A stretch of DNA of 64,000 bases from Sphingomonadales bacterium. GTDB taxonomy: Bacteria > Pseudomonadota > Alphaproteobacteria > SMXS01. Shown piece by piece: positions 1-64,000 of this stretch (the stretch's first letter is position 1; each line of letters starts with the position of its first letter). The position numbers and the translations under genes were made by a program. The stretch is from the NCBI GenBank assembly GCA_022844405.1, contig JALHLV010000004.1, positions 62,001 through 126,000 on the forward strand, read 5' to 3'. The notes beneath the pieces are model-generated. The model did not search any database. It had not been told where the DNA came from and saw nothing but the letters and a program-made list of their open reading frames with translations.

Positions 1-220
1 CGGGCCCCAGCTCGTAGCCGCCGAAGCGTTTGGCCTGCAGGATCTTCGGCAAGCCGGCGGCGCGGAACTCGGCGATCGTCTCGTCGGGCAGGCGGCGGTT
101 CTTCTCGGCCTCGGCGGCGCGCTCGCGCAGCGCCGGCAGCAGAGCCTCGGCACGCGCGATCATCTCTTCCTTGGTCGGAGTCTTCGACTGCAGCCTGTTC
201 GCGTCGACATTGATGTTCAT
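1..220 (-). CDS. acyl-CoA dehydrogenase-family flavoprotein, N-terminal part (cut by window edge)
   Basis: Only the first 73 codons lie in the window; the rest runs off the left edge. The N-terminus has the helical, charged start (RAEALLPALRERAAEAEKN) followed by RLPDETIAEFRAAGL and FGGYELGP, the pattern of group D flavin monooxygenases and acyl-CoA dehydrogenases such as HsaA and C2-type hydroxylases. The family oxidises acyl-CoAs or hydroxylates phenols using FAD or FMNH2. The ATG is supported by an AGGAGAGG box about 8 bases upstream. Whether it is a dehydrogenase or a monooxygenase cannot be told without the catalytic domain. Confidence 0.7.
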   Translation of the reverse strand, partial: MNINVDANRLQSKTPTKEEMIARAEALLPALRERAAEAEKNRRLPDETIAEFRAAGLPKILQAKRFGGYELGP

Positions 221-481
221 GGATCCATCCTCTCCTGCGTCTGGGCGGCCGGTCGCGCCGCCTGCGATGCAACTTCCCTACAGATCGTCTATCCCGACCG
301 CCGTCACAAATCAATCAGCGCCGCCGAAATTAATCATCCGAGGTTTCGAATTCCCTTTGCAACGGCGCCGCCGAGCAGGAATGATCGCGGCGGAAAATTG
401 TCCTGGGGAGGATCGCATGTCTCGGCTCGCACGGCGCGGTGCGCCTTCGGATTCGGCCCGTCGCCGCGCGGGGGGCGCGCC

Positions 482-1774
482 ATGAAGGTGGGCTCGTTCT
501 TTCCCGACCGGCCCTTGCCGACGCTCTACGCCATGGCGGCGGACGATCTGCCGCTGCACTTCAACATGGACGAGCTGACCGAGAAGCAGAAGGCCGACCA
601 CTACGAGCAGAACCAGCTTCTGGCCATGCTGCAGTCGGCGTTGCTGTCGATCAGCAAGCCGGCCGACTACGTGGCGCTGTTCGATGCGTTCTCGCGGCCG
701 CCGTGGGACGCTTTCCTGCGCAACCAGCACGCCATGGCGGCCAGGGCCGGCGCCGAGATGGTGCCGCTCGACCACCTGCTCTACGCGCCGGTCGAGACCT
801 ATTACGAGACCATCGCGACCATGCTGCCCAAGGTCGACCTGCTGACCCTGCTGATGATGAGCCGGTCGAACCAGGTGCTGCACAAGGACCAGGGCGCCAT
901 CGAGCGCATGTTGAAGCTGAACTCCAAGTTCCACTTCGCCGAGAATGCGCCGCTGTTCGGTATTCCCACGCCGGAGACGATCATCGCCCAGCAGCCGCTG
1001 AGCGGGAACAACCGGGTCGAGGACTTCTTCGCCAGGCACGAGAACCGGATCATCCTGAAGATGACTGGCCAGCCGGGCGCGCGCAGCGTCAAGGCGGTCG
1101 CCAGCACGGCCGAGGCCGACGAATACCTGACGTCTTACCGGCCCACCGATCCGGTGCTGGTGCAGCAGCGGCTGCAACTCGAGAATTACGAGGAGTGGAC
1201 CGCCGACCTGCTGATCACCGAGGATTCGGTGGCGCTGGATAATGTGCGGCGCATCCTGGTGACCGACGGGCTGTGGATCGGCAACTTCATCTATGCCGAT
1301 CCGCCGGTCACCGACTCGCAGAAGGCCGAGTTGCTGAAGGTGGGCGCCTATGCCCGCAAGTTCGGCTTCGGCACGCGGACCGGCGACTGCCTGGGCATCG
1401 ACTATTTCATCGGCAAGGACGGCGAGGTGCTGATCACCGAGATCAACCCGCGCTGGACCGCCGGGCTGTTCCCCACCCAGGTGCTGCGGCGCGTGAACAA
1501 GGCGCGCCGCGACGCGGTGCCGTATTTCGAGCTGGTGCGGCTGGAGGACTACGAGACGTTCCAGGCGTTCTGCGCCAGGCACCTGCCCAACCAGAGCGAC
1601 GGCCCCTTCTCGGTCATGCCGCTGGGCTTCTCGCCCTATGAGCGCGAGATCGACGGCGTGAAGCGGGTGTTCACCTGGATGGTGGTGATCGGCGACTTCC
1701 CGGCCTACCGCAAGGCGGCCAAGCAGGTGCTCGGCGAGAGCGGGCTGCCGAACGGAGACCTGGTGCCGCTCTGA
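482..1774 (+). CDS. stand-alone ATP-grasp domain protein
   Basis: 430 residues. The C-terminal half carries an ATP-grasp signature: ILKMTGQPGARSVK in the lid/lysine region and ITEINPRWTAGLF near residue 320, whose Glu and Asn are the usual Mg-ATP ligands. The N-terminal 190 residues form a pre-ATP-grasp-like region. ATP-grasp enzymes ligate a carboxylate to an amine or thiol through an acyl phosphate; the substrate here is unknown. I chose ATG 482 because of a GGGGGG run just upstream; an in-frame extension to 398 lacks a comparable box. A cupin gene follows 81 bases downstream on the same strand, so the two may be co-transcribed. No peptide-synthesis partner gene is visible nearby. Confidence 0.75.
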   Translation: MKVGSFFPDRPLPTLYAMAADDLPLHFNMDELTEKQKADHYEQNQLLAMLQSALLSISKPADYVALFDAFSRPPWDAFLRNQHAMAARAGAEMVPLDHLLYAPVETYYETIATMLPKVDLLTLLMMSRSNQVLHKDQGAIERMLKLNSKFHFAENAPLFGIPTPETIIAQQPLSGNNRVEDFFARHENRIILKMTGQPGARSVKAVASTAEADEYLTSYRPTDPVLVQQRLQLENYEEWTADLLITEDSVALDNVRRILVTDGLWIGNFIYADPPVTDSQKAELLKVGAYARKFGFGTRTGDCLGIDYFIGKDGEVLITEINPRWTAGLFPTQVLRRVNKARRDAVPYFELVRLEDYETFQAFCARHLPNQSDGPFSVMPLGFSPYEREIDGVKRVFTWMVVIGDFPAYRKAAKQVLGESGLPNGDLVPL

Positions 1775-1855
1775 TCCGCTTGGCGGCGCGGCGGCGGCGC
1801 TGGTAATCTGGCGACGGCGCGTCCATGCGCCGATGGCCAGCGAGGGACAATCGCC

Positions 1856-2299
1856 ATGACCGCAAAGCCCATCGTGGTTTCTCCCGCCGATTACGCCGCG
1901 CCGCTCGACGTGGTGGGCGAGCATGTTACCGTGCTCGCCTCGAAGGACCTCACCGGCGGCTACGAGCTGTTCCTGCAGGAAGGGCCGGAGGGCAGCGGGC
2001 CGCCGCCGCACAGCCATGGCTGGGACGAATCGTTCTTCGTGCTGCAGGGCACCGTGGAGTTCGGCTATGACGACGAGCACCTGAGCGCCGGACCCGGCAC
2101 GCTGGTGCACCTGCCCGCCGGCACCACCCACTGGTTCCGCTTCGCCCCGGGCGGCGGCAAGATGCTGAGCGTCAGCGGCGGCGGCAGCAACGCCGCGCGC
2201 ATGTTCGCCGCGATGGATGCGGAGATCCCGTCCGGCGCGCTCGACATTCCCAAGGTGGTCGCCGTCGCGCGGCGCCATGGGCTGACCATCGGCGACTGA
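1856..2299 (+). CDS. cupin domain protein
   Basis: 147-residue single-domain cupin. The first cupin motif is PPHSHGWDESFFVLQG (His52, His54, Glu58), followed by the GxVEFGYDDE strand and the second motif HLPAGTTHWFRF (His92), the set of residues that normally binds one divalent metal. Small cupins of this kind are dioxygenases, isomerases or sensor domains; nothing in the sequence selects one. It follows the ATP-grasp gene in the same direction and may share its transcript. Confidence 0.85.
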   Translation: MTAKPIVVSPADYAAPLDVVGEHVTVLASKDLTGGYELFLQEGPEGSGPPPHSHGWDESFFVLQGTVEFGYDDEHLSAGPGTLVHLPAGTTHWFRFAPGGGKMLSVSGGGSNAARMFAAMDAEIPSGALDIPKVVAVARRHGLTIGD

Positions 2300-2389
2300 C
2301 GGGCCTGCCAGGCCCGCGGGAACCCGGTTGGCGCGCCTGGCGTTCTCTTTCTGCGCATTCGTTCTTCGGGCGGCATGAAAGAGGTTCCC

Positions 2390-2842
2390 ATGATTCACAG
2401 GGGTTTGACGGCGATGGTCGCGCTGATGCTGGCCGGCCTGTCGGCAGGAGTCGCCGGCGCGGCCCAGCCGGCGGCGAAAGGCTATTCGCTGACGGTCGAG
2501 GTAACCGGCGCCAGGGAGACCACCGGAGTCGTCAGGGCCGCGCTGTTCAACGACCCGGCGGCCTTCCCGGACGGCAAGTTCACCCGGAACGCGGCCGTCC
2601 CGCTCAAGGGTAAGAATTCGGTGCGGCTGGTGTTCAAGAACCTGCCGGCCGGCACCTACGCGATCAGCCTCTATCACGACGCCGACGGCAACGACAAATT
2701 CGGCAAGGCGCTTGGCATCCCGAAGGAAAGCTACGGCTTCTCGGTGCTCCGCGACGAGGTGATGTCGAAGCCGGAATTCGACGACGCCAAGTTCGACGTG
2801 CGCAAGAATACGTCGATCACCATCCCGCTGCTCGGCCCCTGA
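2390..2842 (+). CDS. secreted DUF2141 protein
   Basis: 150 residues starting at ATG 2390, which has an AAAGAGG box just upstream; the ATG at 2375 would absorb that box. An N-terminal signal peptide (hydrophobic AMVALMLAGLSAGVAGA, cleavage likely after AGA) precedes a DUF2141 domain recognised by GVVRAALFN, FPDGKF, LPAGTYAISLYHDADGN and DKFGKALGIPKE. The domain is periplasmic and predicted beta-rich, of unknown function. It stands alone between the cupin gene and the small membrane peptide gene on the other strand. Confidence 0.85.
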   Translation: MIHRGLTAMVALMLAGLSAGVAGAAQPAAKGYSLTVEVTGARETTGVVRAALFNDPAAFPDGKFTRNAAVPLKGKNSVRLVFKNLPAGTYAISLYHDADGNDKFGKALGIPKESYGFSVLRDEVMSKPEFDDAKFDVRKNTSITIPLLGP

Positions 2843-2931
2843 ACCGCCTGCTCCGCGCCCTCAGACAGCGCCGCCTGCGCTTGAAGTCTGGATGGCGAAG
2901 CCGCGCCGAGGATTCGGCGCGGCCCGCGGCT

Positions 2932-3000
2932 TCAGAACACGAAGGACAGGACAGCGCCGACGACGACGACCAGACCGACGATATAGATGATGTTGTTCAT
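2932..3000 (-). CDS. 22-residue single-span membrane peptide
   Basis: A short reading frame encoding MNNIIYIVGLVVVVGAVLSFVF and a stop. It is almost entirely one hydrophobic helix with a short polar start. A strong GGAGAGG box sits 5 bases upstream of its ATG, which argues for real translation. Very similar tiny proteins (MNxIIYxVGLVVVV type) occur widely in alphaproteobacteria as unannotated or hypothetical proteins; their role is unknown. It is divergent from the phospholipase D gene. Confidence 0.6.
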   Translation of the reverse strand: MNNIIYIVGLVVVVGAVLSFVF

Positions 3001-3173
3001 CGAACCTCTCCATGTTGCCGGGACGTCAACGCCGGCTTGGCGGTGCGCGTTCCCCGGCCGTCGCGATCCGGCCGCAGAAAACTGCAACAAATTTCCGTTG
3101 CCTCCGCATCCTTCGCCGCATGGCTGCGTTATCCCGCTACCCGCCAATCGCGGCGGAGCGGGAGGAACGGCTG

Positions 3174-4460
3174 TTGGACTGGATCAAGGAGCATCTGATC
3201 GTCGCCGGATCGATCGGCGCGGTGCCGATCATCCTCGTCACCGTCATGGTGCTGAACCTGTCGGGACCGGAAAAGCAGATCCAGAAGCCGCTGAGACACA
3301 TCCACGGCGTCACCGATCCCCAGTTCATGCACGAGCTGGGCACGCTGCTCGGGCCGCCGGTGCTGGGTGGCAACAGCATCGAGGACCTGCAGAACGGCGA
3401 CGAAATCTTCCCGTCCATGCTGGCGGCGATCCGGGGCGCGCGGCACACCATCACCTTCGAGACCTACATCTACTGGTCCGGCGAGATCGGTAAGGAGTTC
3501 CGCGAAGCACTTGTCGAGCGGGCCAAGGCAGGCGTGAGGGTGCATGTGCTGCTGGACTGGGTCGGCAGCCAGAAGATGGACTCGGAAACCATTCCGGCGC
3601 TGCGCGCAGCCGGCGTCGAGGTCGAGGAGTACCATCCGCTGCACTGGTACTCGCTGGCCAGGATGAACAACCGCACGCATAGGAAGCTGCTGGTGGTCGA
3701 TGGCAGAGTCGGGTTCACCGGCGGCGTCGGCATCGCCGACCAGTGGCGCGGCCACGCCCAGGACCCCGACTACTGGCGCGACTCGCACTACCGGGTAGAA
3801 GGACCCGCCGTCGCCCAGATCCAGGCCGCCTTCGTCGATAACTGGATGAAGACCTCCGGCCGCGTGCTGCAGGGCAATCGCTACTTCCCGGCGCTGTACG
3901 CCGCCGGCGACCGCCGCGCGCAGATGTTCATTTCCTCGCCCCGTGCCGGCGGCGACAGCATGCAGCTCATGTACCTGCTGGCGCTCGCGGCGGCCGAGCG
4001 GACCATCGACCTGTCGGCGGCCTATTTCGTGCCGGACGACTTCACCCGGTCCGCCATCATCGCGGCCATCGCGCGCGGCGTGCGGGTTCGGGTGATCGTG
4101 CCCGGAAAGCACATCGACACGGTCGTGGTCGGCAAGGCCTCGCGCGAAACCTGGGGCGAACTGCTGAAGGTGGGCGCCCAGATCCACGTGTTCCAGCCCA
4201 CCATGTTCCACTGCAAGATGCTGGTGGTGGACGGCCAACTCGTCTCCGTCGGCTCGACCAACTTCGACAACCGCTCGTTCCGCCTCAACGACGAGGCCAA
4301 CCTCAACGTCTACGACCGGGCCTTCGCCGAGAAGATGACCGGCATCTTCGAGGCGGACCTGAAGCGGTCGACGGAAATGACCCTGGAGGAGTGGCAGGAT
4401 CGCCCCTGGCATGAACGGCTGACGGAGAAGCTGGCCTCGGTGTTCGCATCGCAGCTTTAG
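3174..4460 (+). CDS. phospholipase D family protein / cardiolipin synthase
   Basis: 428 residues from TTG 3174, chosen because GGAGG lies 8 bases upstream; an ATG at 3120 would add 18 residues without such a box. After an N-terminal transmembrane helix (IVAGSIGAVPIILVTVMVLNL) come two HKD catalytic motifs: HRKLLVVDG (His169, Lys171, Asp176) and HCKMLVVDG (His346, Lys348, Asp353), each followed by GG or GSTNFDNRS. This is the cardiolipin synthase B-like layout: transfer of phosphatidyl groups at the inner membrane. Phosphatidyl-transfer to other alcohols is possible. The gene stands alone. Confidence 0.88.
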   Translation: MDWIKEHLIVAGSIGAVPIILVTVMVLNLSGPEKQIQKPLRHIHGVTDPQFMHELGTLLGPPVLGGNSIEDLQNGDEIFPSMLAAIRGARHTITFETYIYWSGEIGKEFREALVERAKAGVRVHVLLDWVGSQKMDSETIPALRAAGVEVEEYHPLHWYSLARMNNRTHRKLLVVDGRVGFTGGVGIADQWRGHAQDPDYWRDSHYRVEGPAVAQIQAAFVDNWMKTSGRVLQGNRYFPALYAAGDRRAQMFISSPRAGGDSMQLMYLLALAAAERTIDLSAAYFVPDDFTRSAIIAAIARGVRVRVIVPGKHIDTVVVGKASRETWGELLKVGAQIHVFQPTMFHCKMLVVDGQLVSVGSTNFDNRSFRLNDEANLNVYDRAFAEKMTGIFEADLKRSTEMTLEEWQDRPWHERLTEKLASVFASQL

Positions 4461-4588
4461 GCGGACGCGTCACAAAACGTCGTGGAAAGTTGCGCGAGTT
4501 TCGAAGTTTCTGGAAAATCGCTGCAGAAAGCGCGAGCCTGAGGCTCTTGGGCTGGATCTCGGGGGCGTTCCGTCAAGGGAGAGCCTCG

Positions 4589-5161
4589 ATGAACATGATC
4601 GTCAGGCGCGTCTTCGCGACCGCCGCGCTCACCATCGCCGTCGCATTCATGGTCTGCGGCGCTGCCGCCGCCGACTCCATGGGCCAGTCCGAGAATGCTG
4701 TCGACCGCCCGGGCGGCGACTATCACAGCTACAATTCGGGCGGCTTGTCCCAGTGCTCCACCTCGTGCGGCACCATCGCCCGGTGCAAGGCTTACACCTA
4801 CGTGCCGTCGACCGGCATCTGCTGGCTGAAGGAAACGGTGCCGCCGCGCATCGCCAATGGCTGCTGCACCTCCGGCGTCAAGGTCATGGGCGCCATGGAA
4901 ATGGGCACCGACCGTCCCGGCGCGGACATCCGTCCCGGCTTCGACGTCGCCACCGTGTCGTCGTGCGAACGGTCGTGCCGGCTCGACGCCACCTGCAAGG
5001 CCTATACCTTCGTCAAGCCCGGCATTCAGGCTGCCAGTGCCAGGTGCTGGCTGAAGCACACCACGCCGGCCAGGGTTGCCAACTCGTGCTGCGTCTCTGG
5101 CGTCCGGATCGCCAACCCGCCGGCGCGGCGGGACAGCCTGCCGGCAACGCGGATCGACTGA
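4589..5161 (+). CDS. secreted protein with two PAN/Apple-type domains
   Basis: 190 residues from ATG 4589 (AGGGAGA box upstream). A signal peptide (FATAALTIAVAFMVCGAAAA) is followed by two tandem cysteine-rich repeats. Each has the PAN_4 pattern: DRPGGDYHSYNSGGLSQCSTSC, RCKAYTYVP, ICWLKETVPPR, GCCTSGVKV, and again DRPGADIRPGFDVATVSSC, TCKAYTFVK, RCWLKHTTPAR, SCCVSGVRI. PAN domains bind proteins or carbohydrates in the periplasm or outside the cell. The partner is unknown. It lies alone, tail-to-tail with a small gene on the other strand. Confidence 0.82.
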   Translation: MNMIVRRVFATAALTIAVAFMVCGAAAADSMGQSENAVDRPGGDYHSYNSGGLSQCSTSCGTIARCKAYTYVPSTGICWLKETVPPRIANGCCTSGVKVMGAMEMGTDRPGADIRPGFDVATVSSCERSCRLDATCKAYTFVKPGIQAASARCWLKHTTPARVANSCCVSGVRIANPPARRDSLPATRID

Positions 5162-5170
5162 ACGCGCTGC

Positions 5171-5371
5171 CTACCCGCGGAAATATTCCCGGTCGCCGGT
5201 GAGCGTCTCGGCCATGCCGTCGATGGCCCGCATCACATGGTCGGCCTGGGCGCCGAACAGGCTGTCGACGGGCGTCCGCCGCCGGATGCGGGAGAGTTCG
5301 TCCCAGCCGCGGCGCAGGCCGGCCAGGAGTTGCTGGATGTCGTCTTCGCCGATGGTCTGTCTGCCGTACAT
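5171..5371 (-). CDS. 66-residue hypothetical protein
   Basis: A short charged protein beginning MYGRQTIGEDDIQQLLAGLRR and ending TLTGDREYFRG. It is predicted helical, soluble, without a signal peptide or known motif. Support is its position: it fills the gap between the PAN-domain gene and tspO, has coding-like composition, and reads in the same direction as tspO 71 bases downstream of that gene. The ribosome binding site is weak (AGGA about 17 bases upstream). No function recognised. Confidence 0.5.
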   Translation of the reverse strand: MYGRQTIGEDDIQQLLAGLRRGWDELSRIRRRTPVDSLFGAQADHVMRAIDGMAETLTGDREYFRG

Positions 5372-5442
5372 GGTCGCGACTCGTTTGTTCCTGATTTGTT
5401 CATGGTCGTCGCGCCGCGCGCAGGAGTCAACCGGGAACGACG

Positions 5443-5895
5443 TCAGTTCATGAGGAGCAGCGCGCCATTGAGCAGCGAGGCGAAGGCCACCCAGGCGGCA
5501 TAGGGCGCGAACAGCCAGGACGCGACTCTGTCCCGGCTCCAGGCGGCGACGATGAACGCGACGATCAACGTGAGCAGCAGCAGGATGACGACGAAGGCCG
5601 GCCCGATCGCATGGGCGGTGAAGAACACCGGTGACCACGCGAAGTTGAGCGCAAGCTGGGCCCACCAAAACCCGACGAGCAGCCGGGAGCCGTCGCCGCG
5701 CGAGACCCGCCAGCCCGCGATGGCGATGAGCACATAGAGGCAGGTCCAGACCGGGGCGAACAGCCACGAGGGCGGGTTGAACACGGGCTTGGCAAGCCGC
5801 GCGTACCAGTCGTCGGGTCCGGTCGCCATCCCGATGGCCGCGCCGCCCCCCACCACAAGCAAGAGAAAAAGCGCCAGCGAAACGAATCGGTTCAT
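5443..5895 (-). CDS. tspO: TspO/MBR family tryptophan-rich sensory protein
   Basis: 150 residues, five predicted membrane helices. Family hallmarks are WYARLAKPVFNPPSWLFAPVW, the aromatic-rich FWWAQLALNFAWSPVFF, and SWLFAPYAAWVAFASLLNGALL. TspO binds porphyrins and cholesterol-like ligands and modulates tetrapyrrole or stress responses in the membrane. ATG 5895 has an AGGGG box. The upstream region toward the divergent Mrr-like gene is AT-rich with two TTCGAA boxes and a CACCC-ATTTT-GGGTG hairpin, a plausible shared control region. Confidence 0.9.
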   Translation of the reverse strand: MNRFVSLALFLLLVVGGGAAIGMATGPDDWYARLAKPVFNPPSWLFAPVWTCLYVLIAIAGWRVSRGDGSRLLVGFWWAQLALNFAWSPVFFTAHAIGPAFVVILLLLTLIVAFIVAAWSRDRVASWLFAPYAAWVAFASLLNGALLLMN

Positions 5896-6117
5896 CTTGC
5901 AACCCCTCGACTGTCTCGATTTACCATCCTGCAACGCCACCAGAATACCTGCGTTCCCTCAAATTCGTGGCATCCGAACCCGAATCCGTTGTTCGCGTGT
6001 GCAAACAGTTGGCGTCGCCGCGCGATTCGAATTAGCATAAAATTCGAAATCACCCATTTTGGGTGTATCGCCGGGCTCGCATGGTTCGGTGACAAGGGCC
6101 TTGGGGGCACTTGGTAC

Positions 6118-7077
6118 ATGACGGTCTGGACTCGTCCGGAGGCTGTGGCCTATGGGGCTGATCTGGCATTCGAGAGCCTGGTCGGCGAGAAGCTGCGCGA
6201 GCTCGGCTGGACGTGCGAGGTTCTCCGGACGTCTGACCAGTTCGGATCGGACATCATCTGCAAGCACCGCGACAAGAAGGCGGTGGTCCAGTGCACGCCC
6301 GGCGCCAGGATCGACATCGGCTGCCTCCAGCATGCGGCGGCGGTGAAGGCCTATCATTCGGCTGATCTGGCGCTGATCGTCCACAACGGCGCGCCCTCCG
6401 AGCGCGTCGCGACCCTGGCCAAAGAGATGGGCGTGGCTCTTACGCATACCGACGAACTGGTCGTGGCCGGTCCCTATGACCGGTCCGATTACGGCGTCAG
6501 GCTGCGCCTCGAGCGCGAATTGATGCTGGAGCAGGAAAAGCAATCCCGCCAGGAGACCGAGAACAGGCTGACGCTGATGGCCTACTACGAGGCGGTCGGC
6601 AAATACGAGCGCGACAGCAAGACCTGGCAGGCCGCGCGCCGACGCCATCCCTGGGTGAAGGGTCTGGGCATGGCGTCGATCGCGCCGCCGTTCCTGCTCC
6701 TCGGCACGGACTATTTCATCTTCTTCCTGCTGCTGTCGCTGGGGCTGGCGGCCTATGCGCTGTTCTTCACCGCTCCCGGCGCCGAACCGGCCGCGCCCGC
6801 GCCGCTCCAGGGCCTCACGCCCGACACGGTGCTTCCCGAAAGGACGGCCGCGAGGGCCTTCCCCGCCCGCCCGTCCAGCCGGGAGAGGGTCGACCGTGCC
6901 GGGGTGCCGGCGCCAGTCGGACTGGTCCGCCACGGGCGAAGCCAGCACATGCCCGGCGGCGAGCCGAAGTCCATCGTCAAATGCCCCAAATGCCACACCA
7001 AGATGCGGCTGCCGCGCGGCAAGCGCCTGTGGGCCAACTGCCCGAGCTGCAAGAACAAGTTCCGCGCCGATACCTGA
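6118..7077 (+). CDS. membrane-anchored Mrr-like restriction-endonuclease-fold protein with C-terminal zinc ribbon
   Basis: 319 residues. Residues 14-125 match the Mrr catalytic fold: FESLVGEKLRELGWTCEV, then FGSDII (Asp45) and VVQCTPG (Gln58). The family motif is D-x(n)-Q/E-x-K, but the Lys position is Thr60, so nuclease activity is doubtful. A charged, coiled-coil-prone stretch (about 130-175) leads to a hydrophobic hairpin (about 185-218), then a linker and a zinc ribbon CPKC / CPSC (Cys289, 292, 308, 311). Start ATG 6118 is the first Met before the conserved fold; a GGGGG run lies upstream. It is convergent with the methyltransferase gene, 3 bases apart. Confidence 0.7.
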   Translation: MTVWTRPEAVAYGADLAFESLVGEKLRELGWTCEVLRTSDQFGSDIICKHRDKKAVVQCTPGARIDIGCLQHAAAVKAYHSADLALIVHNGAPSERVATLAKEMGVALTHTDELVVAGPYDRSDYGVRLRLERELMLEQEKQSRQETENRLTLMAYYEAVGKYERDSKTWQAARRRHPWVKGLGMASIAPPFLLLGTDYFIFFLLLSLGLAAYALFFTAPGAEPAAPAPLQGLTPDTVLPERTAARAFPARPSSRERVDRAGVPAPVGLVRHGRSQHMPGGEPKSIVKCPKCHTKMRLPRGKRLWANCPSCKNKFRADT

Positions 7078-7080
7078 CGC

Positions 7081-7815
7081 CTATCGCGGATCGCCCCCTG
7101 GCAGCTTGCGGAGGACCAGCTGCCAGTTGACGGCAACCAGTTCGTAGCGGCCGCGCCTGTCGGCCAGCAACCGGTTGATGGCGGGTGCCGGGCCGTCGGC
7201 TTTGCCGTCATAGGGCGACATCAGATAGTCATCGAAAATCATGATGCCGCCGGGCTTGAGCGCGTCGAACCCCGCGAACGCGTCGCCCAGAACATCGGCA
7301 TACCGGTGCGACCCGTCTATATAGACGAGGTCGAAGCGCTCGCTGACGGAGCTGGCGGCAAAGAACGCCGCGGAAGTCCCTCGGAACTTGGTGACCCTGC
7401 CAGAATATCTGGCGGTATTCGCATTGAAGCGTATTTCGCTCGCCGCTTTGCCGCTTTCCGGATGCGCCGGCCCACCCTGCCAGGTGTCGACGCAGGTCAG
7501 CCGGGCGCCCGGCCAGTTGGAAAGCATGAACAGGGCCGACATCCCCTCCCAACTGCCGATCTCGAGGATTTCCGGGGAAGCGGGCATGGGGTGACGGTCG
7601 AACACCGCCAGCCAGTCGCAGAGGCGCGACATGAACCAGTCGGTGGAGAAGTCATGATCGCGCGCCATGGCCTCGAAGGCGGCACGGCGCGATCGGAATC
7701 GCCGCCTGATGCCAGGAGCCCGCATACGCGTCGCCACCAGCGTCGCGTAAACTGGCCATGGCGGCGAGGTCCGCCAGAGATGGCGCAACGACTTCGCGGC
7801 GCGCCGCAGATTCAT
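7081..7815 (-). CDS. class I SAM-dependent methyltransferase
   Basis: 244 residues. Rossmann motif I is EILEIGSWEGMSALF, followed by LTCVDTW (acidic residue binding the SAM ribose), FDLVYIDGSHRYADVLGDAF and LKPGGIMIFDDY. This is the Methyltransf_24 type that often sits with glycan or rhamnosyl-modification genes. The acceptor is unknown. The basic N-terminal 60 residues may contact a membrane or partner. It ends 3 bases from the convergent Mrr-like gene and is divergent from the GGDEF-EAL gene. Confidence 0.82.
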   Translation of the reverse strand: MNLRRAAKSLRHLWRTSPPWPVYATLVATRMRAPGIRRRFRSRRAAFEAMARDHDFSTDWFMSRLCDWLAVFDRHPMPASPEILEIGSWEGMSALFMLSNWPGARLTCVDTWQGGPAHPESGKAASEIRFNANTARYSGRVTKFRGTSAAFFAASSVSERFDLVYIDGSHRYADVLGDAFAGFDALKPGGIMIFDDYLMSPYDGKADGPAPAINRLLADRRGRYELVAVNWQLVLRKLPGGDPR

Positions 7816-7994
7816 TTCCAGGCCGCTCCATCTGTGAAGGTGCGCCAGCCCCTCGGGTCTACCGACCGATAATGACCTCGGCCGCCGGCACAATCCAGAA
7901 GGACGTCCAGCGGCTTTTCTCCGGGGCAACTCCCGCCATATGGCGTGTTCCTTGCATGTAACCATTGACAACCATTGGCCATTGGGGGCTCTCG

Positions 7995-10091
7995 GTGGAC
8001 GACGACCAGCAGGACTACCGGTCCCTGTTCGACAACGCCGTCGAAGGCATGTACCGCACGTCGCCGGACGGGCGCTACCTGGCGGCGAATGACGCGCTGG
8101 CACGCATCTACGGCTACGAGTCGGCCGATGCGCTGATGTCGGAACTGACCGACATCGCCGGAACGCTTTACGTAAACCCCCATGACCGCGACAGATTTCG
8201 CGCTTCCCTGGAGGGCACCAACGCGGTGCACGACTTCGTCGCGCGGGTCTACCGCAAGGACGGCAGCCAGATCTGGATCAACGAGAACGCCCGTTCGGTG
8301 CGCGCCGGCGACGGCTCGCTGAAGTGGTACGAGGGCTTCGTCCAGGACATCACCGAGCGGGTCAAGGCCGACGAAAGGTTGCGCCTGGCGGCCAGCGTAT
8401 TCGACACCGCGGCCGAGGCGATCATGGTGCTCAATGACGAATTTTGCGTCACCGCCATCAATCCCGCCTATTCCACGATCACCGGATACACCGCGCGGGA
8501 CATCATCGGCTGCCTGCCGCCCTTCCTGGAGTGGGGTCAGCCGGACCCTGAGTACCCGCGCATCGGCATGGCTACCCTGCGCAAGCGGATCGACGGCAGC
8601 GGCCGTTGGACCGGTGAGCAGTGGAACCGCAGGAAGGGCGGCGAACGCTATGCCGAGCATCTTTCCGTCGTCCCCATTCCCGGCGGCAACGGCCAGGCCG
8701 GCCGCTACCTTGTGGTGTTCAGCGACGTCACCCAGCGCAAGCTGGACGAGGAGCGCATCCGCTACCAGGCCAGCTACGACCAGCTCACCGGCCTGCCGAA
8801 CCGGGCCTTGTTCATGGACCTGCTGGCCAAGGCGCTGGCCCAGGCCGAACGGGAAGGCGAGATGGTGGGCCTGATGTTCGTCGACCTGGACGGCTTCAAG
8901 CTGGTCAACGACACACTTGGCCACGACATGGGCGACCTGCTGCTGCAGGAGGTCGCGGCGCGGCTGAAGCGCTGCATGCGCTCGTCGGACACGGTGGCGC
9001 GTCTCGGCGGCGACGAGTTCACCGTGCTGATGCCGCATATGCGCGACTTCCGCAACGCACCGAGGGTCGCCGAGCGCATCACCGAGACGTTGCGCGCACC
9101 GTTCGCGCTAAACGGCAAGGAGGCGTTCATCTCGGCCTCGATCGGCATCACCACCTTCCCCAACGACGCCATCGACGCCGCGACGTTGCTGAAGAACGCC
9201 GACGCGGCCATGTACCGCGCCAAGGAGCGGGGCAAGCAGCACTTCCAGTTCTTCACCGCCGAAATGAATGCCGAGATCGAGGAGCGCCTGATCCTGATCA
9301 ATGGCCTCAACATGGCGCTGGAGCGCGACGAGTTCTTGCTGCATTACCAGCCCAAGGTCGACCTGGAGCATGGCCGCCTCACCGGCGTCGAGGCGCTGTT
9401 GCGCTGGCGCCATCCCGAGCTGGGCATCGTGCCGTCGGGCAAGTTCATCCCGATCATGGAAGAGAGCGGCCTCATCGGTCAGGTCAGCGAGTGGGTGATC
9501 GAGACCGCCTGCCGGCAGCACCGGCAGTGGCGCGACCAGGGCGAGGACATCAAGGTGGCGGTCAACCTGTCGGTGCGGCAGTTGCGCCAGCCGGGCCTCG
9601 CCAGGACCGTGGCCGAACTGCTCGAACGGGCTGGCGTCGATCCTAGCGGGCTGGAGCTCGAGATCACCGAAAGCATGCTGATGAAGGACACCGAGAACGC
9701 GGTGCGGACGCTGCGCGAGCTGGCCGACATGGGCGTCAGCCTGGCCATGGACGATTTCGGTACCGGCTATTCGTCGCTGTCCTACCTGAAGCGCTTCCCG
9801 CTGCACACCATCAAGATCGACCGCTCGTTCATCAACAACATCGCCACCGATCCGGACGACTACGAGATCATCCGGACCATCATCACCATGGGCCATTCGC
9901 TGCGCCGCCGCGTCGTCGCCGAGGGTGTGGAGACGCGGCAGCAACTGGACATCCTGCGAGAGCTGGGCTGCGACGAGATCCAGGGCTATCTGCTGAGCCC
10001 GGCGGTACCCGCTGACGATCTCCTGCGGATGGTACGCGGCGGCAAGCTGCTCGAGGAGGTGCTTCGCCCGGTCAGGACCGCCACACGCTGA
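7995..10091 (+). CDS. PAS-PAS-GGDEF-EAL cyclic-di-GMP protein
   Basis: 698 residues from GTG 7995, which has GGGGG 7 bases upstream; a TTG at 7965 is less well supported. Order: PAS (about 5-125, with the PAC stretch ending YEGFVQDITERV), second PAS (about 130-255), GGDEF (about 265-425) and EAL (about 440-690). GGDEF is intact (338-342), and RSSD (329-332) sits five residues before it, the classical product-inhibition I-site. The EAL half has GVEALLRW, ELEITES, DDFGTGYSSLSYL and KIDRSFI. Both synthesis and hydrolysis of c-di-GMP are possible. No transmembrane segment, so a cytosolic sensor. Confidence 0.93.
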   Translation: MDDDQQDYRSLFDNAVEGMYRTSPDGRYLAANDALARIYGYESADALMSELTDIAGTLYVNPHDRDRFRASLEGTNAVHDFVARVYRKDGSQIWINENARSVRAGDGSLKWYEGFVQDITERVKADERLRLAASVFDTAAEAIMVLNDEFCVTAINPAYSTITGYTARDIIGCLPPFLEWGQPDPEYPRIGMATLRKRIDGSGRWTGEQWNRRKGGERYAEHLSVVPIPGGNGQAGRYLVVFSDVTQRKLDEERIRYQASYDQLTGLPNRALFMDLLAKALAQAEREGEMVGLMFVDLDGFKLVNDTLGHDMGDLLLQEVAARLKRCMRSSDTVARLGGDEFTVLMPHMRDFRNAPRVAERITETLRAPFALNGKEAFISASIGITTFPNDAIDAATLLKNADAAMYRAKERGKQHFQFFTAEMNAEIEERLILINGLNMALERDEFLLHYQPKVDLEHGRLTGVEALLRWRHPELGIVPSGKFIPIMEESGLIGQVSEWVIETACRQHRQWRDQGEDIKVAVNLSVRQLRQPGLARTVAELLERAGVDPSGLELEITESMLMKDTENAVRTLRELADMGVSLAMDDFGTGYSSLSYLKRFPLHTIKIDRSFINNIATDPDDYEIIRTIITMGHSLRRRVVAEGVETRQQLDILRELGCDEIQGYLLSPAVPADDLLRMVRGGKLLEEVLRPVRTATR

Positions 10092-10111
10092 AACCGGGCG
10101 CGGCACGGAAA

Positions 10112-10171
10112 GCTCCACCGGCAAGACCGGCGGAGCCTCGCTCGAACGACGTCCGGAAACTTGTCTTCCGG
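10112..10171. terminator. two small hairpins downstream of the GGDEF-EAL gene
   Basis: First hairpin: GCTCC (10112-10116) pairs with GGAGC (10132-10136) with an inner CCGG/CCGG pairing. Second: CCGGAA (10153-10158), 7-base loop, TTCCGG (10166-10171). They lie between the 3' ends of the convergent GGDEF-EAL and carotenoid oxygenase genes, a place for transcription end. Neither is followed by a clear T-run, so the call is tentative. Confidence 0.35.
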
Positions 10172-10248
10172 TCGATCACTTGGCCGAATCGCCCCACGGC
10201 GCTGCGCCGCTGTCCGAACTCCGGCCACGCTTGCGCCGCGTCGTATGG

Positions 10249-11670
10249 CTATGCCTGGCTGGCGATCCCGTCCTTGTCGACCCAGGCGGCGTGGAAGCCA
10301 TAGGGCACGCGGTCCGGCATCATGATCCGGGCGACGGGGCCGGCGGCGAACTTCTTCGCATCGATCACGACGCATTCGCTGCGCCGGGTGTTCTCGTCCC
10401 ACACGAAGTTGACCGTCCAGCCGTCGTCCTCATCGGTGCCGCCCGGGCGCGGCGCGAAGATCGCCTCGCCGCCATGGCGGCCGGGGCCGAACGCAACGTG
10501 CTCGGCGGTGCCGTTCGCCCGGTCGTACTTGATGATGCCGTCGAACATGCCGGCGCCCGTCATGGCGATGCGGGCGTTGTAGGTGTAGCGGTGCTTGCGG
10601 CCCATATAGGCCTCGTTGATGCGCGGGAACTCGCTGGCGTACTCGCCGTCGAGCAGCCGCTCGCGCACCGCGCCGGTCTTCAGGTCGAGCCGCCATTCAT
10701 AGAGGTAGGGAACGTCCTCCACGCCGGAATCGGTGCCGCTGTCGGCGCCCACGACATTGGTCTTGTTGGACCGGCAGGCTTCGAGCACCACCTCGTCGCC
10801 CTCTTCATAGGCGTTGACGGTGTGGAACACGAAGCCGGTCTTGATGGTGAACCAGCGAATGTCGCTGCCGCCGCCATGCCGGGGCAGCACGCCGATCCGC
10901 GCGCCGTTTTCCGGGTCCCAGCTCAGCGGCGGGCCGCCCTTCATGAACGCCTCGAGGTCGCCCGTGACCGGCAGGTCGAGGAGCAGCGTATAGTGCTCGG
11001 TGATCGCGCAATCGTGCATCATGCAGCCCTTCGGCAGGTCGATCGCGACCTGATGTGTCATGGTGCCGTCCCTGTCGACGACGCAATGCACGCAATAGGG
11101 CTTCATGAACATGTTGTAGCCGAAGGCGATCATCTCCCCGGTGACCGGGTCCAGCTTCGGATGGGCGGTGAAGGCGTGGTTCAGCTTGCCGTTGAAATCG
11201 ACCTCGCCCACCGTCTCCAGCTCGGGCAGGGAGACGTGGTGCGGGGCGCCGCCCTCCCAAAGGGCGAGCAGCTTGCGGTTGTGAAACACCATCGCCGTGT
11301 TGGCGGCGTTCTTCATCGGCCCCAGCTTGTTGGCGAAGTCGGGCATCGAGTTCAGGCCCTTCCAGATCCAGTCGCCTTTCTCCAGCTCGGCCTTCAGCCC
11401 CTTGGTCATGACGTAGCGGTTGCGGTAGGTCGCCTTGCCGCCCTCGAAATGCACCTCGTGGATCATGCCGTCGCCATCGAACCAGTGGTACTTCTCCACA
11501 TCCGCGACGAACACCGGGTTCGAGCCGATCCGCAGGAAAGCGCCCTCGAGCTCGCGGGGAATTTCTCCGACAACCTCGAGGCAGGCTTCCGTCAGCTCGT
11601 TGTCGACGGGCGCGAAATTGCCTCTCAGGAAGGGATTGTTGGGGGCCTTGACCTCGACGATCTTGTTCAT
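10249..11670 (-). CDS. carotenoid oxygenase (RPE65/CCD family)
   Basis: 473 residues, normal for the family. It shows the seven-bladed propeller enzyme hallmarks and the four iron-binding histidines: His170 (FTAHPKLD), His219 (MMHDCAI), His283 (VFHTVNAY) and His460 (YGFHAAW). The N-terminus FLRIGSNPVF and YHWFDGDGMIH are also typical. Relatives cleave double bonds of carotenoids, stilbenes or phenylpropanoids with O2; lignostilbene-type cleavage would fit a degrader but is not shown. The ATG has AAGGTG upstream. A 23-bp palindrome lies 80 bases upstream and a TetR gene precedes it on the same strand. Confidence 0.92.
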   Translation of the reverse strand: MNKIVEVKAPNNPFLRGNFAPVDNELTEACLEVVGEIPRELEGAFLRIGSNPVFVADVEKYHWFDGDGMIHEVHFEGGKATYRNRYVMTKGLKAELEKGDWIWKGLNSMPDFANKLGPMKNAANTAMVFHNRKLLALWEGGAPHHVSLPELETVGEVDFNGKLNHAFTAHPKLDPVTGEMIAFGYNMFMKPYCVHCVVDRDGTMTHQVAIDLPKGCMMHDCAITEHYTLLLDLPVTGDLEAFMKGGPPLSWDPENGARIGVLPRHGGGSDIRWFTIKTGFVFHTVNAYEEGDEVVLEACRSNKTNVVGADSGTDSGVEDVPYLYEWRLDLKTGAVRERLLDGEYASEFPRINEAYMGRKHRYTYNARIAMTGAGMFDGIIKYDRANGTAEHVAFGPGRHGGEAIFAPRPGGTDEDDGWTVNFVWDENTRRSECVVIDAKKFAAGPVARIMMPDRVPYGFHAAWVDKDGIASQA

Positions 11671-11749
11671 CCTGCTTCACCTTTGCCAGGGGGTTGACGC
11701 ATGTGCCGGCAGCCCGCTCGCTGTCGACTCGATGGCACAGCATGAAGGA

Positions 11750-11772
11750 TATTATTTACAATGTAAATAATA
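11750..11772. promoter_or_regulatory. 23-bp perfect palindrome, candidate TetR operator
   Basis: Arms TATTATTTACA (11750-11760) and TGTAAATAATA (11762-11772) are perfect reverse complements around one central base. It is strikingly AT-rich for this genome. It lies between the end of the TetR gene and the start of the carotenoid oxygenase gene, about 80 bases before that start, where it would overlap a promoter. TTTACA/TGTAAA half-sites are common in TetR-family operators. No T-run follows, so it does not look like a terminator. Confidence 0.65.
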
Positions 11773-11812
11773 CGCGCGCGCAACCGGCGGAAGCTGGAGC
11801 GCCGGAAGGCCC

Positions 11813-12460
11813 TCAGGCGGCGCCCGGGCTACGGAACAGCGTTTGCTCGACCTCGTGAAACCGCGGCCCCTGCATGCCCCGCATCAGCGTCCTCAATATC
11901 CTGGCGTACAGTTCCTGGACACTCGTGCCCAAAGGAAGCTTGCCGGCCATATGCAACACGATCACGCCGTGAAAGCCCGCCCAGAACACTTGTGAGAGTT
12001 CCTCCGGATCGCCGGAGAGTATGCCTTCGCGTACCATGATCTCGGTCGGCTGGATCATGAGCCGCCGGCACCGCTCGACCTGCTCGACCACATCCGGAAA
12101 GGCATGCTCGTCGGGCTGCGTGGGCTCGAACATGATCTTGTAGGCATCATGCTCGGAGAGCGCGAAGTTCAGATAGGCCCGGCTCAGGGCGCCCGCCCGG
12201 GCAAGGTCGTTCGGGGCCTTCGCGGCGGCGCTCTCGCAGGCATCGGCCAGCCGCTTGAAGGCGGCGGCCCGCACGGCGGCGAAGATGTCCTCCTTGCCCT
12301 TGAAATAGCTGTAGGGCGTCATCGGGCTGCAGCCGACATCGGCCGCGAGGCCGCGTATGGTGACCCCGTTATAGCCCAGTTCCACGAATCGGCGTGTGGC
12401 GGCGGCGCACAGCCGGTCTCGAAACGCTTCGATCTCGGCGTCGGTCAACGCTCGTGGCAC
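11813..12460 (-). CDS. TetR/AcrR family transcriptional regulator
   Basis: 215 residues. The N-terminal helix-turn-helix (about 15-60) is clear: AAATRRFVELGYNGVTIRGLAADVGCSPMTPYSYFKGKEDIFAAV in pieces, with the characteristic YSYFKGKEDI recognition-helix end. The C-terminal ligand domain is TetR_C-like and unassigned. It sits directly upstream of the carotenoid oxygenase gene in the same direction; the palindrome between them is the likely target, so it probably represses or derepresses the oxygenase in answer to a hydrophobic ligand (inference). A 12-bp palindrome GCCTTATAAGGC (12491-12502) lies 31 bases upstream of its own start. Confidence 0.9.
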   Translation of the reverse strand: MPRALTDAEIEAFRDRLCAAATRRFVELGYNGVTIRGLAADVGCSPMTPYSYFKGKEDIFAAVRAAAFKRLADACESAAAKAPNDLARAGALSRAYLNFALSEHDAYKIMFEPTQPDEHAFPDVVEQVERCRRLMIQPTEIMVREGILSGDPEELSQVFWAGFHGVIVLHMAGKLPLGTSVQELYARILRTLMRGMQGPRFHEVEQTLFRSPGAA

Positions 12461-12715
12461 TTGGCGAAACTCCTTCCGGTGTCCTCGCCCGCCTTATAAG
12501 GCTCTGGTCGCGGATACGGCAAGGTCGCGTCGGCCTTGAGACGTCATTGTTATGGAGACCCCGCAAGCCAGGTCGCGGGCGCGATTCAGCTGCCGCAACC
12601 TGACAATGAGGGCGACAGCCTCGAGGCGAGTGCTAGTTTGGCTGATCGCGGGGCCGACAGGGCGGCTCGCGGGTCATCGCCAGCCGCCCCCTTTTGATGG
12701 CCGACCCGGCCGCTC

Positions 12716-13309
12716 CTACCGCGGCGGCAGGCCGCGCTTGGCGCGTTCGGCGTTCATACGTTCCTTGTCGCCGCTGAGCCGCTCGCCCAGCTGGTCCTCG
12801 GAAATGGTGCCCGCCATGTGTTGGCCAGCCTTGCCGCCGTTATACATGATCATCTTCTCGACCGACACGGCCAGGACGGTCCGCAGCGGCGAGTCCAGCA
12901 GGTTGTAGAAGAACGTCTCGCCTTCCTTGCTGTTCGGGTTGAGCTTCTTCGACAGCGCCCGGTAGAACCATTCCTTGGTCGGACGGTCGTCGAAGAACTC
13001 GCCGCGCCCCTTGAAGGTGATGGCGCCCGTCGGCAGTCCCTCGGGCGCGCCCTTGGGATAGCCGCCGCTGCTGACATTGACCGACACGCGGTTGTCGCGG
13101 CGGATGGCGGCGGCCCGGTGGCGGTGCTCGGCGAAGGTCAGCCAGATCTTGCCGTCGTGCCAGACGAAGGCGTGGGTGACGCCGACGGGCCAGCCGTCCT
13201 TGGTCGCCCACATCAGCACGCATTCATTGGAGTTGTTTGCCAGTTGATCGATCTCGGTTTCGGTAAACGGATAGATCGATACGATCTCGTGGTCGTGAGT
13301 TTGAGCCAT
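12716..13309 (-). CDS. pyridoxamine 5'-phosphate oxidase-fold protein
   Basis: 197 residues from ATG 13309 (GAGAGGA box). The split-barrel flavin fold is indicated by NECVLMWATKDGWPVGVTHAF, WHDGKIWLTFAEHRHRAAAIRRD and VSVNVSSGG, which resembles F420- or FMN-binding PNPOx-like reductases rather than true PdxH. Substrate unknown. It lies downstream of the alpha/beta hydrolase gene on the same strand with a 106-base gap holding an inverted repeat. The gap to the TetR gene (12461-12715) shows no further gene. Confidence 0.8.
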   Translation of the reverse strand: MAQTHDHEIVSIYPFTETEIDQLANNSNECVLMWATKDGWPVGVTHAFVWHDGKIWLTFAEHRHRAAAIRRDNRVSVNVSSGGYPKGAPEGLPTGAITFKGRGEFFDDRPTKEWFYRALSKKLNPNSKEGETFFYNLLDSPLRTVLAVSVEKMIMYNGGKAGQHMAGTISEDQLGERLSGDKERMNAERAKRGLPPR

Positions 13310-13386
13310 GGTCCTCTCCCTGTGTTCCCTGGTGGTCTTCCCGAACGGCACTGTCGGCGAACCCGGCGGGAAAAACAATCATCAAT

Positions 13387-13402
13387 GCTGAACGAATTCA
13401 GC
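13387..13402. promoter_or_regulatory. inverted repeat GCTGAA-N4-TTCAGC
   Basis: Perfect 6-bp arms (13387-13392 and 13397-13402) with a CGAA spacer, between the end of the alpha/beta hydrolase gene and the start of the PNPOx-like gene. It could be an operator for the latter or a weak terminator of the former. A related CTGA/TCAG repeat precedes the hydrolase gene. Confidence 0.35.
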
Positions 13403-13415
13403 GTATTTTTCAGCG

Positions 13416-14360
13416 TCAGGCGAGCGCGCGCCGCAGCGCCTCGCGGTAGTCGCGACCGAAGGCTCGGGAGACACCCGCGCCGGCCATCATGTCGAAGCCA
13501 TGGAAGGCACCCGGATACACGTGCATCTCCACCGGCACGCCGTCGCGGGCCAGCCGGCGGGCATAGTCCAGATTCTCGTCGAGAAACAGGTCGAGCGCGC
13601 CGACGCTGATATACGCCGGCGGCAATCCGGCAAGAGAGTCGGCGCGGGCGGCCGCCGCATAGGGCGAAACGCCGTCGATGCCCGGCTCGTGTCCCAGCAG
13701 CGCCGCCCAGCCGAACAGATTGGCCGCCGGAGTCCAGACATATTCTCCCGTGTAGGGATGCGGATCGGCGGCCACGGTGCGGTCGTCCAGCATGGGATAG
13801 ATCAATAGCTGGAAGGCGACCGGCACCTCGCCCCGGTCGCGTGCCAGCAACGCCAGCGCGGCGGCGAGGCCGCCCCCCGCGCTCTCGCCGCCGACGGCGA
13901 TTCGCGCCGGGTCCACATCCAGCGACGCGGCATTGGCGTGCAGCCATTTCAGCGCCGCGTAGCAATCCTCGACAGGTCCGGGATGCGGCGTCTCGGGCGA
14001 CAGCCGGTAGTCGACCGAAACGATGACGCAGCCGATATCGGCCACCAGCAGCCGGTTGCGCGCATCGCTCATCTCGGGCGTGCCCATCACATAGCCGCCG
14101 CCATGGATATGCAGGAAGCCGGCGCGCCGCGACGCCGCGCCGCGCGGCGTATAGATCAGCAGCCGGATATCTGGCGCGCCTTCGGAACCGGCGATGCGCC
14201 GTTCGGCCACGTCGACAGGCGCATCGGGTATCGGCGCCGCCTTGCTCATCTGATCGACACCCGCGCGGACCGCCGGGAGCGTTTCGGACGCGATCTGAAA
14301 AGCCGGAAACATGTCCAGCATGGGCAGCAGTTCGGGATCGACGAGATGCCTGGTTGTCAT
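13416..14360 (-). CDS. alpha/beta hydrolase fold-3 esterase (HSL family)
   Basis: 314 residues from ATG 14360 (AGGGGGG box). Hormone-sensitive-lipase family marks: oxyanion HGGGYVMG (86-93), VSVDYRLSPETPHP, nucleophile GGESAGG (Ser160), a later ISVGALDLFLDEN acid region and GAFHGFD (catalytic His near 290). It hydrolyses carboxylic esters, usually short to medium chain. Cytosolic, no signal peptide. Neighbours are a VOC protein upstream and a PNPOx-like protein downstream, all on the minus strand, suggesting one catabolic unit. Confidence 0.9.
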   Translation of the reverse strand: MTTRHLVDPELLPMLDMFPAFQIASETLPAVRAGVDQMSKAAPIPDAPVDVAERRIAGSEGAPDIRLLIYTPRGAASRRAGFLHIHGGGYVMGTPEMSDARNRLLVADIGCVIVSVDYRLSPETPHPGPVEDCYAALKWLHANAASLDVDPARIAVGGESAGGGLAAALALLARDRGEVPVAFQLLIYPMLDDRTVAADPHPYTGEYVWTPAANLFGWAALLGHEPGIDGVSPYAAAARADSLAGLPPAYISVGALDLFLDENLDYARRLARDGVPVEMHVYPGAFHGFDMMAGAGVSRAFGRDYREALRRALA

Positions 14361-14387
14361 TGTCCCCCCTCGGGCGTGAGCGTCGGC

Positions 14388-14407
14388 CACAACTGAGTTC
14401 AGTCGTG
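14388..14407. promoter_or_regulatory. imperfect inverted repeat upstream of the esterase gene
   Basis: Arms CACAACTGA (14388-14396) and TCAGTCGTG (14399-14407) pair with one mismatch around GT. It lies 28 bases before the esterase start, in promoter position. The ACTGA/TCAGT core resembles the repeat at 13387-13402. Confidence 0.35.
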
Positions 14408-14452
14408 GCGATCGGTCAAGCGCAAATCGCCCGGCGGGGAACCGCGCCGCCG

Positions 14453-15082
14453 TCAGCCGGCGGGCTGCAGGACCCGTTCGCGCCCCGGCGCCTTGGTCAC
14501 CTCCCAGGTGTCCATGCCCTCGCCCGGCCCGCCCGGGCCGTAGAACAGCTTCAGCTCCTCGTCGATGAAGCGGATCGGCCGGGTGCCGTCGTAGCGGTCG
14601 GTGTAATACTTCACCATGGTGAACATGCGCCGGTGCCGCTCGACCGTGGCCATCAGCTGGATGATCGGCCAGGGATAGCCGGGCTTCTTGATGTAGCAGT
14701 CGAGCTGGTTGAAACGCTGCAGCACCTCGAAATCCTCGCCCAGCGCCTGCAGCCGCGCCAGTTCCTCGTCGATGTCGTCGGCCCAGACCGCCACATGCTG
14801 CAGGCCGCCCTGCGGGTTGTCCTTCAGGAAGTCCTTGTAGACCGACGGTCCTTCGTTGTGGTGGCAGATCAGCTCGAACTGGTGCTCGCCCGAATACGTA
14901 AAGGCCGCGGTGATGTTGAAGGTCTGCTCCTGGCCCCGGTAGGTGCAGTTGCCGCCGACCACGTCGAACCGGTCGCGGATGAAGAACGGACCGACGCCGA
15001 TGTCGATGAAATAAGGCAGCGCCGCGCGCACGTCCGGCACCACATAGCCCTGCTGAACGATGGGCCCCAGGATAATGCTCAT
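14453..15082 (-). CDS. VOC family protein (glyoxalase-like)
   Basis: 209 residues from ATG 15082 with a GGGGAGAG box. It begins GPIVQQGYVVPDVRAALPYFIDIGVGPFF, a typical VOC first beta-alpha-beta, with CHHNEGPSVY and GGLQHVAVWADDIDEELARL as later elements. Members bind a metal and act as dioxygenases, lyases or binding proteins; comparable long VOC proteins occur in steroid and aromatic catabolic clusters. It is the first gene of the minus-strand run ending with the PNPOx-like gene. Confidence 0.8.
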   Translation of the reverse strand: MSIILGPIVQQGYVVPDVRAALPYFIDIGVGPFFIRDRFDVVGGNCTYRGQEQTFNITAAFTYSGEHQFELICHHNEGPSVYKDFLKDNPQGGLQHVAVWADDIDEELARLQALGEDFEVLQRFNQLDCYIKKPGYPWPIIQLMATVERHRRMFTMVKYYTDRYDGTRPIRFIDEELKLFYGPGGPGEGMDTWEVTKAPGRERVLQPAG

Positions 15083-15198
15083 GAATCTCTCCCCATTGGA
15101 TTTCGCGGCACAGAATGGGGCGGCGGGGCGCGTGGGCCAAGCTAAAAATCATGCGCGCATTTAATTCGCGCGCGACTCCAAGGCCTGAACAGAGAAAT

Positions 15199-15220
15199 GC
15201 CGGGCTCTTGCGAGCCCGGC
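15199..15220. terminator. 9-bp perfect hairpin in the intergenic region 15083-15543
   Basis: GCCGGGCTC (15199-15207) and GAGCCCGGC (15212-15220) pair perfectly around a TTGC loop. The 460-base region holding it separates two divergent VOC genes, so an ordinary terminator is not expected; it may instead be a repeat element or leader structure. The region also contains ATGCGCGCAT (palindrome) and one weak open reading frame; I see nothing else. Confidence 0.35.
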
Positions 15221-15237
15221 AAATCAGGGAAGACTTC

Positions 15238-15453
15238 ATGTCTTGGGGAGACGATGAAATGGGCGGCCCTGGAAACGGGGAGGAAAGCAGGGCCACCAAC
15301 CCTAGACCTCAATATGAGGAGGCCTTCGGGGTCACCACGCTGAACCGATACTTCGTGGTAACAGAGCCAAATCTATGTGTGCACCGCAACATCGTCTACC
15401 TCCATTGTGACAATTCCGCTATGCGTAAACGCTATGCCTCAAAAATGACGTAA
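15238..15453 (+). CDS. possible 71-residue protein of lower GC
   Basis: Reading frame from ATG 15238 with an AGGGAAG box 5 bases upstream, encoding MSWGDDEMGGPGNGEESR and ending RKRYASKMT. Its base composition is more AT-rich and its codon use less biased than neighbouring genes. No recognised family. It may be a small foreign gene, the remains of one, or chance. Confidence 0.22.
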   Translation: MSWGDDEMGGPGNGEESRATNPRPQYEEAFGVTTLNRYFVVTEPNLCVHRNIVYLHCDNSAMRKRYASKMT

Positions 15454-15543
15454 TCTGGCCGCTTTTTGGCCCGCCTTCGAGGCCCCTTAGGGTTGCCGTC
15501 CGACAAATTCGGCGGATTGGATCGGCGCAAGGGGAGAGCGATC

Positions 15544-16005
15544 ATGATCAGGGGCATCCACCACACCTCCATCTCGACCGGCGACCTGGACCGCATGCTG
15601 GGGTTCTACCGGGACCTGGTGGGCGTCGAGGTATTGTTCGAAGTCGATTTCAGCGGCGCCGAGATCGAGGCGATCACCGCCCTGCCCGGCGCCCGGGGAC
15701 GGGTCGCCATGCTGCGCGCCGCCAATGCCCATATCGAGCTGTTCGAATACGCCAAGCCTGTTCCGGAGACCGGCGATCCGAACCGGCCGGTGTGCAATCA
15801 CGGCCTGACCCATATCTGCTTCGACGTGGTCGACCTGCCCGCCGAATACGCCCGGCTGAAGGCGGCCGGCGTGCCGTTCCACTGCGAGCCGCAATGGCTG
15901 GGCAAGGGCACCGTGCTGACGACCTACGCCCGCGACCCCGACGGCAACGTGGTCGAGTTCCAGGAAATCCTGAACCCGAAGAGCCGGATGGCGATGACGT
16001 TCTGA
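15544..16005 (+). CDS. VOC family metalloenzyme (glyoxalase/bleomycin resistance fold)
   Basis: 153 residues from ATG 15544 with GGGGAGAG upstream. Metal-ligand positions of the two beta-alpha-beta-beta-beta modules are visible: His6/His7 (GIHHTSIS), Glu65 or Glu68 (IELFEY), His90 (LTHICFD) and Glu138 (VVEFQE), as in lactoylglutathione lyase or methylmalonyl-CoA epimerase-like proteins. The DPDGNVVEFQE ending is canonical. Exact reaction unknown. An oxygenase-like gene follows 50 bases later on the same strand. Confidence 0.87.
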   Translation: MIRGIHHTSISTGDLDRMLGFYRDLVGVEVLFEVDFSGAEIEAITALPGARGRVAMLRAANAHIELFEYAKPVPETGDPNRPVCNHGLTHICFDVVDLPAEYARLKAAGVPFHCEPQWLGKGTVLTTYARDPDGNVVEFQEILNPKSRMAMTF

Positions 16006-16055
16006 CGGCGCGCCTTCCGCTGGCGCCATGCGGCGGCAATGCTAAACTCGATTCC

Positions 16056-16646
16056 ATGACGGAACCCGCCCAGATCCGCGATACCCCTGACGCGCGACTG
16101 CTGCGCCAGGGTTTGGTGCCGGGCCACGAGGCCATCAACGCGCGGCTGCGGCCGCTGTTGCTGGAGATGGCCGCCCGCATTCCCGACAAGGGCACCAACA
16201 AGGCGAACGGCGACTCCTATTTCAGCAACAAGTGGCTGTCGGCGCGCGACCTGCACCGGCTGCCCGATCCGCAGATGCGGACCCTGGTCGGGCTGATCGA
16301 AGCCGTCGCCAACGGCGTGTCATGGCCTGCGGCCGCGCCGGCGCCGCTGCGGATCGGCGCCATGTGGGCCATCGTCTCCAAAACCGGCATGGAGGGCCAG
16401 CCGCACAAGCACACGGGCCGCGTATCGGGCGCCTATTATGTCGATGCCGGAGACTGCGACGGCGACGGCAACGGGGCGTTCGCCGTCTACACGCCGCAAG
16501 GCGGCCAGCTGCTGCGGACCATCCAGCCGAAGACCGGGTTGATGCTGATGTTTCCCAACACCCTGTGGCACGGCGTATTACGCTATCAGAGCGACAAACC
16601 GCGCATCGTCATCTCCTTCAACTGCGATGCGCCTTCCCACCCATGA
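16056..16646 (+). CDS. putative 2-oxoglutarate/Fe(II)-type oxygenase
   Basis: 196 residues. The C-terminal half has a double-stranded beta-helix pattern seen in the TIGR02466 family: MWAIVSKTGMEGQPHKHTGRVSGAYYVD in pieces, the acidic DCDGDGNGAF, LMLMFPNTLWHGVLRY (distal His) and RIVISFNC. The His-x-His/Thr and distal His could bind iron. ATG 16056 precedes MTEPAQIRDTP. Substrate unknown. Same direction as the VOC gene before and the rRNA pseudouridine synthase gene after. Confidence 0.62.
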   Translation: MTEPAQIRDTPDARLLRQGLVPGHEAINARLRPLLLEMAARIPDKGTNKANGDSYFSNKWLSARDLHRLPDPQMRTLVGLIEAVANGVSWPAAAPAPLRIGAMWAIVSKTGMEGQPHKHTGRVSGAYYVDAGDCDGDGNGAFAVYTPQGGQLLRTIQPKTGLMLMFPNTLWHGVLRYQSDKPRIVISFNCDAPSHP

Positions 16647-16716
16647 TCCGAGGTAACCCGATCCGGCGGCGCCGGCGCGCCGGAATCCTCCTGACAGGCA
16701 CCATATCCCACCTCAG

Positions 16717-17448
16717 ATGACCAAGCCCTCCCCGACCATGCGCCTCGACCGGCTGCTGTCCAACCTGGGCTACGGCAGCCGCAAGGAGATGACCGCCGCG
16801 ATCCGCAACGGCTGGGTGACCATAGGCGGCGCGGACGTCACCGATCCGGGATACCCGGTACCGCTTGACCGGGCGGACACCGTGCGACTCGACGGCGAAG
16901 TCATCGATCCGCCGCCGCCGATGGCGGTCATGCTGCACAAGCCGGCGGGCTACACCTGCTCGCACAACGATCTCGGCGCGCTGGTCTACGACCTGCTGCC
17001 CGACCGCTGGCGCATCCGCAAGCCGCCGCTGTCGATGGTGGGACGGCTCGACAAGGAAAGCACCGGCCAGTTGCTGCTGACCGACGACGGCGACCTGCTG
17101 CACCGGATCACCCATCCGCGCAGCCACGCGGCCAAGCACTATCGGGTCGCCCTGCGCGACAAGCTGCGCGGCGACGAAGCGGCCCTGTTCGGCGCGGGCG
17201 GCTTTCTGCTGGGCGGCGACGCCAAGCCGCTGAAGCCGGCGTCCTGGACGCCGGACGGGCCGGCGAGCGGCGTGATGGCGCTGGACGAGGGCCGCTACCA
17301 CCAGATCCGCCGCATGTTCGAGACGCTGGGCAACCTGGTGGTGTCGCTTCACCGCTTCCGCACCGGCGGCCTCGACCTCGGCGCCCTGCCCGAGGGCGCC
17401 TGGCGATATCTGGATGCCAGCGACCTGGAAATGCTGTTCAATCCCTAG
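16717..17448 (+). CDS. rsuA: RsuA-type 16S rRNA pseudouridine synthase
   Basis: 243 residues. An S4 RNA-binding domain (about 8-65: RLDRLLSNLGYGSRKEM, NGWVTIGG) is followed by the catalytic domain with GRLDKESTGQLLLTDDGDL, in which Asp112 is the catalytic residue, then the HRITHPRSHAAKHYRV and GRYHQIRRMFETLGN motifs. RsuA converts one uridine of 16S rRNA (U516 in E. coli) to pseudouridine. RsuA versus RluE/RluF is a judgement from the short S4-first layout. A GT14 gene starts 44 bases later. Confidence 0.88.
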   Translation: MTKPSPTMRLDRLLSNLGYGSRKEMTAAIRNGWVTIGGADVTDPGYPVPLDRADTVRLDGEVIDPPPPMAVMLHKPAGYTCSHNDLGALVYDLLPDRWRIRKPPLSMVGRLDKESTGQLLLTDDGDLLHRITHPRSHAAKHYRVALRDKLRGDEAALFGAGGFLLGGDAKPLKPASWTPDGPASGVMALDEGRYHQIRRMFETLGNLVVSLHRFRTGGLDLGALPEGAWRYLDASDLEMLFNP

Positions 17449-17492
17449 GAACCGGCCTTCCAATCGTCGGTAAACTGGGTGATTCTCGGCCG

Positions 17493-18446
17493 ATGCGAAT
17501 TGTCTATTTCATCCGGGCACATAGGGGGCCACGCCAGGTCGCGCGCCTGGTGGAGGCGCTGCGCCACGAGGGCGCGCGCTTCCTGATCCACATCGACCGC
17601 AAGGTGGACGAGGCCCCCTTCCGCGAGGCGCTGGCCGAACCCGGCTCGACGGACGACATCCGCTTCGCCCGGCGGCGCTTCGCCATGAACTGGGGCGGCT
17701 TCAGCCTGGTCGAGGCCACGCTGTCCGGCATGCGGGAAATCCTCGACGGGGGCACGCCCGAGCGCATCTGCTCCATGAGCGGGCAGGACTATCCGCTGAT
17801 CTCCAACGACGCCATCGCCGACTACCTCGCGCGGCAGCCGGACACCGAGTTCATCAGCTACGGCGCCATGCCGCCCGCGTTCTGGCCGCCCGGATACATG
17901 TCCCGCATCGAGCGCTACCACTTCTACGACTGGACGCCGCTGGTCTGGCCCGACAACACCAACGGCGTCATCTCGCGCCGCGCGACTTATCGGCTCCGGC
18001 TGGTCAGGAAACTGGCCCACTGGCTGTTGCCCAGGCGCCCTATCCCCGTCGGGTTCAGCCCCTATGGCGGTTCCGCCTGGTGGTGCCTGACCGGCGCGAC
18101 CGCCCGCCGCCTGCTGGAGATGTCGGACGCCCACCCCGAGCTGGGCCGCTTCTACCGGTACACCGAGCATCCGGAGGAAATGTATTTCCAGACGCTGCTG
18201 CTGAATTCGGGCATGGATCCGGCGCGCGTTCGCGGCGAGTACCGGCAAAACGAGCTCGGCGACTACCTGTGGTTCGTCGACTGGCGCGGGAAGGCGTCGC
18301 CGCGCACGCTGCGCGAAGACGACCTGGACCTGCTGCTCGCATCGAACCGCATGTTCGCGCGCAAGTTCGACGCCGAGATCGACAGCCGCATCCTGGACCT
18401 GATCGATAAAGCCCGTCCGGCACATTCGATCCGGCTCCCTTCATGA
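17493..18446 (+). CDS. GT14 family beta-1,6-N-acetylglucosaminyltransferase-like protein
   Basis: 317 residues. Core-2/I-branching enzyme features: N-terminal IVYFIRAHRGPRQVARLVEAL, FLIHIDRKVD, a SGQDYPLISN loop, and a YGGSAWWCLTG stretch followed by EHPEEMYFQTLLLNS. This family adds GlcNAc (or xylose) branches without a DxD motif. Bacterial homologs usually serve surface glycan synthesis. The last four bases overlap the sulfotransferase start (ATGA), showing translational coupling. Confidence 0.85.
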   Translation: MRIVYFIRAHRGPRQVARLVEALRHEGARFLIHIDRKVDEAPFREALAEPGSTDDIRFARRRFAMNWGGFSLVEATLSGMREILDGGTPERICSMSGQDYPLISNDAIADYLARQPDTEFISYGAMPPAFWPPGYMSRIERYHFYDWTPLVWPDNTNGVISRRATYRLRLVRKLAHWLLPRRPIPVGFSPYGGSAWWCLTGATARRLLEMSDAHPELGRFYRYTEHPEEMYFQTLLLNSGMDPARVRGEYRQNELGDYLWFVDWRGKASPRTLREDDLDLLLASNRMFARKFDAEIDSRILDLIDKARPAHSIRLPS

Positions 18447-19357
18447 CGCCCGGGACCCGCGTCCATGTCGGACTTTTCGTCATCGGCGCGATGAAGTGCG
18501 GCTCCACGACGCTTTACGACCTGCTGGCAACCCATCCCCAGATCTGCATGTGCCGCGAAAAGGAGCCCGCCCATTTCGTCGGAGCCGACGTCATCGGCGC
18601 GCTGCGGCCTTCCCGGGTCAAGCGCTGGTGGACGCTGGAGGCCTATCACGGCCTGTTCGAGCCGACCGCCGAGACCCGGATCTTCGGCGAGGCGAGCACC
18701 TTCTATACCCAGCTCCCGGCGACGGCGGGCGTCGCAGCGCGCATCCACGCCTACAACCCCGACGCCAGGCTGATCTACATCGTCCGCAATCCTTTCGCCC
18801 GGATGGTGAGCCACTACAACCACAGCTATCGCGAAGGTGACGAGCGACGGGCGATCACCGAAGCCGTGGTGGAGGATCCGCGATACCTCGACCTGAGCGA
18901 CTACGCGATGCAGCTCGCGCCGTTCCGTGAGATCTTCCCCGAGGACAACATCAAAGTCCTTGTCCTCGAACGCTTCCGGGCCGCGCAGGCCGACACGATG
19001 GACATGATCCATGACTGGCTGGGCCTGCGGCCGGCAGATCGAAACGCCAGCCCCCCGGAACATGCCGTTCACGTGACGGATCGGCGGGTCGGGCCACTGC
19101 GGGGCGGGCTGCGGCGCGAGAACTTCCTGGGTCTCTGGGACTCGTGGCTGTGGAGGTCACTCAGCAGGAACGCGCCGCCATGGGTGAAGGAAGCCGTCAG
19201 GTCGCTCGTCTATAGCCGGCGGATCGACACGCGCGACGTCCCCTATGACAGGCTCCGGTCCCTGGTCGGTGAGCGGCTGGCCGAGGGCGCCGGCCGATTT
19301 CGCGGCATGATCGGCGACGACCTGCCGGAATGGCGGGTTGGCCCAACCGCCCTGTGA
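18443..19357 (+). CDS. PAPS-dependent sulfotransferase
   Basis: 304 residues. The 5'-phosphosulfate loop is GAMKCGSTTLYDLL (about 14-27) and the 3'-phosphate motif is YIVRNPFARMVSHYNH (about 112-127), as in heparan and bacterial NodH-type sulfotransferases. FGEASTFYT holds the acidic/catalytic region. It transfers sulfate from PAPS to a hydroxyl or amine, likely of a sugar given the glycan neighbours (inference). Start overlaps the GT14 stop by 4 bases. Confidence 0.88.
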   Translation: MTPGTRVHVGLFVIGAMKCGSTTLYDLLATHPQICMCREKEPAHFVGADVIGALRPSRVKRWWTLEAYHGLFEPTAETRIFGEASTFYTQLPATAGVAARIHAYNPDARLIYIVRNPFARMVSHYNHSYREGDERRAITEAVVEDPRYLDLSDYAMQLAPFREIFPEDNIKVLVLERFRAAQADTMDMIHDWLGLRPADRNASPPEHAVHVTDRRVGPLRGGLRRENFLGLWDSWLWRSLSRNAPPWVKEAVRSLVYSRRIDTRDVPYDRLRSLVGERLAEGAGRFRGMIGDDLPEWRVGPTAL

Positions 19358-19446
19358 CGCTGCGCCTGTATGCCCTTGGGGCTCTGCACCCTTGCCGCCA
19401 ATGGTCCGGGAGGACTAGGCTTGGGCCGTTGGACAAGGGGTCAGGG

Positions 19447-20166
19447 TTGGGCCTGTTTCGGAAATCCATCGTCCGTCGGTTGAAGCGGCACGGCATCGTG
19501 CGGGCGCCGCGGCATTTGCGCGAGTTCGAGGCCGAAGCCGCCCGCATCAACGGGCGTCACCGCCGTCAGACGCTGGCCGATGTCGAGGCGCTCAGGGCCA
19601 GATATGCCGCTCCAATCCTGGGCGACGTGCTGGTGTGGGACCTGATCCGCGCCCTGACCGACGTGCACGACGCCACCGATCCCCAGTTGGGCAGCACCAG
19701 CCAGCTTACCCACACGATCAACGTCGCCGCCGCCATGGAGCGCGACGGCGTCACCGATGAGGACCTGCTGGTGGCGGCGCTGGTCCACGATACCGGCAAG
19801 CTGCTGCTGACGGTCGGAGAGGCGCCGGAGAACGTGTTGTGCATGAACGAACCCATCGGCGAGTACGCGCCCGGCGTGGGCCTCGACACCTGCGTGTTCC
19901 AGTGGAACCACGACGAGTTCGCCTGGTCCCGCTACCGCGAGCATGTGCCGGCCCATCTCGCCTGGCTGCTGCGCTATCACAGCATCTATCCCGACCGGTG
20001 CGCGCCGCTGATGGACGACCGCGACCGCGCGTGGACGGCGCGCTACCTGAAGCCGTTCAGTCACTACGATCAGGATTTCAAGTCGCCGTTCCGGCCGGCC
20101 GACCGGCCACTCGAACACTGGCGCGAGCTGATCTTCGACCGTTTCCCGCGCCCCATCCCGTTCTAG
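19447..20166 (+). CDS. myo-inositol oxygenase (MIOX) family diiron protein
   Basis: 239 residues from TTG 19447, preceded by AAGGGG; earlier in-frame starts overlap the sulfotransferase gene. All six di-iron ligands of human MIOX and its substrate lysine have counterparts: His89 (QLTHTI), His114-Asp115 with Lys118 (HDTGK), His155 (WNHDEF), His178 (RYHSIYP) and Asp208 (SHYDQDF); DVHDATDPQ matches the DESDPD segment. MIOX cleaves inositol to glucuronate with O2. This one is shorter, with about 30 residues missing between Lys118 and His155, so the substrate may differ. It sits between sulfotransferase and glf. Confidence 0.78.
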   Translation: MGLFRKSIVRRLKRHGIVRAPRHLREFEAEAARINGRHRRQTLADVEALRARYAAPILGDVLVWDLIRALTDVHDATDPQLGSTSQLTHTINVAAAMERDGVTDEDLLVAALVHDTGKLLLTVGEAPENVLCMNEPIGEYAPGVGLDTCVFQWNHDEFAWSRYREHVPAHLAWLLRYHSIYPDRCAPLMDDRDRAWTARYLKPFSHYDQDFKSPFRPADRPLEHWRELIFDRFPRPIPF

Positions 20167-20176
20167 GGCGGCGTCG

Positions 20177-21286
20177 TTGCCCCGACAGCAGCCTGAGATC
20201 GTCGTCGTCGGCGCGGGCTTTTCCGGCGCGGTCGTGGCGCGTTCCCTGGCCGATGCCGGCCACCGCGTCCGCATCATCGAGCGGCGCGGCCATATCGGCG
20301 GCAATGCGTATGATGATTTCGATGCCCACGGCATCCTGGTGCACCGCCACGGGCCGCACCTGTTCCATACCAATTCGGCCCGGGTGTTCGACTACCTCGG
20401 CCGGTTCACCGCCTGGCGGCCTTATGAGCACCGCGTGCTGTCGAGCGTGGGCGGCAAGCTGCTGCCGGTGCCGATCAATCTCGACACCATCAACGGCTTC
20501 TTCGGCCTGGACCTGACCGAGGCGGAGGCGGCGGCCCATCTCGCCCGCATCCGCGAGCCGCGCGACCCGGTGCTGACCAGCGAGGACGTGGTGGTCAACG
20601 CCGTGGGCCGCGACCTCTACGAAGCCATGTTCCGCAACTACACCAGGAAGCAGTGGGGCCTCGACCCATCGGCGCTGGACGCCAGCGTGGCCGCGCGGAT
20701 CCCCGTGCGCACGAGCCGCGACGACCGCTACTTCACCGATAGCTACCAGGCAATGCCCGCGGACGGTTATTCGGCGCTGTTCCGGCGGATGCTCGATCAC
20801 CCCGCCATCGCGGTGGAATGCGGGGTGGATTTCTTTACCGTGCGGGACCGGCTTGTGCCCCGCCACCTGATCTATACCGGCCCGGTCGACGGCTTCTTTG
20901 GACATGTCCTGGGCCGCCTGCCCTACCGGTCGCTGCGCTTCGAGCACGAGCATGTCGCCGGCACCGGCAGCTTCCAGCCGGCCGCGACTGTCAACTATCC
21001 CAACGAGCACGCATTCACGCGGATCACCGAGTTCCGCAAGATCACCGGGCAGGCGGCAACCGGCACGTCGATCGTGCGCGAATATCCGCAGGCGGAGGGC
21101 GAACCCTACTATCCCGTGCCCAATCCGGCGAACCAGGCGCTCCACCACCGCTACCGCGCGCTGGCGAGGGCCGAAGAGGACGTCACCTTTGTCGGAAGAC
21201 TGGCCGAATACCGCTATTACAACATGGACCAGGCCGTCGGCTCGGCGCTGAAGGTGGCGGGCCGGCTCGTCCGGGCGCTGTCGTAA
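20177..21286 (+). CDS. glf: UDP-galactopyranose mutase
   Basis: 369 residues, the usual bacterial length. FAD-binding VVGAGFSGAVVARSL, then RRGHIGGNAYDD, YGPHLFHT-type motif HRHGPHLFHTNS, VPINLDTINGFF, YTRKQWGLDP and the C-terminal YYPVPN and EYRYYNMDQ are all diagnostic. It interconverts UDP-galactopyranose and UDP-galactofuranose, supplying galactofuranose to surface glycans. Start is TTG 20177, 10 bases after the MIOX-like stop, so probably the same operon. No obvious galactofuranosyltransferase is in the window. Confidence 0.93.
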   Translation: MPRQQPEIVVVGAGFSGAVVARSLADAGHRVRIIERRGHIGGNAYDDFDAHGILVHRHGPHLFHTNSARVFDYLGRFTAWRPYEHRVLSSVGGKLLPVPINLDTINGFFGLDLTEAEAAAHLARIREPRDPVLTSEDVVVNAVGRDLYEAMFRNYTRKQWGLDPSALDASVAARIPVRTSRDDRYFTDSYQAMPADGYSALFRRMLDHPAIAVECGVDFFTVRDRLVPRHLIYTGPVDGFFGHVLGRLPYRSLRFEHEHVAGTGSFQPAATVNYPNEHAFTRITEFRKITGQAATGTSIVREYPQAEGEPYYPVPNPANQALHHRYRALARAEEDVTFVGRLAEYRYYNMDQAVGSALKVAGRLVRALS

Positions 21287-21292
21287 GCCGCC

Positions 21293-22528
21293 TCAGGCCC
21301 AGGATTCGGTCAGGGCCGAGTAGACCAGGGTACGCAGATCCCGGCGCAGCGCGATGCGGTGCGGCGACTGCAGCACCTGGGTCATGAACACCACGGTCAG
21401 GTCCTCCTTCGGGTCGATCCAGAAGGCGGTCGAGGCGGCGCCGCCCCAGAAGAACTCGCCCACCGTGCCGGGAAGGCGCGTCCGCGCCACGTCGGTGGTC
21501 ACGCCGCAGCCCAGCGAGAAGCCGATGCCCGCATAGCCAGCCTCGTTGAACTGGGCCGACGCCAGGCCGATCTCGGTCATGTCCTTGCCGCCGGGCAGGT
21601 GGTTGAGGCTGAACAGCGCGACGGTCTTGGCGCCGAGGATGCGCTGGCCGTCCAGCTCGCCGCCGTTCAGCAGCATGCGACAGAACCGCATGTAGTCGCC
21701 CGCCGTCGACACCAGCCCGCCGCCGCCCGATTCGAACACCGGCGGCGCGGCATAGGTGCTGGCCTGGGCGTCGTCCTGCAGCTTGATGCCGCCTTCGGGC
21801 CTGGCCACGTAGCAGGTGGTGAAGCGCTCGAGCTTGTCGGCCGGGACGTGGAACGCCGTGTCTGTCATGCCCAACGGCTCGAACAGTGTCGTGCGCAGGA
21901 AGTCGCCGAACGTCCGGCCGGAGATCTTCTGCACCAGGTAACCCAGCACGTCGATCGACACCGAATAGTTCCAGGCCTCACCCGGCGAGCATTCCAGCGG
22001 CAGCTCGGCCAGGTCCTCGATGAAGCCGTCGAGGTCGCGCGGACCCGGCATGTCGGCCACCTTGCGCTTGCGGTAGGCGGCGTCGACATTGGTCCGCGCG
22101 AGGAAGCCGTATGTCAGACCGGCCGTGTGGGTGAACAGGTCGATCACCTTCATCGGGCGCCGGACCGGCGTGGTCAGGAAGGCGCCCGGCACGCCGCCGG
22201 CGAACACGGCCAGGTTCTTCCACGACGGGATATGGGTGGCGACGTCGTCGTCCAGGCCGATCAGGCCCTGCTCGACCAGGATCATCAGCGCCACGGCGGT
22301 GATCGGCTTGGTCATGGAATAGATGCGGAAGATGGCGTCTTCGCGCATGGGCTTGCCGCGCTCCAGGTCCATGGAGCCGAGCATGCCGTTATAGGCCAGC
22401 TCGCCGTGCCGCCAGACCTGGATCAGGCTGCCCGGAATCTCTCCGGGACCGACATATTTCCGCTCCAGCATCTCGTTGATGCGGTCCAGACGCTTGCCCG
22501 ACAGGCCGATCTGCTTTGCTTTACCCAC
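21293..22528 (-). CDS. serine hydrolase, class C beta-lactamase fold (esterase EstB type)
   Basis: 411 residues from GTG 22528 (GGGGAGAG box). The nucleophile motif is YSMTKP (Ser71-x-x-Lys74), the second is WNYSVSIDVLG (Tyr-x-Ser type), with GGGGLVSTAGDYMRFCRML and PGTVGEFFWGGAASTAF as later family blocks. Such proteins are mostly esterases or peptidases, not antibiotic lactamases. No signal peptide. Convergent with glf, 6 bases apart. Confidence 0.9.
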   Translation of the reverse strand: MGKAKQIGLSGKRLDRINEMLERKYVGPGEIPGSLIQVWRHGELAYNGMLGSMDLERGKPMREDAIFRIYSMTKPITAVALMILVEQGLIGLDDDVATHIPSWKNLAVFAGGVPGAFLTTPVRRPMKVIDLFTHTAGLTYGFLARTNVDAAYRKRKVADMPGPRDLDGFIEDLAELPLECSPGEAWNYSVSIDVLGYLVQKISGRTFGDFLRTTLFEPLGMTDTAFHVPADKLERFTTCYVARPEGGIKLQDDAQASTYAAPPVFESGGGGLVSTAGDYMRFCRMLLNGGELDGQRILGAKTVALFSLNHLPGGKDMTEIGLASAQFNEAGYAGIGFSLGCGVTTDVARTRLPGTVGEFFWGGAASTAFWIDPKEDLTVVFMTQVLQSPHRIALRRDLRTLVYSALTESWA

Positions 22529-22639
22529 GACGCTCTCTCCCCGGAAGGTGGCGGCAGTCTAGCCTCGCCTTCATCGGGGAAGGAAAGGGAAAGTAGGCGC
22601 ACTTCAACGCGCCGGCATCAAACCTGACTCTCATCCGAT

Positions 22640-22825
22640 CTACGGCTCGTCGACGCTATAGCGGTGCTCGGCGGGAATCTCGGCACTCTCAATGAGCGTC
22701 ATCTCCGCATCGGTAAGGTGCGCACTCGCGATCGCTTCGCGCCGCGCCTGCTTCGGCGCATGCAAGGTCTTGGCTGAAACGCTACGTAACGTGCGAATTA
22801 TCGCCTGTTTCAAGATGCTCAGCAC
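22640..22825 (-). CDS. 61-residue hypothetical protein
   Basis: Possible small protein from GTG 22825: MLSILKQAIIRTLRSVSAK, ending AEHRYSVDEP. It begins 8 bases after the TonB-domain gene, with a GAGAGCGG sequence before the GTG, consistent with an operon. Soluble, helical, no known motif. An ATG at 22864 would overlap the TonB gene. Confidence 0.38.
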   Translation of the reverse strand: MLSILKQAIIRTLRSVSAKTLHAPKQARREAIASAHLTDAEMTLIESAEIPAEHRYSVDEP

Positions 22826-22833
22826 GTCCGCTC

Positions 22834-23847
22834 TCAGCCCCCCGGTTGCCCCTTCAGCACCCACTCCATGTAGCGGCGGACAATGGGAAACGGCGCCGGG
22901 GTCATGGCCATGTTCGGATCGGCGATCACCTCAATGCCGCAGGGCGCCACGAAGGATTCCATCTCCATCAGGCCCTTGATGACGGTGCTGCCGTCCTTGT
23001 CGGGGAACACCGCCGGGCCGGTGGGATCGGCCACGGTCATGGCGGTGGGCTCCTGGGTCTTGTCCCTGGGCAGGAAGGCGATCGGGCAGACCGACATGCG
23101 CTGGCCGATCAGCGACACCAGCCAGCCCCTGTCCTTCACCGCCGCGACCTCGAGCTTGTAGTAGCGGGCCACGCAGACCGTGTCGGCGCCGGCCATGCCG
23201 CAGATCAGGTTCCAGGCGCCGACGCTGTCGGTGCCCGGCGCGCTGGTCTGGAAGGTGCCCGAGCCGTCGTCGTGGAAGCGGTAGTAGACGCCGTCGACCT
23301 TGCCTTCCTGGTAGGCGCGCTTGTCTTCCTTGTTCACGCCGGTACGGGCATCGGCGACGAATTTCTTCTGGACGTCAACAAGGCCAGGCTTGGCGACGAT
23401 ATAGGTGCCCTTGGCCTGGTCGGGCGCCTTGTCGATCTGGAACACCACCCGGAACATGTGGGTGGCGGCGACGGGATTGCCGTTCTCGGTCGCCGGCTGG
23501 AAGCGCCACCTGGTCCCGGCTTCGGCGACGGCGGCCTTGTCGAGGGAGGCCGAGCCGCTGCCCTGGTCGACGGCGACCGTCGCCGGATCGACCGAGCCGT
23601 CGGGACGGACGACGAACTTCAGCACCACCGCGCCTTCCTCGCCCTTCTGGAACGCGTCGGACGGATAGGCCGGCTGGGTGATCGGGCGCGCCGGATCCTG
23701 CCGCGGATCGGTGCGGCTGGCGCTCGCGGCCACCATAGCGGGCGTCGACTGCGGCGCTTCGGGCGCGGCAACCGCCGGCATAGATGTCCAGGCCATCATG
23801 GCAATTGCAGCGATCGCCAGCAGCGCGACCCGTTCAGTCCGGCGCAT
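22834..23847 (-). CDS. periplasmic TonB C-terminal-domain protein
   Basis: 337 residues. A signal peptide (LLAIAAIAMMAWTSMPAVAA) is followed by a TonB_C domain (about 55-138) with ITQPAYPSDAFQKGEEGAVVLKF in parts, VRPDGSVD and AGTRWRFQPATENG. The remaining 200 residues are an unrecognised domain with several cysteines (CGMAGADTVC, VCPIAF, PCGIEV). Standard TonB has a membrane anchor and a proline-rich stretch before this domain; here the anchor looks cleavable and the order is reversed, so energy transduction to an outer-membrane receptor is doubtful. Confidence 0.72.
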   Translation of the reverse strand: MRRTERVALLAIAAIAMMAWTSMPAVAAPEAPQSTPAMVAASASRTDPRQDPARPITQPAYPSDAFQKGEEGAVVLKFVVRPDGSVDPATVAVDQGSGSASLDKAAVAEAGTRWRFQPATENGNPVAATHMFRVVFQIDKAPDQAKGTYIVAKPGLVDVQKKFVADARTGVNKEDKRAYQEGKVDGVYYRFHDDGSGTFQTSAPGTDSVGAWNLICGMAGADTVCVARYYKLEVAAVKDRGWLVSLIGQRMSVCPIAFLPRDKTQEPTAMTVADPTGPAVFPDKDGSTVIKGLMEMESFVAPCGIEVIADPNMAMTPAPFPIVRRYMEWVLKGQPGG

Positions 23848-24011
23848 CAGGCCAGTCTCCGTGTTGGTGAACCCCGTTTCGTGCGCCGGAGGCTATCGGA
23901 TGGAGGCTCCGGCCACAAGGCGTGGACTTTCAGTAGCCTACGCGCCGCCGTAACCAAAGTGTAACACGGCTTCTATACCCTCCCGGACCTGTCAATCCCA
24001 TCCTGGATCCG

Positions 24012-25628
24012 ATGATCTCTCCGGCTGAACTCCTGCTGAACGTGCTGGCCGGCCTGGGCCTGTTCTTCGTCGGCATCAAGATGGTCGGACGGAATCTGAA
24101 CACGCTGGCCAGCGACCAGTTCCGGCGGCGTATCCGCCAGGCGAGCGACAATGTCGGGGTGTCCGCGCTTTTCGGCGCCGTTACCGGCTTCGTCACCCAG
24201 AGCGGCAGGACGACATCGTTCATCATGGCGAGCTTCGTCCAGGGCGGGCTGCTGGACGTGCGCCGGGCGCTGACCATCGTCGTCTGGGCGAATTTCGGCT
24301 GCACGCTCATCATCTCCGCCGCGGTGATCCCGATTCACCTGTTCGCGCTGTTCCTGCTCGGCACCGCCGGAGCCTGTATCGCGTTCGAGCGGCCAAAGCC
24401 GCTGCTCAATGCCGCCAATGCCATATTCGGCCTGGCGCTGATGCTGTTCGGCCTGCGGATGATGTCGGCGTCGGCGTCGGTGCTCACGGAGCTGCACTGG
24501 TTCTCGAGCGTCCTCGAATTCGTCAATGCCTCGCTGGCCTACGCCTTCCTGATGGGCCTGGTGCTTACCTTCATCGCGCAGTCCCACATGGCTATCATCC
24601 TGATCACCGTGACGCTTGCGACCAGCGGCATCTTCAACTTCAACCAGACGCTGATGGTGATCTATGGGGCGCATGCGGGTTCCAGCCTCGTCACCTATGT
24701 CACCGGCGTGCACTTCCGCGGACGGCCCCGCCAGGTCGTCATCGGGCAGATACTCTACAATCTGGCCGGCCTCCTGCTATTCCTCAGCATCTTCCTGATC
24801 GACTACGTCATGACCGGAAGCGATCAGGTGATGGACCGGATCACCCGCTCGGTCAGCCACTCGCCGGGCGTCCAGGCGGCCATGATCGCCATCGTCTTCA
24901 ACCTGGTCACGCCGAGCCTGTTGACCATCCTGATGCCCTGGTTCCATCGCCTGTGCGACAAACTGTCGCCGCAGCGCGAGGAGGAAGAGCTGGCCCGGCT
25001 CCGGTACCTCCATGACGAGATCGCCGGCAATCCGGTCGCGACCCTGATGCTGGCCGAGAAGGAACAGCTCAGGCTGATCCGCCGCCTGCCGGCCTATCTC
25101 GACCAGGCCAGGGCCGACGCCCAGAAGGGCAGCATCGACCTCACGTATCAGCATACGGCATTCATCGAGGTGAGCGGCCGCATCCAGCGCTTCCAGAGCG
25201 CCCTGATGGCGCACAACCTGTCGCCGGAAGACACCGAATGGCTGCTTAACCAGCAAAAGCGGCAGGAGCTGCTGAACGCGGTCGAGGAAGCCTGTCTCGA
25301 CCTCTGCCGCACCGTCACCATCAACGGGGACAGCCAAGTGGAGCGCCTCAGTTCAGGCATCGTCGAGGCGCTGGACACGGTGATCCTGACGGTGATCAGC
25401 GCCATGGACGGAACCGACCGCGCCGAACTCGACATGCTCGAGATCATGACCCGCGATCGCGGGCCGGCGATGGAGAGCGTGCGGCGGAAGTACCTGACGT
25501 CGGAGGAGCAGCTTTCCGCCGACGCGCGCGGCCGGGTGCTGCAGATCACCAGCCTGTTCGAGCGCGCCACGTGGTCGCTGCGGCGATTTGGCAGTCTCCT
25601 CGCGGTCTCGCCGTCGTTCACGACCTGA
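24012..25628 (+). CDS. Na+/phosphate cotransporter family protein with PhoU-like tail
   Basis: 538 residues. The N-terminal 310 residues hold about eight membrane helices and the two inverted Na/Pi repeats, seen as GAVTGFVTQSGRTTSFIMASF and GLVLTFIAQSHMAIILITVTL (QSGRTT and QSHMA correspond to the QSSSA-type loops). The C-terminal 210 residues are a helical PhoU-like cytosolic domain. The family (NptA/YjbB) moves phosphate with sodium, YjbB acting in efflux. The QSS loop variation leaves substrate open. Stands alone. Confidence 0.87.
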   Translation: MISPAELLLNVLAGLGLFFVGIKMVGRNLNTLASDQFRRRIRQASDNVGVSALFGAVTGFVTQSGRTTSFIMASFVQGGLLDVRRALTIVVWANFGCTLIISAAVIPIHLFALFLLGTAGACIAFERPKPLLNAANAIFGLALMLFGLRMMSASASVLTELHWFSSVLEFVNASLAYAFLMGLVLTFIAQSHMAIILITVTLATSGIFNFNQTLMVIYGAHAGSSLVTYVTGVHFRGRPRQVVIGQILYNLAGLLLFLSIFLIDYVMTGSDQVMDRITRSVSHSPGVQAAMIAIVFNLVTPSLLTILMPWFHRLCDKLSPQREEEELARLRYLHDEIAGNPVATLMLAEKEQLRLIRRLPAYLDQARADAQKGSIDLTYQHTAFIEVSGRIQRFQSALMAHNLSPEDTEWLLNQQKRQELLNAVEEACLDLCRTVTINGDSQVERLSSGIVEALDTVILTVISAMDGTDRAELDMLEIMTRDRGPAMESVRRKYLTSEEQLSADARGRVLQITSLFERATWSLRRFGSLLAVSPSFTT

Positions 25629-25729
25629 ACCCGCCGGGTCATCTCGCGGTTGTGCCGGCCCGCGGTTTTGCCCACACTGGCCGCGCCGGTGCGGGGAACC
25701 CGGCCCTGACGCAATCTGGGGAGACACCG

Positions 25730-26140
25730 ATGAACACCGGACCGACCGACGACCGGCTCGCCATCCGCGAGCTGATCGAGCACTACTGCAACGCCGTGAA
25801 CCAGCGTGACGTGGCGCTGTGGGGCGCCAACTGGGCCGAGGACAGCGAATGGAACCTGCCGGTCGTCCCCGGCATGGAATCGGTGAAAGGCAAGGCCGCC
25901 ATCGTCGCCGCCTGGATCGACTCGATGAAACTGTTTCCGTTCGTCAACATGATGGCCATGCCCGGCACGATCCGCATCGAGGGCGCCGTTGCCCATGTGC
26001 GCTCCTACACCTCCGAAGTCGCCGTGATGCAGGACGGCACCGAGTTGCGCCCGCGCGGCCAGTATGACGACGTGGTGGTAAAGCAGGACGGCCGCTGGCT
26101 GTTCCAGCGGCGCTCGTTCCAGGCGCTCCACGGCGAATAG
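25730..26140 (+). CDS. SnoaL-like / NTF2-fold protein
   Basis: 136 residues from ATG 25730 (GGGGAG box). NTF2-like pattern: DDRLAIRELIEHYCNAVNQRD, WGANWAEDSEWNLP, GKAAIVAAWIDSM, VRSYTSEVAVMQDG and QYDDVVVKQDGRWLFQRR. Members are small isomerases, cyclases or dehydratases, or simple binding proteins. No metal or catalytic set can be assigned. Isolated between the phosphate transporter and a membrane protein gene. Confidence 0.83.
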   Translation: MNTGPTDDRLAIRELIEHYCNAVNQRDVALWGANWAEDSEWNLPVVPGMESVKGKAAIVAAWIDSMKLFPFVNMMAMPGTIRIEGAVAHVRSYTSEVAVMQDGTELRPRGQYDDVVVKQDGRWLFQRRSFQALHGE

Positions 26141-26216
26141 CGCTTCGCTTCATTTCGGCCTGCGATTGCGATACGATACGCGCGTAGGCGGGCACTTACA
26201 CAATTGGGCAACGACA

Positions 26217-26825
26217 ATGCCAAAAGCGAGCACTTCCGAGGCGGACGGGGCCAAGGGCGGGCCGGCCAAGTGGTGGCAGTGGGTCATCCTCTACCCGACG
26301 CTGGCGATTTCCTTCCTGTCGGCCGCACCGCAATGGGTGGACAAGGCGCAGGCCATGTTCAACGGGGTCGAGGACAGGGGCTGGGACGAAGCCAAGCAGC
26401 AGCAGGACGCCTGGCGCGCCAACCTGACGTGCTCGGCGGCGCCGTTCGACTGGTACTCGACCTCCGAGAACCTGAAGGTCGACGCCACCATCTGCAACTC
26501 CGGCGACATCTTCGTGCGCGTGGTGACGCCGAAACAGGGCAACTTCTATCAGTGGGTGCTGCTGAACTCGATCGTCAAGGACAAGAAGACCGCGTCCCTG
26601 CCGCTCATTTCGCCGGCCTATGCCGGCGAAACCGCGACGTGGCGCACCGAAGGCAGCTACCAGGTGGCACAGAACGCCACCGTGGTGTGCCAGGCGTTCC
26701 TGCCGGACGGCCGGACCATCAAGCGTCACGTGAACACGGGACAGGCCTGCTTCGACGAGTATGTGGACACCTACACCGGGCAGGTCACCCGTCGGGAACA
26801 GGTCGCGTGCCGAACCACATGCTGA
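26217..26825 (+). CDS. hypothetical single-span membrane protein
   Basis: 202 residues from ATG 26217. One hydrophobic segment near the N-terminus (WWQWVILYPTLAISFLSAAP) after a short charged tail, then a domain with four or five cysteines (LTCSAAPFDW, TICNSGD, VVCQAFL, QACFDEY, VACRTTC) likely outside the cytoplasm. No family recognised. Its last bases overlap the next gene (ATGCTGA), so both are coupled. Confidence 0.6.
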   Translation: MPKASTSEADGAKGGPAKWWQWVILYPTLAISFLSAAPQWVDKAQAMFNGVEDRGWDEAKQQQDAWRANLTCSAAPFDWYSTSENLKVDATICNSGDIFVRVVTPKQGNFYQWVLLNSIVKDKKTASLPLISPAYAGETATWRTEGSYQVAQNATVVCQAFLPDGRTIKRHVNTGQACFDEYVDTYTGQVTRREQVACRTTC

Positions 26826-27106
26826 ACCGATCGACCAGCGTCATCGCACTGACCATTTTGACCGTCGCCGCCGTGGCGGCTCCGGCCTGGGCACAGCCCA
26901 ACAAGCCGAAGCCGGCGGCCGCCACCCAGAACGATCCCGGCGACGAGGTCAAGGAAAGCCCCGGAGCCGGAAAGAAAGTCAAGACCGAGGGCCAGAAGGC
27001 CGAGGACGGCAAGACCAAGCCGAAACCCGCCGACGAGGGCGACGAGGGCTTGCCCCCGGGCAAACCCGGCACGCCGGCTCCGGCCGCGCCGTCGCGGGAT
27101 CGATGA
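26819..27106 (+). CDS. small secreted Lys/Pro-rich protein
   Basis: 95 residues from ATG 26819. A signal peptide (IALTILTVAAVAAPAWA) precedes a low-complexity, highly charged tail rich in Lys, Pro, Glu and Gly (KTKPKPADEGDEG, LPPGKPGTPAPAAP). No fold is expected. It overlaps the preceding gene and, by ATGA, the following hydrolase gene, making a tight three-gene set. Confidence 0.62.
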   Translation: MLNRSTSVIALTILTVAAVAAPAWAQPNKPKPAAATQNDPGDEVKESPGAGKKVKTEGQKAEDGKTKPKPADEGDEGLPPGKPGTPAPAAPSRDR

Positions 27107-27807
27107 CCAACTTCGTCCTGGTCCATGGCGGCTGGCACGGCGGCTGGTGCTGGCGCAAGGTCGCCCGGCGGCTGCGCGACCAGGGCCACGACGTCTTCAC
27201 CCCGACGCTGACCGGGCTGGGCGAACGGTCCCACCTGATGTCGGCCGACATCAATCTCGACACCCAGATCCAGGACGTGGCGAACGTGCTCGACTACGAG
27301 GACCTGGACCAGGTGGTGCTGGTCGGGCATTCGTTCGGCGGCATGGTGATCTCGGGCGTGGCCGACCGGATGGCCGGGCGCGTCGCCGCGCTGGTCTATC
27401 TGGACGCCTTCGTGCCCGAGGACGGGGATTCGCTGCTCGCCGTCACCACTGACGGCTTCCGCCGGTTCCTGACCGACGGCGCGTCGCGCCTGGGCGGCCT
27501 GGCGGCGCCGCCGATCTCGGCCGAAGGCTTCAGCGTCAACCCGGCCGACCGCGCCTGGGTCGACGCCAAATGCGGCCCGCATCCGTTCGCGGCGTTCCTG
27601 CAGCGCATCTCGCTGACCGGCGCGTGGAAGACCGTGCCGCGCAAGGTCTATGTCTATTGCGACGGCTGGTCGCCCAGCCCGTTCGGCGCGCTCCATGACC
27701 GGCTGAACGCCGATCCGGGCTGGACCGCGCGCACCGCGCCGTGCGGCCACGACATGATGATCGACATGCCGGACGAACTGGCCGACATGCTGCTGACGCT
27801 GGGCTGA
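27103..27807 (+). CDS. alpha/beta hydrolase (MES/HNL-like)
   Basis: 234 residues from ATG 27103. Oxyanion VLVHGGWHGGWCWRKVA, nucleophile VGHSFGGMV (Ser near 73) and C-terminal CGHDMMIDMP (catalytic His near 213) give a complete triad. The short, lidless form and WHGGWCW resemble plant methylesterase / hydroxynitrile-lyase relatives and bacterial EstC-type esterases. Cytosolic. Overlaps the preceding gene by 4 bases. Confidence 0.9.
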   Translation: MTNFVLVHGGWHGGWCWRKVARRLRDQGHDVFTPTLTGLGERSHLMSADINLDTQIQDVANVLDYEDLDQVVLVGHSFGGMVISGVADRMAGRVAALVYLDAFVPEDGDSLLAVTTDGFRRFLTDGASRLGGLAAPPISAEGFSVNPADRAWVDAKCGPHPFAAFLQRISLTGAWKTVPRKVYVYCDGWSPSPFGALHDRLNADPGWTARTAPCGHDMMIDMPDELADMLLTLG

Positions 27808-27885
27808 AGCCGGCGGGCTAAATGCTTTCCGCGCCTGCGCTGCCATGACATTGTGCCCGGGCCGATAACGGGAAGGGGCCGGCAC

Positions 27886-29199
27886 ATGGGCGATCGGATC
27901 TGCCGCAAGGTGGCGTGGCGGCTGCTGCCGCTGCTGGTGGTGTGCTACTTCCTGTCGTTCCTCGACCGGGTGAACATCGGCTATGCGGCGCTCACCATGA
28001 ACGCCGACCTGGGGCTGAGCGCCAGCGCCTACGGTCTGGGCGCCGGCATCTTCTTCATCGGCTACCTGCTGTTCGAGGTACCCAGCAACATCCTGCTCAA
28101 GCGTTACGGCGCGCGCGCCTGGATTGCGCGGATCATGATCAGCTGGGGCATCATCTCGGCCTGCATGGCGCTGGTCCAGGGCGAAACCAGCTTCTATGTC
28201 CTGCGTTTCCTGCTGGGCTTCGCCGAGGCGGGATTCTTCCCCGGCATCGTCTACTATTTGTCGGTCTGGTTCCCGGCGGCGTGGCGAGCGCGGATCATCG
28301 GCTCGTTCCTGATCGCGCTGCCGCTGTCGAGCATCCTGGGCGCGCCGGTGTCGACCTTGATCCTGGGCATGGACCATCTGGGCCTCGCCGGCTGGCAATG
28401 GCTGTTCATCATCGAGGGCCTCCCCACGGTGCTGATGGGGTTCGTCGTCATGCTGGTCCTCCCCAACAGGCCGGACGATGCGGCCTGGCTCGCCGACGAC
28501 GAGAAGGCATGGCTGGGCGGCAAGCTGGCCGAGGAGGACCAGGCCGCCGCCGGAACCTCGCACGCCTCCATCGCCCAGGCGCTGACGGTGCCCAAGATCT
28601 GGGTCATGGCGTTGATCTACATGGGCATCGTCGTCGGCCTCTACGGCTTCACCTTCTGGGTGCCGCAGATCACCAACGGGCTGGGCGACCTGAGCCTTTT
28701 CCAGGTCGGCCTGATCACCGTGGTGCCCAACCTGCTGGCGGCGGCGGTGCTGGTGGCCTGGGGCCGCAGGTCGGACGTCTCCGGCGAGCGCATCCGCAAC
28801 CTGGCGTGGCCGGCGCTGGCGGGCGGCGTGCTGTTCGCGGCGAGCGGCCTGCTGGCCGGGCGGCCGCTGTTGTCCTACGGGCTGTTCTGCGCCGGATTCC
28901 TCGCCGCCTTTGCCGCGTTCCCGGTGTTCTGGACCGTGCCGATGGCGGTGCTGCGCGGCTCGGCGGCGGCGGCCGGCATCGCGCTGATCAATTCGGTGGG
29001 CAACCTGGGCGGCTTCCTCGGCCCCGTCATCATCGGCGAGGTCAAGGAGCGCACCGGCGACTACGGCATGGGTATCGTCGCGGTGGGCGCGTTCGTTGCC
29101 CTGTCGGGCGTGCTGACCCTGCTGCTCGCCCGGTTCTCGCCGGAGACCGGCAAGGCGCTGCGGCAGGCGGCGCTGGCCGGATCGGCGCCGCTTCGTTAA
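27886..29199 (+). CDS. MFS transporter, anion:cation symporter (ACS) family
   Basis: 437 residues from ATG 27886 (AAGGGG box). Twelve predicted membrane helices. The first helices FLSFLDRVNIGYAALTM and FFIGYLLFEVPSNILLKRYGARAW carry ACS hallmarks, with RFLLGFAEAGFFPGIVYYLSVWFP next. Relatives import organic anions such as tartrate, phthalate or glucarate with protons. The substrate is unknown; the adjacent hydrolase gene hints at a catabolic acid (inference). Confidence 0.9.
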   Translation: MGDRICRKVAWRLLPLLVVCYFLSFLDRVNIGYAALTMNADLGLSASAYGLGAGIFFIGYLLFEVPSNILLKRYGARAWIARIMISWGIISACMALVQGETSFYVLRFLLGFAEAGFFPGIVYYLSVWFPAAWRARIIGSFLIALPLSSILGAPVSTLILGMDHLGLAGWQWLFIIEGLPTVLMGFVVMLVLPNRPDDAAWLADDEKAWLGGKLAEEDQAAAGTSHASIAQALTVPKIWVMALIYMGIVVGLYGFTFWVPQITNGLGDLSLFQVGLITVVPNLLAAAVLVAWGRRSDVSGERIRNLAWPALAGGVLFAASGLLAGRPLLSYGLFCAGFLAAFAAFPVFWTVPMAVLRGSAAAAGIALINSVGNLGGFLGPVIIGEVKERTGDYGMGIVAVGAFVALSGVLTLLLARFSPETGKALRQAALAGSAPLR

Positions 29200-29211
29200 G
29201 CTGGGGTCCAG

Positions 29212-30552
29212 ATGACCTCACCCGACAGCGACCAGCCCACACTGCTGCGCACCATCGGCCCGTTCCAGCTCATGCTGTACGGACTTGGCAGCATGCTGGG
29301 CGCCGGCATCTACGGCCTGGTCGGCAAGGCGGCCGGCCAGCTCGGCAGCGCCATCTGGATGGCGTTCTTGGTCTCCATGGTGGCCGCGCTCCTGACCGGC
29401 CTGTCCTATGCCTCCATCGCCTCACGCTACCCCAAGGCGGGCGGCGCGGCCTATGTCACCCAGCGCGCCTACGGCAAGCCGCTGCTGAGCTATCTGGTCG
29501 GCCTCGCCGTGGTGTGCTCCGGGCTCACCTCGATCGCCACCCAGTCCAACGTGGTCGCCGCCAATGTGAAGGCGCTGTTCGGCTGGGAGGCGGTGCCGAT
29601 CGAGCTGCTGGCGCTGGGCTTCCTGCTGATAATCGCCGGCGTGCTGGTGCGCGGCATCCGCGAATCCCTGTGGTTCAACCTGGTCTGCACCGGTATCGAG
29701 GCGGCCGGGCTGCTGCTGGTGATCGCGGTGGGCATCGACCACTGGGGCAGCGTGAGCCTGCTCGAGGTGCCGCCCCACGACGGTTCCATGGCGCTGATCG
29801 TCATGCAGGGCGCGGTGCTGACCTTCTTCTCGTTCATCGGCTTCGAGGATATGCTGAACGTGTCCGAGGAGGTGAAGAACCCGCGCCGCAACATGCCGCT
29901 GGCGATGATCTCGGCCATGCTGATCGCCACCGCCATCTACATGGCGGTCGCCATCACCGCCGTATCGGTGGTGCCGTGGCAGGAGCTGGCGGCGGCCGCC
30001 GGCCCGCTGACCGAGGTGGTCGCCCGCGCCGCGCCCTGGTTCCCCGCCGTCGGCTTTACCTTCATCACCATCTTCGCCGTCGCCAACACGGCGCTGATCA
30101 ACTACCTGATGGCGTCGCGCATGCTCTACGGCTTGTCGCACCAGGGCCTGATGCCCAGGGCGCTGGGCAAGGTCCATGCGCGCCGCCAGACGCCGCATGT
30201 GGCCATCGCCGCCCTGTTCGGGGTGGTCGCCGCGCTGGCCATGGTGGGCGACATCAAGGAGCTGGCGTCGGCCACCGTGTTGCTGCTGCTCAGCGTGTTC
30301 GTGGTCGTCAACATGGCGCTGGTCATATTGAAGCGCCGCGCCGGCGAGGCGCGCGGCGCCTTCGAGGTGCCGGTCCTGGTGCCGATCCTCGGGTCGCTGA
30401 TCTGCCTGGCGCTGATCGTGGTGCGGGTCAGCGAGGGCCACTGGGTGGCGCCCGCCATCGCCGCCGGTTTGCTGGGACTGATCGGCGTGCTCTATCTGGT
30501 CACCGGCGCTGGCAAGGGCGACCGCATCGCCCGGTTCACCCAGGCGGATTAG
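29212..30552 (+). CDS. APC family amino acid permease
   Basis: 446 residues, about 12 helices. The first helix has the substrate-binding break GLGSMLGAGIYGLVGKAAG, followed by SYASIASRYPKAGGAAYVTQRAYG and SFIGFEDMLNVSEEVKNPRRNMP, classical for amino-acid/polyamine/organocation carriers. It starts 12 bases after the MFS gene stop with a GGGG box, so both may share a transcript. Substrate not determinable. Confidence 0.9.
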   Translation: MTSPDSDQPTLLRTIGPFQLMLYGLGSMLGAGIYGLVGKAAGQLGSAIWMAFLVSMVAALLTGLSYASIASRYPKAGGAAYVTQRAYGKPLLSYLVGLAVVCSGLTSIATQSNVVAANVKALFGWEAVPIELLALGFLLIIAGVLVRGIRESLWFNLVCTGIEAAGLLLVIAVGIDHWGSVSLLEVPPHDGSMALIVMQGAVLTFFSFIGFEDMLNVSEEVKNPRRNMPLAMISAMLIATAIYMAVAITAVSVVPWQELAAAAGPLTEVVARAAPWFPAVGFTFITIFAVANTALINYLMASRMLYGLSHQGLMPRALGKVHARRQTPHVAIAALFGVVAALAMVGDIKELASATVLLLLSVFVVVNMALVILKRRAGEARGAFEVPVLVPILGSLICLALIVVRVSEGHWVAPAIAAGLLGLIGVLYLVTGAGKGDRIARFTQAD

Positions 30553-30601
30553 CGGGCCTCAACCGCCGCTTCACCGCGTCCGGATTTCGCGCGACGGATG
30601 C

Positions 30602-31333
30602 TCACAGCGGTCCGGCGTGGCGCAGCACCTGCTCGGCGGCCTCGGTATAGCCGCCCTCGGCGTCATGCAGCACCAGGCCGGGCAGAACCCGCGACGGCGC
30701 CCGGCCGCCGCGCCGCGCCTGCAGGATCACCCGCCGGGCCTCCGCGCCGTGTTTCGGCCAAAGCGGCAACACCGTCAGGCCACCCATCCGGCGCTCGATC
30801 ACCGCGATCGCGCGGGACAACTCGCCCGCCGGCAGCACCAGGCTCAGCGTTCCCTTGTCGCGGACCCGCGCGGCGCAGAACGCCAGCCAGGCGTCGAAGT
30901 CCGCGTCGCCGATGCTGTGGGCGGCGGCCTTGGCCGCGTGCGGGCTGCGCTGGCCCCGTTCGGCCGAGCGGTAGGGCGGATTGCTGATCACGTGGTCGAA
31001 CTGCCGCGCCAGCACCACGACAGGCGGCGCCAGCACGTCGCCCTCGATCCACTCCGCCGCCACGCCATTGGCGTCGGCGCTGCGTCGGGCGAGCGCCAGC
31101 GTCTCCCGGTCGCGTTCGATGCCGGTCAGCGCCACGCCATGGACACGCGCGGCCAGGCACAGCGCCGCCGCGCCCGTGCCGCTGCCCACGTCGAGCACGG
31201 TCTGGCCCGCCCTTGCCGGCACGGCGGCGGCGAGCAGCACCGGGTCGATGGCGGCGCGGTAGCCGTCCTTCGGCTGGAACAGCCTGACGCGGCCGCCGAG
31301 CAGCGTGTCCTCGGTGACCGTCAAGTCATTCAT
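30602..31333 (-). CDS. TrmN6-like tRNA1(Val) (adenine37-N6)-methyltransferase
   Basis: 243 residues. SAM motif VLDVGSGTGAAALCLAAR, acidic LTGIERD, and the N6-adenine methyltransferase motif ISNPPYRS are all present, plus LLGGRVRLFQPKDGYRAAID at the N-terminus, typical for this family. It would methylate A37 in tRNA-Val or a related base. It overlaps the DUF2007 gene by 8 bases, so the two are coupled. Confidence 0.85.
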   Translation of the reverse strand: MNDLTVTEDTLLGGRVRLFQPKDGYRAAIDPVLLAAAVPARAGQTVLDVGSGTGAAALCLAARVHGVALTGIERDRETLALARRSADANGVAAEWIEGDVLAPPVVVLARQFDHVISNPPYRSAERGQRSPHAAKAAAHSIGDADFDAWLAFCAARVRDKGTLSLVLPAGELSRAIAVIERRMGGLTVLPLWPKHGAEARRVILQARRGGRAPSRVLPGLVLHDAEGGYTEAAEQVLRHAGPL

Positions 31334-31547
31334 CGATCTTCGAGTCGACGATGATGCCGCGCGCCTCGGCCTCGTCGTCGTCGATGACCATCAGCCGGGA
31401 CTGGATGGCGCCGATGCTACCCTCGAGGATCGCGGTGTGGCCGTCGAACACCATGGCCTCGATCCCGGCCTCCTTGAGCAGGCTCTGCGCAAGGGAAATC
31501 AGGACCGGATCGTTGGTGCGCAGGACTTCCTTCATGACGTGGTCCAT
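31326..31547 (-). CDS. DUF2007 putative signal-transducing protein
   Basis: 73 residues with the family pattern EVLRTNDPVLISLAQSLLKEAGIEAMVF and SRLMVIDDDEAEARGI, a small ferredoxin-like fold related to PII-type folds. An in-frame ATG at 31535 is an equally possible start. Paired with the TrmN6-like gene and divergent from the polyprenyl synthase gene, an arrangement familiar in alphaproteobacteria. Confidence 0.8.
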   Translation of the reverse strand: MDHVMKEVLRTNDPVLISLAQSLLKEAGIEAMVFDGHTAILEGSIGAIQSRLMVIDDDEAEARGIIVDSKIDE

Positions 31548-31631
31548 GCTCCGATGTGCGGCAGTTCACTTGACCGCCGATCTTACCCCCTTCTATCTTG
31601 GCCAGAACGCACAAAAACAAGGAAGCGGCTG

Positions 31632-33182
<1,551 letters not shown>

Positions 33183-33183
<1 letters not shown>

Positions 33184-33605
33184 TGTTCTACCTCGACGCG
33201 TCCGTCGTCGTCACCGCCCTGGCCAACGAGGCCGCGACGGACCGGACACAGGCGTGGCTGCGCGCGCGGCCTCCCGGGGCGACGTTCATCAGCGACTGGG
33301 TTGCGGCCGAGGTTTCCTCCGCGCTCTCGATCAAGATCCGGACGGGACAGATAACGGTCGCGGCGCGAGCCCGAATTCTCATGGAATTCAATCGCATGGC
33401 ACGCGAGGAACTGGGCCTGGTCGACGTCAGGACCGCCCATTTTCGCAGTGCCGCCCTATTCGCCGACCAGCATGCGCTGAACCTGCGGGCAGGCGACGCG
33501 CTGCATCTGGCGATCACATCCGATCACGGCCTTACTCTCTCGACGCTCGACCGCCGCCTGGCCGAGGCGGGGCCGGCATTGGGTGTGCAGACGGTCCTGA
33601 TATGA
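33183..33605 (+). CDS. vapC: VapC-type PIN domain toxin ribonuclease
   Basis: 140 residues. The four acidic PIN residues are present: Asp5 (FYLDAS), Glu43 (AAEVSSAL), Asp105 (AGDALHLA) and Asp123 (STLDRRL). VapC toxins cut tRNA or rRNA in a Mg-dependent way when freed from antitoxin. All catalytic positions are intact, so the toxin could be active. One-base overlap with the antitoxin gene shows coupling. Confidence 0.92.
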
Positions 33606-33626
33606 ATCGCTTGGGAGCGGGCCGGA

Positions 33627-33687
33627 CTGGCAGGGCATTGTGTTCGGGACGCAGGGGCCGGAGGTTCGAATCCCTCCTCCGCTACCA
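33627..33687 (+). repeat. partial duplicate of tRNA-Pro (att-like direct repeat)
   Basis: From CTGG in the D-loop to CCA this copies the tRNA-Pro at 32747-32807. Bases 33639-33673 are identical to 32759-32793 (35 bases), including anticodon stem-loop and T-loop. Three substitutions lie just before the identical block, and the last 14 bases differ (CTCCTCCGCTACCA-like end). The 5' acceptor strand and first D-stem half are not conserved; a poor acceptor (AGCGGGC at 33616-33622) can be drawn but with a mismatch. It looks like a degenerate or chimeric tRNA left by site-specific recombination, not a working tRNA. Confidence 0.75.
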
Positions 33688-33768
33688 TTCTCCAGCGTGC
33701 ACGATGACATTGATGCCGCGCCGGATCGCCCGGAACGCGCGCCGTGTCGCCTTGAGTTAAGTACACTG

Positions 33769-33940
33769 TCACCGTAACCTCACCGTAACCTCAGTCGGGC
33801 GTCTCGAACAGCTGGTCCTCGTCCTGCAGTTCGACTTCGGCGAAGGCGATGCCCGACAGATTGCCGCTGTAGACATCCACGTCCCGGACATCCTCGCCGT
33901 GGCGAACGTAGCCCGGTACGGCCCTGCCCGTGGGGAAAGC
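33769..33940 (-). pseudogene. decayed CYTH-domain fragment
   Basis: On the minus strand this encodes about 47 residues, YVRHGEDVRDVDVY, GNLSGIAFAEVELQDEDQ and LFETPD, then a stop. These match the C-terminal beta strands of CYTH domains (inorganic triphosphatase / class IV cyclase), whose consensus runs on as WLGxEVT; an EVT reappears after a frame change, so the end is broken. The N-terminal rest of the domain is missing because the Deg-type protease gene begins there on the other strand. A tandem 2 x 11-bp repeat (TCACCGTAACC, 33769-33790) abuts it. The remainder of 33688-34064 shows no gene. Confidence 0.5.
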
Positions 33941-34064
33941 GCGGCTTCTAGCACCGAACAGGCGGACCTGCCCGGGTCCTTTCGGCAAGGCTGACCGGCG
34001 CGACTTGAATGGCGCCGGTCCCGTCGCCACCTCCTCGAAGACCGGTGTTGGCGCGAGGACAGAG

Positions 34065-35498
34065 ATGAAGCGGGTTGTTATCGGTGTCGCGGCGATGGTG
34101 GTCGCAGGCGCGCTGGCCTGGGCGTATGTGCCCGAGGTCCGCACCTTTTTCCAGCGCGACGGCGGTACCGCGGCGCGGCCGCCGTTGGCGCTCGAGCAGC
34201 CGGGAAACGTGGTGCCGTCGATGCCGTCGCTCCATCCGGTGCTGACGCGGGTTTCGGGCGCCGTCGTCAACATCTCGGTCCAGGCCTCGCAGCCGGGCGC
34301 CATGAACCCGCTGCTGCAGGATCCGTTCTTCCGCCGCTTCTTCGAGATGCCGGAGCAGGTCCCCGAGCAGAAGTCCAACAGCGTCGGATCGGGCGTCATC
34401 ATCGACGCGAAGAACGGCTATATCCTGACCAACCGCCACGTGATCGCCGACGCCAGCCAGATCGAGGTCACGCTGACCGACCGCCGCGCGCTGGAAGCCA
34501 GGCTGGTCGGCACCGACCCCGAGATGGATATCGCGGTGCTGAAGGTGGACGCGGCCGATCTGGTCGGCATGCCCGTGGGCGATTCAGCCAAGCTGAAGAC
34601 CGGCGATTTCGTCGTGGCGCTGGGCAATCCGTTCGGCCTGGGCCAGACCGCGACGCTGGGCATCGTCAGCGCGCTGGGACGCTCCGGCCTCGGCATCGAG
34701 GGCTACGAGGACTTCATCCAGACCGACGCGTCGATCAATCCGGGCAATTCCGGCGGCGCGCTGGTGGACCAGAGCGGCAATCTCGTCGGCATCAACACCG
34801 CCATCCTGTCGCGCAGCGGCGGCAACATCGGCATCGGCTTCGCCATCCCGGTGAACATGGCCATGCGCGCCGCCAGCCAGATCATCGAACATGGCAGCGT
34901 CCAGCGCGGCCAGATCGGCGTGACCATCCAGGACGTCACGCCGGAACTGGCCGAGGCCATGCGTATCGAGGCCTGGTCGGGCGCGCTGGTGTCCAACGTC
35001 ATGCGCGGGTCGCCCGCCGAGCGCGCCGGGCTGCGCGCCGGCGACGTCATCGCCCAGGTGAACGACGAGGCCATTTCGAGCGGCACGGCGCTGCGCAACC
35101 GCATCGGCCTGCTGCGGCCGGGCGAAGAGGTGCGGCTCGAGGTGCTGCGCGACGGCAAGCCAATGGCCGTGACCCTGGCGCTCGCCCCGCGCGATCAGGC
35201 CTCCGATACCGGCGACCAGGGCAATCCCCGGGACCGCTTCGCCGGCATGAGCGTCACGCCGCTCCCCGACAGCCATCCGCTCGCCGGCCAGACACAGGGC
35301 CTCTACGTCCAGGCGGTCAGGCCGGGCAGCAAGGCGGCGCGGGCAGGCATCCGGGACGGCGACATCATCGTCGAGGTGGACCGGCGGCCGGTCGAAAGCC
35401 TAGACGACCTGCGCCGGGCGGAAGCGGCCGCGGCAGGCAGGCCCCTGCTGATCCACATCGTGCGCGGCTCGGGCAGCCTGTTCCTCGCCATGCCCTAG
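34065..35498 (+). CDS. Do/DegQ-type periplasmic serine endoprotease
   Basis: 477 residues from ATG 34065 (GAGGA box). An N-terminal signal/anchor (VVIGVAAMVVAGALAWAYV) precedes a trypsin-like domain with His125 (TNRHVIAD), Asp155 (EMDIAVLK) and Ser229 (GNSGGALV), then two PDZ domains (about 255-355 and 380-470: GSPAERAGLRAGD, SKAARAGIRDGD). DegP/DegQ proteases degrade or refold envelope proteins. The sequence FFRRFFEMP near residue 90 is the usual LA-loop. Own transcription unit. Confidence 0.92.
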   Translation: MKRVVIGVAAMVVAGALAWAYVPEVRTFFQRDGGTAARPPLALEQPGNVVPSMPSLHPVLTRVSGAVVNISVQASQPGAMNPLLQDPFFRRFFEMPEQVPEQKSNSVGSGVIIDAKNGYILTNRHVIADASQIEVTLTDRRALEARLVGTDPEMDIAVLKVDAADLVGMPVGDSAKLKTGDFVVALGNPFGLGQTATLGIVSALGRSGLGIEGYEDFIQTDASINPGNSGGALVDQSGNLVGINTAILSRSGGNIGIGFAIPVNMAMRAASQIIEHGSVQRGQIGVTIQDVTPELAEAMRIEAWSGALVSNVMRGSPAERAGLRAGDVIAQVNDEAISSGTALRNRIGLLRPGEEVRLEVLRDGKPMAVTLALAPRDQASDTGDQGNPRDRFAGMSVTPLPDSHPLAGQTQGLYVQAVRPGSKAARAGIRDGDIIVEVDRRPVESLDDLRRAEAAAAGRPLLIHIVRGSGSLFLAMP

Positions 35499-35576
35499 AC
35501 GCGGACGTCCGTAAAGTCCTCGACCTGCCTCCGCTTCGGCCAATATCATGGGGCGCACCAAACAGGGAGAGCAGCC

Positions 35577-36485
35577 ATGAGCACCGTCGCCGAGAAGGCC
35601 CTATACCTTCAGCCCGCCTGGGAAGAGATCGTCAAGGCCTTCGAGCGGGCCGGCACCTTCACCGTGCGAACCACCAGCGGCGGCGTGGCCATCGAGCAGA
35701 CCGGCGTGATCGACGAGGTGTTTCTGCGCGGCGAGGGCGCGTTCGCCTCGGTGGTCCAGGACAACATGGATCTGCGCTTCCTGCTCAAGCGACTGGCGCG
35801 CGGCGAGGTGCATCCCGCCCACACCACCATCGACATCTACAACGAGGCCGGTGCGCTGGCGACCTCGTTTCACGGCGCCGACAAGGCGGGCAAGGCGACC
35901 ATCGAGACGATCGCCCAGCGGTTCGGCACCGACCACGCCGAAGCGCAGATCTCCAACGCCGGCAACCGCCGCGCGGGCCTGGCCGACAAGGACGTCAACG
36001 TCGAGGCCGTGCGCGCCGACTGGAAGGCGATGACCAACGTCCACCATTTCGAGGCGCTGCTGGCCAAGCACCGGGTCGGCCGGCTGCAGGCGTTCCGGCT
36101 GATGAACGGCAACTTCACCCACGAGCTGTCGGCGGGCGCATTCCCCGACCTGCTGAAGAAGCTCGATGCCACCGGCGAGAAGGTCATGGTGTTCGTCGCC
36201 AACCGCGGCTTCGTGCAGATCTTCTCCGGCCCGGCCAAGGCGCCCAGGCGGGTCGGCCACGGCTGGGAGATCGTCCACGACCTGTCCAAGGTGTTCGTGC
36301 CGGATTCGGCGCTGAACCATCTGTGGCTGGTCAACAAGCCGACCGCCGCCGGCATCATCTCGTCGCTGGAGATCGTCAGCGAGGCCGAGGACCAGGCGCT
36401 CGCCAGCATCTTCGGCAAGCATCCGCACGGCGATCCCCAGCCCGCGAGCTGGCTCGAGCTGCTGAACACGCTGCCGAGGAAATAG
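35577..36485 (+). CDS. hemin-degrading factor-like protein (HemS/ChuS superfamily)
   Basis: 302 residues. Two HemS-type repeats are visible: TIDIYNEAGALATSFHG in the first half and AFRLMNGNFTHELSAGAF, VFVANRGFVQIFSGPAKAP and DSALNHLWLVNKPT in the second. Family members bind heme and degrade it or deliver it. At 302 residues it is shorter than typical 340-350 residue HemS, with reduced first repeat. No heme uptake genes are next to it, but a TonB-dependent receptor lies at 50.7 kb. Start ATG follows a GGGAGAG box. Confidence 0.8.
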   Translation: MSTVAEKALYLQPAWEEIVKAFERAGTFTVRTTSGGVAIEQTGVIDEVFLRGEGAFASVVQDNMDLRFLLKRLARGEVHPAHTTIDIYNEAGALATSFHGADKAGKATIETIAQRFGTDHAEAQISNAGNRRAGLADKDVNVEAVRADWKAMTNVHHFEALLAKHRVGRLQAFRLMNGNFTHELSAGAFPDLLKKLDATGEKVMVFVANRGFVQIFSGPAKAPRRVGHGWEIVHDLSKVFVPDSALNHLWLVNKPTAAGIISSLEIVSEAEDQALASIFGKHPHGDPQPASWLELLNTLPRK

Positions 36486-36555
36486 CCCGACCTTCAGCCT
36501 TGCCGGTCGCGCGCCGCTCCCCTTACAGTCGGTGAAAATCGGGGAGAGATTTTCC

Positions 36556-37938
36556 ATGACCATGGCGTTCAACATCACCGACGACATCGGCGCCGCGGGG
36601 CGCGCCGTGCGCGAGAGCCTGAGCCGCAAGAACCAGCGGTCGCAGGAGCTGACCGGGCGCACCAGGGAGCTCATGAACATGGGCTCGGCCGCCAGCGTCG
36701 AGATGCCGTTCCCGGTGCTGATCGAGAAGGGCGAAGGCGCCCACCTGATCGACGCCGACGGCAACCGCTACATCGACTTCCAGATCGGCTTCGGCTCGCT
36801 GATCCTGGGCCACCGCCATCCGGTGATCCAGCAGGCGATCCTGGACCAGGTGGAGAACCGGGGCTGGCAGTTCGGGCTGCACAACCCGAACCAGGTGCCG
36901 CTCGCCGAGCAGGTGATCAAGGCCGACAACTGCGTCGAGCGGCTGATCTTCTGCAACACCGGCACGGAAGCGTCCATGTACGCCATCCGCGCCGCCCGCG
37001 CCTTCACCGGCAAGCACAAGATCGGCGTGTTCGACGGCTTCTATCACGGCGCCCACGACTACGGCATCGGCCTGGCCGACCCGACCAGCCCGCGCGACGC
37101 GCCGGTCTACCGTCCGCTGGGCGCGGGCGTGCTGCCGGCCGTGGTCGAAAACCAGATCATGCTGCCCTACCGGTCGCAGGCGGCGTTCGACATCATCCGC
37201 AAGCACAGGGACGAGCTTGCCGTGGTGATGATCGAGGCGGCGCAAAGCTCGAACCCGCACATGAACGACGAAATCCGCGAGTTCCTGCACGAGCTGAAGG
37301 CGGTATGCGCCCAGTCCGGCGTGCTGTTCATGATGGACGAGGTGATCACCGGCTTCCGCTTCGCCTATGGCGGCGCCCAGGAGTTCTATGGCATCAAACC
37401 GGACCTGGCGACCTACGGCAAGGCGCTGGGCGGCGGCCTGCCGGTCGGCGCGGTGGGCGGCCGGGCCGATATCATGCGGCTGTTCAACGCGCTGCACGAG
37501 GGCGACCCCAAGGGCATCATGTCGGGCGGCACGTTCTCGGGCAATCCGCTGACCATGGCCGCGGGCTATGCGCAGGTGAAATATTTCGACGACAACCGCG
37601 ACACGGTCTATCCGCACATCAACGGCCAGGGCGAGCGGCTGGCGCGCATGGTCAACGAGTACGCCCATGCCAAGAACATGGCGGTGCAGGTGCTGAACGC
37701 CGGCTCCATGTTCCAGATCTACTTCAAGAAGGAACCGATCCGCTCGGCCCGCGACCTCAACATGAAGAAGCCGCAGGCCGAGACCGAGTTCTACCTGCAC
37801 CTGCTCGACAACGGCGTGCTGGTGCCGGGGACCAGGCGCTCGTTCGTGTCGTTCGTCCACTCGCCGGAGTTGATCGACGACGCCGTGGACCGCATCAAGC
37901 GCTCGCTCGATCTCGTGCGCGATGACGGGCTGATCTAA
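36556..37938 (+). CDS. class III PLP-dependent aminotransferase (GSA aminomutase-like)
   Basis: 460 residues from ATG 36556 (GGGGAGAG box). Fold type I class III features: YIDFQIGFGSLILGHRHP, FCNTGTEASMYAIRAARAFTG, GFYHGAHDYG, LFMMDEVITGFR and the PLP lysine Lys289 (TYGKALGGG). It resembles glutamate-1-semialdehyde aminomutase-like transaminases; omega-aminotransferase activity is likely, substrate unknown. Lipoprotein gene follows 68 bases later. Confidence 0.9.
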   Translation: MTMAFNITDDIGAAGRAVRESLSRKNQRSQELTGRTRELMNMGSAASVEMPFPVLIEKGEGAHLIDADGNRYIDFQIGFGSLILGHRHPVIQQAILDQVENRGWQFGLHNPNQVPLAEQVIKADNCVERLIFCNTGTEASMYAIRAARAFTGKHKIGVFDGFYHGAHDYGIGLADPTSPRDAPVYRPLGAGVLPAVVENQIMLPYRSQAAFDIIRKHRDELAVVMIEAAQSSNPHMNDEIREFLHELKAVCAQSGVLFMMDEVITGFRFAYGGAQEFYGIKPDLATYGKALGGGLPVGAVGGRADIMRLFNALHEGDPKGIMSGGTFSGNPLTMAAGYAQVKYFDDNRDTVYPHINGQGERLARMVNEYAHAKNMAVQVLNAGSMFQIYFKKEPIRSARDLNMKKPQAETEFYLHLLDNGVLVPGTRRSFVSFVHSPELIDDAVDRIKRSLDLVRDDGLI

Positions 37939-38006
37939 CGCCGCTCCCGGTGTAGAATGGCGCGCCCGGACGGTCCGGCCTCCGGGGCGCGATGGGGGAG
38001 AGCAAC

Positions 38007-38507
38007 ATGAACACGACCCTGAAATTCGTGCTGCCGCTGCTGGCGGCGACCGCGCTCGCCGGCTGCGGCCAGGACGCTGCCGATACCGCCGCCGAGAAGA
38101 TCGCCAAGCAGCAGGGCATCGATATGGACATCGACCGCGACGGCGACACGGCGACCTATAAGATGGGCGGCCCCAACGGCGGCTCGTTGCAGATCGGCGG
38201 CGACCTGAAGGTGCCGGACGGCTTCCCCGGCGATGTGGCAGTCTATCCCGACCTCAAGATCGTCGCCTCGAGCTCAGTGCCGCAGGGCTTCATGGTGCAC
38301 GGCCAGACAGGCGACGGCGTCGAAAAGGTCACCAGCTTCTACGCCGACAAGATGGCGTCGGACGGCTGGACAAAGGAGGGAGAGTTCGCCCAGGGCGACG
38401 CCATGCGCACCCTGTCCTTCAAGAAGGACGGCCGCACCGCCGCGATAAATGTGTTCAAGGGCGACGGCGGCACCACGGTGCAGCTGACCGCGATGACGGG
38501 CGGCTAG
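38007..38507 (+). CDS. predicted lipoprotein
   Basis: 166 residues from ATG 38007 (GGGGGAGAG box). The lipobox is LAGC with Cys20 as lipidation site, after a hydrophobic FVLPLLAATALAG. The rest is a small periplasmic domain with VPDGFPGDVAVYPDLKIVAS and VTSFYADKMASDGWTKEG, a pattern seen in secreted proteins of unknown function. The last 4 bases overlap the convergent CoA ligase stop. Confidence 0.8.
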   Translation: MNTTLKFVLPLLAATALAGCGQDAADTAAEKIAKQQGIDMDIDRDGDTATYKMGGPNGGSLQIGGDLKVPDGFPGDVAVYPDLKIVASSSVPQGFMVHGQTGDGVEKVTSFYADKMASDGWTKEGEFAQGDAMRTLSFKKDGRTAAINVFKGDGGTTVQLTAMTGG

Positions 38508-40045
38508 ACGATCCGGCTTTCCTTGTTGCCCCAGTAGCGGTCGCGCAGCAGCCGCTTGTAGAGTTTGCCGGTCGCATGGCGCGGCAGCTCCGGCTCGAAA
38601 TCGACGCTTTTCGGGCATTTCAGGTGCGCCAGGTGCAGGCGGCAATAGCCGATGATATCGGCCTCGAGCGCCGGGCCGGCGTCGGACCAGACCATGGGCT
38701 GGACGACGGCCTTCACCTCCTCGCCGAACTCCTCGTTGGGCACGCCGAACACCGCCACGTCCGCCACCTTGGGATGGCCGATCAGCAGGTTCTCGACCTC
38801 CTGCGGATAGATGTTCACGCCGCCGGAGATGATCATGAACGCCTTGCGGTCGGTCAGGTAGAGAAACCCCTCCTCGTCCACATAGCCCACGTCGCCCAGC
38901 GTCGACCAGCCCCTGTCGTTGCGGGTCTGGGCGGTCTTCTCGGCGTCGTTGTGGTAGCTGAACTCGGGGCCGCCGGAGAAATAGATCGTGCCCGGCTCGC
39001 CCGGCGGCAGCTCCTGCCCGTCGTCGCCGACGATGTGCAGCCCGGCGACCAGCGAGCGGCCCACCGACCCCGGATGCTTCAGCCAGTCCTCGGAATTGAT
39101 GAAGGTGGAACCGTTGCCTTCGGTGCCGGCGTAGTACTCCATCAGGATCGGCCCCCACCAGCCGATCATCGCCCGCTTCACCTCGATGGGGCACGGCGCG
39201 GCGGCATGGATCGCCACCTTCAGCGACGAGACGTCGTACCGCGCGCGCACCTCCTCGGGCAGCTTCAGCATCCGCACGAACATGGTCGGCACCAGTTGGC
39301 TGTGGGTGGCGCGGTGCTTCTCGACCTGGCGCAGATAATCCTCGGCGTCGAAGTGCTCCATGATCACGCAGGTGCCGCCGACGCGCATGATCCACATGTT
39401 GAAGCGCAGCGGGGCCGCGTGATAGAGCGGCGCCGGCGACAGGTAGACGGTGTGCTCGTCGAAGCCGTAGAGCATCCGCGCCGCCATGCCCTGGGGCGAG
39501 ACGTGGTCGATCGGATCGCCGGTCATCGGCAGCTTGACGCCCTTGGGCCGTCCCGTCGTCCCCGACGAATAGAGCATGTCGACGCCCGAGGTCTCGTCGG
39601 CGATCGGCGTGGCCGGCATGGCAGCCACCGCGTCCTCGTAGCTGGCGAAGCCGGGCACCGTACCGTCGGTCATCAGCAGCGTCCCGACGCCCGGCACCTG
39701 CCCGGGCAGTTCGACGGCCACCTTGGCCATGGCATGGGACGCGATCAGCATCCTGGCGCCGCAGTCCGCGACGATATAGGCCGCCTCGGGCGCGGTCAGG
39801 CGGGTGCTGATCGCGGTGAAGTAGAGGCCCGCGCGTTGCGCTGCCCAGCACACTTCGTAGAATCGCCGCTGATTTTCCATCAGCAGCGCGATGTGGTCGC
39901 CGGGCTTCAGGCCCCGTGCGCGAAACACCTGCGCGAGCCGATTCGAGCGGTTCTCCAGCTCTCCATAAGTCACCACGTCCCCCGATCCGGCGATGATGTA
40001 GGCCGGTTTTTCAGGCGTGATACGGGCGTGCACGGACGGGTGCAT
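38504..40045 (-). CDS. acyl-CoA synthetase (fatty-acid type, AMP-forming)
   Basis: 513 residues from ATG 40045 (AGGGGAGA box). Adenylation motifs: LYSSGTTGRPKGVKLP (P-loop), YYAGTEGNG, GWSTLGDVGYVDEEGFLYLTDR and the catalytic lysine near the C-terminus in HATGKLYKRLLR. It activates a carboxylic acid as CoA thioester; the N-terminal HARITPEKPAYI is typical of FadD3/FadD17-like or medium-chain ligases. The substrate is unknown. A GTTTACCG inverted repeat lies 42 bases upstream. Confidence 0.9.
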   Translation of the reverse strand: MHPSVHARITPEKPAYIIAGSGDVVTYGELENRSNRLAQVFRARGLKPGDHIALLMENQRRFYEVCWAAQRAGLYFTAISTRLTAPEAAYIVADCGARMLIASHAMAKVAVELPGQVPGVGTLLMTDGTVPGFASYEDAVAAMPATPIADETSGVDMLYSSGTTGRPKGVKLPMTGDPIDHVSPQGMAARMLYGFDEHTVYLSPAPLYHAAPLRFNMWIMRVGGTCVIMEHFDAEDYLRQVEKHRATHSQLVPTMFVRMLKLPEEVRARYDVSSLKVAIHAAAPCPIEVKRAMIGWWGPILMEYYAGTEGNGSTFINSEDWLKHPGSVGRSLVAGLHIVGDDGQELPPGEPGTIYFSGGPEFSYHNDAEKTAQTRNDRGWSTLGDVGYVDEEGFLYLTDRKAFMIISGGVNIYPQEVENLLIGHPKVADVAVFGVPNEEFGEEVKAVVQPMVWSDAGPALEADIIGYCRLHLAHLKCPKSVDFEPELPRHATGKLYKRLLRDRYWGNKESRIV

Positions 40046-40087
40046 GAAATGCGGTCTCCCCTTTTGTTTGCGGCTATTTAACACTCT

Positions 40088-40105
40088 GTTTACCGGGCGG
40101 TAAAC
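40088..40105. promoter_or_regulatory. 8-bp perfect inverted repeat, candidate TetR-type operator
   Basis: GTTTACCG (40088-40095) and CGGTAAAC (40098-40105) with a 2-base GG centre, 42 bases upstream of the CoA ligase start and inside its likely promoter. TTTAC/GTAAA half-sites also occur in the palindrome at 11750-11772. Such sites commonly bind TetR-family fatty-acid regulators; no TetR gene is adjacent. Confidence 0.55.
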
Positions 40106-40174
40106 GGCTGAACTGCTCCGGCGCCGAGATGCCAGTGTCACGTGCCGCTTGAACGGACCATGCGGTCGATGCAT

Positions 40175-40270
40175 AGCTGCACCGCAACATACTTGTATTT
40201 GCAAACACCATCATTGCTGTTTATATGCCGCCAGCGGAGGCCATGCTGCGCTGCAACATTATTGTAATTC
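40175..40270. promoter_or_regulatory. two imperfect 27-bp direct repeats with CTGC-N3-GCAA boxes
   Basis: Repeat one (40175-40201) and two (40244-40270) share GCTGC, GCAACAT and TTGTA in register, about 20 of 27 bases. Each contains CTGC-N3-GCAACAT, close to the CTGC-N3/4-GCAG motif reported for the storage-granule repressor PhaR, plus ACA-N4-TGT. They end 14 bases before the SDR start, so would overlap the promoter of the SDR-WS/DGAT operon. Binding is inferred. Confidence 0.45.
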
Positions 40271-40283
40271 GGGGAAGCTCACT

Positions 40284-41093
40284 ATGGCACATGGATATGG
40301 CAAGACGGCGCTGGTGACCGGTGCATCCAGCGGTATCGGCCGCGAATTGTCGACCGTGTTCGCCGAGCACGGCTACAACCTGGTGGTCGTCGCCCGTAAT
40401 GCCGACGCGCTCCAGACCCTCGCCGAAGAGCTGTACGACGCCTATGGCACGACCGTCACCGTGCTGCCGAAGGATCTGTCCAAGCCGTCCGCGCCCCAGC
40501 AAATTTTCAAGGCTGTGCAGGCCGACGGCATCCACGTCGACGCGCTGGTCAACAACGCCGGCCTCGGCGCGTTCCGCAATTTCGCCGACACGCCCCGGTC
40601 GCGGGTGACGGCCATGATCGCCGTCAACGTGGCTACGCTGACCGAGCTGTGCCACCTGTTCGCCGGCCCGATGATCGAGCAGCGGGAGGGACGCATCCTC
40701 AACGTGGCGTCGGTGGCGTCGTTCAATCCCACGCCCAACGCCGCCGTCTACGGCGCCACCAAGGCGTTCGTGCTGTCGCTGAGCGAGGCGCTGAGCGAGG
40801 AGCTGAAGCCCCACAACATCACCGTCACCGCGCTGTGCCCCGGCCTGACCGAGACCGGCTTCTCGAAGGCCGCCACCGGCAAGACCGGCGCCAACCCGGC
40901 GGTGCCCGATTTCATGAAGCTCGACGCCGGTCAGGTCGCCCGCGAGGGCTTCGACGCGCTGCACGCCGGCGAGGTGATCCGGATCAACGGCATCGCCTAT
41001 CAGTTGGGCGTGGAGTGGCTGCGCTATGCGCCGCGCTTCGTGGCGCGCACCGTCGGCGGCATGTTCGGCAAGCAGCTGGAAGACGGATTTTGA
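40284..41093 (+). CDS. short-chain dehydrogenase/reductase
   Basis: 269 residues from ATG 40284 (GGGGAAG box). Classical SDR: TGASSGIG cofactor loop, VNNAGLGAF, the active-site serine in NVASVASFNPTPNAAVYGATK split around, with Tyr-x3-Lys YGATK. ALCPGLTETGF follows. The DltE-like SDR group fits. It starts the operon with WS/DGAT, lipase and MarR genes (gap 22 bases), suggesting acyl or fatty-alcohol redox chemistry (inference). Confidence 0.9.
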   Translation: MAHGYGKTALVTGASSGIGRELSTVFAEHGYNLVVVARNADALQTLAEELYDAYGTTVTVLPKDLSKPSAPQQIFKAVQADGIHVDALVNNAGLGAFRNFADTPRSRVTAMIAVNVATLTELCHLFAGPMIEQREGRILNVASVASFNPTPNAAVYGATKAFVLSLSEALSEELKPHNITVTALCPGLTETGFSKAATGKTGANPAVPDFMKLDAGQVAREGFDALHAGEVIRINGIAYQLGVEWLRYAPRFVARTVGGMFGKQLEDGF

Positions 41094-41115
41094 GACCGCG
41101 AAGAAGGGTGGGATC

Positions 41116-42687
41116 GTGAGCACGCACATCGAGAAACTCTCCGGCATGGACGCCGGCTGGCTGCACTTCGAGAGCGAGGACGTGCCGCTGCACGTGGCGA
41201 GCTGCCCGATCTTCCAGCTCCCCGACGGCACCGATCCCGAGACCTTCTTCAAGCAGGTCAAGGCGCTGGTAACGCGGCGCGCTCCGGCGCTGAAGAACTA
41301 CCGCATCCGCCGCGTCGACATCCCGTTCGGCCTCGACCATCCGGTGTGGCATGACGACCTGGACAATATCGACTTCGACTATCACATCCGCCGCGTCCGG
41401 CTGCCGAAGCCCGGCTCGCTGGAGCAGCTCGAGGCCGCCTGCTCGCGCATCGCGGCCGCGCCCATGGACATGAACCGGCCGCTGTGGGAGTACCACCTGA
41501 TCGATGGCCTGCAGGGAAACCGGGTCTGCCTGGTGATCAAGATTCACCACGCGGTGATCGACGGCGAATCCGGCGTCATGCAGCTCGACATGATGATGGA
41601 CACCACGCCCGAGCCGCGGCAGGTGACGCCGCCGGCCGGATTGCCCGAGGGCACCGAGGCGCCGCACATGTGGGAACTGCTGAGCGACGCGTTCCTGCGC
41701 TTCATGCAACAGCCGCTGACCATGCTGGAGGCGCTGCCGCGCATGGCCGACGCGGCGACCAACTATTCCACCGTGATGATGGACCGGCTGACCCAGGGCG
41801 AAGCGCTCACGCGCACCGCGCCGCCCACGCCGTTCAACCGCGCGGTGTCGCGCAGCCGCCGCTACGTGATGGCCTCGGTCTCTCTGGACGAGGTCAAGGC
41901 GATCAAGAACGCCCTGAAGGTGACGCTCAACGATGTGGTGATGGGCGTCTGCGCCGGCGCCCTGCGCCGCTACCTGCAGCGCACCGGCGCCCCGCTGGGC
42001 GACGAACTGCTCGCCATGGTGCCGGTCTCGCTGCGCCGCGGCGACGCGGCCACCGACCACATGGGTACGCTGGTCACCGGCATGATCTGCGGCCTGGCCA
42101 CCGACATCGAGGATCCCATCGACCGGCTGCACGCCATCAACAAGCGCAGCCGCGCGGCCAAGACCGAGGTCGAGGCGACCAAGGGCGCCATGATCCAGGA
42201 CTACAACATCGCCGGCGCGCCGCTGGTGCTGCGGCTCGCCTCCCAGCTCTATGGCGGCCTGCGCCTCGCCGATCTGGTCCAGCCCATGTTCAACGTCACC
42301 ATCTCGAACGTGGCCGGACCGCGCGCGCCGCTGTACCTCAACGGCGCCCGCATGCTGCACTACCATCCGTTGTCGATCGTGACCCACGGGCTGGGCCTGA
42401 ACATCACCGTCCAGAGCTATTGCGACACCCTGGATTTCGGCCTGATCTCGTGCGCCAGGCTGCTGCCCGACCTGGCGGAGATGCGCGACGACCTGCTGAC
42501 CAGCTTCGAGGCGCTGCGGCAGGCTGTCCTCGGCACCGGCGCGGAACCGGCCGTATCGCCGCGGACCGTGCGCGAGCTGACCCACCGCCGCGCCGGCGAC
42601 ACACCGCCCGCCCACGCCAAGTCCAGGCGCCTGCCCAGCCGCCGCCCGCCATCCCAGCGCGTGCGGAAAACCCCGGAGCGCGCATGA
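41116..42687 (+). CDS. wax ester synthase / diacylglycerol acyltransferase (WS/DGAT)
   Basis: 523 residues from GTG 41116 (AAGGGTGGG upstream). The active-site HHxxxDG motif is IHHAVIDG (His144, His145, Asp149). Other family blocks are SGMDAGWLHFESEDVPLH, PLWEYHLIDGL, NDVVMGVCAGALRRYL and the C-terminal NVTISNVAGPRAPLYLNGA. It esterifies acyl-CoA with a fatty alcohol or diacylglycerol to storage lipid at the inner membrane. The stop overlaps the lipase start (ATGA). Confidence 0.93.
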   Translation: MSTHIEKLSGMDAGWLHFESEDVPLHVASCPIFQLPDGTDPETFFKQVKALVTRRAPALKNYRIRRVDIPFGLDHPVWHDDLDNIDFDYHIRRVRLPKPGSLEQLEAACSRIAAAPMDMNRPLWEYHLIDGLQGNRVCLVIKIHHAVIDGESGVMQLDMMMDTTPEPRQVTPPAGLPEGTEAPHMWELLSDAFLRFMQQPLTMLEALPRMADAATNYSTVMMDRLTQGEALTRTAPPTPFNRAVSRSRRYVMASVSLDEVKAIKNALKVTLNDVVMGVCAGALRRYLQRTGAPLGDELLAMVPVSLRRGDAATDHMGTLVTGMICGLATDIEDPIDRLHAINKRSRAAKTEVEATKGAMIQDYNIAGAPLVLRLASQLYGGLRLADLVQPMFNVTISNVAGPRAPLYLNGARMLHYHPLSIVTHGLGLNITVQSYCDTLDFGLISCARLLPDLAEMRDDLLTSFEALRQAVLGTGAEPAVSPRTVRELTHRRAGDTPPAHAKSRRLPSRRPPSQRVRKTPERA

Positions 42688-43529
42688 TCAGCACCGGCAT
42701 CCGGCAGTTCCGCCTCGGCAGCGACATGCTGCTCGCGGGCTGCGAATATATGGGCCAGTTCATCTACGGGCCGATGGCGCTGACCGTCGCGCCGCGCGCG
42801 CCGGGCCGCAGGGCGGTCATCACCATTCCCGGCTTCACCGGCACCGACGATGCCGTCGCGCCGCTCAACGATGCGCTGTCGAACCTGGGCTACACCGCCG
42901 AATCCTGGGGCCTGGGCGTCAACGGCGGCGTGCCTCGCCGGCACAAGTTCGAGCAGCAGATCAACGACATCGCCAGGCGCGCCTCGCGGCTGGCCGAGAC
43001 CACGGGCGCGGGCGTCTCGCTGGTCGGCCATTCGCTCGGCGGCATGTTCGCCCGCGAGATCGGCCGCCGCCATCCACGGCTGATCGACCGGGTGATCACC
43101 CTGGGCAGTCCGGCCCATATGATCGGACCCGATGACGGCGCCGCCTCGCCGCACGTCCACGGACGCCCGCTGGGTCGGCGCGACCGCGACCACCTGTTCA
43201 GCGACCGGCCGCCGCCCGGCATGCCGTTGGTCGCCATCTACAGCCGCCTCGACTCCATCGCTCCGGTGAGGGCGACCCAGATACCCGCCGGCCTGCTGAG
43301 CGACCCCGACGGCGCGCCGCGCGAGAACATCGAGGTGCTCTGCTCGCATCTGGGCATGGCGGTCAATCCTCTGGTCCAGATTGCCGTCGCCGACCGGCTG
43401 GCGCAGCCGCTGCGCGACTGGCGCCCGTTCGACGCGTCCCGCTATTTCCCCATGCCGGTCAGGCTGGCCCATTCGGTCTTCTATCCGCCGGTGAATGACC
43501 AGATTGGCAACGATCACACCCCCGCATGA
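42684..43529 (+). CDS. lipase-like alpha/beta hydrolase
   Basis: 281 residues. VITIPGFTGTDDAV is the oxyanion region, VGHSLGGMFAREIGRRHP the nucleophile elbow (Ser117), SRLDSIAP the acid region, and SHLGMAVNP a probable catalytic His. Similar to triacylglycerol-lipase-like proteins found beside WS/DGAT genes, likely turning over storage lipid (inference). It overlaps its neighbours on both sides, so is translationally coupled. Confidence 0.85.
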   Translation: MISTGIRQFRLGSDMLLAGCEYMGQFIYGPMALTVAPRAPGRRAVITIPGFTGTDDAVAPLNDALSNLGYTAESWGLGVNGGVPRRHKFEQQINDIARRASRLAETTGAGVSLVGHSLGGMFAREIGRRHPRLIDRVITLGSPAHMIGPDDGAASPHVHGRPLGRRDRDHLFSDRPPPGMPLVAIYSRLDSIAPVRATQIPAGLLSDPDGAPRENIEVLCSHLGMAVNPLVQIAVADRLAQPLRDWRPFDASRYFPMPVRLAHSVFYPPVNDQIGNDHTPA

Positions 43530-43543
43530 AACAGGAACCCCAG

Positions 43544-44023
43544 ATGCGCGCAACCGCGACCGCCCACGCCGATTCGACCCCGAGCGATCCCGTTTCCGAC
43601 TTCAATCTGAACGAGTACGTGCCCTTCCTGATCAACCGCGGCGCGGCCCGCGTTGCGGCCGAGTTCGGCTCGGGCCTGAAACCCCACGGCGTCAACATCA
43701 CCATATGGCGTCTGCTCGCCTCGCTGAACCAGCACGCCAGCCAGCGAATCGGAGAACTTTCGGATTTTACGGGAATCGAGATGTGGACCGTGTCCCGGGT
43801 GGTCTCGCGGCTGGAACAGGAGGGCATGGTCGAACGGCACCGTGGAGACGAGGACGCGCGCGGTGTGATCGTCTCGCTGACACCCGCCGGCCGCACCCTC
43901 GTCGAGACCCTGATCCCCGAGGCCCAGCATTACGAAAGCGTTATTCTTGAAGGGTTTAGCCAAGAGGAAGCGAACTGCCTCCGCGCCCTTCTCGATCGGC
44001 TTTTCGAGAACATGCGCCGTTGA
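43544..44023 (+). CDS. MarR family transcriptional regulator
   Basis: 159 residues from ATG 43544, which has AGGA 8 bases upstream; ATG 43526 would overlap the lipase stop but lacks a box. Winged helix (about 60-125): ITIWRLLASLNQ, ASQRIGELSDFTGIEMWTVSRVVSRLEQEGMVERHRGDEDARGVIVSLT in pieces, with the DxRxx wing DEDARGV. Last gene of the SDR-WS/DGAT-lipase operon and probably its regulator. Confidence 0.9.
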   Translation: MRATATAHADSTPSDPVSDFNLNEYVPFLINRGAARVAAEFGSGLKPHGVNITIWRLLASLNQHASQRIGELSDFTGIEMWTVSRVVSRLEQEGMVERHRGDEDARGVIVSLTPAGRTLVETLIPEAQHYESVILEGFSQEEANCLRALLDRLFENMRR

Positions 44024-44223
44024 TCCGGCGGCCCTCGTTGGTGATGAAACTGAATCTTAACAGAGGCTTGAACCCCACCGCTCTCTTTCACTGTTTGCGG
44101 ATGGAAAGCATTGCAGGTACGATTTCGGTCAGTGGATGCCGTAAAGGCGTCCAATGGGCTACATTGGGCACAGCGACTGATCGTTACCGTAGAGAACGGT
44201 TTCCATCCTCAAGTTAGGGCGAC

Positions 44224-46533
44224 TTGGAAGGAACCTTGGCCAACACGTTAGACAACAAGTGGTCGCAACTGGGCGCCACACTGTTCGAGGATCTCAGCGA
44301 AGGCGTGTTCGTCTTCGATGCGTCCTTGACGGTGGTATCCCGGAATCCGGCTCTCCAGCGGCTGCTGCGGCTGCCGCCCGCGCTGTTTGCCGCGCCGCTT
44401 GGCGTGCGCGACCTGATGCTGGCATGCGCCCGCCGCGGCGATTTCGGCCCGGGCGAGGCCGAGACGCTGGCCGGCGCCGCCGTCGATCATCTGACGGGCG
44501 CACACACGTCGTTCCTCGCATGGCCGGCGAACGGCCGCGATGCGCTGCGCTTCAAGGCGCGCGACGCCGAGGACGGCGTCCGCGTCGTCTTCGTCACCGA
44601 GGAAGATGTCACCTCGAAGCCGCGCCTCTCCGCCAGTGTCCGCACCGGCGGCGTCGGTATCGAGGCGCGCAAGCTTGAGGCGATCATCCTCGGCCAGATC
44701 CGCGAGGGCTTCGTCGTCACCGACGTCAACGCCGTCATCATCGACTGCAATCCGGCCGCCTGCGAAATCCTCGGCGTGCCCGAGGAGAAGCTGCTGGGCA
44801 TGTCGACGTTCTCGTTCCTGCCGGCGGGCGATGCCAGCAAGGCGGTCGAGGAGACCATCCACAGCACCCTGGGCGACGAACGCACCTGGTCCGACGAAAC
44901 CGAGATCGTGCGGCCCGACGGTACCCGCCGGATGGTGCAGTCGTCGATCACGCCCATGCGCGGCGCCGACGGCGCGATGATCGGCCGCATCGGCGTGATG
45001 CGCGACGTCACCGCCCGCCGCGACGCCGAGCGCGGTGTGCGCGAGGCCGAGACCAAGTTCCGCAATCTGGTGGAAGGCTCGCTGCAAGGCGTGATGATCC
45101 ACCGCGACACCCGCATCATCTACGTGAACCAGGCCGCCGCGCATATCTATGGATCGACGCCCGAGAAGATGCTGGGCCGGACGGTGCTGGACTATTGCTC
45201 GGCCGAGGACCTGCGCCGCGGCGAGGAGAGCATCCGTAAGCCGGTGTCGCCTGCCTGGAAGCTGCGCGGCCGCCGCGAGGACGGCAGCACGGTCTGGGTC
45301 GAGGTGAACGCCTGCGTCGTCGATTGGGAAGGCGAGCCGGCGCGCCAGGTCACCATCGTCGACGTCAGCGAGAAGCAGCGCGCCGAGGAGGCCCTGCTGC
45401 ACGCCCAGAAGCTGGAATCGCTGGGCCAGCTCACCGGCGGCATCGCCCACGACTTCAACAATCTGCTCGGTGTCATCTCGGGCAACCTGGAGCTGCTGCG
45501 CGAGCAGATGACCCCGAGGGGCGACCATGCCAGCTACATCGACGCCAGCCTGCGCTCGGTGCGGCGCGGCGCCGAGCTGTCGAAGCGGCTGCTGGCCTTC
45601 GCCCGCAAACAGTCGCTGAAGCCCGAGTTGACCAATCTCAACGATCTGGTCGAGTCGATGACCACGATCCTGCAGCGGACGCTCGGCGAAACCATCAACG
45701 TGGAACCGAAGCTGGCCGTCGACCCCTGGCCGGCGCTGATCGACCCCGGCCAGATGGAGAACGTGCTGCTCAACCTGGCGCTCAACGCGCGCGACGCCAT
45801 GCCGCATGGCGGTCGCCTGCTGCTGGAGACCGCCAACCTGTCGCTGGAGCACGATCTGGTGAGGGCACCGACGGTGATCCCTGCCGGCGACTACATGAAG
45901 CTGACCGTGCGCGACACCGGCACCGGGATGACTCCCGAGGTGCTGGCCAAGGCGTTCGAGCCGTTCTTCACCACCAAGGACGTGGGCGTGGGCAGCGGCC
46001 TGGGCCTCGCGATGATCTACGGCTTCGTGCAGCAGTCGGCGGGCCACATCTATATCGACAGCGCGCCGGGAGCGGGCACCACCATTCATCTCTACCTGCC
46101 GCGCGCGGCACATACGGTCCAGACCAGGCATGGCGGCAAACCCCAGAGCGCCAATGCGCCGGGCAACAACGAAGTGGTGCTGGTGGTCGAGGACGATAGC
46201 GATCTGCGCGACCTGGCGGTGCTGCTGCTGAACCGGATGGGCTACAAGACCCACGAGGCGGCCGATGGCCGGATGGCGCTCGCGCTGCTCGAGAAGTTGC
46301 CGCACATCGACCTGCTGTTCACCGACCTGGTGCTGCCGCAGGGCGTGAGTGGTGTGGAGATCGCCAAGGCGGCCCGCAAGCGTTTCCCCGGCCTGAAGGT
46401 GCTGTTCACCTCGGGTTATGGCGAGAGCGCCACGTTCGAAAACGTGCTGCCCAACGCCAGGGTCGAGATGATCAGCAAGCCCTATCGCCGCGAGGTTCTG
46501 GCCAAGCGGCTGCAGGAAGTGCTGTCGAGCTGA
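44224..46533 (+). CDS. multi-PAS hybrid sensor histidine kinase with receiver domain
   Basis: 769 residues; TTG 44224 or TTG 44236 are possible starts, neither with an ideal box. Order: N-terminal PAS-like (about 15-120), PAS (150-270), PAS (280-390), HisKA with His409 (GGIAHDFNNLLG), HATPase (DTGTGMTPEVLAKAFEPFFTTK and GSGLGLAMIYG), and a C-terminal receiver with phosphoacceptor Asp701 (LFTDLVLP). No membrane helix, so a cytosolic sensor. The blue-light LOV cysteine motif is absent. No separate response regulator gene is adjacent. Confidence 0.92.
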   Translation: MEGTLANTLDNKWSQLGATLFEDLSEGVFVFDASLTVVSRNPALQRLLRLPPALFAAPLGVRDLMLACARRGDFGPGEAETLAGAAVDHLTGAHTSFLAWPANGRDALRFKARDAEDGVRVVFVTEEDVTSKPRLSASVRTGGVGIEARKLEAIILGQIREGFVVTDVNAVIIDCNPAACEILGVPEEKLLGMSTFSFLPAGDASKAVEETIHSTLGDERTWSDETEIVRPDGTRRMVQSSITPMRGADGAMIGRIGVMRDVTARRDAERGVREAETKFRNLVEGSLQGVMIHRDTRIIYVNQAAAHIYGSTPEKMLGRTVLDYCSAEDLRRGEESIRKPVSPAWKLRGRREDGSTVWVEVNACVVDWEGEPARQVTIVDVSEKQRAEEALLHAQKLESLGQLTGGIAHDFNNLLGVISGNLELLREQMTPRGDHASYIDASLRSVRRGAELSKRLLAFARKQSLKPELTNLNDLVESMTTILQRTLGETINVEPKLAVDPWPALIDPGQMENVLLNLALNARDAMPHGGRLLLETANLSLEHDLVRAPTVIPAGDYMKLTVRDTGTGMTPEVLAKAFEPFFTTKDVGVGSGLGLAMIYGFVQQSAGHIYIDSAPGAGTTIHLYLPRAAHTVQTRHGGKPQSANAPGNNEVVLVVEDDSDLRDLAVLLLNRMGYKTHEAADGRMALALLEKLPHIDLLFTDLVLPQGVSGVEIAKAARKRFPGLKVLFTSGYGESATFENVLPNARVEMISKPYRREVLAKRLQEVLSS

Positions 46534-46740
46534 TCACGCGAAGCCGAACGGCATTCCCGTAAAACGACGGTTTCCCGAAGCCGGATGCGCCGGGTTGCGC
46601 ACGAAACCCTTGCGCCGAACGCGACGCTCGTGCATCACTTGCTTGAATTCACGAAATGTTCTCACGCCGCCGACGATGAGGAAGACGACCATGGACGCCA
46701 GCAACGTCCAGCAAAGCAGATGAACCAGTTCAGCAGACAT
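46534..46740 (-). CDS. 68-residue single-span membrane protein
   Basis: ATG 46740 with AAGG just upstream. One hydrophobic segment, LVHLLCWTLLASMVVFLIVGGV, is followed by a basic tail (RTFREFKQVMHERRVRRKG). No family recognised. It is divergent from the DUF2147 gene only 13 bases away, so the two may share one regulatory stretch or one start is misplaced. Confidence 0.6.
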   Translation of the reverse strand: MSAELVHLLCWTLLASMVVFLIVGGVRTFREFKQVMHERRVRRKGFVRNPAHPASGNRRFTGMPFGFA

Positions 46741-46753
46741 CGACCTTATCCCT

Positions 46754-47191
46754 TTGTTCCTGTTTTGTTCTAAACTAGCGTCGATTCGCTCCCTTGGCAA
46801 GCCTTTCCATCGCGGCACGACGATTGCGTTCGCCGCATTCCTGGCAACCAGCCTGGCGCCGGCGCTGGCGGCGCCTCTCGACGCGGCCTCGGTGCACGGC
46901 TTCTGGCGCCCGCCGGATGGCGGACGCATCCAGATCCAGCAATGCGGCGACCGGCTGTGCGGCTACGTCCGCGACGACGGCGAGGGCGAGCCCGAACTCC
47001 ATCCCGGCCATGTCCTGCTCAGGCAACTGGAGCACCAGGGCGCGCTGACCTGGACCGGCGGCACCATCCACAATCCGCGCGACAACCGCACCTACCGGGC
47101 AAAACTGCGGCTGGTAAACCGAAACCAGTTGAAACTCACCGGCTGCGCGTGGATTTTCTGCGGGTCACAGGAGTGGACCCGGATAGAGTAG
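46754..47191 (+). CDS. secreted DUF2147 protein
   Basis: 145 residues if read from TTG 46754; the true start is unclear and may lie further in. A signal peptide (IAFAAFLATSLAPALAAP) precedes a short DUF2147 domain: SVHGFWRPPDGGRIQIQQC, DRLCGYVRD, TGGTIHNPRDNRTYRAKLRL and LTGCAWIFCGSQEW. Periplasmic, predicted beta-barrel, function unknown. It ends 4 bases before the MBL hydrolase gene. Confidence 0.75.
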   Translation: MFLFCSKLASIRSLGKPFHRGTTIAFAAFLATSLAPALAAPLDAASVHGFWRPPDGGRIQIQQCGDRLCGYVRDDGEGEPELHPGHVLLRQLEHQGALTWTGGTIHNPRDNRTYRAKLRLVNRNQLKLTGCAWIFCGSQEWTRIE

Positions 47192-47195
47192 CGCC

Positions 47196-48101
47196 ATGGT
47201 CGAGATTCCCTTCGTCCGCGACATCAAGTTCGAATATGGCGTGACCGAGCAGGTCGCGCCCGGCATCCGCCGCGTCATCGCGCCGAACCAGGGTCCGTTC
47301 ACCTATACCGGCAGCGGCACCTACATCGTCGGCGAGGGTGAGGTGGCGGTGATCGACCCCGGACCCAATTTCCCGCCGCATGTCGATGCCATCCTGGCCG
47401 GGCTGGACAAGGGCGAGACGGTTTCGCACATCCTGATCACCCATACCCACATGGACCATTCGCCGGGTGCCGCGCCGCTGAAGCAGGCGACCGGGGCGAA
47501 GACTTACGCTTACGGCCCGCACGGCGGCGACCGCGGCAAGGGCGACAGCGAGGAAGGCGGCGACTGGGATTTCATGCCGGACGTCCGCGTGCCCCATGGC
47601 GGCGTGGTCGAGGGCAAGGGCTGGTCGTTCGAGGGGGTGTTCACGCCGGGCCATACCTCGAACCACATGTGCTGGGCGTACCGCGAGGCCAAGGCATTGT
47701 TCACCGGCGACCACGTGATGGGCTGGTCCACCTCGGTGATCGCGCCGCCCGACGGCGACATGCACGCCTACATGGACAGCCTGCGGCTGCTGCTCGGCCG
47801 CGACGACGAGGTCTACTGGCCGACGCACGGCCCGGCGATCACCGACCCCAAGCCGTTCGTGCGCGCCTTCATCGCCCACCGCGAGGAGCGCGAGGCGCAG
47901 ATCATGGCCTGCCTGCGCTCGGACGTGCGCTACATCCCGGCCATGGTGAAGATCATGTACGCCAATGTGGGCGAGCACCTGCACCCCGCCGCCGCCCGCT
48001 CGGTGCTGGCGCATCTTGAACACATGATCGAAACCGGCCGCGTCGTGTCCTCGACCACGCCGCCCGGCCAGAAATCTCTCTACACCGCGGTTACACGGTA
48101 A
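47196..48101 (+). CDS. MBL-fold metallo-hydrolase (LACTB2/beta-lactamase-like)
   Basis: 301 residues. Zinc motif HTHMDH (His83, His85, Asp87, His88), then FTPGHTSNHMCW (His near 150), LFTGDHVMGW (Asp near 172) and YWPTHGPAI (His near 210). This is the LACTB2-like group, with a C-terminal winged-helix-like tail (about 225-301). Enzymes of this group cleave nucleic acids or thioesters. The stop overlaps the next ATG (TAATG). Confidence 0.9.
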   Translation: MVEIPFVRDIKFEYGVTEQVAPGIRRVIAPNQGPFTYTGSGTYIVGEGEVAVIDPGPNFPPHVDAILAGLDKGETVSHILITHTHMDHSPGAAPLKQATGAKTYAYGPHGGDRGKGDSEEGGDWDFMPDVRVPHGGVVEGKGWSFEGVFTPGHTSNHMCWAYREAKALFTGDHVMGWSTSVIAPPDGDMHAYMDSLRLLLGRDDEVYWPTHGPAITDPKPFVRAFIAHREEREAQIMACLRSDVRYIPAMVKIMYANVGEHLHPAAARSVLAHLEHMIETGRVVSSTTPPGQKSLYTAVTR

Positions 48102-49462
48102 TGCCCGTCCTGCCCAATTCGCTGGAAGCGCGAGATATCGCCAGCGTCGTCCATCCCTACACCAACCTGGCCAGACACGCCGAAAACGGGCCGCTGGTGA
48201 TCGATCGCGGCGACGGCATCCATGTTTGGGACACGGACGGCAAGCAATACATCGAGGGCGTCGCCGGCCTGTGGTGCGCCTCGCTGGGCTATGGCGAGAA
48301 GGAGCTGATCAAGGCCGCCACCGCGCAGATGGAGAAGCTGGCGTTCAGCCACCTGTTCCAGAGCCGCAGCCACGGCCCGGCCATCGAACTGGCCGAGAAG
48401 CTGAAGTCGGTGGCGCCCTGCGACACCGCGCGGGTGTTCTTCGTCGGCGACGGATCGAGCGCCAACGACACCGCCGTCAAGCTGATCTGGTACTACAACA
48501 ACGCCATCGGCCGGCCCGAGAAGAAGAAGATCATCGGCCGGCTGAAGGCCTATCACGGCGTCACCGTCGCCTCGGCCAGCATCACCGGCCTGACCCACAA
48601 CCATCTGGACTGGGACCTGCCGCTGAAGGGCTTCCTGCACACGGACTGCCCGCACCACTACCGCGAGGCGCTGCCCGGCGAGACCGAGGAGCAGTTCGTC
48701 GACCGGATCATCGGCAATCTGGACCGGCTGATCAACAAGGTGGACCCCGGAACGGTGGCCGCGTTCTTCGCCGAGCCGATCCAGGGCGCCGGCGGCCTGA
48801 TCGTGCCGCCGCAGAACTACTTCCCCAAGCTGCAGGCGGTGCTGAAGAAGTACGACATCCTGCTGGTGGCCGACGAGGTCATCACCGGCTTCCTGCGCAC
48901 CGGCAACTACTGGGGCTGCCAGACCGTCGACATGCAGCCCGACATGGTGACCTGCGCCAAGGCGCTGTCGTCGGCCTACCTGCCGATCGGCGCGGTGACC
49001 ATCCCGTCCTTCATGCACGACGCCATGGTCGAGCAGTCGAGGAAGATCGGCACCTTCGGCCACGGCAACACGTACTCCGGCCATCCGGTCTGCGCCGCCG
49101 TGGCGTTGCGCACGCTGCAGATTTACGAGGAGCGCAACCTGCTGGCGCATGTGCGCGGCCTGATCCCGCGCTTCCAGCAGCGGCTCGCGGCGCTGGCCAG
49201 TCATGAGCTGGTCGGCGAGGCGCGCCTGGGCGCCGGCCTGATGGGCGGGGTCGAGCTGGTCGCCGACAAGGCCACCAAGAGGGCGTTCGATCCCAAGCTG
49301 ACCGTCGGCATGAAGGCGCTGCTTGCCTGCCAGAAGGAAGGCCTGATGGTCCGCGCCGTCGGCGACGTGGTCATCCTGTGCCCGCCGCTGATCATCACCG
49401 AGGCGCAGATCGACGAGATGTTCGACCGGCTGAAGGCCGCGCTGGACGGGTTGGAGATATAG
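48101..49462 (+). CDS. class III omega-aminotransferase
   Basis: 453 residues. Features: YIEGVAGLWCASLGYGEKEL, FFVGDGSSANDTAVKLIWYY, KAYHGVTVASASITGL, ILLVADEVITGF and PLP-lysine Lys287 (TCAKALSSAYLPIGA). This is the aspartate aminotransferase family subgroup of omega-transaminases that use pyruvate or succinic semialdehyde and polyamines or beta-alanine. Coupled to the MBL gene by a 1-base overlap. Confidence 0.92.
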   Translation: MPVLPNSLEARDIASVVHPYTNLARHAENGPLVIDRGDGIHVWDTDGKQYIEGVAGLWCASLGYGEKELIKAATAQMEKLAFSHLFQSRSHGPAIELAEKLKSVAPCDTARVFFVGDGSSANDTAVKLIWYYNNAIGRPEKKKIIGRLKAYHGVTVASASITGLTHNHLDWDLPLKGFLHTDCPHHYREALPGETEEQFVDRIIGNLDRLINKVDPGTVAAFFAEPIQGAGGLIVPPQNYFPKLQAVLKKYDILLVADEVITGFLRTGNYWGCQTVDMQPDMVTCAKALSSAYLPIGAVTIPSFMHDAMVEQSRKIGTFGHGNTYSGHPVCAAVALRTLQIYEERNLLAHVRGLIPRFQQRLAALASHELVGEARLGAGLMGGVELVADKATKRAFDPKLTVGMKALLACQKEGLMVRAVGDVVILCPPLIITEAQIDEMFDRLKAALDGLEI

Positions 49463-49480
49463 TTTCCACCCTCTAAATCT

Positions 49481-49508
49481 TGTCATCCCGGCGAAAGCCG
49501 GGATGACA
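49481..49508. terminator. 12-bp perfect hairpin with GAAA tetraloop
   Basis: TGTCATCCCGGC (49481-49492) pairs with GCCGGGATGACA (49497-49508) around GAAA. It sits between the convergent aminotransferase and SDR genes, ideal for bidirectional termination. The TGTCATCCC form resembles the outer arms of the element at 55482-55739, so it may also belong to a dispersed repeat family. Confidence 0.7.
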
Positions 49509-49525
49509 GTGAAGTTTGGGTGAGG

Positions 49526-50350
49526 TTACCCCCGCTTGCCGGCTTCGCGCAGGATCGTCGGCTCCTGCTGGTGGAACGCGGCGTTGCCGGCGGTGGTCGT
49601 CGCGCCGGCGTCAACCGCCAGCGTCTGGCCGGTGACATAGCGCGCCTCGTCGCTCGCCAGGTACAGCAGCGCGTTGGCGATATCGATCGGGAACGCGGCG
49701 ATGCCCAGCGGCGAGGACGCCTTGAACGCCGCGGCGGTCTTCTCCTCGTCGTTGACGTCGCCGGTCACCGCGCTCGCGGTCATCGGCGTCACCGTGCCGG
49801 CCGGCGCGACCGCGTTGACCCGGATGCCCGAGGCGGCCAGCTCCGACGCCGCCGATTTGGTCAGGCCGACCACCGCGTGCTTGGCCGCCGTATAGGCGTG
49901 CGGCCCCAGCCCGCCCAGGATGCCCGCCGTGCTCGACAGCGACAGGATCACGCCGCTGCGGCGTGGTTGCATCACACGGGCGGCGTGCTTCATGCCCAGG
50001 AACACGCCGCGCAGCAGGATGGCGATGGTGGTGTCCCAGGCTTCCACCGAGGTCTTGGCGATGGGGCCGATGGCGCCGACGATACCGGCGTTGTTGACCA
50101 TGATGTCGAGATGGCCGAACTCGGCGACCGCCAGGTCGACGGCCGCGGCAACGTCGACCTCGCGTGTCACGTCGCAGCGGATGAACCGCGCCCGGTCGCC
50201 GAACTCGGCGGCGGCCGCGATACCCGCTTCGGTCTGCAGGTCGGCGATCACCAGCGACGCGCCCTCCTCGTAGAACCGCCGCGCCGTGCCCAGTCCGATG
50301 CCGCTCGCCGCGCCGGTGATGACGGCAACCTTGCCCTGCAGCCTTGCCAT
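49526..50350 (-). CDS. short-chain dehydrogenase/reductase
   Basis: 274 residues from ATG 50350 (CAGGGAGAG box). TGAASGIG cofactor loop, VNNAGIVGAI, active-site SLSSTAGILGGLGPHAYTAAK split (Tyr-x3-Lys YTAAK), VNAVAPAGTVTPM and VTGQTLAVDAG. Classical 3-ketoacyl-reductase-like SDR with NAD preference suggested by the acidic IADLQ loop end. Substrate unknown. Confidence 0.92.
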   Translation of the reverse strand: MARLQGKVAVITGAASGIGLGTARRFYEEGASLVIADLQTEAGIAAAAEFGDRARFIRCDVTREVDVAAAVDLAVAEFGHLDIMVNNAGIVGAIGPIAKTSVEAWDTTIAILLRGVFLGMKHAARVMQPRRSGVILSLSSTAGILGGLGPHAYTAAKHAVVGLTKSAASELAASGIRVNAVAPAGTVTPMTASAVTGDVNDEEKTAAAFKASSPLGIAAFPIDIANALLYLASDEARYVTGQTLAVDAGATTTAGNAAFHQQEPTILREAGKRG

Positions 50351-50707
50351 GAATCTCTCCCTGTTTCGTGTGGCCGCGCGATCCTAGATCGGTTCGGAGG
50401 CCGTGGGAATCGGATAAGGGTTGTTCACCGGTGCCTCCGCGCGGTTTTCCGGCGCCGTCCAAACAGGCGAGGGTGCCGGATGCGTCTGTTGAGCGAGGAT
50501 GGCACCCTGTCCCGCACCCGCCGGCCGGTCCGCTGCGCTACGGATTTACGAAGAAACGCCAACGGGATAAATCACCCGGCCGGGCAAACACTTGTTGTCT
50601 GCCCGCACCTGTCAGTTTTAACATGTCGGTGTTTCCGATGGGCTCGGGGAGCGTGTCGGCCGGCCGTTTCAGTTTGTTCATTAGCATCCGACACGGAGGC
50701 CAAGACC
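50351..50707. other. intergenic region upstream of the TonB-dependent receptor gene
   Basis: No convincing gene. It contains an inverted repeat CGGGCA (50581-50586) / TGCCCG (50600-50605) with inner ACA/TGT pairing, and a GGAGG box 8 bases before the receptor ATG. The repeat could be a regulatory site; the rest shows nothing I can name. Confidence 0.4.
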
Positions 50708-53050
50708 ATGGTGACGCATGCGACCGCCCCGCGGTCGGCCGTCGCCCTACTATGCCTGCTGACGACGGGCATCTGGACTGAAACGAAAACAGCGGCTGCT
50801 GAACCCGCTGCCGCGGCGCTGCGCCCGGAATACCAGAACCTGGATCAGGTGGTTACCACCGCCCGCCGGCGGGAAGAGACTGTCCAGGCCGTGCCGGGCA
50901 CCATCTCGGTGCTGCCCGAGGCGCTCATGCGCCGGCTGGGCGTCGAGAGCCTGGACGACCTTTCGGTCATCGCGCCCAACCTGCTGATCGCGCCCGACAA
51001 CGTCTCGACCCGTGCGTCCCGCATCACGCTGCGCTCGCAGGTGCAGAACGACACGCTGATCACCGTAGACCCCGCGGTAGGCCTTTACCTGGACGGCGTC
51101 TACGTGGCGCGCAGCGCCGCTTCGCTGCTCGACCTGGTCGACGTGGAACGGGTCGAGGTGCTCAACGGCCCGCAGGGGACGCTCTACGGCCGCAACACCA
51201 CGGGCGGTGCGATCACCATTACCGCCAACAAGCCGACGCAGGAGTACGAAGGCCGGGTCAGCGCGGGCATCGGCATGTACACCGACAAGCCGGGCAGCGG
51301 CAACGGCGTCAACCACGACCTGTCGGCCGTGGTCAACGTGCCGCTCTCAGACAAGGTCGCGGCGCGTTTCGTCGCCCAGGCATCGGGCCGCGCCGGCTAT
51401 GGCGGGAACACCTTCCTCGACCGCGACCTGGACGACGACCGCACGTTTTCGTGGCGCGCCAGCATCGCCTGGCAGGTCAGCGACGACGTGGACGTGCTGC
51501 TGATCCATGACGGCATGCGCTCGCGCGGCCATGAGCGGCTCAGCCAGGTGGCCGAGATCGTTCCCGCCGGGCTCGATCCCAATTGCAGCCTGGCCGATCC
51601 CGACCCGGTCAACGCGTCGGCCTGCGCCATCAACCTGTTTCTCACCGGCGGCCAATGGGGCGCGGCGGCGCTCGACGGCGATCCGCGCCGCAACGGGCAG
51701 AATCCGCTGCTGCTGACCGGCGAGCCCGGCCGGCTCGCCGCCGACGTCCAGGGCGTGGCGCTGATCACCACCGCCCGTCTGGACGGCGTCGTGCTGAAGA
51801 ACATCTCGGCGTGGCGGCATCTGGAGCAGTACAGCTCGTTCGACTTCGACGGCACCGCGTTCGATGTCGGCGAGGCGGTGCAGACCGACACGCAGCACCA
51901 GCTATCGACCGAGTTCCAGGTCGTCAGCGACAATCCCGGCGCGGCGCTCGAATGGCTGCTGGGCGCCATCTACCTGGACGAGGCCGGCCGTACCGACAAC
52001 GTGGCGCGGGCGTTGTCGTTTCTCAACCCGACCAATCCGTTCACCGCCACCGGCCGCGGCGCCAACAGCACGGCCGGCGTCTATGGCCACGCGGTCTGGG
52101 CGCTGGACGACATGTTTTCGCTGGTCGGCGGCGCGCGCTTCACCTGGGAGCGCAAGCGGCTGACCGCCGACAGCCGAGACGCGCTGGTTGGCTGCCTGGT
52201 GCCGCCGGAACTGAACGAGGATCTCGCGGCCGGCGGCTGCCGCGGCGAGTTCTCCAAGGATTTCTCCCGAGTCACCTGGGAGGCCGGCGTCAATGCCCGG
52301 GTCACCGAGCGCGCGATGCTGTTCGCCAAGCTGTCGACCGGCTTCAAGAGCGGCGGCTTCAACCTGCGCGCCAAGTCCGACATCTCGTTCGAGCCGTTCA
52401 AGCCTGAGCGGGTGTTGAGCGTGGAGTCCGGCGTCAAGTCGTCGTTCCTCGACGGAAGCGGCCTGGCCAACCTCACCCTGTTCTACGCCGACTACACCAA
52501 CATCCAGCGCACCGACTTCACCATCGAGGGCGGCAACATCACCACCTTCATCACCAACGCCGCCAGCGCCAATGTCTGGGGCGGCGAGCTGGAGCTGGAC
52601 ATCACCGCGCACGACAGCCTCCGGCTGCGCGGCACGGTGGGCGTGTCCATCGCCCGCTACCGGAGGTTCGATTTCGGCGGCGAGGACTTCTCCGGCAAGC
52701 GGTTCCCGCTGGCGCCGGACTTCTCGGCCGGGATCGCCGCCATCTACACCCTGCCGATCGACTGGTTCGACGCCGACTGGACGCTGACCGGCGATTTCAC
52801 CTGGCGGTCGAAGGCCTACGAGGACGTGGCCAACACCGAAAGCCTGGCCCAGGGTTCGTTCGGGCTGCTCGATTTGCGGCTCGACGTGGAACCGCGCGGC
52901 AGCGACGTCAGGGTCAGCCTGTTCTGCCGCAACGCCACCAACAAGCTCTACCGCACCACCGGCACCACCTTCCTCGACCAGCTCGGCTGGGCATTCAGCC
53001 AGTACGGCGAACCGCGCCGCGTTGGGCTGGAGGTGGACGTCAGCTGGTAG
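50708..53050 (+). CDS. TonB-dependent outer-membrane receptor
   Basis: 780 residues from ATG 50708. A signal peptide is followed by the plug domain (about 50-165: LDQVVTTARRREETVQAVPG, LGVESLDDLSVIAPNLLI, VERVEVLNGPQGTLYGRNTTGG) and a 22-strand barrel ending in WAFSQYGEPRRVGLEVDVSW with a C-terminal aromatic Trp. The NxTGGAI plug signature is intact. It resembles receptors of the sphingomonad/Parvibaculum lipid- or sugar-uptake group; ligand unknown. Long open frame 5' of 50708 is chance. Confidence 0.92.
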   Translation: MVTHATAPRSAVALLCLLTTGIWTETKTAAAEPAAAALRPEYQNLDQVVTTARRREETVQAVPGTISVLPEALMRRLGVESLDDLSVIAPNLLIAPDNVSTRASRITLRSQVQNDTLITVDPAVGLYLDGVYVARSAASLLDLVDVERVEVLNGPQGTLYGRNTTGGAITITANKPTQEYEGRVSAGIGMYTDKPGSGNGVNHDLSAVVNVPLSDKVAARFVAQASGRAGYGGNTFLDRDLDDDRTFSWRASIAWQVSDDVDVLLIHDGMRSRGHERLSQVAEIVPAGLDPNCSLADPDPVNASACAINLFLTGGQWGAAALDGDPRRNGQNPLLLTGEPGRLAADVQGVALITTARLDGVVLKNISAWRHLEQYSSFDFDGTAFDVGEAVQTDTQHQLSTEFQVVSDNPGAALEWLLGAIYLDEAGRTDNVARALSFLNPTNPFTATGRGANSTAGVYGHAVWALDDMFSLVGGARFTWERKRLTADSRDALVGCLVPPELNEDLAAGGCRGEFSKDFSRVTWEAGVNARVTERAMLFAKLSTGFKSGGFNLRAKSDISFEPFKPERVLSVESGVKSSFLDGSGLANLTLFYADYTNIQRTDFTIEGGNITTFITNAASANVWGGELELDITAHDSLRLRGTVGVSIARYRRFDFGGEDFSGKRFPLAPDFSAGIAAIYTLPIDWFDADWTLTGDFTWRSKAYEDVANTESLAQGSFGLLDLRLDVEPRGSDVRVSLFCRNATNKLYRTTGTTFLDQLGWAFSQYGEPRRVGLEVDVSW

Positions 53051-53100
53051 AGGCCGACGTGCCGCTTGCGCGGCTCACCCTCATCCGGCGCTGCGCGCCA

Positions 53101-53123
53101 CCTTCTCCCCGGCGGGGAGAAGG
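53101..53123. repeat. 11-bp perfect inverted repeat (intergenic repeat / terminator)
   Basis: CCTTCTCCCCG (53101-53111) and CGGGGAGAAGG (53113-53123) around one base, flanked further out by CTCACCC and GGGTGAGG. This is the widespread CTTCTCCCC-GGGGAGAAGG intergenic repeat of many GC-rich proteobacteria. It lies after the receptor gene and before the convergent YnfA gene, so may end both transcripts. Confidence 0.65.
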
Positions 53124-53234
53124 GTTCGATACGGCACCACCAGAATCCCCTCGCCCCACCGGGGAGAGGTTGGGTGAGGGGGACCGCGAAGCGGTTCCAG
53201 GGTTGATGACATGGCCAACCTTTCGGGCCATCGC

Positions 53235-53558
53235 TTAACCCCTCGGCCCGAACAGGATGACGCAGGCGCCGGCGACGGCGAGCGCGCCGCCAAGCATGTC
53301 CCAGCGGTCGGGCCGGACGCTTTCGGCGCCCCACAGCCACAGCAGCGACGCCGCGATGTAGATGCCGCCATAGGCCGCGTAGGCGCGGCCGGCGGCGTCG
53401 GCGTCGATGCGCGTCAGCAGCCAGGCGAACAGCGCCAGCGATGCCATGCCCGGAACCAGCCACCAGGCGGAGCGGCCGTCGCGCAGCCACGCCCAGAAGG
53501 CGAAGCAGCCGGCGATCTCGGCCAGCGCCGCGCCGATATAGACCGCGATCGAAGCCAT
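53235..53558 (-). CDS. YnfA/UPF0060 family small membrane protein
   Basis: 107 residues, four membrane helices: [80 protein letters not shown]. The EIAGCF and AYGGIYI patterns are diagnostic for UPF0060 (YnfA), SMR-like proteins linked to drug efflux. It starts 9 bases after the CoA ligase stop, same strand, so probably co-transcribed. Confidence 0.9.
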
Positions 53559-53567
53559 GGAAGTGCC

Positions 53568-55373
53568 TCAGTAAAGGGCGTCCAGCACGTCCTTGTAGTG
53601 GCGGACGATAACATGCCGGCGGATCTTCATGGTCGGCGTCATCTGCTCGTTGTCGATGCCGAACGGCGCCGTCGCCACCGCGAACCGGCGGACCTTCTCG
53701 GTGCTGGACAGCCGTTGGTTCACCCGGCTCACCGCCTTGTCCATCACCGAGTGGAATGCCGGATCGGCCGACAGCGACGGCATGTCGGCGGGCTTGCCGT
53801 TCTCGGCCGCCCATTTCGCCGCCCAGTCCATGTCCGGCACGATCAGCGCCACCATGTGCGGCCGCCGGTCGCCATACAGCATGGCCTGGCCGATCTCGGG
53901 CTCGAGGGTCAGCAGGCCCTCGACCCTGGCGGGCGCGACGTTGTCTCCCTTGTCGTTGACGATGATGTCCTTCTTGCGGTCGGTGATCTGCAGATGGCCG
54001 TCCTCGTCGATGATGCCGATGTCGCCGGTGTGCAGCCAGCCGTCGATAATGGTGCGCGCCGTCGCCGCCTCGTCGCGCCAGTAGCCCTTCATCACCAGCT
54101 CGCCGCGGATCAGGATCTCGCCGTCCTCGGCTATGCGCACCTCGGTCGCCTTCATCGGCGGGCCGACGGTGTGGATCTTCACCAGCCCCGGCCGGTTGAC
54201 GCTGACCACCGGGCCGGACTCGGTCTGGCCATAGCCCTGCAGCAGCCGCAGGCCCAGCGCGTGGAAAAACAGGCCCACGTCGGAGTTGAGCGGCGCGCCG
54301 CCCGACACCAGCGCCTTCACCCGGCCGCCGAAGCGCTGCTGCACCTTGCGGCGCACCAGCCGGTCGAGCACGCGGTTCTGCAGCCGCTCCGCCAGGCTCA
54401 GCGACCGCCGGTCGATGAAGCGCTTCTCGCCCAGCGCCAGCGCCTTGTGGAACAGCCTGGCGCGGGTGCCGCCCTGGTCCTCGATGGCGCGGGTCACCCG
54501 GGTCCGCAGCATCTCGAACAGGCGCGGCACCACGGTCATGATCGTCGGGCGGCATTCCGCCATGTTGGCGGCCAGCTTGTCGATGCTCTCGGCGTAGTAG
54601 ATCTGCGCGCCGATCGACAGCGGGAAGAACTGGCCGCCGGAATGCTCGTAGGCGTGCGACAGCGGCAGGAACGACAGGAACACCTCGGTCCTGTCGAGGC
54701 CGTCGTCGAGCCCCAGCTCGGCGATCACCTCGCGGGCGCCGGCGCAGTTGTGCAGGATGGCGCCGTGGCTGATCATCACGCCCTTGGGCGCGCCGCCGGT
54801 GCCCGAGGTGTAGATCAGGCAAGCCAGGTCGTCGCGGCCGGTGCCGGCGATGGCGGCGCGGGATTCGGTGACGGTGCCCTTGCTGGCGGCCAACACGTCG
54901 CTCCACAGATGGATGTCCAGGTCAAGGCTCTGCGCGAGCTTGGGCGGCTCCATGGCGATGACGAAATCGACCGATCCCGCGTCCATGGCCGCCGGCAGCA
55001 GCTCCCGCGCCAGCTTGGCGGTGGACACGATGGCGCCCTTGGCACCACTGTCGCGCAGGATGTGGTCGTGGTCGCGCTCGGTGTTGGTGGTGTAGGTCGG
55101 CACGGTCACCGCGCCCGCCGCCATGATGCCAAGGTCGGCGATCAGCCACTCGGGCCGGCTTTCGCTGACCAGCGCCACCCGGTCGCCGGGCTGGATGCCC
55201 ATGTCCTTCAGCGCCGAGGCCAGCTTCGCGGCCTGCTCGGCGACGGATTTCCAGGAAACGGGGTGGAAGGTTTTCGCCTTGTCGGGCTTGGACCAGACAC
55301 AGGGCCGGTCGCCCCGCCGATCCGCCTGATCGAGGAACATCTCGACGAGATTGCGCGCAGTTTCAGCCGACAT
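53568..55373 (-). CDS. long-chain fatty-acid-CoA ligase (ACSL/FAA1 type)
   Basis: 601 residues from ATG 55373 (GGAGGGG box). Motifs: LIYTSGTGGAPKGVMISHG (P-loop), SFLPLSHAYEH, GYGQTESGPVV, GWLHTGDIGIIDEDGHLQITDRKKDI and the C-terminal LTPTMKIRRHVI. The extended ITDRKKDIIV block and C-terminal region identify the long-chain group. It loads fatty acids with CoA for beta-oxidation or lipid synthesis. Confidence 0.92.
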   Translation of the reverse strand: MSAETARNLVEMFLDQADRRGDRPCVWSKPDKAKTFHPVSWKSVAEQAAKLASALKDMGIQPGDRVALVSESRPEWLIADLGIMAAGAVTVPTYTTNTERDHDHILRDSGAKGAIVSTAKLARELLPAAMDAGSVDFVIAMEPPKLAQSLDLDIHLWSDVLAASKGTVTESRAAIAGTGRDDLACLIYTSGTGGAPKGVMISHGAILHNCAGAREVIAELGLDDGLDRTEVFLSFLPLSHAYEHSGGQFFPLSIGAQIYYAESIDKLAANMAECRPTIMTVVPRLFEMLRTRVTRAIEDQGGTRARLFHKALALGEKRFIDRRSLSLAERLQNRVLDRLVRRKVQQRFGGRVKALVSGGAPLNSDVGLFFHALGLRLLQGYGQTESGPVVSVNRPGLVKIHTVGPPMKATEVRIAEDGEILIRGELVMKGYWRDEAATARTIIDGWLHTGDIGIIDEDGHLQITDRKKDIIVNDKGDNVAPARVEGLLTLEPEIGQAMLYGDRRPHMVALIVPDMDWAAKWAAENGKPADMPSLSADPAFHSVMDKAVSRVNQRLSSTEKVRRFAVATAPFGIDNEQMTPTMKIRRHVIVRHYKDVLDALY

Positions 55374-55481
55374 GGATTGCCCCTCCCCAGACAGAGGTTA
55401 CGTTACGGCAGCCGCGCGGTGCGGGCAACCCGCGGGTAGGTTTTCGAAGGGGTTGGATGCGTCCACCAATCACCCCTCCAT

Positions 55482-55739
55482 TGTCACCCCGGAACAAGTC
55501 CCATCGGCGTCAATCTGACGCGCGAGCCCCCTAAGGTTGTCATCCCCGACGTTAGTCGAGCCCGCGAACCGCCAGGTTCGCGGCTGCGAGACTTGCGATC
55601 GGGGACCCATGTCTCCACGTGAAAGTTGCGAGCCTCGGGGCGACATGGGCCCCCGCTCGCGCTGCGCTTGGCGGGGGTGACAAATCTGGAGGAGGACCGC
55701 GCGTCAAGTTGACGCCCATCGGCGCATGCCGGGGTGACA
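55482..55739. repeat. nested inverted-repeat element, about 258 bp
   Basis: Outer arms TGTCACCCCGG (55482-55492) and CCGGGGTGACA (55729-55739) are perfect reverse complements. Next in come GGCGTCAATCTGACGCGCG and its near-complement (55698-55715), then TTGTCATCCCC (55537 on) against GGGGGTGACAA (55673 on). Inside lies CGCGAACC-GCCA-GGTTCGCG (55563-55582). It occupies most of the 395-base gap 55374-55769, in which no gene is seen. Terminal repeats without a transposase suggest a MITE-like or palindromic repeat element. Confidence 0.6.
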
Positions 55740-55769
55740 ACTCAACAAATCGATTGGTCTGCGACGAAC

Positions 55770-56141
55770 CTAGACGAGCCGGTAGGTGCAGTATTCGTGG
55801 CAGCTCGGGCGCGCCACCTTGACCCAGGCGAGGCCCGGGAACGTGCCGGCGAGCCGGCCGGCGATCCAGCGGGAGATGGTCTCCAGCGACGGGGTTTCGA
55901 GGCCCGGAATCTCGTTCAGCACGTTGTGGTCGAGCGTGCCCTGCACCGCGTCCAGCGCCTTGCCCACCTCGGCGAAGTCGGCCACCCAGCCGGACACCGG
56001 ATCGGGCTCGCCGGTCAGCGCCACCTCGACATGATAGGAGTGCCCATGCATGCGCTGATAGCCATGCCCCACGGGCATGTGCTGGAAGTGGTGCGCCGCC
56101 TCGAAGGTGAACGCCTTGACGATTTCAAGCCGACCGGTCAT
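55770..56141 (-). CDS. 6-pyruvoyl-tetrahydropterin synthase / QueD family protein with Tyr for catalytic Cys
   Basis: 123 residues from ATG 56141. Zinc ligands His17/18 (EAAHHF) and HGH (32-34) are intact, as are the catalytic Asp71-His72 (LDHNVL) and Glu116 (CHEYCTY). In QueD the cysteine four residues before HGH is the nucleophile; here that position is Tyr28 (GYQRMHGH). Thus it may be a PTPS variant with altered chemistry or lost activity. It would otherwise make carboxytetrahydropterin for queuosine or related pterins. No other queuosine genes adjoin. Confidence 0.82.
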   Translation of the reverse strand: MTGRLEIVKAFTFEAAHHFQHMPVGHGYQRMHGHSYHVEVALTGEPDPVSGWVADFAEVGKALDAVQGTLDHNVLNEIPGLETPSLETISRWIAGRLAGTFPGLAWVKVARPSCHEYCTYRLV

Positions 56142-56205
56142 GGCGCGGCTGTGTACGGGAAAGGGGCCGGTTAGGCAAGCGGGATGAGGCTCATCTCGAC
56201 CTACG

Positions 56206-56655
56206 TCACTTTTGGTTGCCAATACCCTGCATCACTCTGGCCAAATTCTGCCAAGAGTACTCCAGGATGCTGACGGGCCCACAGGGCTGTTGAACAACCG
56301 AGATGGTTGCAAGCCCATTACGCCCGATCTCAGCCTTCAGACCGACGATCACTTCCTTGGGTTCGATCCAGGTGTCCGGCTCTCCGAAAGTCGAGTTACG
56401 CCACTCCGCTTTAACCTCGCGGGCGGCAATATCCCCGCTGAGCGTCTTTAACACTTCGAAGCGGAAGACAGCATTCTGACCGGCAGGGCGCTTCTCATAT
56501 GCAACTACCCATGCACGCAATATCAGGTCAGATTCGCGAAAGATGGTATAGTCGATCTCAGGATTGGCTTTAAAGCAGGCTGCCGCAGGTGGCGCAGAGA
56601 AGAGTAGGCACATTCCCGCTAGGTATATATTCAAAACTATGTACGGTGGAGGCAT
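56206..56655 (-). CDS. secreted hypothetical protein of low GC
   Basis: 149 residues. A signal peptide (LNIYLAGMCLLFSAPPAAAC) is followed by ACFKANPEIDYTIF, AVFRFEVLKTLSGD and VVQQPCGPVSILEY, with few cysteines. The base composition is markedly lower in GC than neighbours, extending into the end of the next gene. No strong ribosome binding site before ATG 56655. Unrecognised; probably recently acquired. Confidence 0.55.
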   Translation of the reverse strand: MPPPYIVLNIYLAGMCLLFSAPPAAACFKANPEIDYTIFRESDLILRAWVVAYEKRPAGQNAVFRFEVLKTLSGDIAAREVKAEWRNSTFGEPDTWIEPKEVIVGLKAEIGRNGLATISVVQQPCGPVSILEYSWQNLARVMQGIGNQK

Positions 56656-56694
56656 TATTTAAATTCCATAGTGTTACTTAACATATGTAGAAAT

Positions 56695-58284
56695 TTATTG
56701 GGAGTATTGAGAGTTCTCTATCAATGCTTTGGCCAGCTCACGTAACTCCGTACGCCGTATTTTGATGCCATTGGCGCTTTCGATAACAGGGAATGATTCC
56801 AGTGTCGCAAAACGCATGGGCTGCTTGTATCGGGCGAGCGTCTGACAGTGGACGATCAGCGCTGCATGATCAAGCGCCTGACCCTCACTCACAACCACGA
56901 ATGCCACCGCCCGCATGCCCTGTGCGGTGCCGACCGCCACCACCTGCGCGGCATGAACCGAAGGATGGGTTTGCAGGTGCTCCTCGATCTCGGCCGGGTT
57001 GACGAGGAAGCCGCCGAGGCGCAGCACGTCGCCCATGCGGCCGAGGAACTCGAAGCTGCCGTCCGGCTCCAGGCGAGCGAGGTCGCCGGTGCGGAAGAAG
57101 CCGTCTTCGGTAAAGGCAGCTTCAGTCGCGTCCGGGTTGCCGTCATATCGGGCGAACAGGCTGGGGCCGGCGACTTCGAGCGCGCCGGCCTCGCCCATGG
57201 GCAGCACCGCGCCGGTTTCGGGGTCGGTCACACGCACGCGCGCGTCCGGCGACACCGGCGTGCCGCCGCCCTTCTTGCGCTCGCTGACGGCTGCGTCGAT
57301 GGGGCGGACGCTGTAGAGCGCCATGCACTCGCTCATGCCGTAGAGGCCGCGCAGGGTGACGCCGCGCGCCTGTGCCCGCTCGACGATGTCGTCGAGGGCG
57401 CTGTTGAACGCGGCGTAGCCGATGAATTTCAGGCTGGGGAACGGCTCGGGTCCGGCGTCGAGGATGCGCTGGATCATGTCGTCGCTGGCGGCGAAGCTGT
57501 CCACGCTCCATTGCCGGATCAGGCCGGCGGCCTGCGCGCCGTCGAATTTCGCCAGCATCACCAGCCGGCCGCCCGACGCCAGTACCGCCATGGCCTGGGC
57601 GAAGCCGAACACGCCGCACAGCGGCAGCGCCTGCAGCGACACCGTCTCCGACCCGAAGCCGAATCCGGCAGCCACGTCCAGCGCGTGCCGGGCGAGGGAG
57701 CCATGGGCCTGCACCACGATCTTCGGCGCGCTTGTGGTGCCCGAGGTGGTGAAGGTGGCGCAGTCCATGTCCGGCCCGGCCAGCGACGCGTCCATCGGCG
57801 GGTCGTCGAGCAGCGCCTCGAAGCGGATGCACGGCGCGTTCTCCCAGCCGGTCGCGGCCACGGCGCCGCCGCCCATCTCGATCAGCATCTCCAGTTTCGG
57901 CAGCGCAAGCGGATCGATGCGCGCCAGGATGTCGTCGGCGATGCCGTCGAAGCCCGGCCACAGCGCCAGTGCCTTCGCCCCCGCGCGGCCGGCGATGTCC
58001 TCGACCTCGCCCGCGCCGAAGCGGGTGTTCACCGCCACCGCCGTCACGCCCAGCCGGGCGGAGGCGATAAGCAAGATCACATAGGCCGGCACATTGGGCA
58101 GCCAGAAGGCGATGCGGTCGCCCGGCATGAAGCCCAGGCTTTTCAGGCCGCCCGCCACGTTCGCCGCCTGCTTCACCATCTGGCGATAGGTGATAAGCTC
58201 GTCGTCCCATATCAGGGACACGCGGTCGGGATGCCGTTGGGCAGCCGCGTCCAGCACTTCGGGGAGGGTATCGAGCCGTGTCAT
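56695..58284 (-). CDS. AMP-dependent acyl/aryl-CoA ligase
   Basis: 529 residues. Adenylation core: FTTSGTTSAPKIVVQAHG (P-loop, an SGTTSAPK form), GLYGMSECMALYS, GFFRTGDLARLEPDGSFEFLGR and the catalytic lysine in NGIKIRRTELREL. The substrate is a carboxylic acid, perhaps cyclohexane- or aryl-carboxylic type. The last roughly 70 codons are clearly lower in GC than the rest, continuous with the downstream low-GC gene. Start overlaps the divergent SDR start region. Confidence 0.88.
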   Translation of the reverse strand: MTRLDTLPEVLDAAAQRHPDRVSLIWDDELITYRQMVKQAANVAGGLKSLGFMPGDRIAFWLPNVPAYVILLIASARLGVTAVAVNTRFGAGEVEDIAGRAGAKALALWPGFDGIADDILARIDPLALPKLEMLIEMGGGAVAATGWENAPCIRFEALLDDPPMDASLAGPDMDCATFTTSGTTSAPKIVVQAHGSLARHALDVAAGFGFGSETVSLQALPLCGVFGFAQAMAVLASGGRLVMLAKFDGAQAAGLIRQWSVDSFAASDDMIQRILDAGPEPFPSLKFIGYAAFNSALDDIVERAQARGVTLRGLYGMSECMALYSVRPIDAAVSERKKGGGTPVSPDARVRVTDPETGAVLPMGEAGALEVAGPSLFARYDGNPDATEAAFTEDGFFRTGDLARLEPDGSFEFLGRMGDVLRLGGFLVNPAEIEEHLQTHPSVHAAQVVAVGTAQGMRAVAFVVVSEGQALDHAALIVHCQTLARYKQPMRFATLESFPVIESANGIKIRRTELRELAKALIENSQYSQ

Positions 58285-59072
58285 CCGTAACAGTTAACGA
58301 ACGCCTGCAGCAGATCACAAGCGCCGAGAGCCGGTTGCTCGAGGGAAAGGTCGCCATCATCACCGGCGCGGCCTCGGGAATCGGCCGGGCCACCGCCCAG
58401 CTCTTCGCCGTGCACGGCGCCAAAGTGCTGGCTGTCGACCTGCCCGACCACGGGCTGGTCGACGCGCATGCCGACTATGACGACGTCATCGGCCTGGAGC
58501 ACGACATCACCGGCGCCGACGCGCCCGAGAAGATCGTCGACACCGCCATCGCCACCTGGGGACGGCTCGACATCCTGTTCAACAACGCCGGCGTCAGCGG
58601 CCGGGCGAACACGGTCGACATGCCCGACAGCCACTGGGAAAGGGTCATGAGCGTCAACGTCACCGCCCAGTTCCGGCTCGCCAGGGCGGCGATCCCGCAT
58701 CTGCGCGAATCCGGCGCCGGGCGCATCATCAACACTGCCTCGGTAATGGCCCAGGGGACGGATTTCGGCCTCGCCGCCTATTGCGCGTCGAAGGCGGGCG
58801 TGGCCGGACTCACCCGCACTATCGCGCTGGAGGAAGGCCGCTACGGCATCACCGCCAACTACATCGAGCCTGGCGCCGTCGTCACCGGCATGACCACGGC
58901 CATGCACCAGGACGAGACCGTGGCCGCGATCTGGGCCAAGAAGTCGCCGCTCAAGCGCCTGGGCCAGCCCATCGACATCGCCAAGGGCGCGCTGTTCCTG
59001 GCGTCGGATCTGGGCGGCTTCGTGACCGGCCACGGGCTGAGGGTGGATGGCGGGCTGATGCTGCGGGTGTGA
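58278..59072 (+). CDS. short-chain dehydrogenase/reductase
   Basis: 264 residues from GTG 58278, which has GGGGAGGG 9 bases upstream though inside the divergent ligase gene; TTG 58335 is a shorter alternative. TGAASGIG loop, LAVDLPD acidic NAD loop, FNNAGVSG, INTASVMAQG, YCASK (Tyr-x3-Lys) and FVTGHGLRVDGG. Classical SDR. It shares its promoter zone with the divergent CoA ligase, suggesting joint function. Confidence 0.9.
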   Translation: MSSVTVNERLQQITSAESRLLEGKVAIITGAASGIGRATAQLFAVHGAKVLAVDLPDHGLVDAHADYDDVIGLEHDITGADAPEKIVDTAIATWGRLDILFNNAGVSGRANTVDMPDSHWERVMSVNVTAQFRLARAAIPHLRESGAGRIINTASVMAQGTDFGLAAYCASKAGVAGLTRTIALEEGRYGITANYIEPGAVVTGMTTAMHQDETVAAIWAKKSPLKRLGQPIDIAKGALFLASDLGGFVTGHGLRVDGGLMLRV

Positions 59073-59086
59073 TTGGAATTCCAACA

Positions 59087-59130
59087 AGCCCGATGTATAT
59101 TGACTAATCGTGTTCAATATACATCGGGCT
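59087..59130. promoter_or_regulatory. 17-bp perfect inverted repeat with 10-bp spacer, antitoxin operator candidate
   Basis: AGCCCGATGTATATTGA (59087-59103) and TCAATATACATCGGGCT (59114-59130) are perfect reverse complements. The repeat fills the gap between the SDR stop (59072) and the antitoxin ATG (59136), and its arms hold TATATT/AATATA elements. It can serve as operator or as SDR terminator; its position directly before the antitoxin start favours the former. Confidence 0.65.
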
Positions 59131-59135
59131 CGTCC

Positions 59136-59378
59136 ATGCCGATACAGATCGCCAATCCAGTCGTCGTCGAGAAGGTCGAAAGGTTCGCGAAGGCAAAGGG
59201 GCTGACCAAAACAGCCGCTGTCGAAAGGGCGCTCGATCTGGCTCTTGAGGATGAGACCCGCCGCAAGGATGAACTGCGCCGCCGCGTTTATGCGCTTCTC
59301 GCCGAGATTGACAGCATCCCCGACAGGCCGGATGCCTTCGACCCGCTCGAATGGGATGAGAACGGCTTGCCCATATGA
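59136..59378 (+). CDS. Rv0623-family (PSK) antitoxin
   Basis: 80 residues. QIANPVVVEKVERFAKAKGLTKTAAVERAL in parts is the ribbon-helix-helix-like DNA-binding start and DPLEWDENGLPI the typical C-terminal end of PF07704 antitoxins, which pair with PIN toxins. ATG 59136 follows the inverted repeat directly; ribosome binding site weak. Stop overlaps the toxin start by 4 bases (ATGA). Confidence 0.9.
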   Translation: MPIQIANPVVVEKVERFAKAKGLTKTAAVERALDLALEDETRRKDELRRRVYALLAEIDSIPDRPDAFDPLEWDENGLPI

Positions 59379-59770
59379 TGGTCGTCGATACCTCCGCTCT
59401 TGTCGCCATCGCGCTGTCGGAGCCGGAGCAAGACGATCTGATCGAGGTACTGCTCTCGGCCAATGAACTGTTGATTAGTTCGGTGTCCGTCGTTGAAGCG
59501 CGCATGGTGATGCATGGTCGCAAGGGTCAATTGGGAACCATCCGCCTGGATGACCTGATGCGGATCTATCGTTTGGATATCCGGTCGCCAGGTGCGCAAG
59601 AGATCGAGTTGGCCCATCAGGCCTTCGTAAAATACGGCAAGGGCAGCGGCCATCCCGCCCGGCTCAACCTTGCCGACCTGTTCAGCTATGCGCTGGCGAA
59701 AAGTGTGGATGCGCCGCTGCTCTACAAGGGCAATGATTTCGCCCAAACCGACATAATTTCCGCCCGTTAA
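59375..59770 (+). CDS. vapC: VapC-type PIN domain toxin ribonuclease
   Basis: 131 residues. PIN acidic set: Asp5 (VVDTSAL), Glu41 (VVEARMV), Asp101 (NLADLFSYALA) and Asp121 (GNDFAQTDI), as in VapC toxins paired with Rv0623-type antitoxins. Catalytic positions intact. Two adjacent ATGs (59375, 59378). Its stop shares bases with the convergent GNAT stop. Confidence 0.92.
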   Translation: MMVVDTSALVAIALSEPEQDDLIEVLLSANELLISSVSVVEARMVMHGRKGQLGTIRLDDLMRIYRLDIRSPGAQEIELAHQAFVKYGKGSGHPARLNLADLFSYALAKSVDAPLLYKGNDFAQTDIISAR

Positions 59771-60609
59771 CCCAGCTCGAAACTCGTGATCCCGAACACC
59801 TCGCCCAGCGGCAGCAGCGGCCTGGGGCCCAGATACATGCGGGCGGTCTCGAACGACGGCGCCAGGCCCTTCTTTTCGGCGAGCGCGACGGCGGGCTTGT
59901 TGGGCTCTGGCACGTCGAGGAACACCGGGCCGGCCGCGTCGCGGCACGCGGCGTCGAACAGCCGTTCGGCGATCTCCGGCGCGACCGCGAACAGCGGGCC
60001 GATCTTGGTGCCCTCGCGGCACGGCCGCGTCACCGCAATGCCGTCGAGCCGGGCGCCCTGGAAGCAGCCCAGCGCCCGGTGGCCGGCGGCATTCAGCCAG
60101 GCGTCGAGGAAGGCGGGCCGGGCATAGCCGAAGCACGCCAGGTCCATGGCGTCCACATGGGCCCGGTCCCCCGCGGTCAACGGGCGGATGCCCGTATCGG
60201 CCGGCGCTGCGGCAGGCCGCCCGCCGAAGCGGATGTTGCGGTGCTCCAGGATGAAGCCCGACCTGGCGTAGTTGTCCTGCTGGGCGACGACGCCGTCGAG
60301 GCCGATCGTTCTGACCTTCTCGAGCCTGGCCATGGCGGCATTCCATGTCCTGAGGCCGTAGCCCTGGCCACGCCGCTCGGGCACGCACAGGTAGAAACCC
60401 AGGAAGCCGAACGAACTGCCATAGGACACGGCCGAGATCGCTGTGACGGGCTCGCCGTCCAGCAGTCCGATCAGGAAGCCGTTCGGGTCGGCGGCGTGGA
60501 AGCAGTCGGCGTCGCGCGCCCCGGGGTTCCAGCCCTCCTTGGCCGCCCAGCTGACCAGGATGTCGAGTTCGGGCCTCGTCGCGGTCCGGACGATGAAGGA
60601 TTGCGTCAT
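59767..60609 (-). CDS. GNAT family N-acetyltransferase with YitH-like C-terminal domain
   Basis: 280 residues. N-terminal GNAT (about 5-145): FLGFYLCVPERRGQGYGLRTWNAAM holds the acetyl-CoA motif RRGQGYG. The C-terminal half (about 145-280) matches the Acetyltransf_18/YitH half with GPLFAVAPEIAERLF and EKKGLAPSFETARMYLG. Substrate unknown. It is the last gene of the minus-strand catabolic run and converges with the toxin gene. Confidence 0.87.
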   Translation of the reverse strand: MTQSFIVRTATRPELDILVSWAAKEGWNPGARDADCFHAADPNGFLIGLLDGEPVTAISAVSYGSSFGFLGFYLCVPERRGQGYGLRTWNAAMARLEKVRTIGLDGVVAQQDNYARSGFILEHRNIRFGGRPAAAPADTGIRPLTAGDRAHVDAMDLACFGYARPAFLDAWLNAAGHRALGCFQGARLDGIAVTRPCREGTKIGPLFAVAPEIAERLFDAACRDAAGPVFLDVPEPNKPAVALAEKKGLAPSFETARMYLGPRPLLPLGEVFGITSFELG

Positions 60610-60616
60610 GGCTCTC

Positions 60617-61570
60617 TCAGGCAGAAGGCAGCTTCACGTAACGCAGCACGTCCTCGATGGTCACCGTCGAGCCGGCGGCCTTGCTGGCGGCCTGCACCTC
60701 CGGGTCGAGCATGGGCGCTGTGTCGAAATAGTCGGCGGCATAGGTCATCCAGCCGCTCTCGAACCGGCGCACGCTGGCGCCGCGCGTCATCGGGATTTCG
60801 CGGCCGTCGGGCAGCGGCGCCACCTGCTGCCATTCCTGGAACGACACGCCGTCATGCAGCAGCGCGATGCCGAGCGGCAGATAGGTGGCCTTGCCGACCT
60901 TGCCCATGATGTCGGTCAGCCATTGCCGGATCACCGCCTGGCCGCGGAAGTGGCCGAAGATCGGGTCCACATACAGCGATTCGGTGGGGTGCATCAGGTC
61001 GCAGATGATGTCGAAGTCCCGCTCGGTGGAGCGGTCGTTCATGATCGCGTGCATGTCGCGGACCGACAGGCCGCTGGGCTGCGCGACCGTGGTCGCCACG
61101 TCCCAGCCGCCGGCGGCGCGCAACGCGCGGCGAGCCGCCAGCCACGCCCTGGCGGCCTCGGACAGCGGCGCCACGGGCCGGTCGTCCCGGATCTCGGGTC
61201 CGCCCTTGGGCACGGCCGGCATGGGACGGCCGGATCTGGCGGCGGCCCGGCGCAGGGGGCCGGTGTCGTAGTAGTCGGCGGCGTAGTCGATCCACGGCCC
61301 GCTCATCCGGCGGATGCTGATGCCCTTGAGCGGCGCATCGCCGGACGTCTCCCATTCGGTCATCGATAGGGAACCGAACGAATCGCTGAACAGATGGGGC
61401 GGGAAGACCGGTATCCGGCCCTCGGCATGCGCAAGCAGGGCACGTGCCCGCGCCGGACCTTCGCAGACGCCCTGCAGCGCGTCGAAATACACGCCGCGTT
61501 CGGGGTGGAAGAAATCGGCCAGCGCCGCCGGGTCGGCGGCATGGATGGCGGCGTGGCGCGGCGTCCCCAT
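60617..61570 (-). CDS. tandem SnoaL-like (NTF2-fold) protein
   Basis: 317 residues built of two similar NTF2-like units: residues 1-120 (ending WIDYAADYYDTGPL) and about 160-317 (ending WMTYAADYFDTAPM). The repeated W-x-x-YAADY-x-DT segment shows an internal duplication. NTF2/SnoaL folds are small cyclases or isomerases; fused dimers are known. It starts 3 bases after the feruloyl-CoA synthase-like gene, same strand. Confidence 0.8.
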   Translation of the reverse strand: MGTPRHAAIHAADPAALADFFHPERGVYFDALQGVCEGPARARALLAHAEGRIPVFPPHLFSDSFGSLSMTEWETSGDAPLKGISIRRMSGPWIDYAADYYDTGPLRRAAARSGRPMPAVPKGGPEIRDDRPVAPLSEAARAWLAARRALRAAGGWDVATTVAQPSGLSVRDMHAIMNDRSTERDFDIICDLMHPTESLYVDPIFGHFRGQAVIRQWLTDIMGKVGKATYLPLGIALLHDGVSFQEWQQVAPLPDGREIPMTRGASVRRFESGWMTYAADYFDTAPMLDPEVQAASKAAGSTVTIEDVLRYVKLPSA

Positions 61571-61573
61571 CGC

Positions 61574-63430
61574 TCAGCCCAGGTCGATGACGCCGTCGCC
61601 CGGCGTCTTGTCGAACAGCCTCGCTTCCAGGCCGGCGCGGCGCTCCAGCGCGGCGCGCTGGTTGACGTAGCCCTTCTCGGTGATCTCGTGGTGCTCCATG
61701 GACGGCGGCTCCTCCATCAGCAGCGCCCGCTGGATACGGGTGGACGAGCCTGGCCTGGCCGTGTTGTGCGCCTTCAGGCCGTTGCGGATGTGCTCGATCA
61801 CCTTCGGATGGCGGATCAGCCCGGCCACCGGCACATCCTCGCCGACGCCGGCGATCTTGCGGCAGGCGGCCACGTTGGGCCACAGCAGCGAGCCGACGAA
61901 ATCCTTGTCATGGCCGGCGATCAGGTTGTCGGCCACTGCCGGCGCGCAGGCGTCGTTCACCTGCACCCGCAGGGTGCCCACCGACACGAAGGTGCCCGAG
62001 GTCAGCTTGAAGTCCTCGACGACCCGGCCGTTGAAGCGCAGGCCCTGGTTGATGTCGTCCTCGTCGACCAGCGCCAGCGCGTCGCCGATCTTGTAGAAGC
62101 CTTCCTCGTCGAACGCCTCGGCGGTCTTCTCGGGCTGGCGGTAATAGCCCGTGAAGATGTTCGGGCCCTTCACCCGAACCTCCAGCTTGTCGCCATTGGG
62201 CACCAGCTTCAGCGTGGTGCCGGGCATGGGCAGGCCCACATTGCCGGTGCCCTCGATGGGCCAGTGCAGGGTCGAGGACACCGGGCCGGTCTCGGTCGAG
62301 CCCCAGCCGGTGCGGAACAGCAGCCGCTGCCCGGTCTCGCGCACCGCCAGGTCCTGGTAGCGCTGCCAGATCTCGTGCGGCAGGCTGGCGCCGCCATAAC
62401 CCAGCTTGCGCACGTTGGAGAAGAAGTGGCGGGCGAGCGCCCTGTCCTCCTCCAGCGCGTGCACCACCAGCGCATGACCGGCGGCGACCGACAGATATTC
62501 GGTCGCCGCGATCTCGCGCAGATTTTCCACCGTGCGGCCGAGGAACTCGGGCAGCGGCTTGCCGTCGTCGATATAGAACGACCCGCCATGGCTCAACACG
62601 CCGTTGAAGTTGGAATTGCCGCCATAGCAGTGGTTCCACGGCAGCCAGTCGACCAGCACCGGCACATAGTCTGGATCGCGCGGAAAGATGATCTCGCCCG
62701 CCTTCTGGTTCGAGCACATCATCCGCTGGGTCTGCGCCACGCCTTTCGGCATGCCGGTCGAGCCCGAGGTGAACAGGTACTTGCCGACGGTGTCCGGGCC
62801 GGTCTTTTCATAAGCCGCCATCACCGCGGCAGTGGGCGTCGTCGCGGTCAGGTCGTTGAACGGTGTGGCCCTGAAGCCGCGCGGTGGATCGTCATGGACC
62901 ACCAGTTCGACGCCGTCCAGGTTCAGCGAGGCGAGCGCGCCCTCGAACGGCGTGCCCTGCTCGACGAAGATCAGCTTCGGCTCGATCAGGTCGAAGACAT
63001 GGTGCAGCTTCGAATGCGCGCCGGGCATGGTCGAATAGGCGGTGGCGACCGGCGAGGCGGGAACGCCCACCTGCATCGCGGCCATCACCAGCAGCGCCTG
63101 GTTGATCGAGTTTCCGGACAGGATCATCACCGGCTTCGACGCGTCGAGGCCGCGGTCGAGCAGCGCCTGCGAGAGGGCATTCACCTTTCTGAGGCCCTCG
63201 CCATAGGTGATGCTTTCCCACGTCCGGTCCTTAGCGCGCTGGGCGATCCACAGCCGGTCCGGCGCCTGCGCCGCCCATCTGTGCAGGAAGGCGACCACGT
63301 TGGGTTCGTAGTCGCCCAGCTCCAGCAGCGTATCGACGATGATGCTGCCGTCGGCACGGCGGGTCATCTTGCCCTGCGGCAGCGCGTGCGGGATCGGCAG
63401 GAACGGGGCGAGATTGGTCTTCTGGTCCAT
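61574..63430 (-). CDS. feruloyl-CoA synthase-like ligase
   Basis: 618 residues from ATG 63430 (GAGG box); the open frame reaches upstream but overlaps the hydratase gene. Adenylation motifs: FTSGSTGMPKGV, YGGASLPHEIW, WGSTETGPVSS, FYKIGDALALVD and, at the C-terminus, a region with lysine in GYVNQRAAL. The length and the N-terminal GSIIVDTLLELGDYEPNVVAFL match feruloyl-CoA synthases, which activate ferulate, p-coumarate or related acids. The lysine of the C-terminal subdomain is not in its classical context. Neighbour is an enoyl-CoA hydratase. Confidence 0.85.
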   Translation of the reverse strand: MDQKTNLAPFLPIPHALPQGKMTRRADGSIIVDTLLELGDYEPNVVAFLHRWAAQAPDRLWIAQRAKDRTWESITYGEGLRKVNALSQALLDRGLDASKPVMILSGNSINQALLVMAAMQVGVPASPVATAYSTMPGAHSKLHHVFDLIEPKLIFVEQGTPFEGALASLNLDGVELVVHDDPPRGFRATPFNDLTATTPTAAVMAAYEKTGPDTVGKYLFTSGSTGMPKGVAQTQRMMCSNQKAGEIIFPRDPDYVPVLVDWLPWNHCYGGNSNFNGVLSHGGSFYIDDGKPLPEFLGRTVENLREIAATEYLSVAAGHALVVHALEEDRALARHFFSNVRKLGYGGASLPHEIWQRYQDLAVRETGQRLLFRTGWGSTETGPVSSTLHWPIEGTGNVGLPMPGTTLKLVPNGDKLEVRVKGPNIFTGYYRQPEKTAEAFDEEGFYKIGDALALVDEDDINQGLRFNGRVVEDFKLTSGTFVSVGTLRVQVNDACAPAVADNLIAGHDKDFVGSLLWPNVAACRKIAGVGEDVPVAGLIRHPKVIEHIRNGLKAHNTARPGSSTRIQRALLMEEPPSMEHHEITEKGYVNQRAALERRAGLEARLFDKTPGDGVIDLG

Positions 63431-63455
63431 GCGGGGCCTCGGCGTCCTTTGAACG

Positions 63456-64000
63456 TCAACGTCCGGTGAATTGGGGCGGCCGCTTCTCCAGGAAGCTGGC
63501 GACGCCCTCCTTGTGGTCTTCGGTCTGGAACAGGATGCCCAGGATGTGGGCGATCCAGCTGCCGATCTCGCGGTGATCGCCATAGGTGGTCTTGCGCAGC
63601 CCTTCCTTCAGGTGCTGCACGGCGAGCGGCGGGTTGGCGGCGATCTTTGCCGCCAGCGCATAGGCCGCCGGCATCAGCTCGGCATGGGGCACGGTCTTGA
63701 GCACCAGGCCGATGCGCTCGGCCTCGGCCGCGTCGATGACGTCGCCGGTGAACAGCAGCTCGGCGGCCTTCTGCACGCCGACGATCAGCGGCAGCCGCGT
63801 CAGGCCGCCCAGGTCGGTGATCAGGCCGCGCTTGACGAACAGCTCGGCGAATTTGGCCTTGTCCGAGGCGATGCGGATGTCGGCCATCAGCGCCACGTCC
63901 ATACCCCAGCCCATGGCCGCGCCGTTGACGGCGGCGATGATCGGCTTGCCGCAGTCCATGATCGCGGTGGCGGCGGGCGTCGGTACCGGCTTGACGCGGG
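63456..64000 (-). CDS. enoyl-CoA hydratase/isomerase family protein (5' end outside window)
   Basis: About 180 C-terminal residues are visible, beginning inside KPVPTPAATAIMDCGKP. Crotonase hallmarks: KPIIAAVNGAAMGWGMDVALMADIRIASD (oxyanion hole region in pieces), FVKRGLITDLGGLTRLPLIVG, and the C-terminal helices ending FLEKRPPQFTGR. It hydrates enoyl-CoA or acts as a lyase on hydroxycinnamoyl-CoA, which would suit the neighbouring feruloyl-CoA synthase-like gene. The catalytic Glu cannot be checked in the missing part. Gap to that gene is 25 bases. Confidence 0.87.
   Translation of the reverse strand, partial: RVKPVPTPAATAIMDCGKPIIAAVNGAAMGWGMDVALMADIRIASDKAKFAELFVKRGLITDLGGLTRLPLIVGVQKAAELLFTGDVIDAAEAERIGLVLKTVPHAELMPAAYALAAKIAANPPLAVQHLKEGLRKTTYGDHREIGSWIAHILGILFQTEDHKEGVASFLEKRPPQFTGR

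Follow-up and report, generated by a model that had tools for sequence, protein, structure and literature searches.

Introduction

The HD-domain oxygenases are the closest described systems to the gene analyzed here. A 2020 review names three such enzymes, whose substrates are inositol or phosphonates, and states that they share a six-ligand di-iron site of the pattern H..HD..H..H..D (PMC8177086). According to the same review, the di-iron site is mixed-valent, the substrate binds at Fe1 and O2 at Fe2, the reaction is a four-electron cleavage of a C-C or C-P bond, and PhnZ and TmpB carry a YxxE motif in the substrate loop (PMC8177086). Among bacterial myo-inositol oxygenases (MIOX), the Francisella enzyme is described among genes for glucuronate use (PMC3479022), and the F. 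johnsoniae enzyme is reported to yield D-glucaric acid in engineered yeast (PMC12076931). In a literature search that consisted mostly of papers available without subscription, no report was found that tied an inositol oxygenase to polysaccharide biosynthesis and UDP-galactopyranose mutase, and myo-inositol oxygenase alongside glycosyltransferase and O-antigen turned up for Francisella alone.

Here, we analyzed a MIOX-family gene that lies among glycan genes in the window, i.e. the whole stretch of 64,000 nucleotides under study, and compared it with its relatives in other genomes and with the known HD-domain oxygenases.

Results

A short MIOX-family protein is encoded in the window

The gene occupies positions 19447-20166 of the forward strand, begins with TTG, ends with a stop codon at 20164-20166 and encodes a protein of 239 residues that belongs to a short clade of MIOX proteins (PF05153; PDB 2huo). 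The Pfam MIOX family PF05153 matched this protein at 1e-19, with 71.6 bits against a gathering cut-off of 25, and its matches in the PDB were mouse MIOX 2huo (1.9e-9) and human MIOX (4.7e-9), so that the position, reading frame and MIOX identity assigned in an earlier note on this DNA were all correct. The TTG start at 19447 was backed by the aligned starts of homologs, which are TTG in genome G001 and in the first of two copies in G007, and ATG in G002. When the window was searched with a ligand pattern written for this analysis, a single one of the 277 open frames with 100 or more residues carried the full pattern, and a PF05153 search of the window assembly (G000) returned this gene, as two segments, as its sole match. 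Comparison of the window gene with its orthologs gave dN/dS values of 0.24 for G001 and 0.34 for G002 (0.24-0.34 among G000, G001 and G002), values that would be expected for a gene under selection.

In a profile search, MIOX was matched at 1.8e-17 and 5.7e-17, and unrelated PPR designs were matched at 3e-5 to 0.005, level with or ahead of PhnZ; therefore, only the MIOX matches count in this search. Promoter-like and terminator-like sites were both absent from 17200-21600 (0 and 0, with 0.5 and 1.7 in shuffles), which leaves gene spacing as the sole basis for operon structure. A membrane-binding amphipathic N-terminus was considered and rejected, as the hydrophobic moments of five proteins of the window family were no higher than those of shuffles (p 0.32-0.91); a moment above shuffles was seen only for the N-terminus of the cyanobacterial short MIOX (p 0.04). 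Most of the short proteins carry a basic N-terminal extension.

Iron ligands and the MIOX lysine are retained

We aligned twelve proteins, six short ones and six full-length bacterial MIOXs, and counted the mouse numbering on the 2huo alignment. All six ligands of the H..HD..H..H..D pattern were read from the window sequence, with each codon on the forward strand. The first ligand H89 (19711-19713; mouse H98), the ligand H114 with the bridging Asp D115 (19786-19791; mouse H123-D124) and the ligand D208 (20068-20070; mouse D253) were conserved in 12 of 12 proteins, as was K118 (19798-19800; mouse K127). The ligand H155 (19909-19911; mouse H194) was conserved in 11 of 12, with V in the second G007 copy, and at H178-S179 (19978-19983; mouse H220-S221) the His was found in all twelve proteins and the Ser in eleven. 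The window protein also keeps D75 and S179, which correspond to mouse D85 and S221. We take R29, D85, K127, G141-D142 and S221 to be the residues with which mouse MIOX contacts inositol. All six ligands that had previously been described as conserved, together with the lysine, were thus present, and the ligands were intact in five of the six short proteins, across two distant lineages.

The spacing of the ligands was 25, 1, 40, 23 and 30 in all six short proteins and 24, 1, 69, 23 and 33 in all six full-length bacterial MIOXs; in mouse MIOX, 70 residues separate the bridging Asp from the next His, and the last two spacings are 26 and 33. The first four positions had been proposed to be spaced as in the animal enzyme. 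This is true when the lysine is counted as the fourth (H-25-H-1-D-3-K, the mouse pattern) but not when the next His is, for which the distance from the Asp is 40 rather than the 70 of mouse.

G007 carries a second, tandem short MIOX (L019:10375-11124), in which V replaces the H155 ligand and the other five ligands are kept. This could make it a degenerate copy or a partner subunit.

A segment and several conserved positions differ from full-length MIOXs

The full-length MIOXs contain 29 extra residues at a site that corresponds to I137-G138 of the window protein (19855-19860, forward strand), between the bridging Asp and the next His. This segment was absent from six of six short proteins and present in six of six full-length ones. 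The earlier note had described a missing segment of 30 residues; the absence stands, whereas the length is 29, the gap falls after I137, and smaller gaps accompany it. The latter comprise stretches of five and four residues and two single columns, and the window protein has one extra residue as well.

At mouse G141-D142, the window protein has C132-M133 (19840-19845, forward strand). The pair is G-D in mouse and in all six full-length bacterial MIOXs, and in the short proteins these columns hold C/M or C/V in five of six and G/V in the sixth. An Arg and a Tyr near the N-terminus are invariant in the full-length set, the Arg presumably being the equivalent of mouse R29. For the short proteins, the residues at the Arg position are R, A, D, D, D and F, the R being that of the window protein, and the residue at the Tyr position is F in six of six. 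Because the G-D and Arg/Tyr pairs are not kept in the clade, the evidence does not suffice to name the window protein a myo-inositol oxygenase.

The short proteins form a rare clade

In a tree of the twelve proteins, the six short ones were placed on one side of a branch with a support of 100/100, opposite the six full-length bacterial MIOXs, which come from G044, G013, two cyanobacteria, Gemmatirosa and Granulicella. The short clade consists of six proteins in five genomes, i.e., four of the ten genomes of the window's family and one cyanobacterium. A protein search of 96 relatives matched six genomes, four with short proteins (G000, G001, G002 and G007) and two with full-length ones, and a search of 385 genomes of the class matched seven, of which three had short proteins, two had full-length proteins and two gave weak, partial matches. 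In a sample of the phylum, a profile of the short set matched 14 of 398 genomes, G000 alone over the profile length and the remaining 13 over 37-72 positions around the HD motif. These 13 genomes, along with the partial and weak matches of G371 and G172, were left out of the alignment; the G172 locus (L022) had no BLAST match to the window proteins. Among cyanobacteria, 3 of 244 and 3 of 291 genomes matched, the same three in both sets, one of them with a short protein. A scan of named genomes yielded two loci, in a MAG labelled Rhizobium sp. Q54 (81%) and in Cyanothece sp. UBA12306 (47%). No relatives were found in viral contigs or phages, and the two plasmid records that matched both hold full-length MIOXs. 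Going by sequence matches and genome labels, the short clade spans an alphaproteobacterial-type family and a cyanobacterium, and it is rare within the genomes searched.

The gene lies among glycan genes in the window and in related genomes

Four genes follow one another on the forward strand of the window: a Core-2/I-branching glycosyltransferase gene (Branch GT; 17493-18446; PF02485), with xylosyltransferase 1 as the best PDB match (8.7e-22); a sulfotransferase gene (18443-19357; PF13469), which matched PDB 3rnl at 2.1e-15 and heparan sulfate 3-O-sulfotransferase at 7e-4; the MIOX gene; and the UDP-galactopyranose mutase (UGM) gene glf (20177-21286; TIGR00031, 355.9 bits, cut-off 303.75). The first two overlap by 4 bp, and gaps of 89 and 10 bp follow. 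G001 repeats this order; in G007, two Branch genes are followed by two MIOX genes and glf, and the G002 locus holds Branch and MIOX alone. Hence Branch stands upstream of MIOX in four of four MIOX-bearing genomes of the family (G000, G001, G002 and G007), and glf stands after it in three of these (G000, G001 and G007). The location between sulfotransferase and glf, which the earlier note had read as a glycan setting, was confirmed, and the setting recurs in the relatives and in the cyanobacterium.

Branch was found in 7 of 11 genomes, including G003, G004 and G005, which have no MIOX; therefore, Branch alone is not tied to MIOX. At the same chromosomal spot in G003 and G005, Branch adjoins a beta-lactamase-like gene, and sulfotransferase, MIOX and glf are absent there, so that these three look like an accessory set. 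At this conserved spot, which is bounded by a Branch GT gene and a beta-lactamase-like gene, the genes corresponding to 18443-21286 of the window are present together (G000 and G001) or absent together (G003 and G005).

In the family, glf was present in four of four genomes with MIOX and in one of six without it (two-sided Fisher test 0.048, with kinship ignored and with two of the six genomes lacking MIOX being less than 90% complete). The only glf of G002 is a fusion of a glycosyltransferase with UGM and lies away from its MIOX, and G003 has a similar fusion and no MIOX; the linkage between UGM and MIOX is thus loose. In the G002 fusion (L076:8016-10535), UGM forms the C-terminal part of an open frame of about 840 residues, the N-terminal part of which matches a group 1 glycosyltransferase. 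UGM is likewise C-terminal in the G003 frame (L077:9322-11859), which is of similar length and has similar surroundings.

A putative 2OG-Fe(II) oxygenase gene (16047-16646; PF13759) lies two genes upstream of the Branch GT gene. A pairing of the PhnY/PhnZ type between this oxygenase and MIOX was rejected as evidence of linkage, since the oxygenase is equally placed in G003 and G005, which lack MIOX. None of the seven scanned neighbors of the window MIOX was a phosphonate gene.

The cyanobacterial locus

In Cyanothece sp. UBA12306 (G390), MIOX has a methyltransferase gene as its upstream neighbor, a Wzt-type ABC ATPase gene is also found upstream, both on the strand of MIOX, and a CMP-sugar synthetase-like gene lies further out on the opposite strand. 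A frame of 171 residues with an FAD-protein-like start begins 39 bp after MIOX. Its match to NF005547, an unnamed family to which the window glf has a match too, was at 1.6e-6 and that to UGM chains at 0.0017, and no Pfam family was found for it; that it encodes a UGM is only suggested by these matches. The frame runs into a stop codon about 5 bases short of the locus and contig end, where the edge of the contig may have left it incomplete or damaged. Searches of G390 gave no match to PF03275 and none to Branch.

The Cyanothece MIOX and the methyltransferase (L013:6907-7809) have in common a basic N-terminal leader of 21 residues, 13 of which are identical, and the score of this similarity was reached by none of 20,000 shuffles. 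Such a leader is perhaps a docking segment of glycan enzymes.

Inositol and uronate pathway markers are missing from short-clade genomes

Among ten genomes tested, Ino1 (PF01658) was found in none and UxaC in one (G013, which has a full-length MIOX); IolD over the cut-off was found in none, with lower-scoring matches in each of the ten and each of 14 controls. All five short-clade genomes, the window assembly included, lacked Ino1, UxaC and above-cut-off IolD, and four of the five are 98-100% complete. With the three markers missing, inositol breakdown by the routes that they mark is unlikely in these genomes. The three are missing from G044 too, a genome with a full-length MIOX, so this absence alone does not distinguish the short clade. 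The earlier note had reported no inositol catabolic genes nearby, which holds genome-wide for these markers, and it had named homologs in plain inositol operons as the contrary case; none of the five genomes fits that case.

Predicted fold

Structure models were built from three sequences. The model of the window protein was poor (pLDDT 50.5, pTM 0.48). Foldseek placed MIOX first for it, at 7.3e-4 but with an rmsd of 18, and a second aligner gave MIOX a Z of 6.3 among many HD proteins, with another HD protein best at 8.0. The model of the Cyanothece homolog reached a pLDDT of 58.8 and a pTM of 0.60, with 104 of 256 residues at 70-90. This model matched MIOX 2huo with Z 16.1 (rmsd 4.7, 209 aligned residues), PhnZ with Z 13.1 (rmsd 3.8, 149 aligned) and TmpB with Z 12.4 (rmsd 3.2, 136 aligned); the next entry was at Z 8.7, and all three stood above the HD hydrolases listed. 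Foldseek also ranked MIOX first for this model, followed by PhnZ and TmpB. Since unrelated helical models can reach Z 13-14 in the second aligner, the matches to PhnZ and TmpB, taken by themselves, are insecure. The Cyanothece model places the clade, with caution, among the HD oxygenases. The fold comparison that had been suggested earlier therefore came out in favor of MIOX for the cyanobacterial member and gave no discrimination for the window protein, with its poor model.

Discussion

We propose, with belief and doubt in about equal measure, that the window gene encodes a glycan-directed HD-domain di-iron oxygenase of the MIOX/PhnZ/TmpB type, which represents a separate short MIOX clade and acts on a substrate larger than free inositol. 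The retained ligands, lysine and D75 fit HD-oxygenase chemistry. Loss of the G-D pair and of the 29-residue segment makes something larger than free myo-inositol the probable substrate, and the glycan neighbors point away from free inositol as well. The protein probably oxidizes a sugar of a surface glycan. We infer its metal content, oxygenase activity and substrate, as well as the surface location of the glycan.

In the proposed reaction, a mixed-valent Fe(II)/Fe(III) site would bind a sugar or cyclitol through its hydroxyls at Fe1 and O2 at Fe2, and a carbon-bound hydrogen would be abstracted. Oxidative cleavage of the C-C bond beside an OH-bearing carbon would then use four electrons and no external reductant, giving an acid and an aldehyde. 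The substrate might be, e.g., a nucleotide sugar or a glycan-linked sugar that is made or used by the xylosyltransferase-like transferase, the sulfotransferase and the UDP-galactopyranose mutase, and the enzyme would help to build or decorate a surface glycan.

The association of the gene with UGM, a frequent neighbor, suggests that the substrate may be a furanose. An exocyclic vicinal diol is present in the UGM product UDP-galactofuranose and in galactofuranosyl residues derived from it. An HD-domain di-iron oxygenase of a fourth kind, which would edit sugars during glycan assembly by a four-electron cleavage of the MIOX type at the C5-C6 bond of a galactofuranose unit, is a long shot, the more so because the UGM-like frame of the cyanobacterium is weak evidence. 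If it were true, the reaction would give a five-carbon furanose acid or aldehyde and thereby a new route to unusual pentofuranose units.

The main rival, which we consider unlikely, holds that the protein is a genuine myo-inositol oxygenase and that the D-glucuronate it forms from imported inositol feeds the sulfated glycan. It agrees with the retention of all ligands and of K118, D75 and S179, and it suits the glycosaminoglycan flavor of the neighbors, namely the xylosyltransferase-like glycosyltransferase and the sulfotransferase with its weak likeness to heparan sulfate 3-O-sulfotransferase; the D-glucaric acid reported for the F. johnsoniae MIOX in engineered yeast (PMC12076931) is also in its favor. 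However, the clade has lost the G-D pair, the Arg/Tyr pair (of which the window protein keeps the Arg) and the 29-residue segment, all of which are found in six of six full-length proteins, and Ino1 occurs in none of the five short-clade genomes.

A hydrolase that keeps the two-metal site of HD domains, e.g. a phosphatase acting on a glycolipid or nucleotide, is a more doubtful candidate still. The weak model of the window protein does not separate oxygenases from hydrolases, but the closest solved relative by sequence is MIOX, the better, Cyanothece model has MIOX, PhnZ and TmpB at the top of its list, and the MIOX lysine is kept in all six short proteins. Least probable among these alternatives is that the protein has no catalytic role or serves the glycan machinery as a scaffold, a reading for which the ligand lost in the second G007 copy could speak, as could the 21-residue leader common to the Cyanothece MIOX and methyltransferase (13/21), if it is a docking segment; intact ligands in five of six proteins from two distant lineages and the low dN/dS argue against it.

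With a glycan-directed clade that keeps its di-iron ligands and, in two distant lineages, lies amid glycan genes, HD-oxygenase chemistry would come to include sugar polymers. Such a clade would also caution against labelling every PF05153 protein an inositol oxygenase.

Among the known systems, PhnZ and TmpB resemble the short clade in the six-ligand di-iron site and, by the Cyanothece model, in predicted fold (Z 13.1 and 12.4), whereas a search of the window protein for their YxxE motif did not find it, and the sequence match to PhnZ is weak (0.0019 in the profile search; 23.9 bits for TIGR03276 against a cut-off of 214.6). The full-length bacterial MIOXs share the ligand set and K118 with the window protein, at 25-33% identity, but lie on the other side of the tree, and their neighbors include an FGGY sugar kinase and an RraA-like protein in G044 and a sugar transporter and GH92 in Granulicella. 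In comparison with MIOX itself (EC 1.13.99.1; mouse 2HUO, human 2IBN), the window protein is without the 29-residue segment and the smaller stretches, G141-D142 is replaced, and the genome lacks the inositol and uronate pathway markers Ino1, UxaC and above-cut-off IolD; the two are nonetheless alike in PF05153 membership, in the ligand set, in the equivalents of K127, D85 and S221 and, for the clade as predicted by the model of its cyanobacterial member, in fold.
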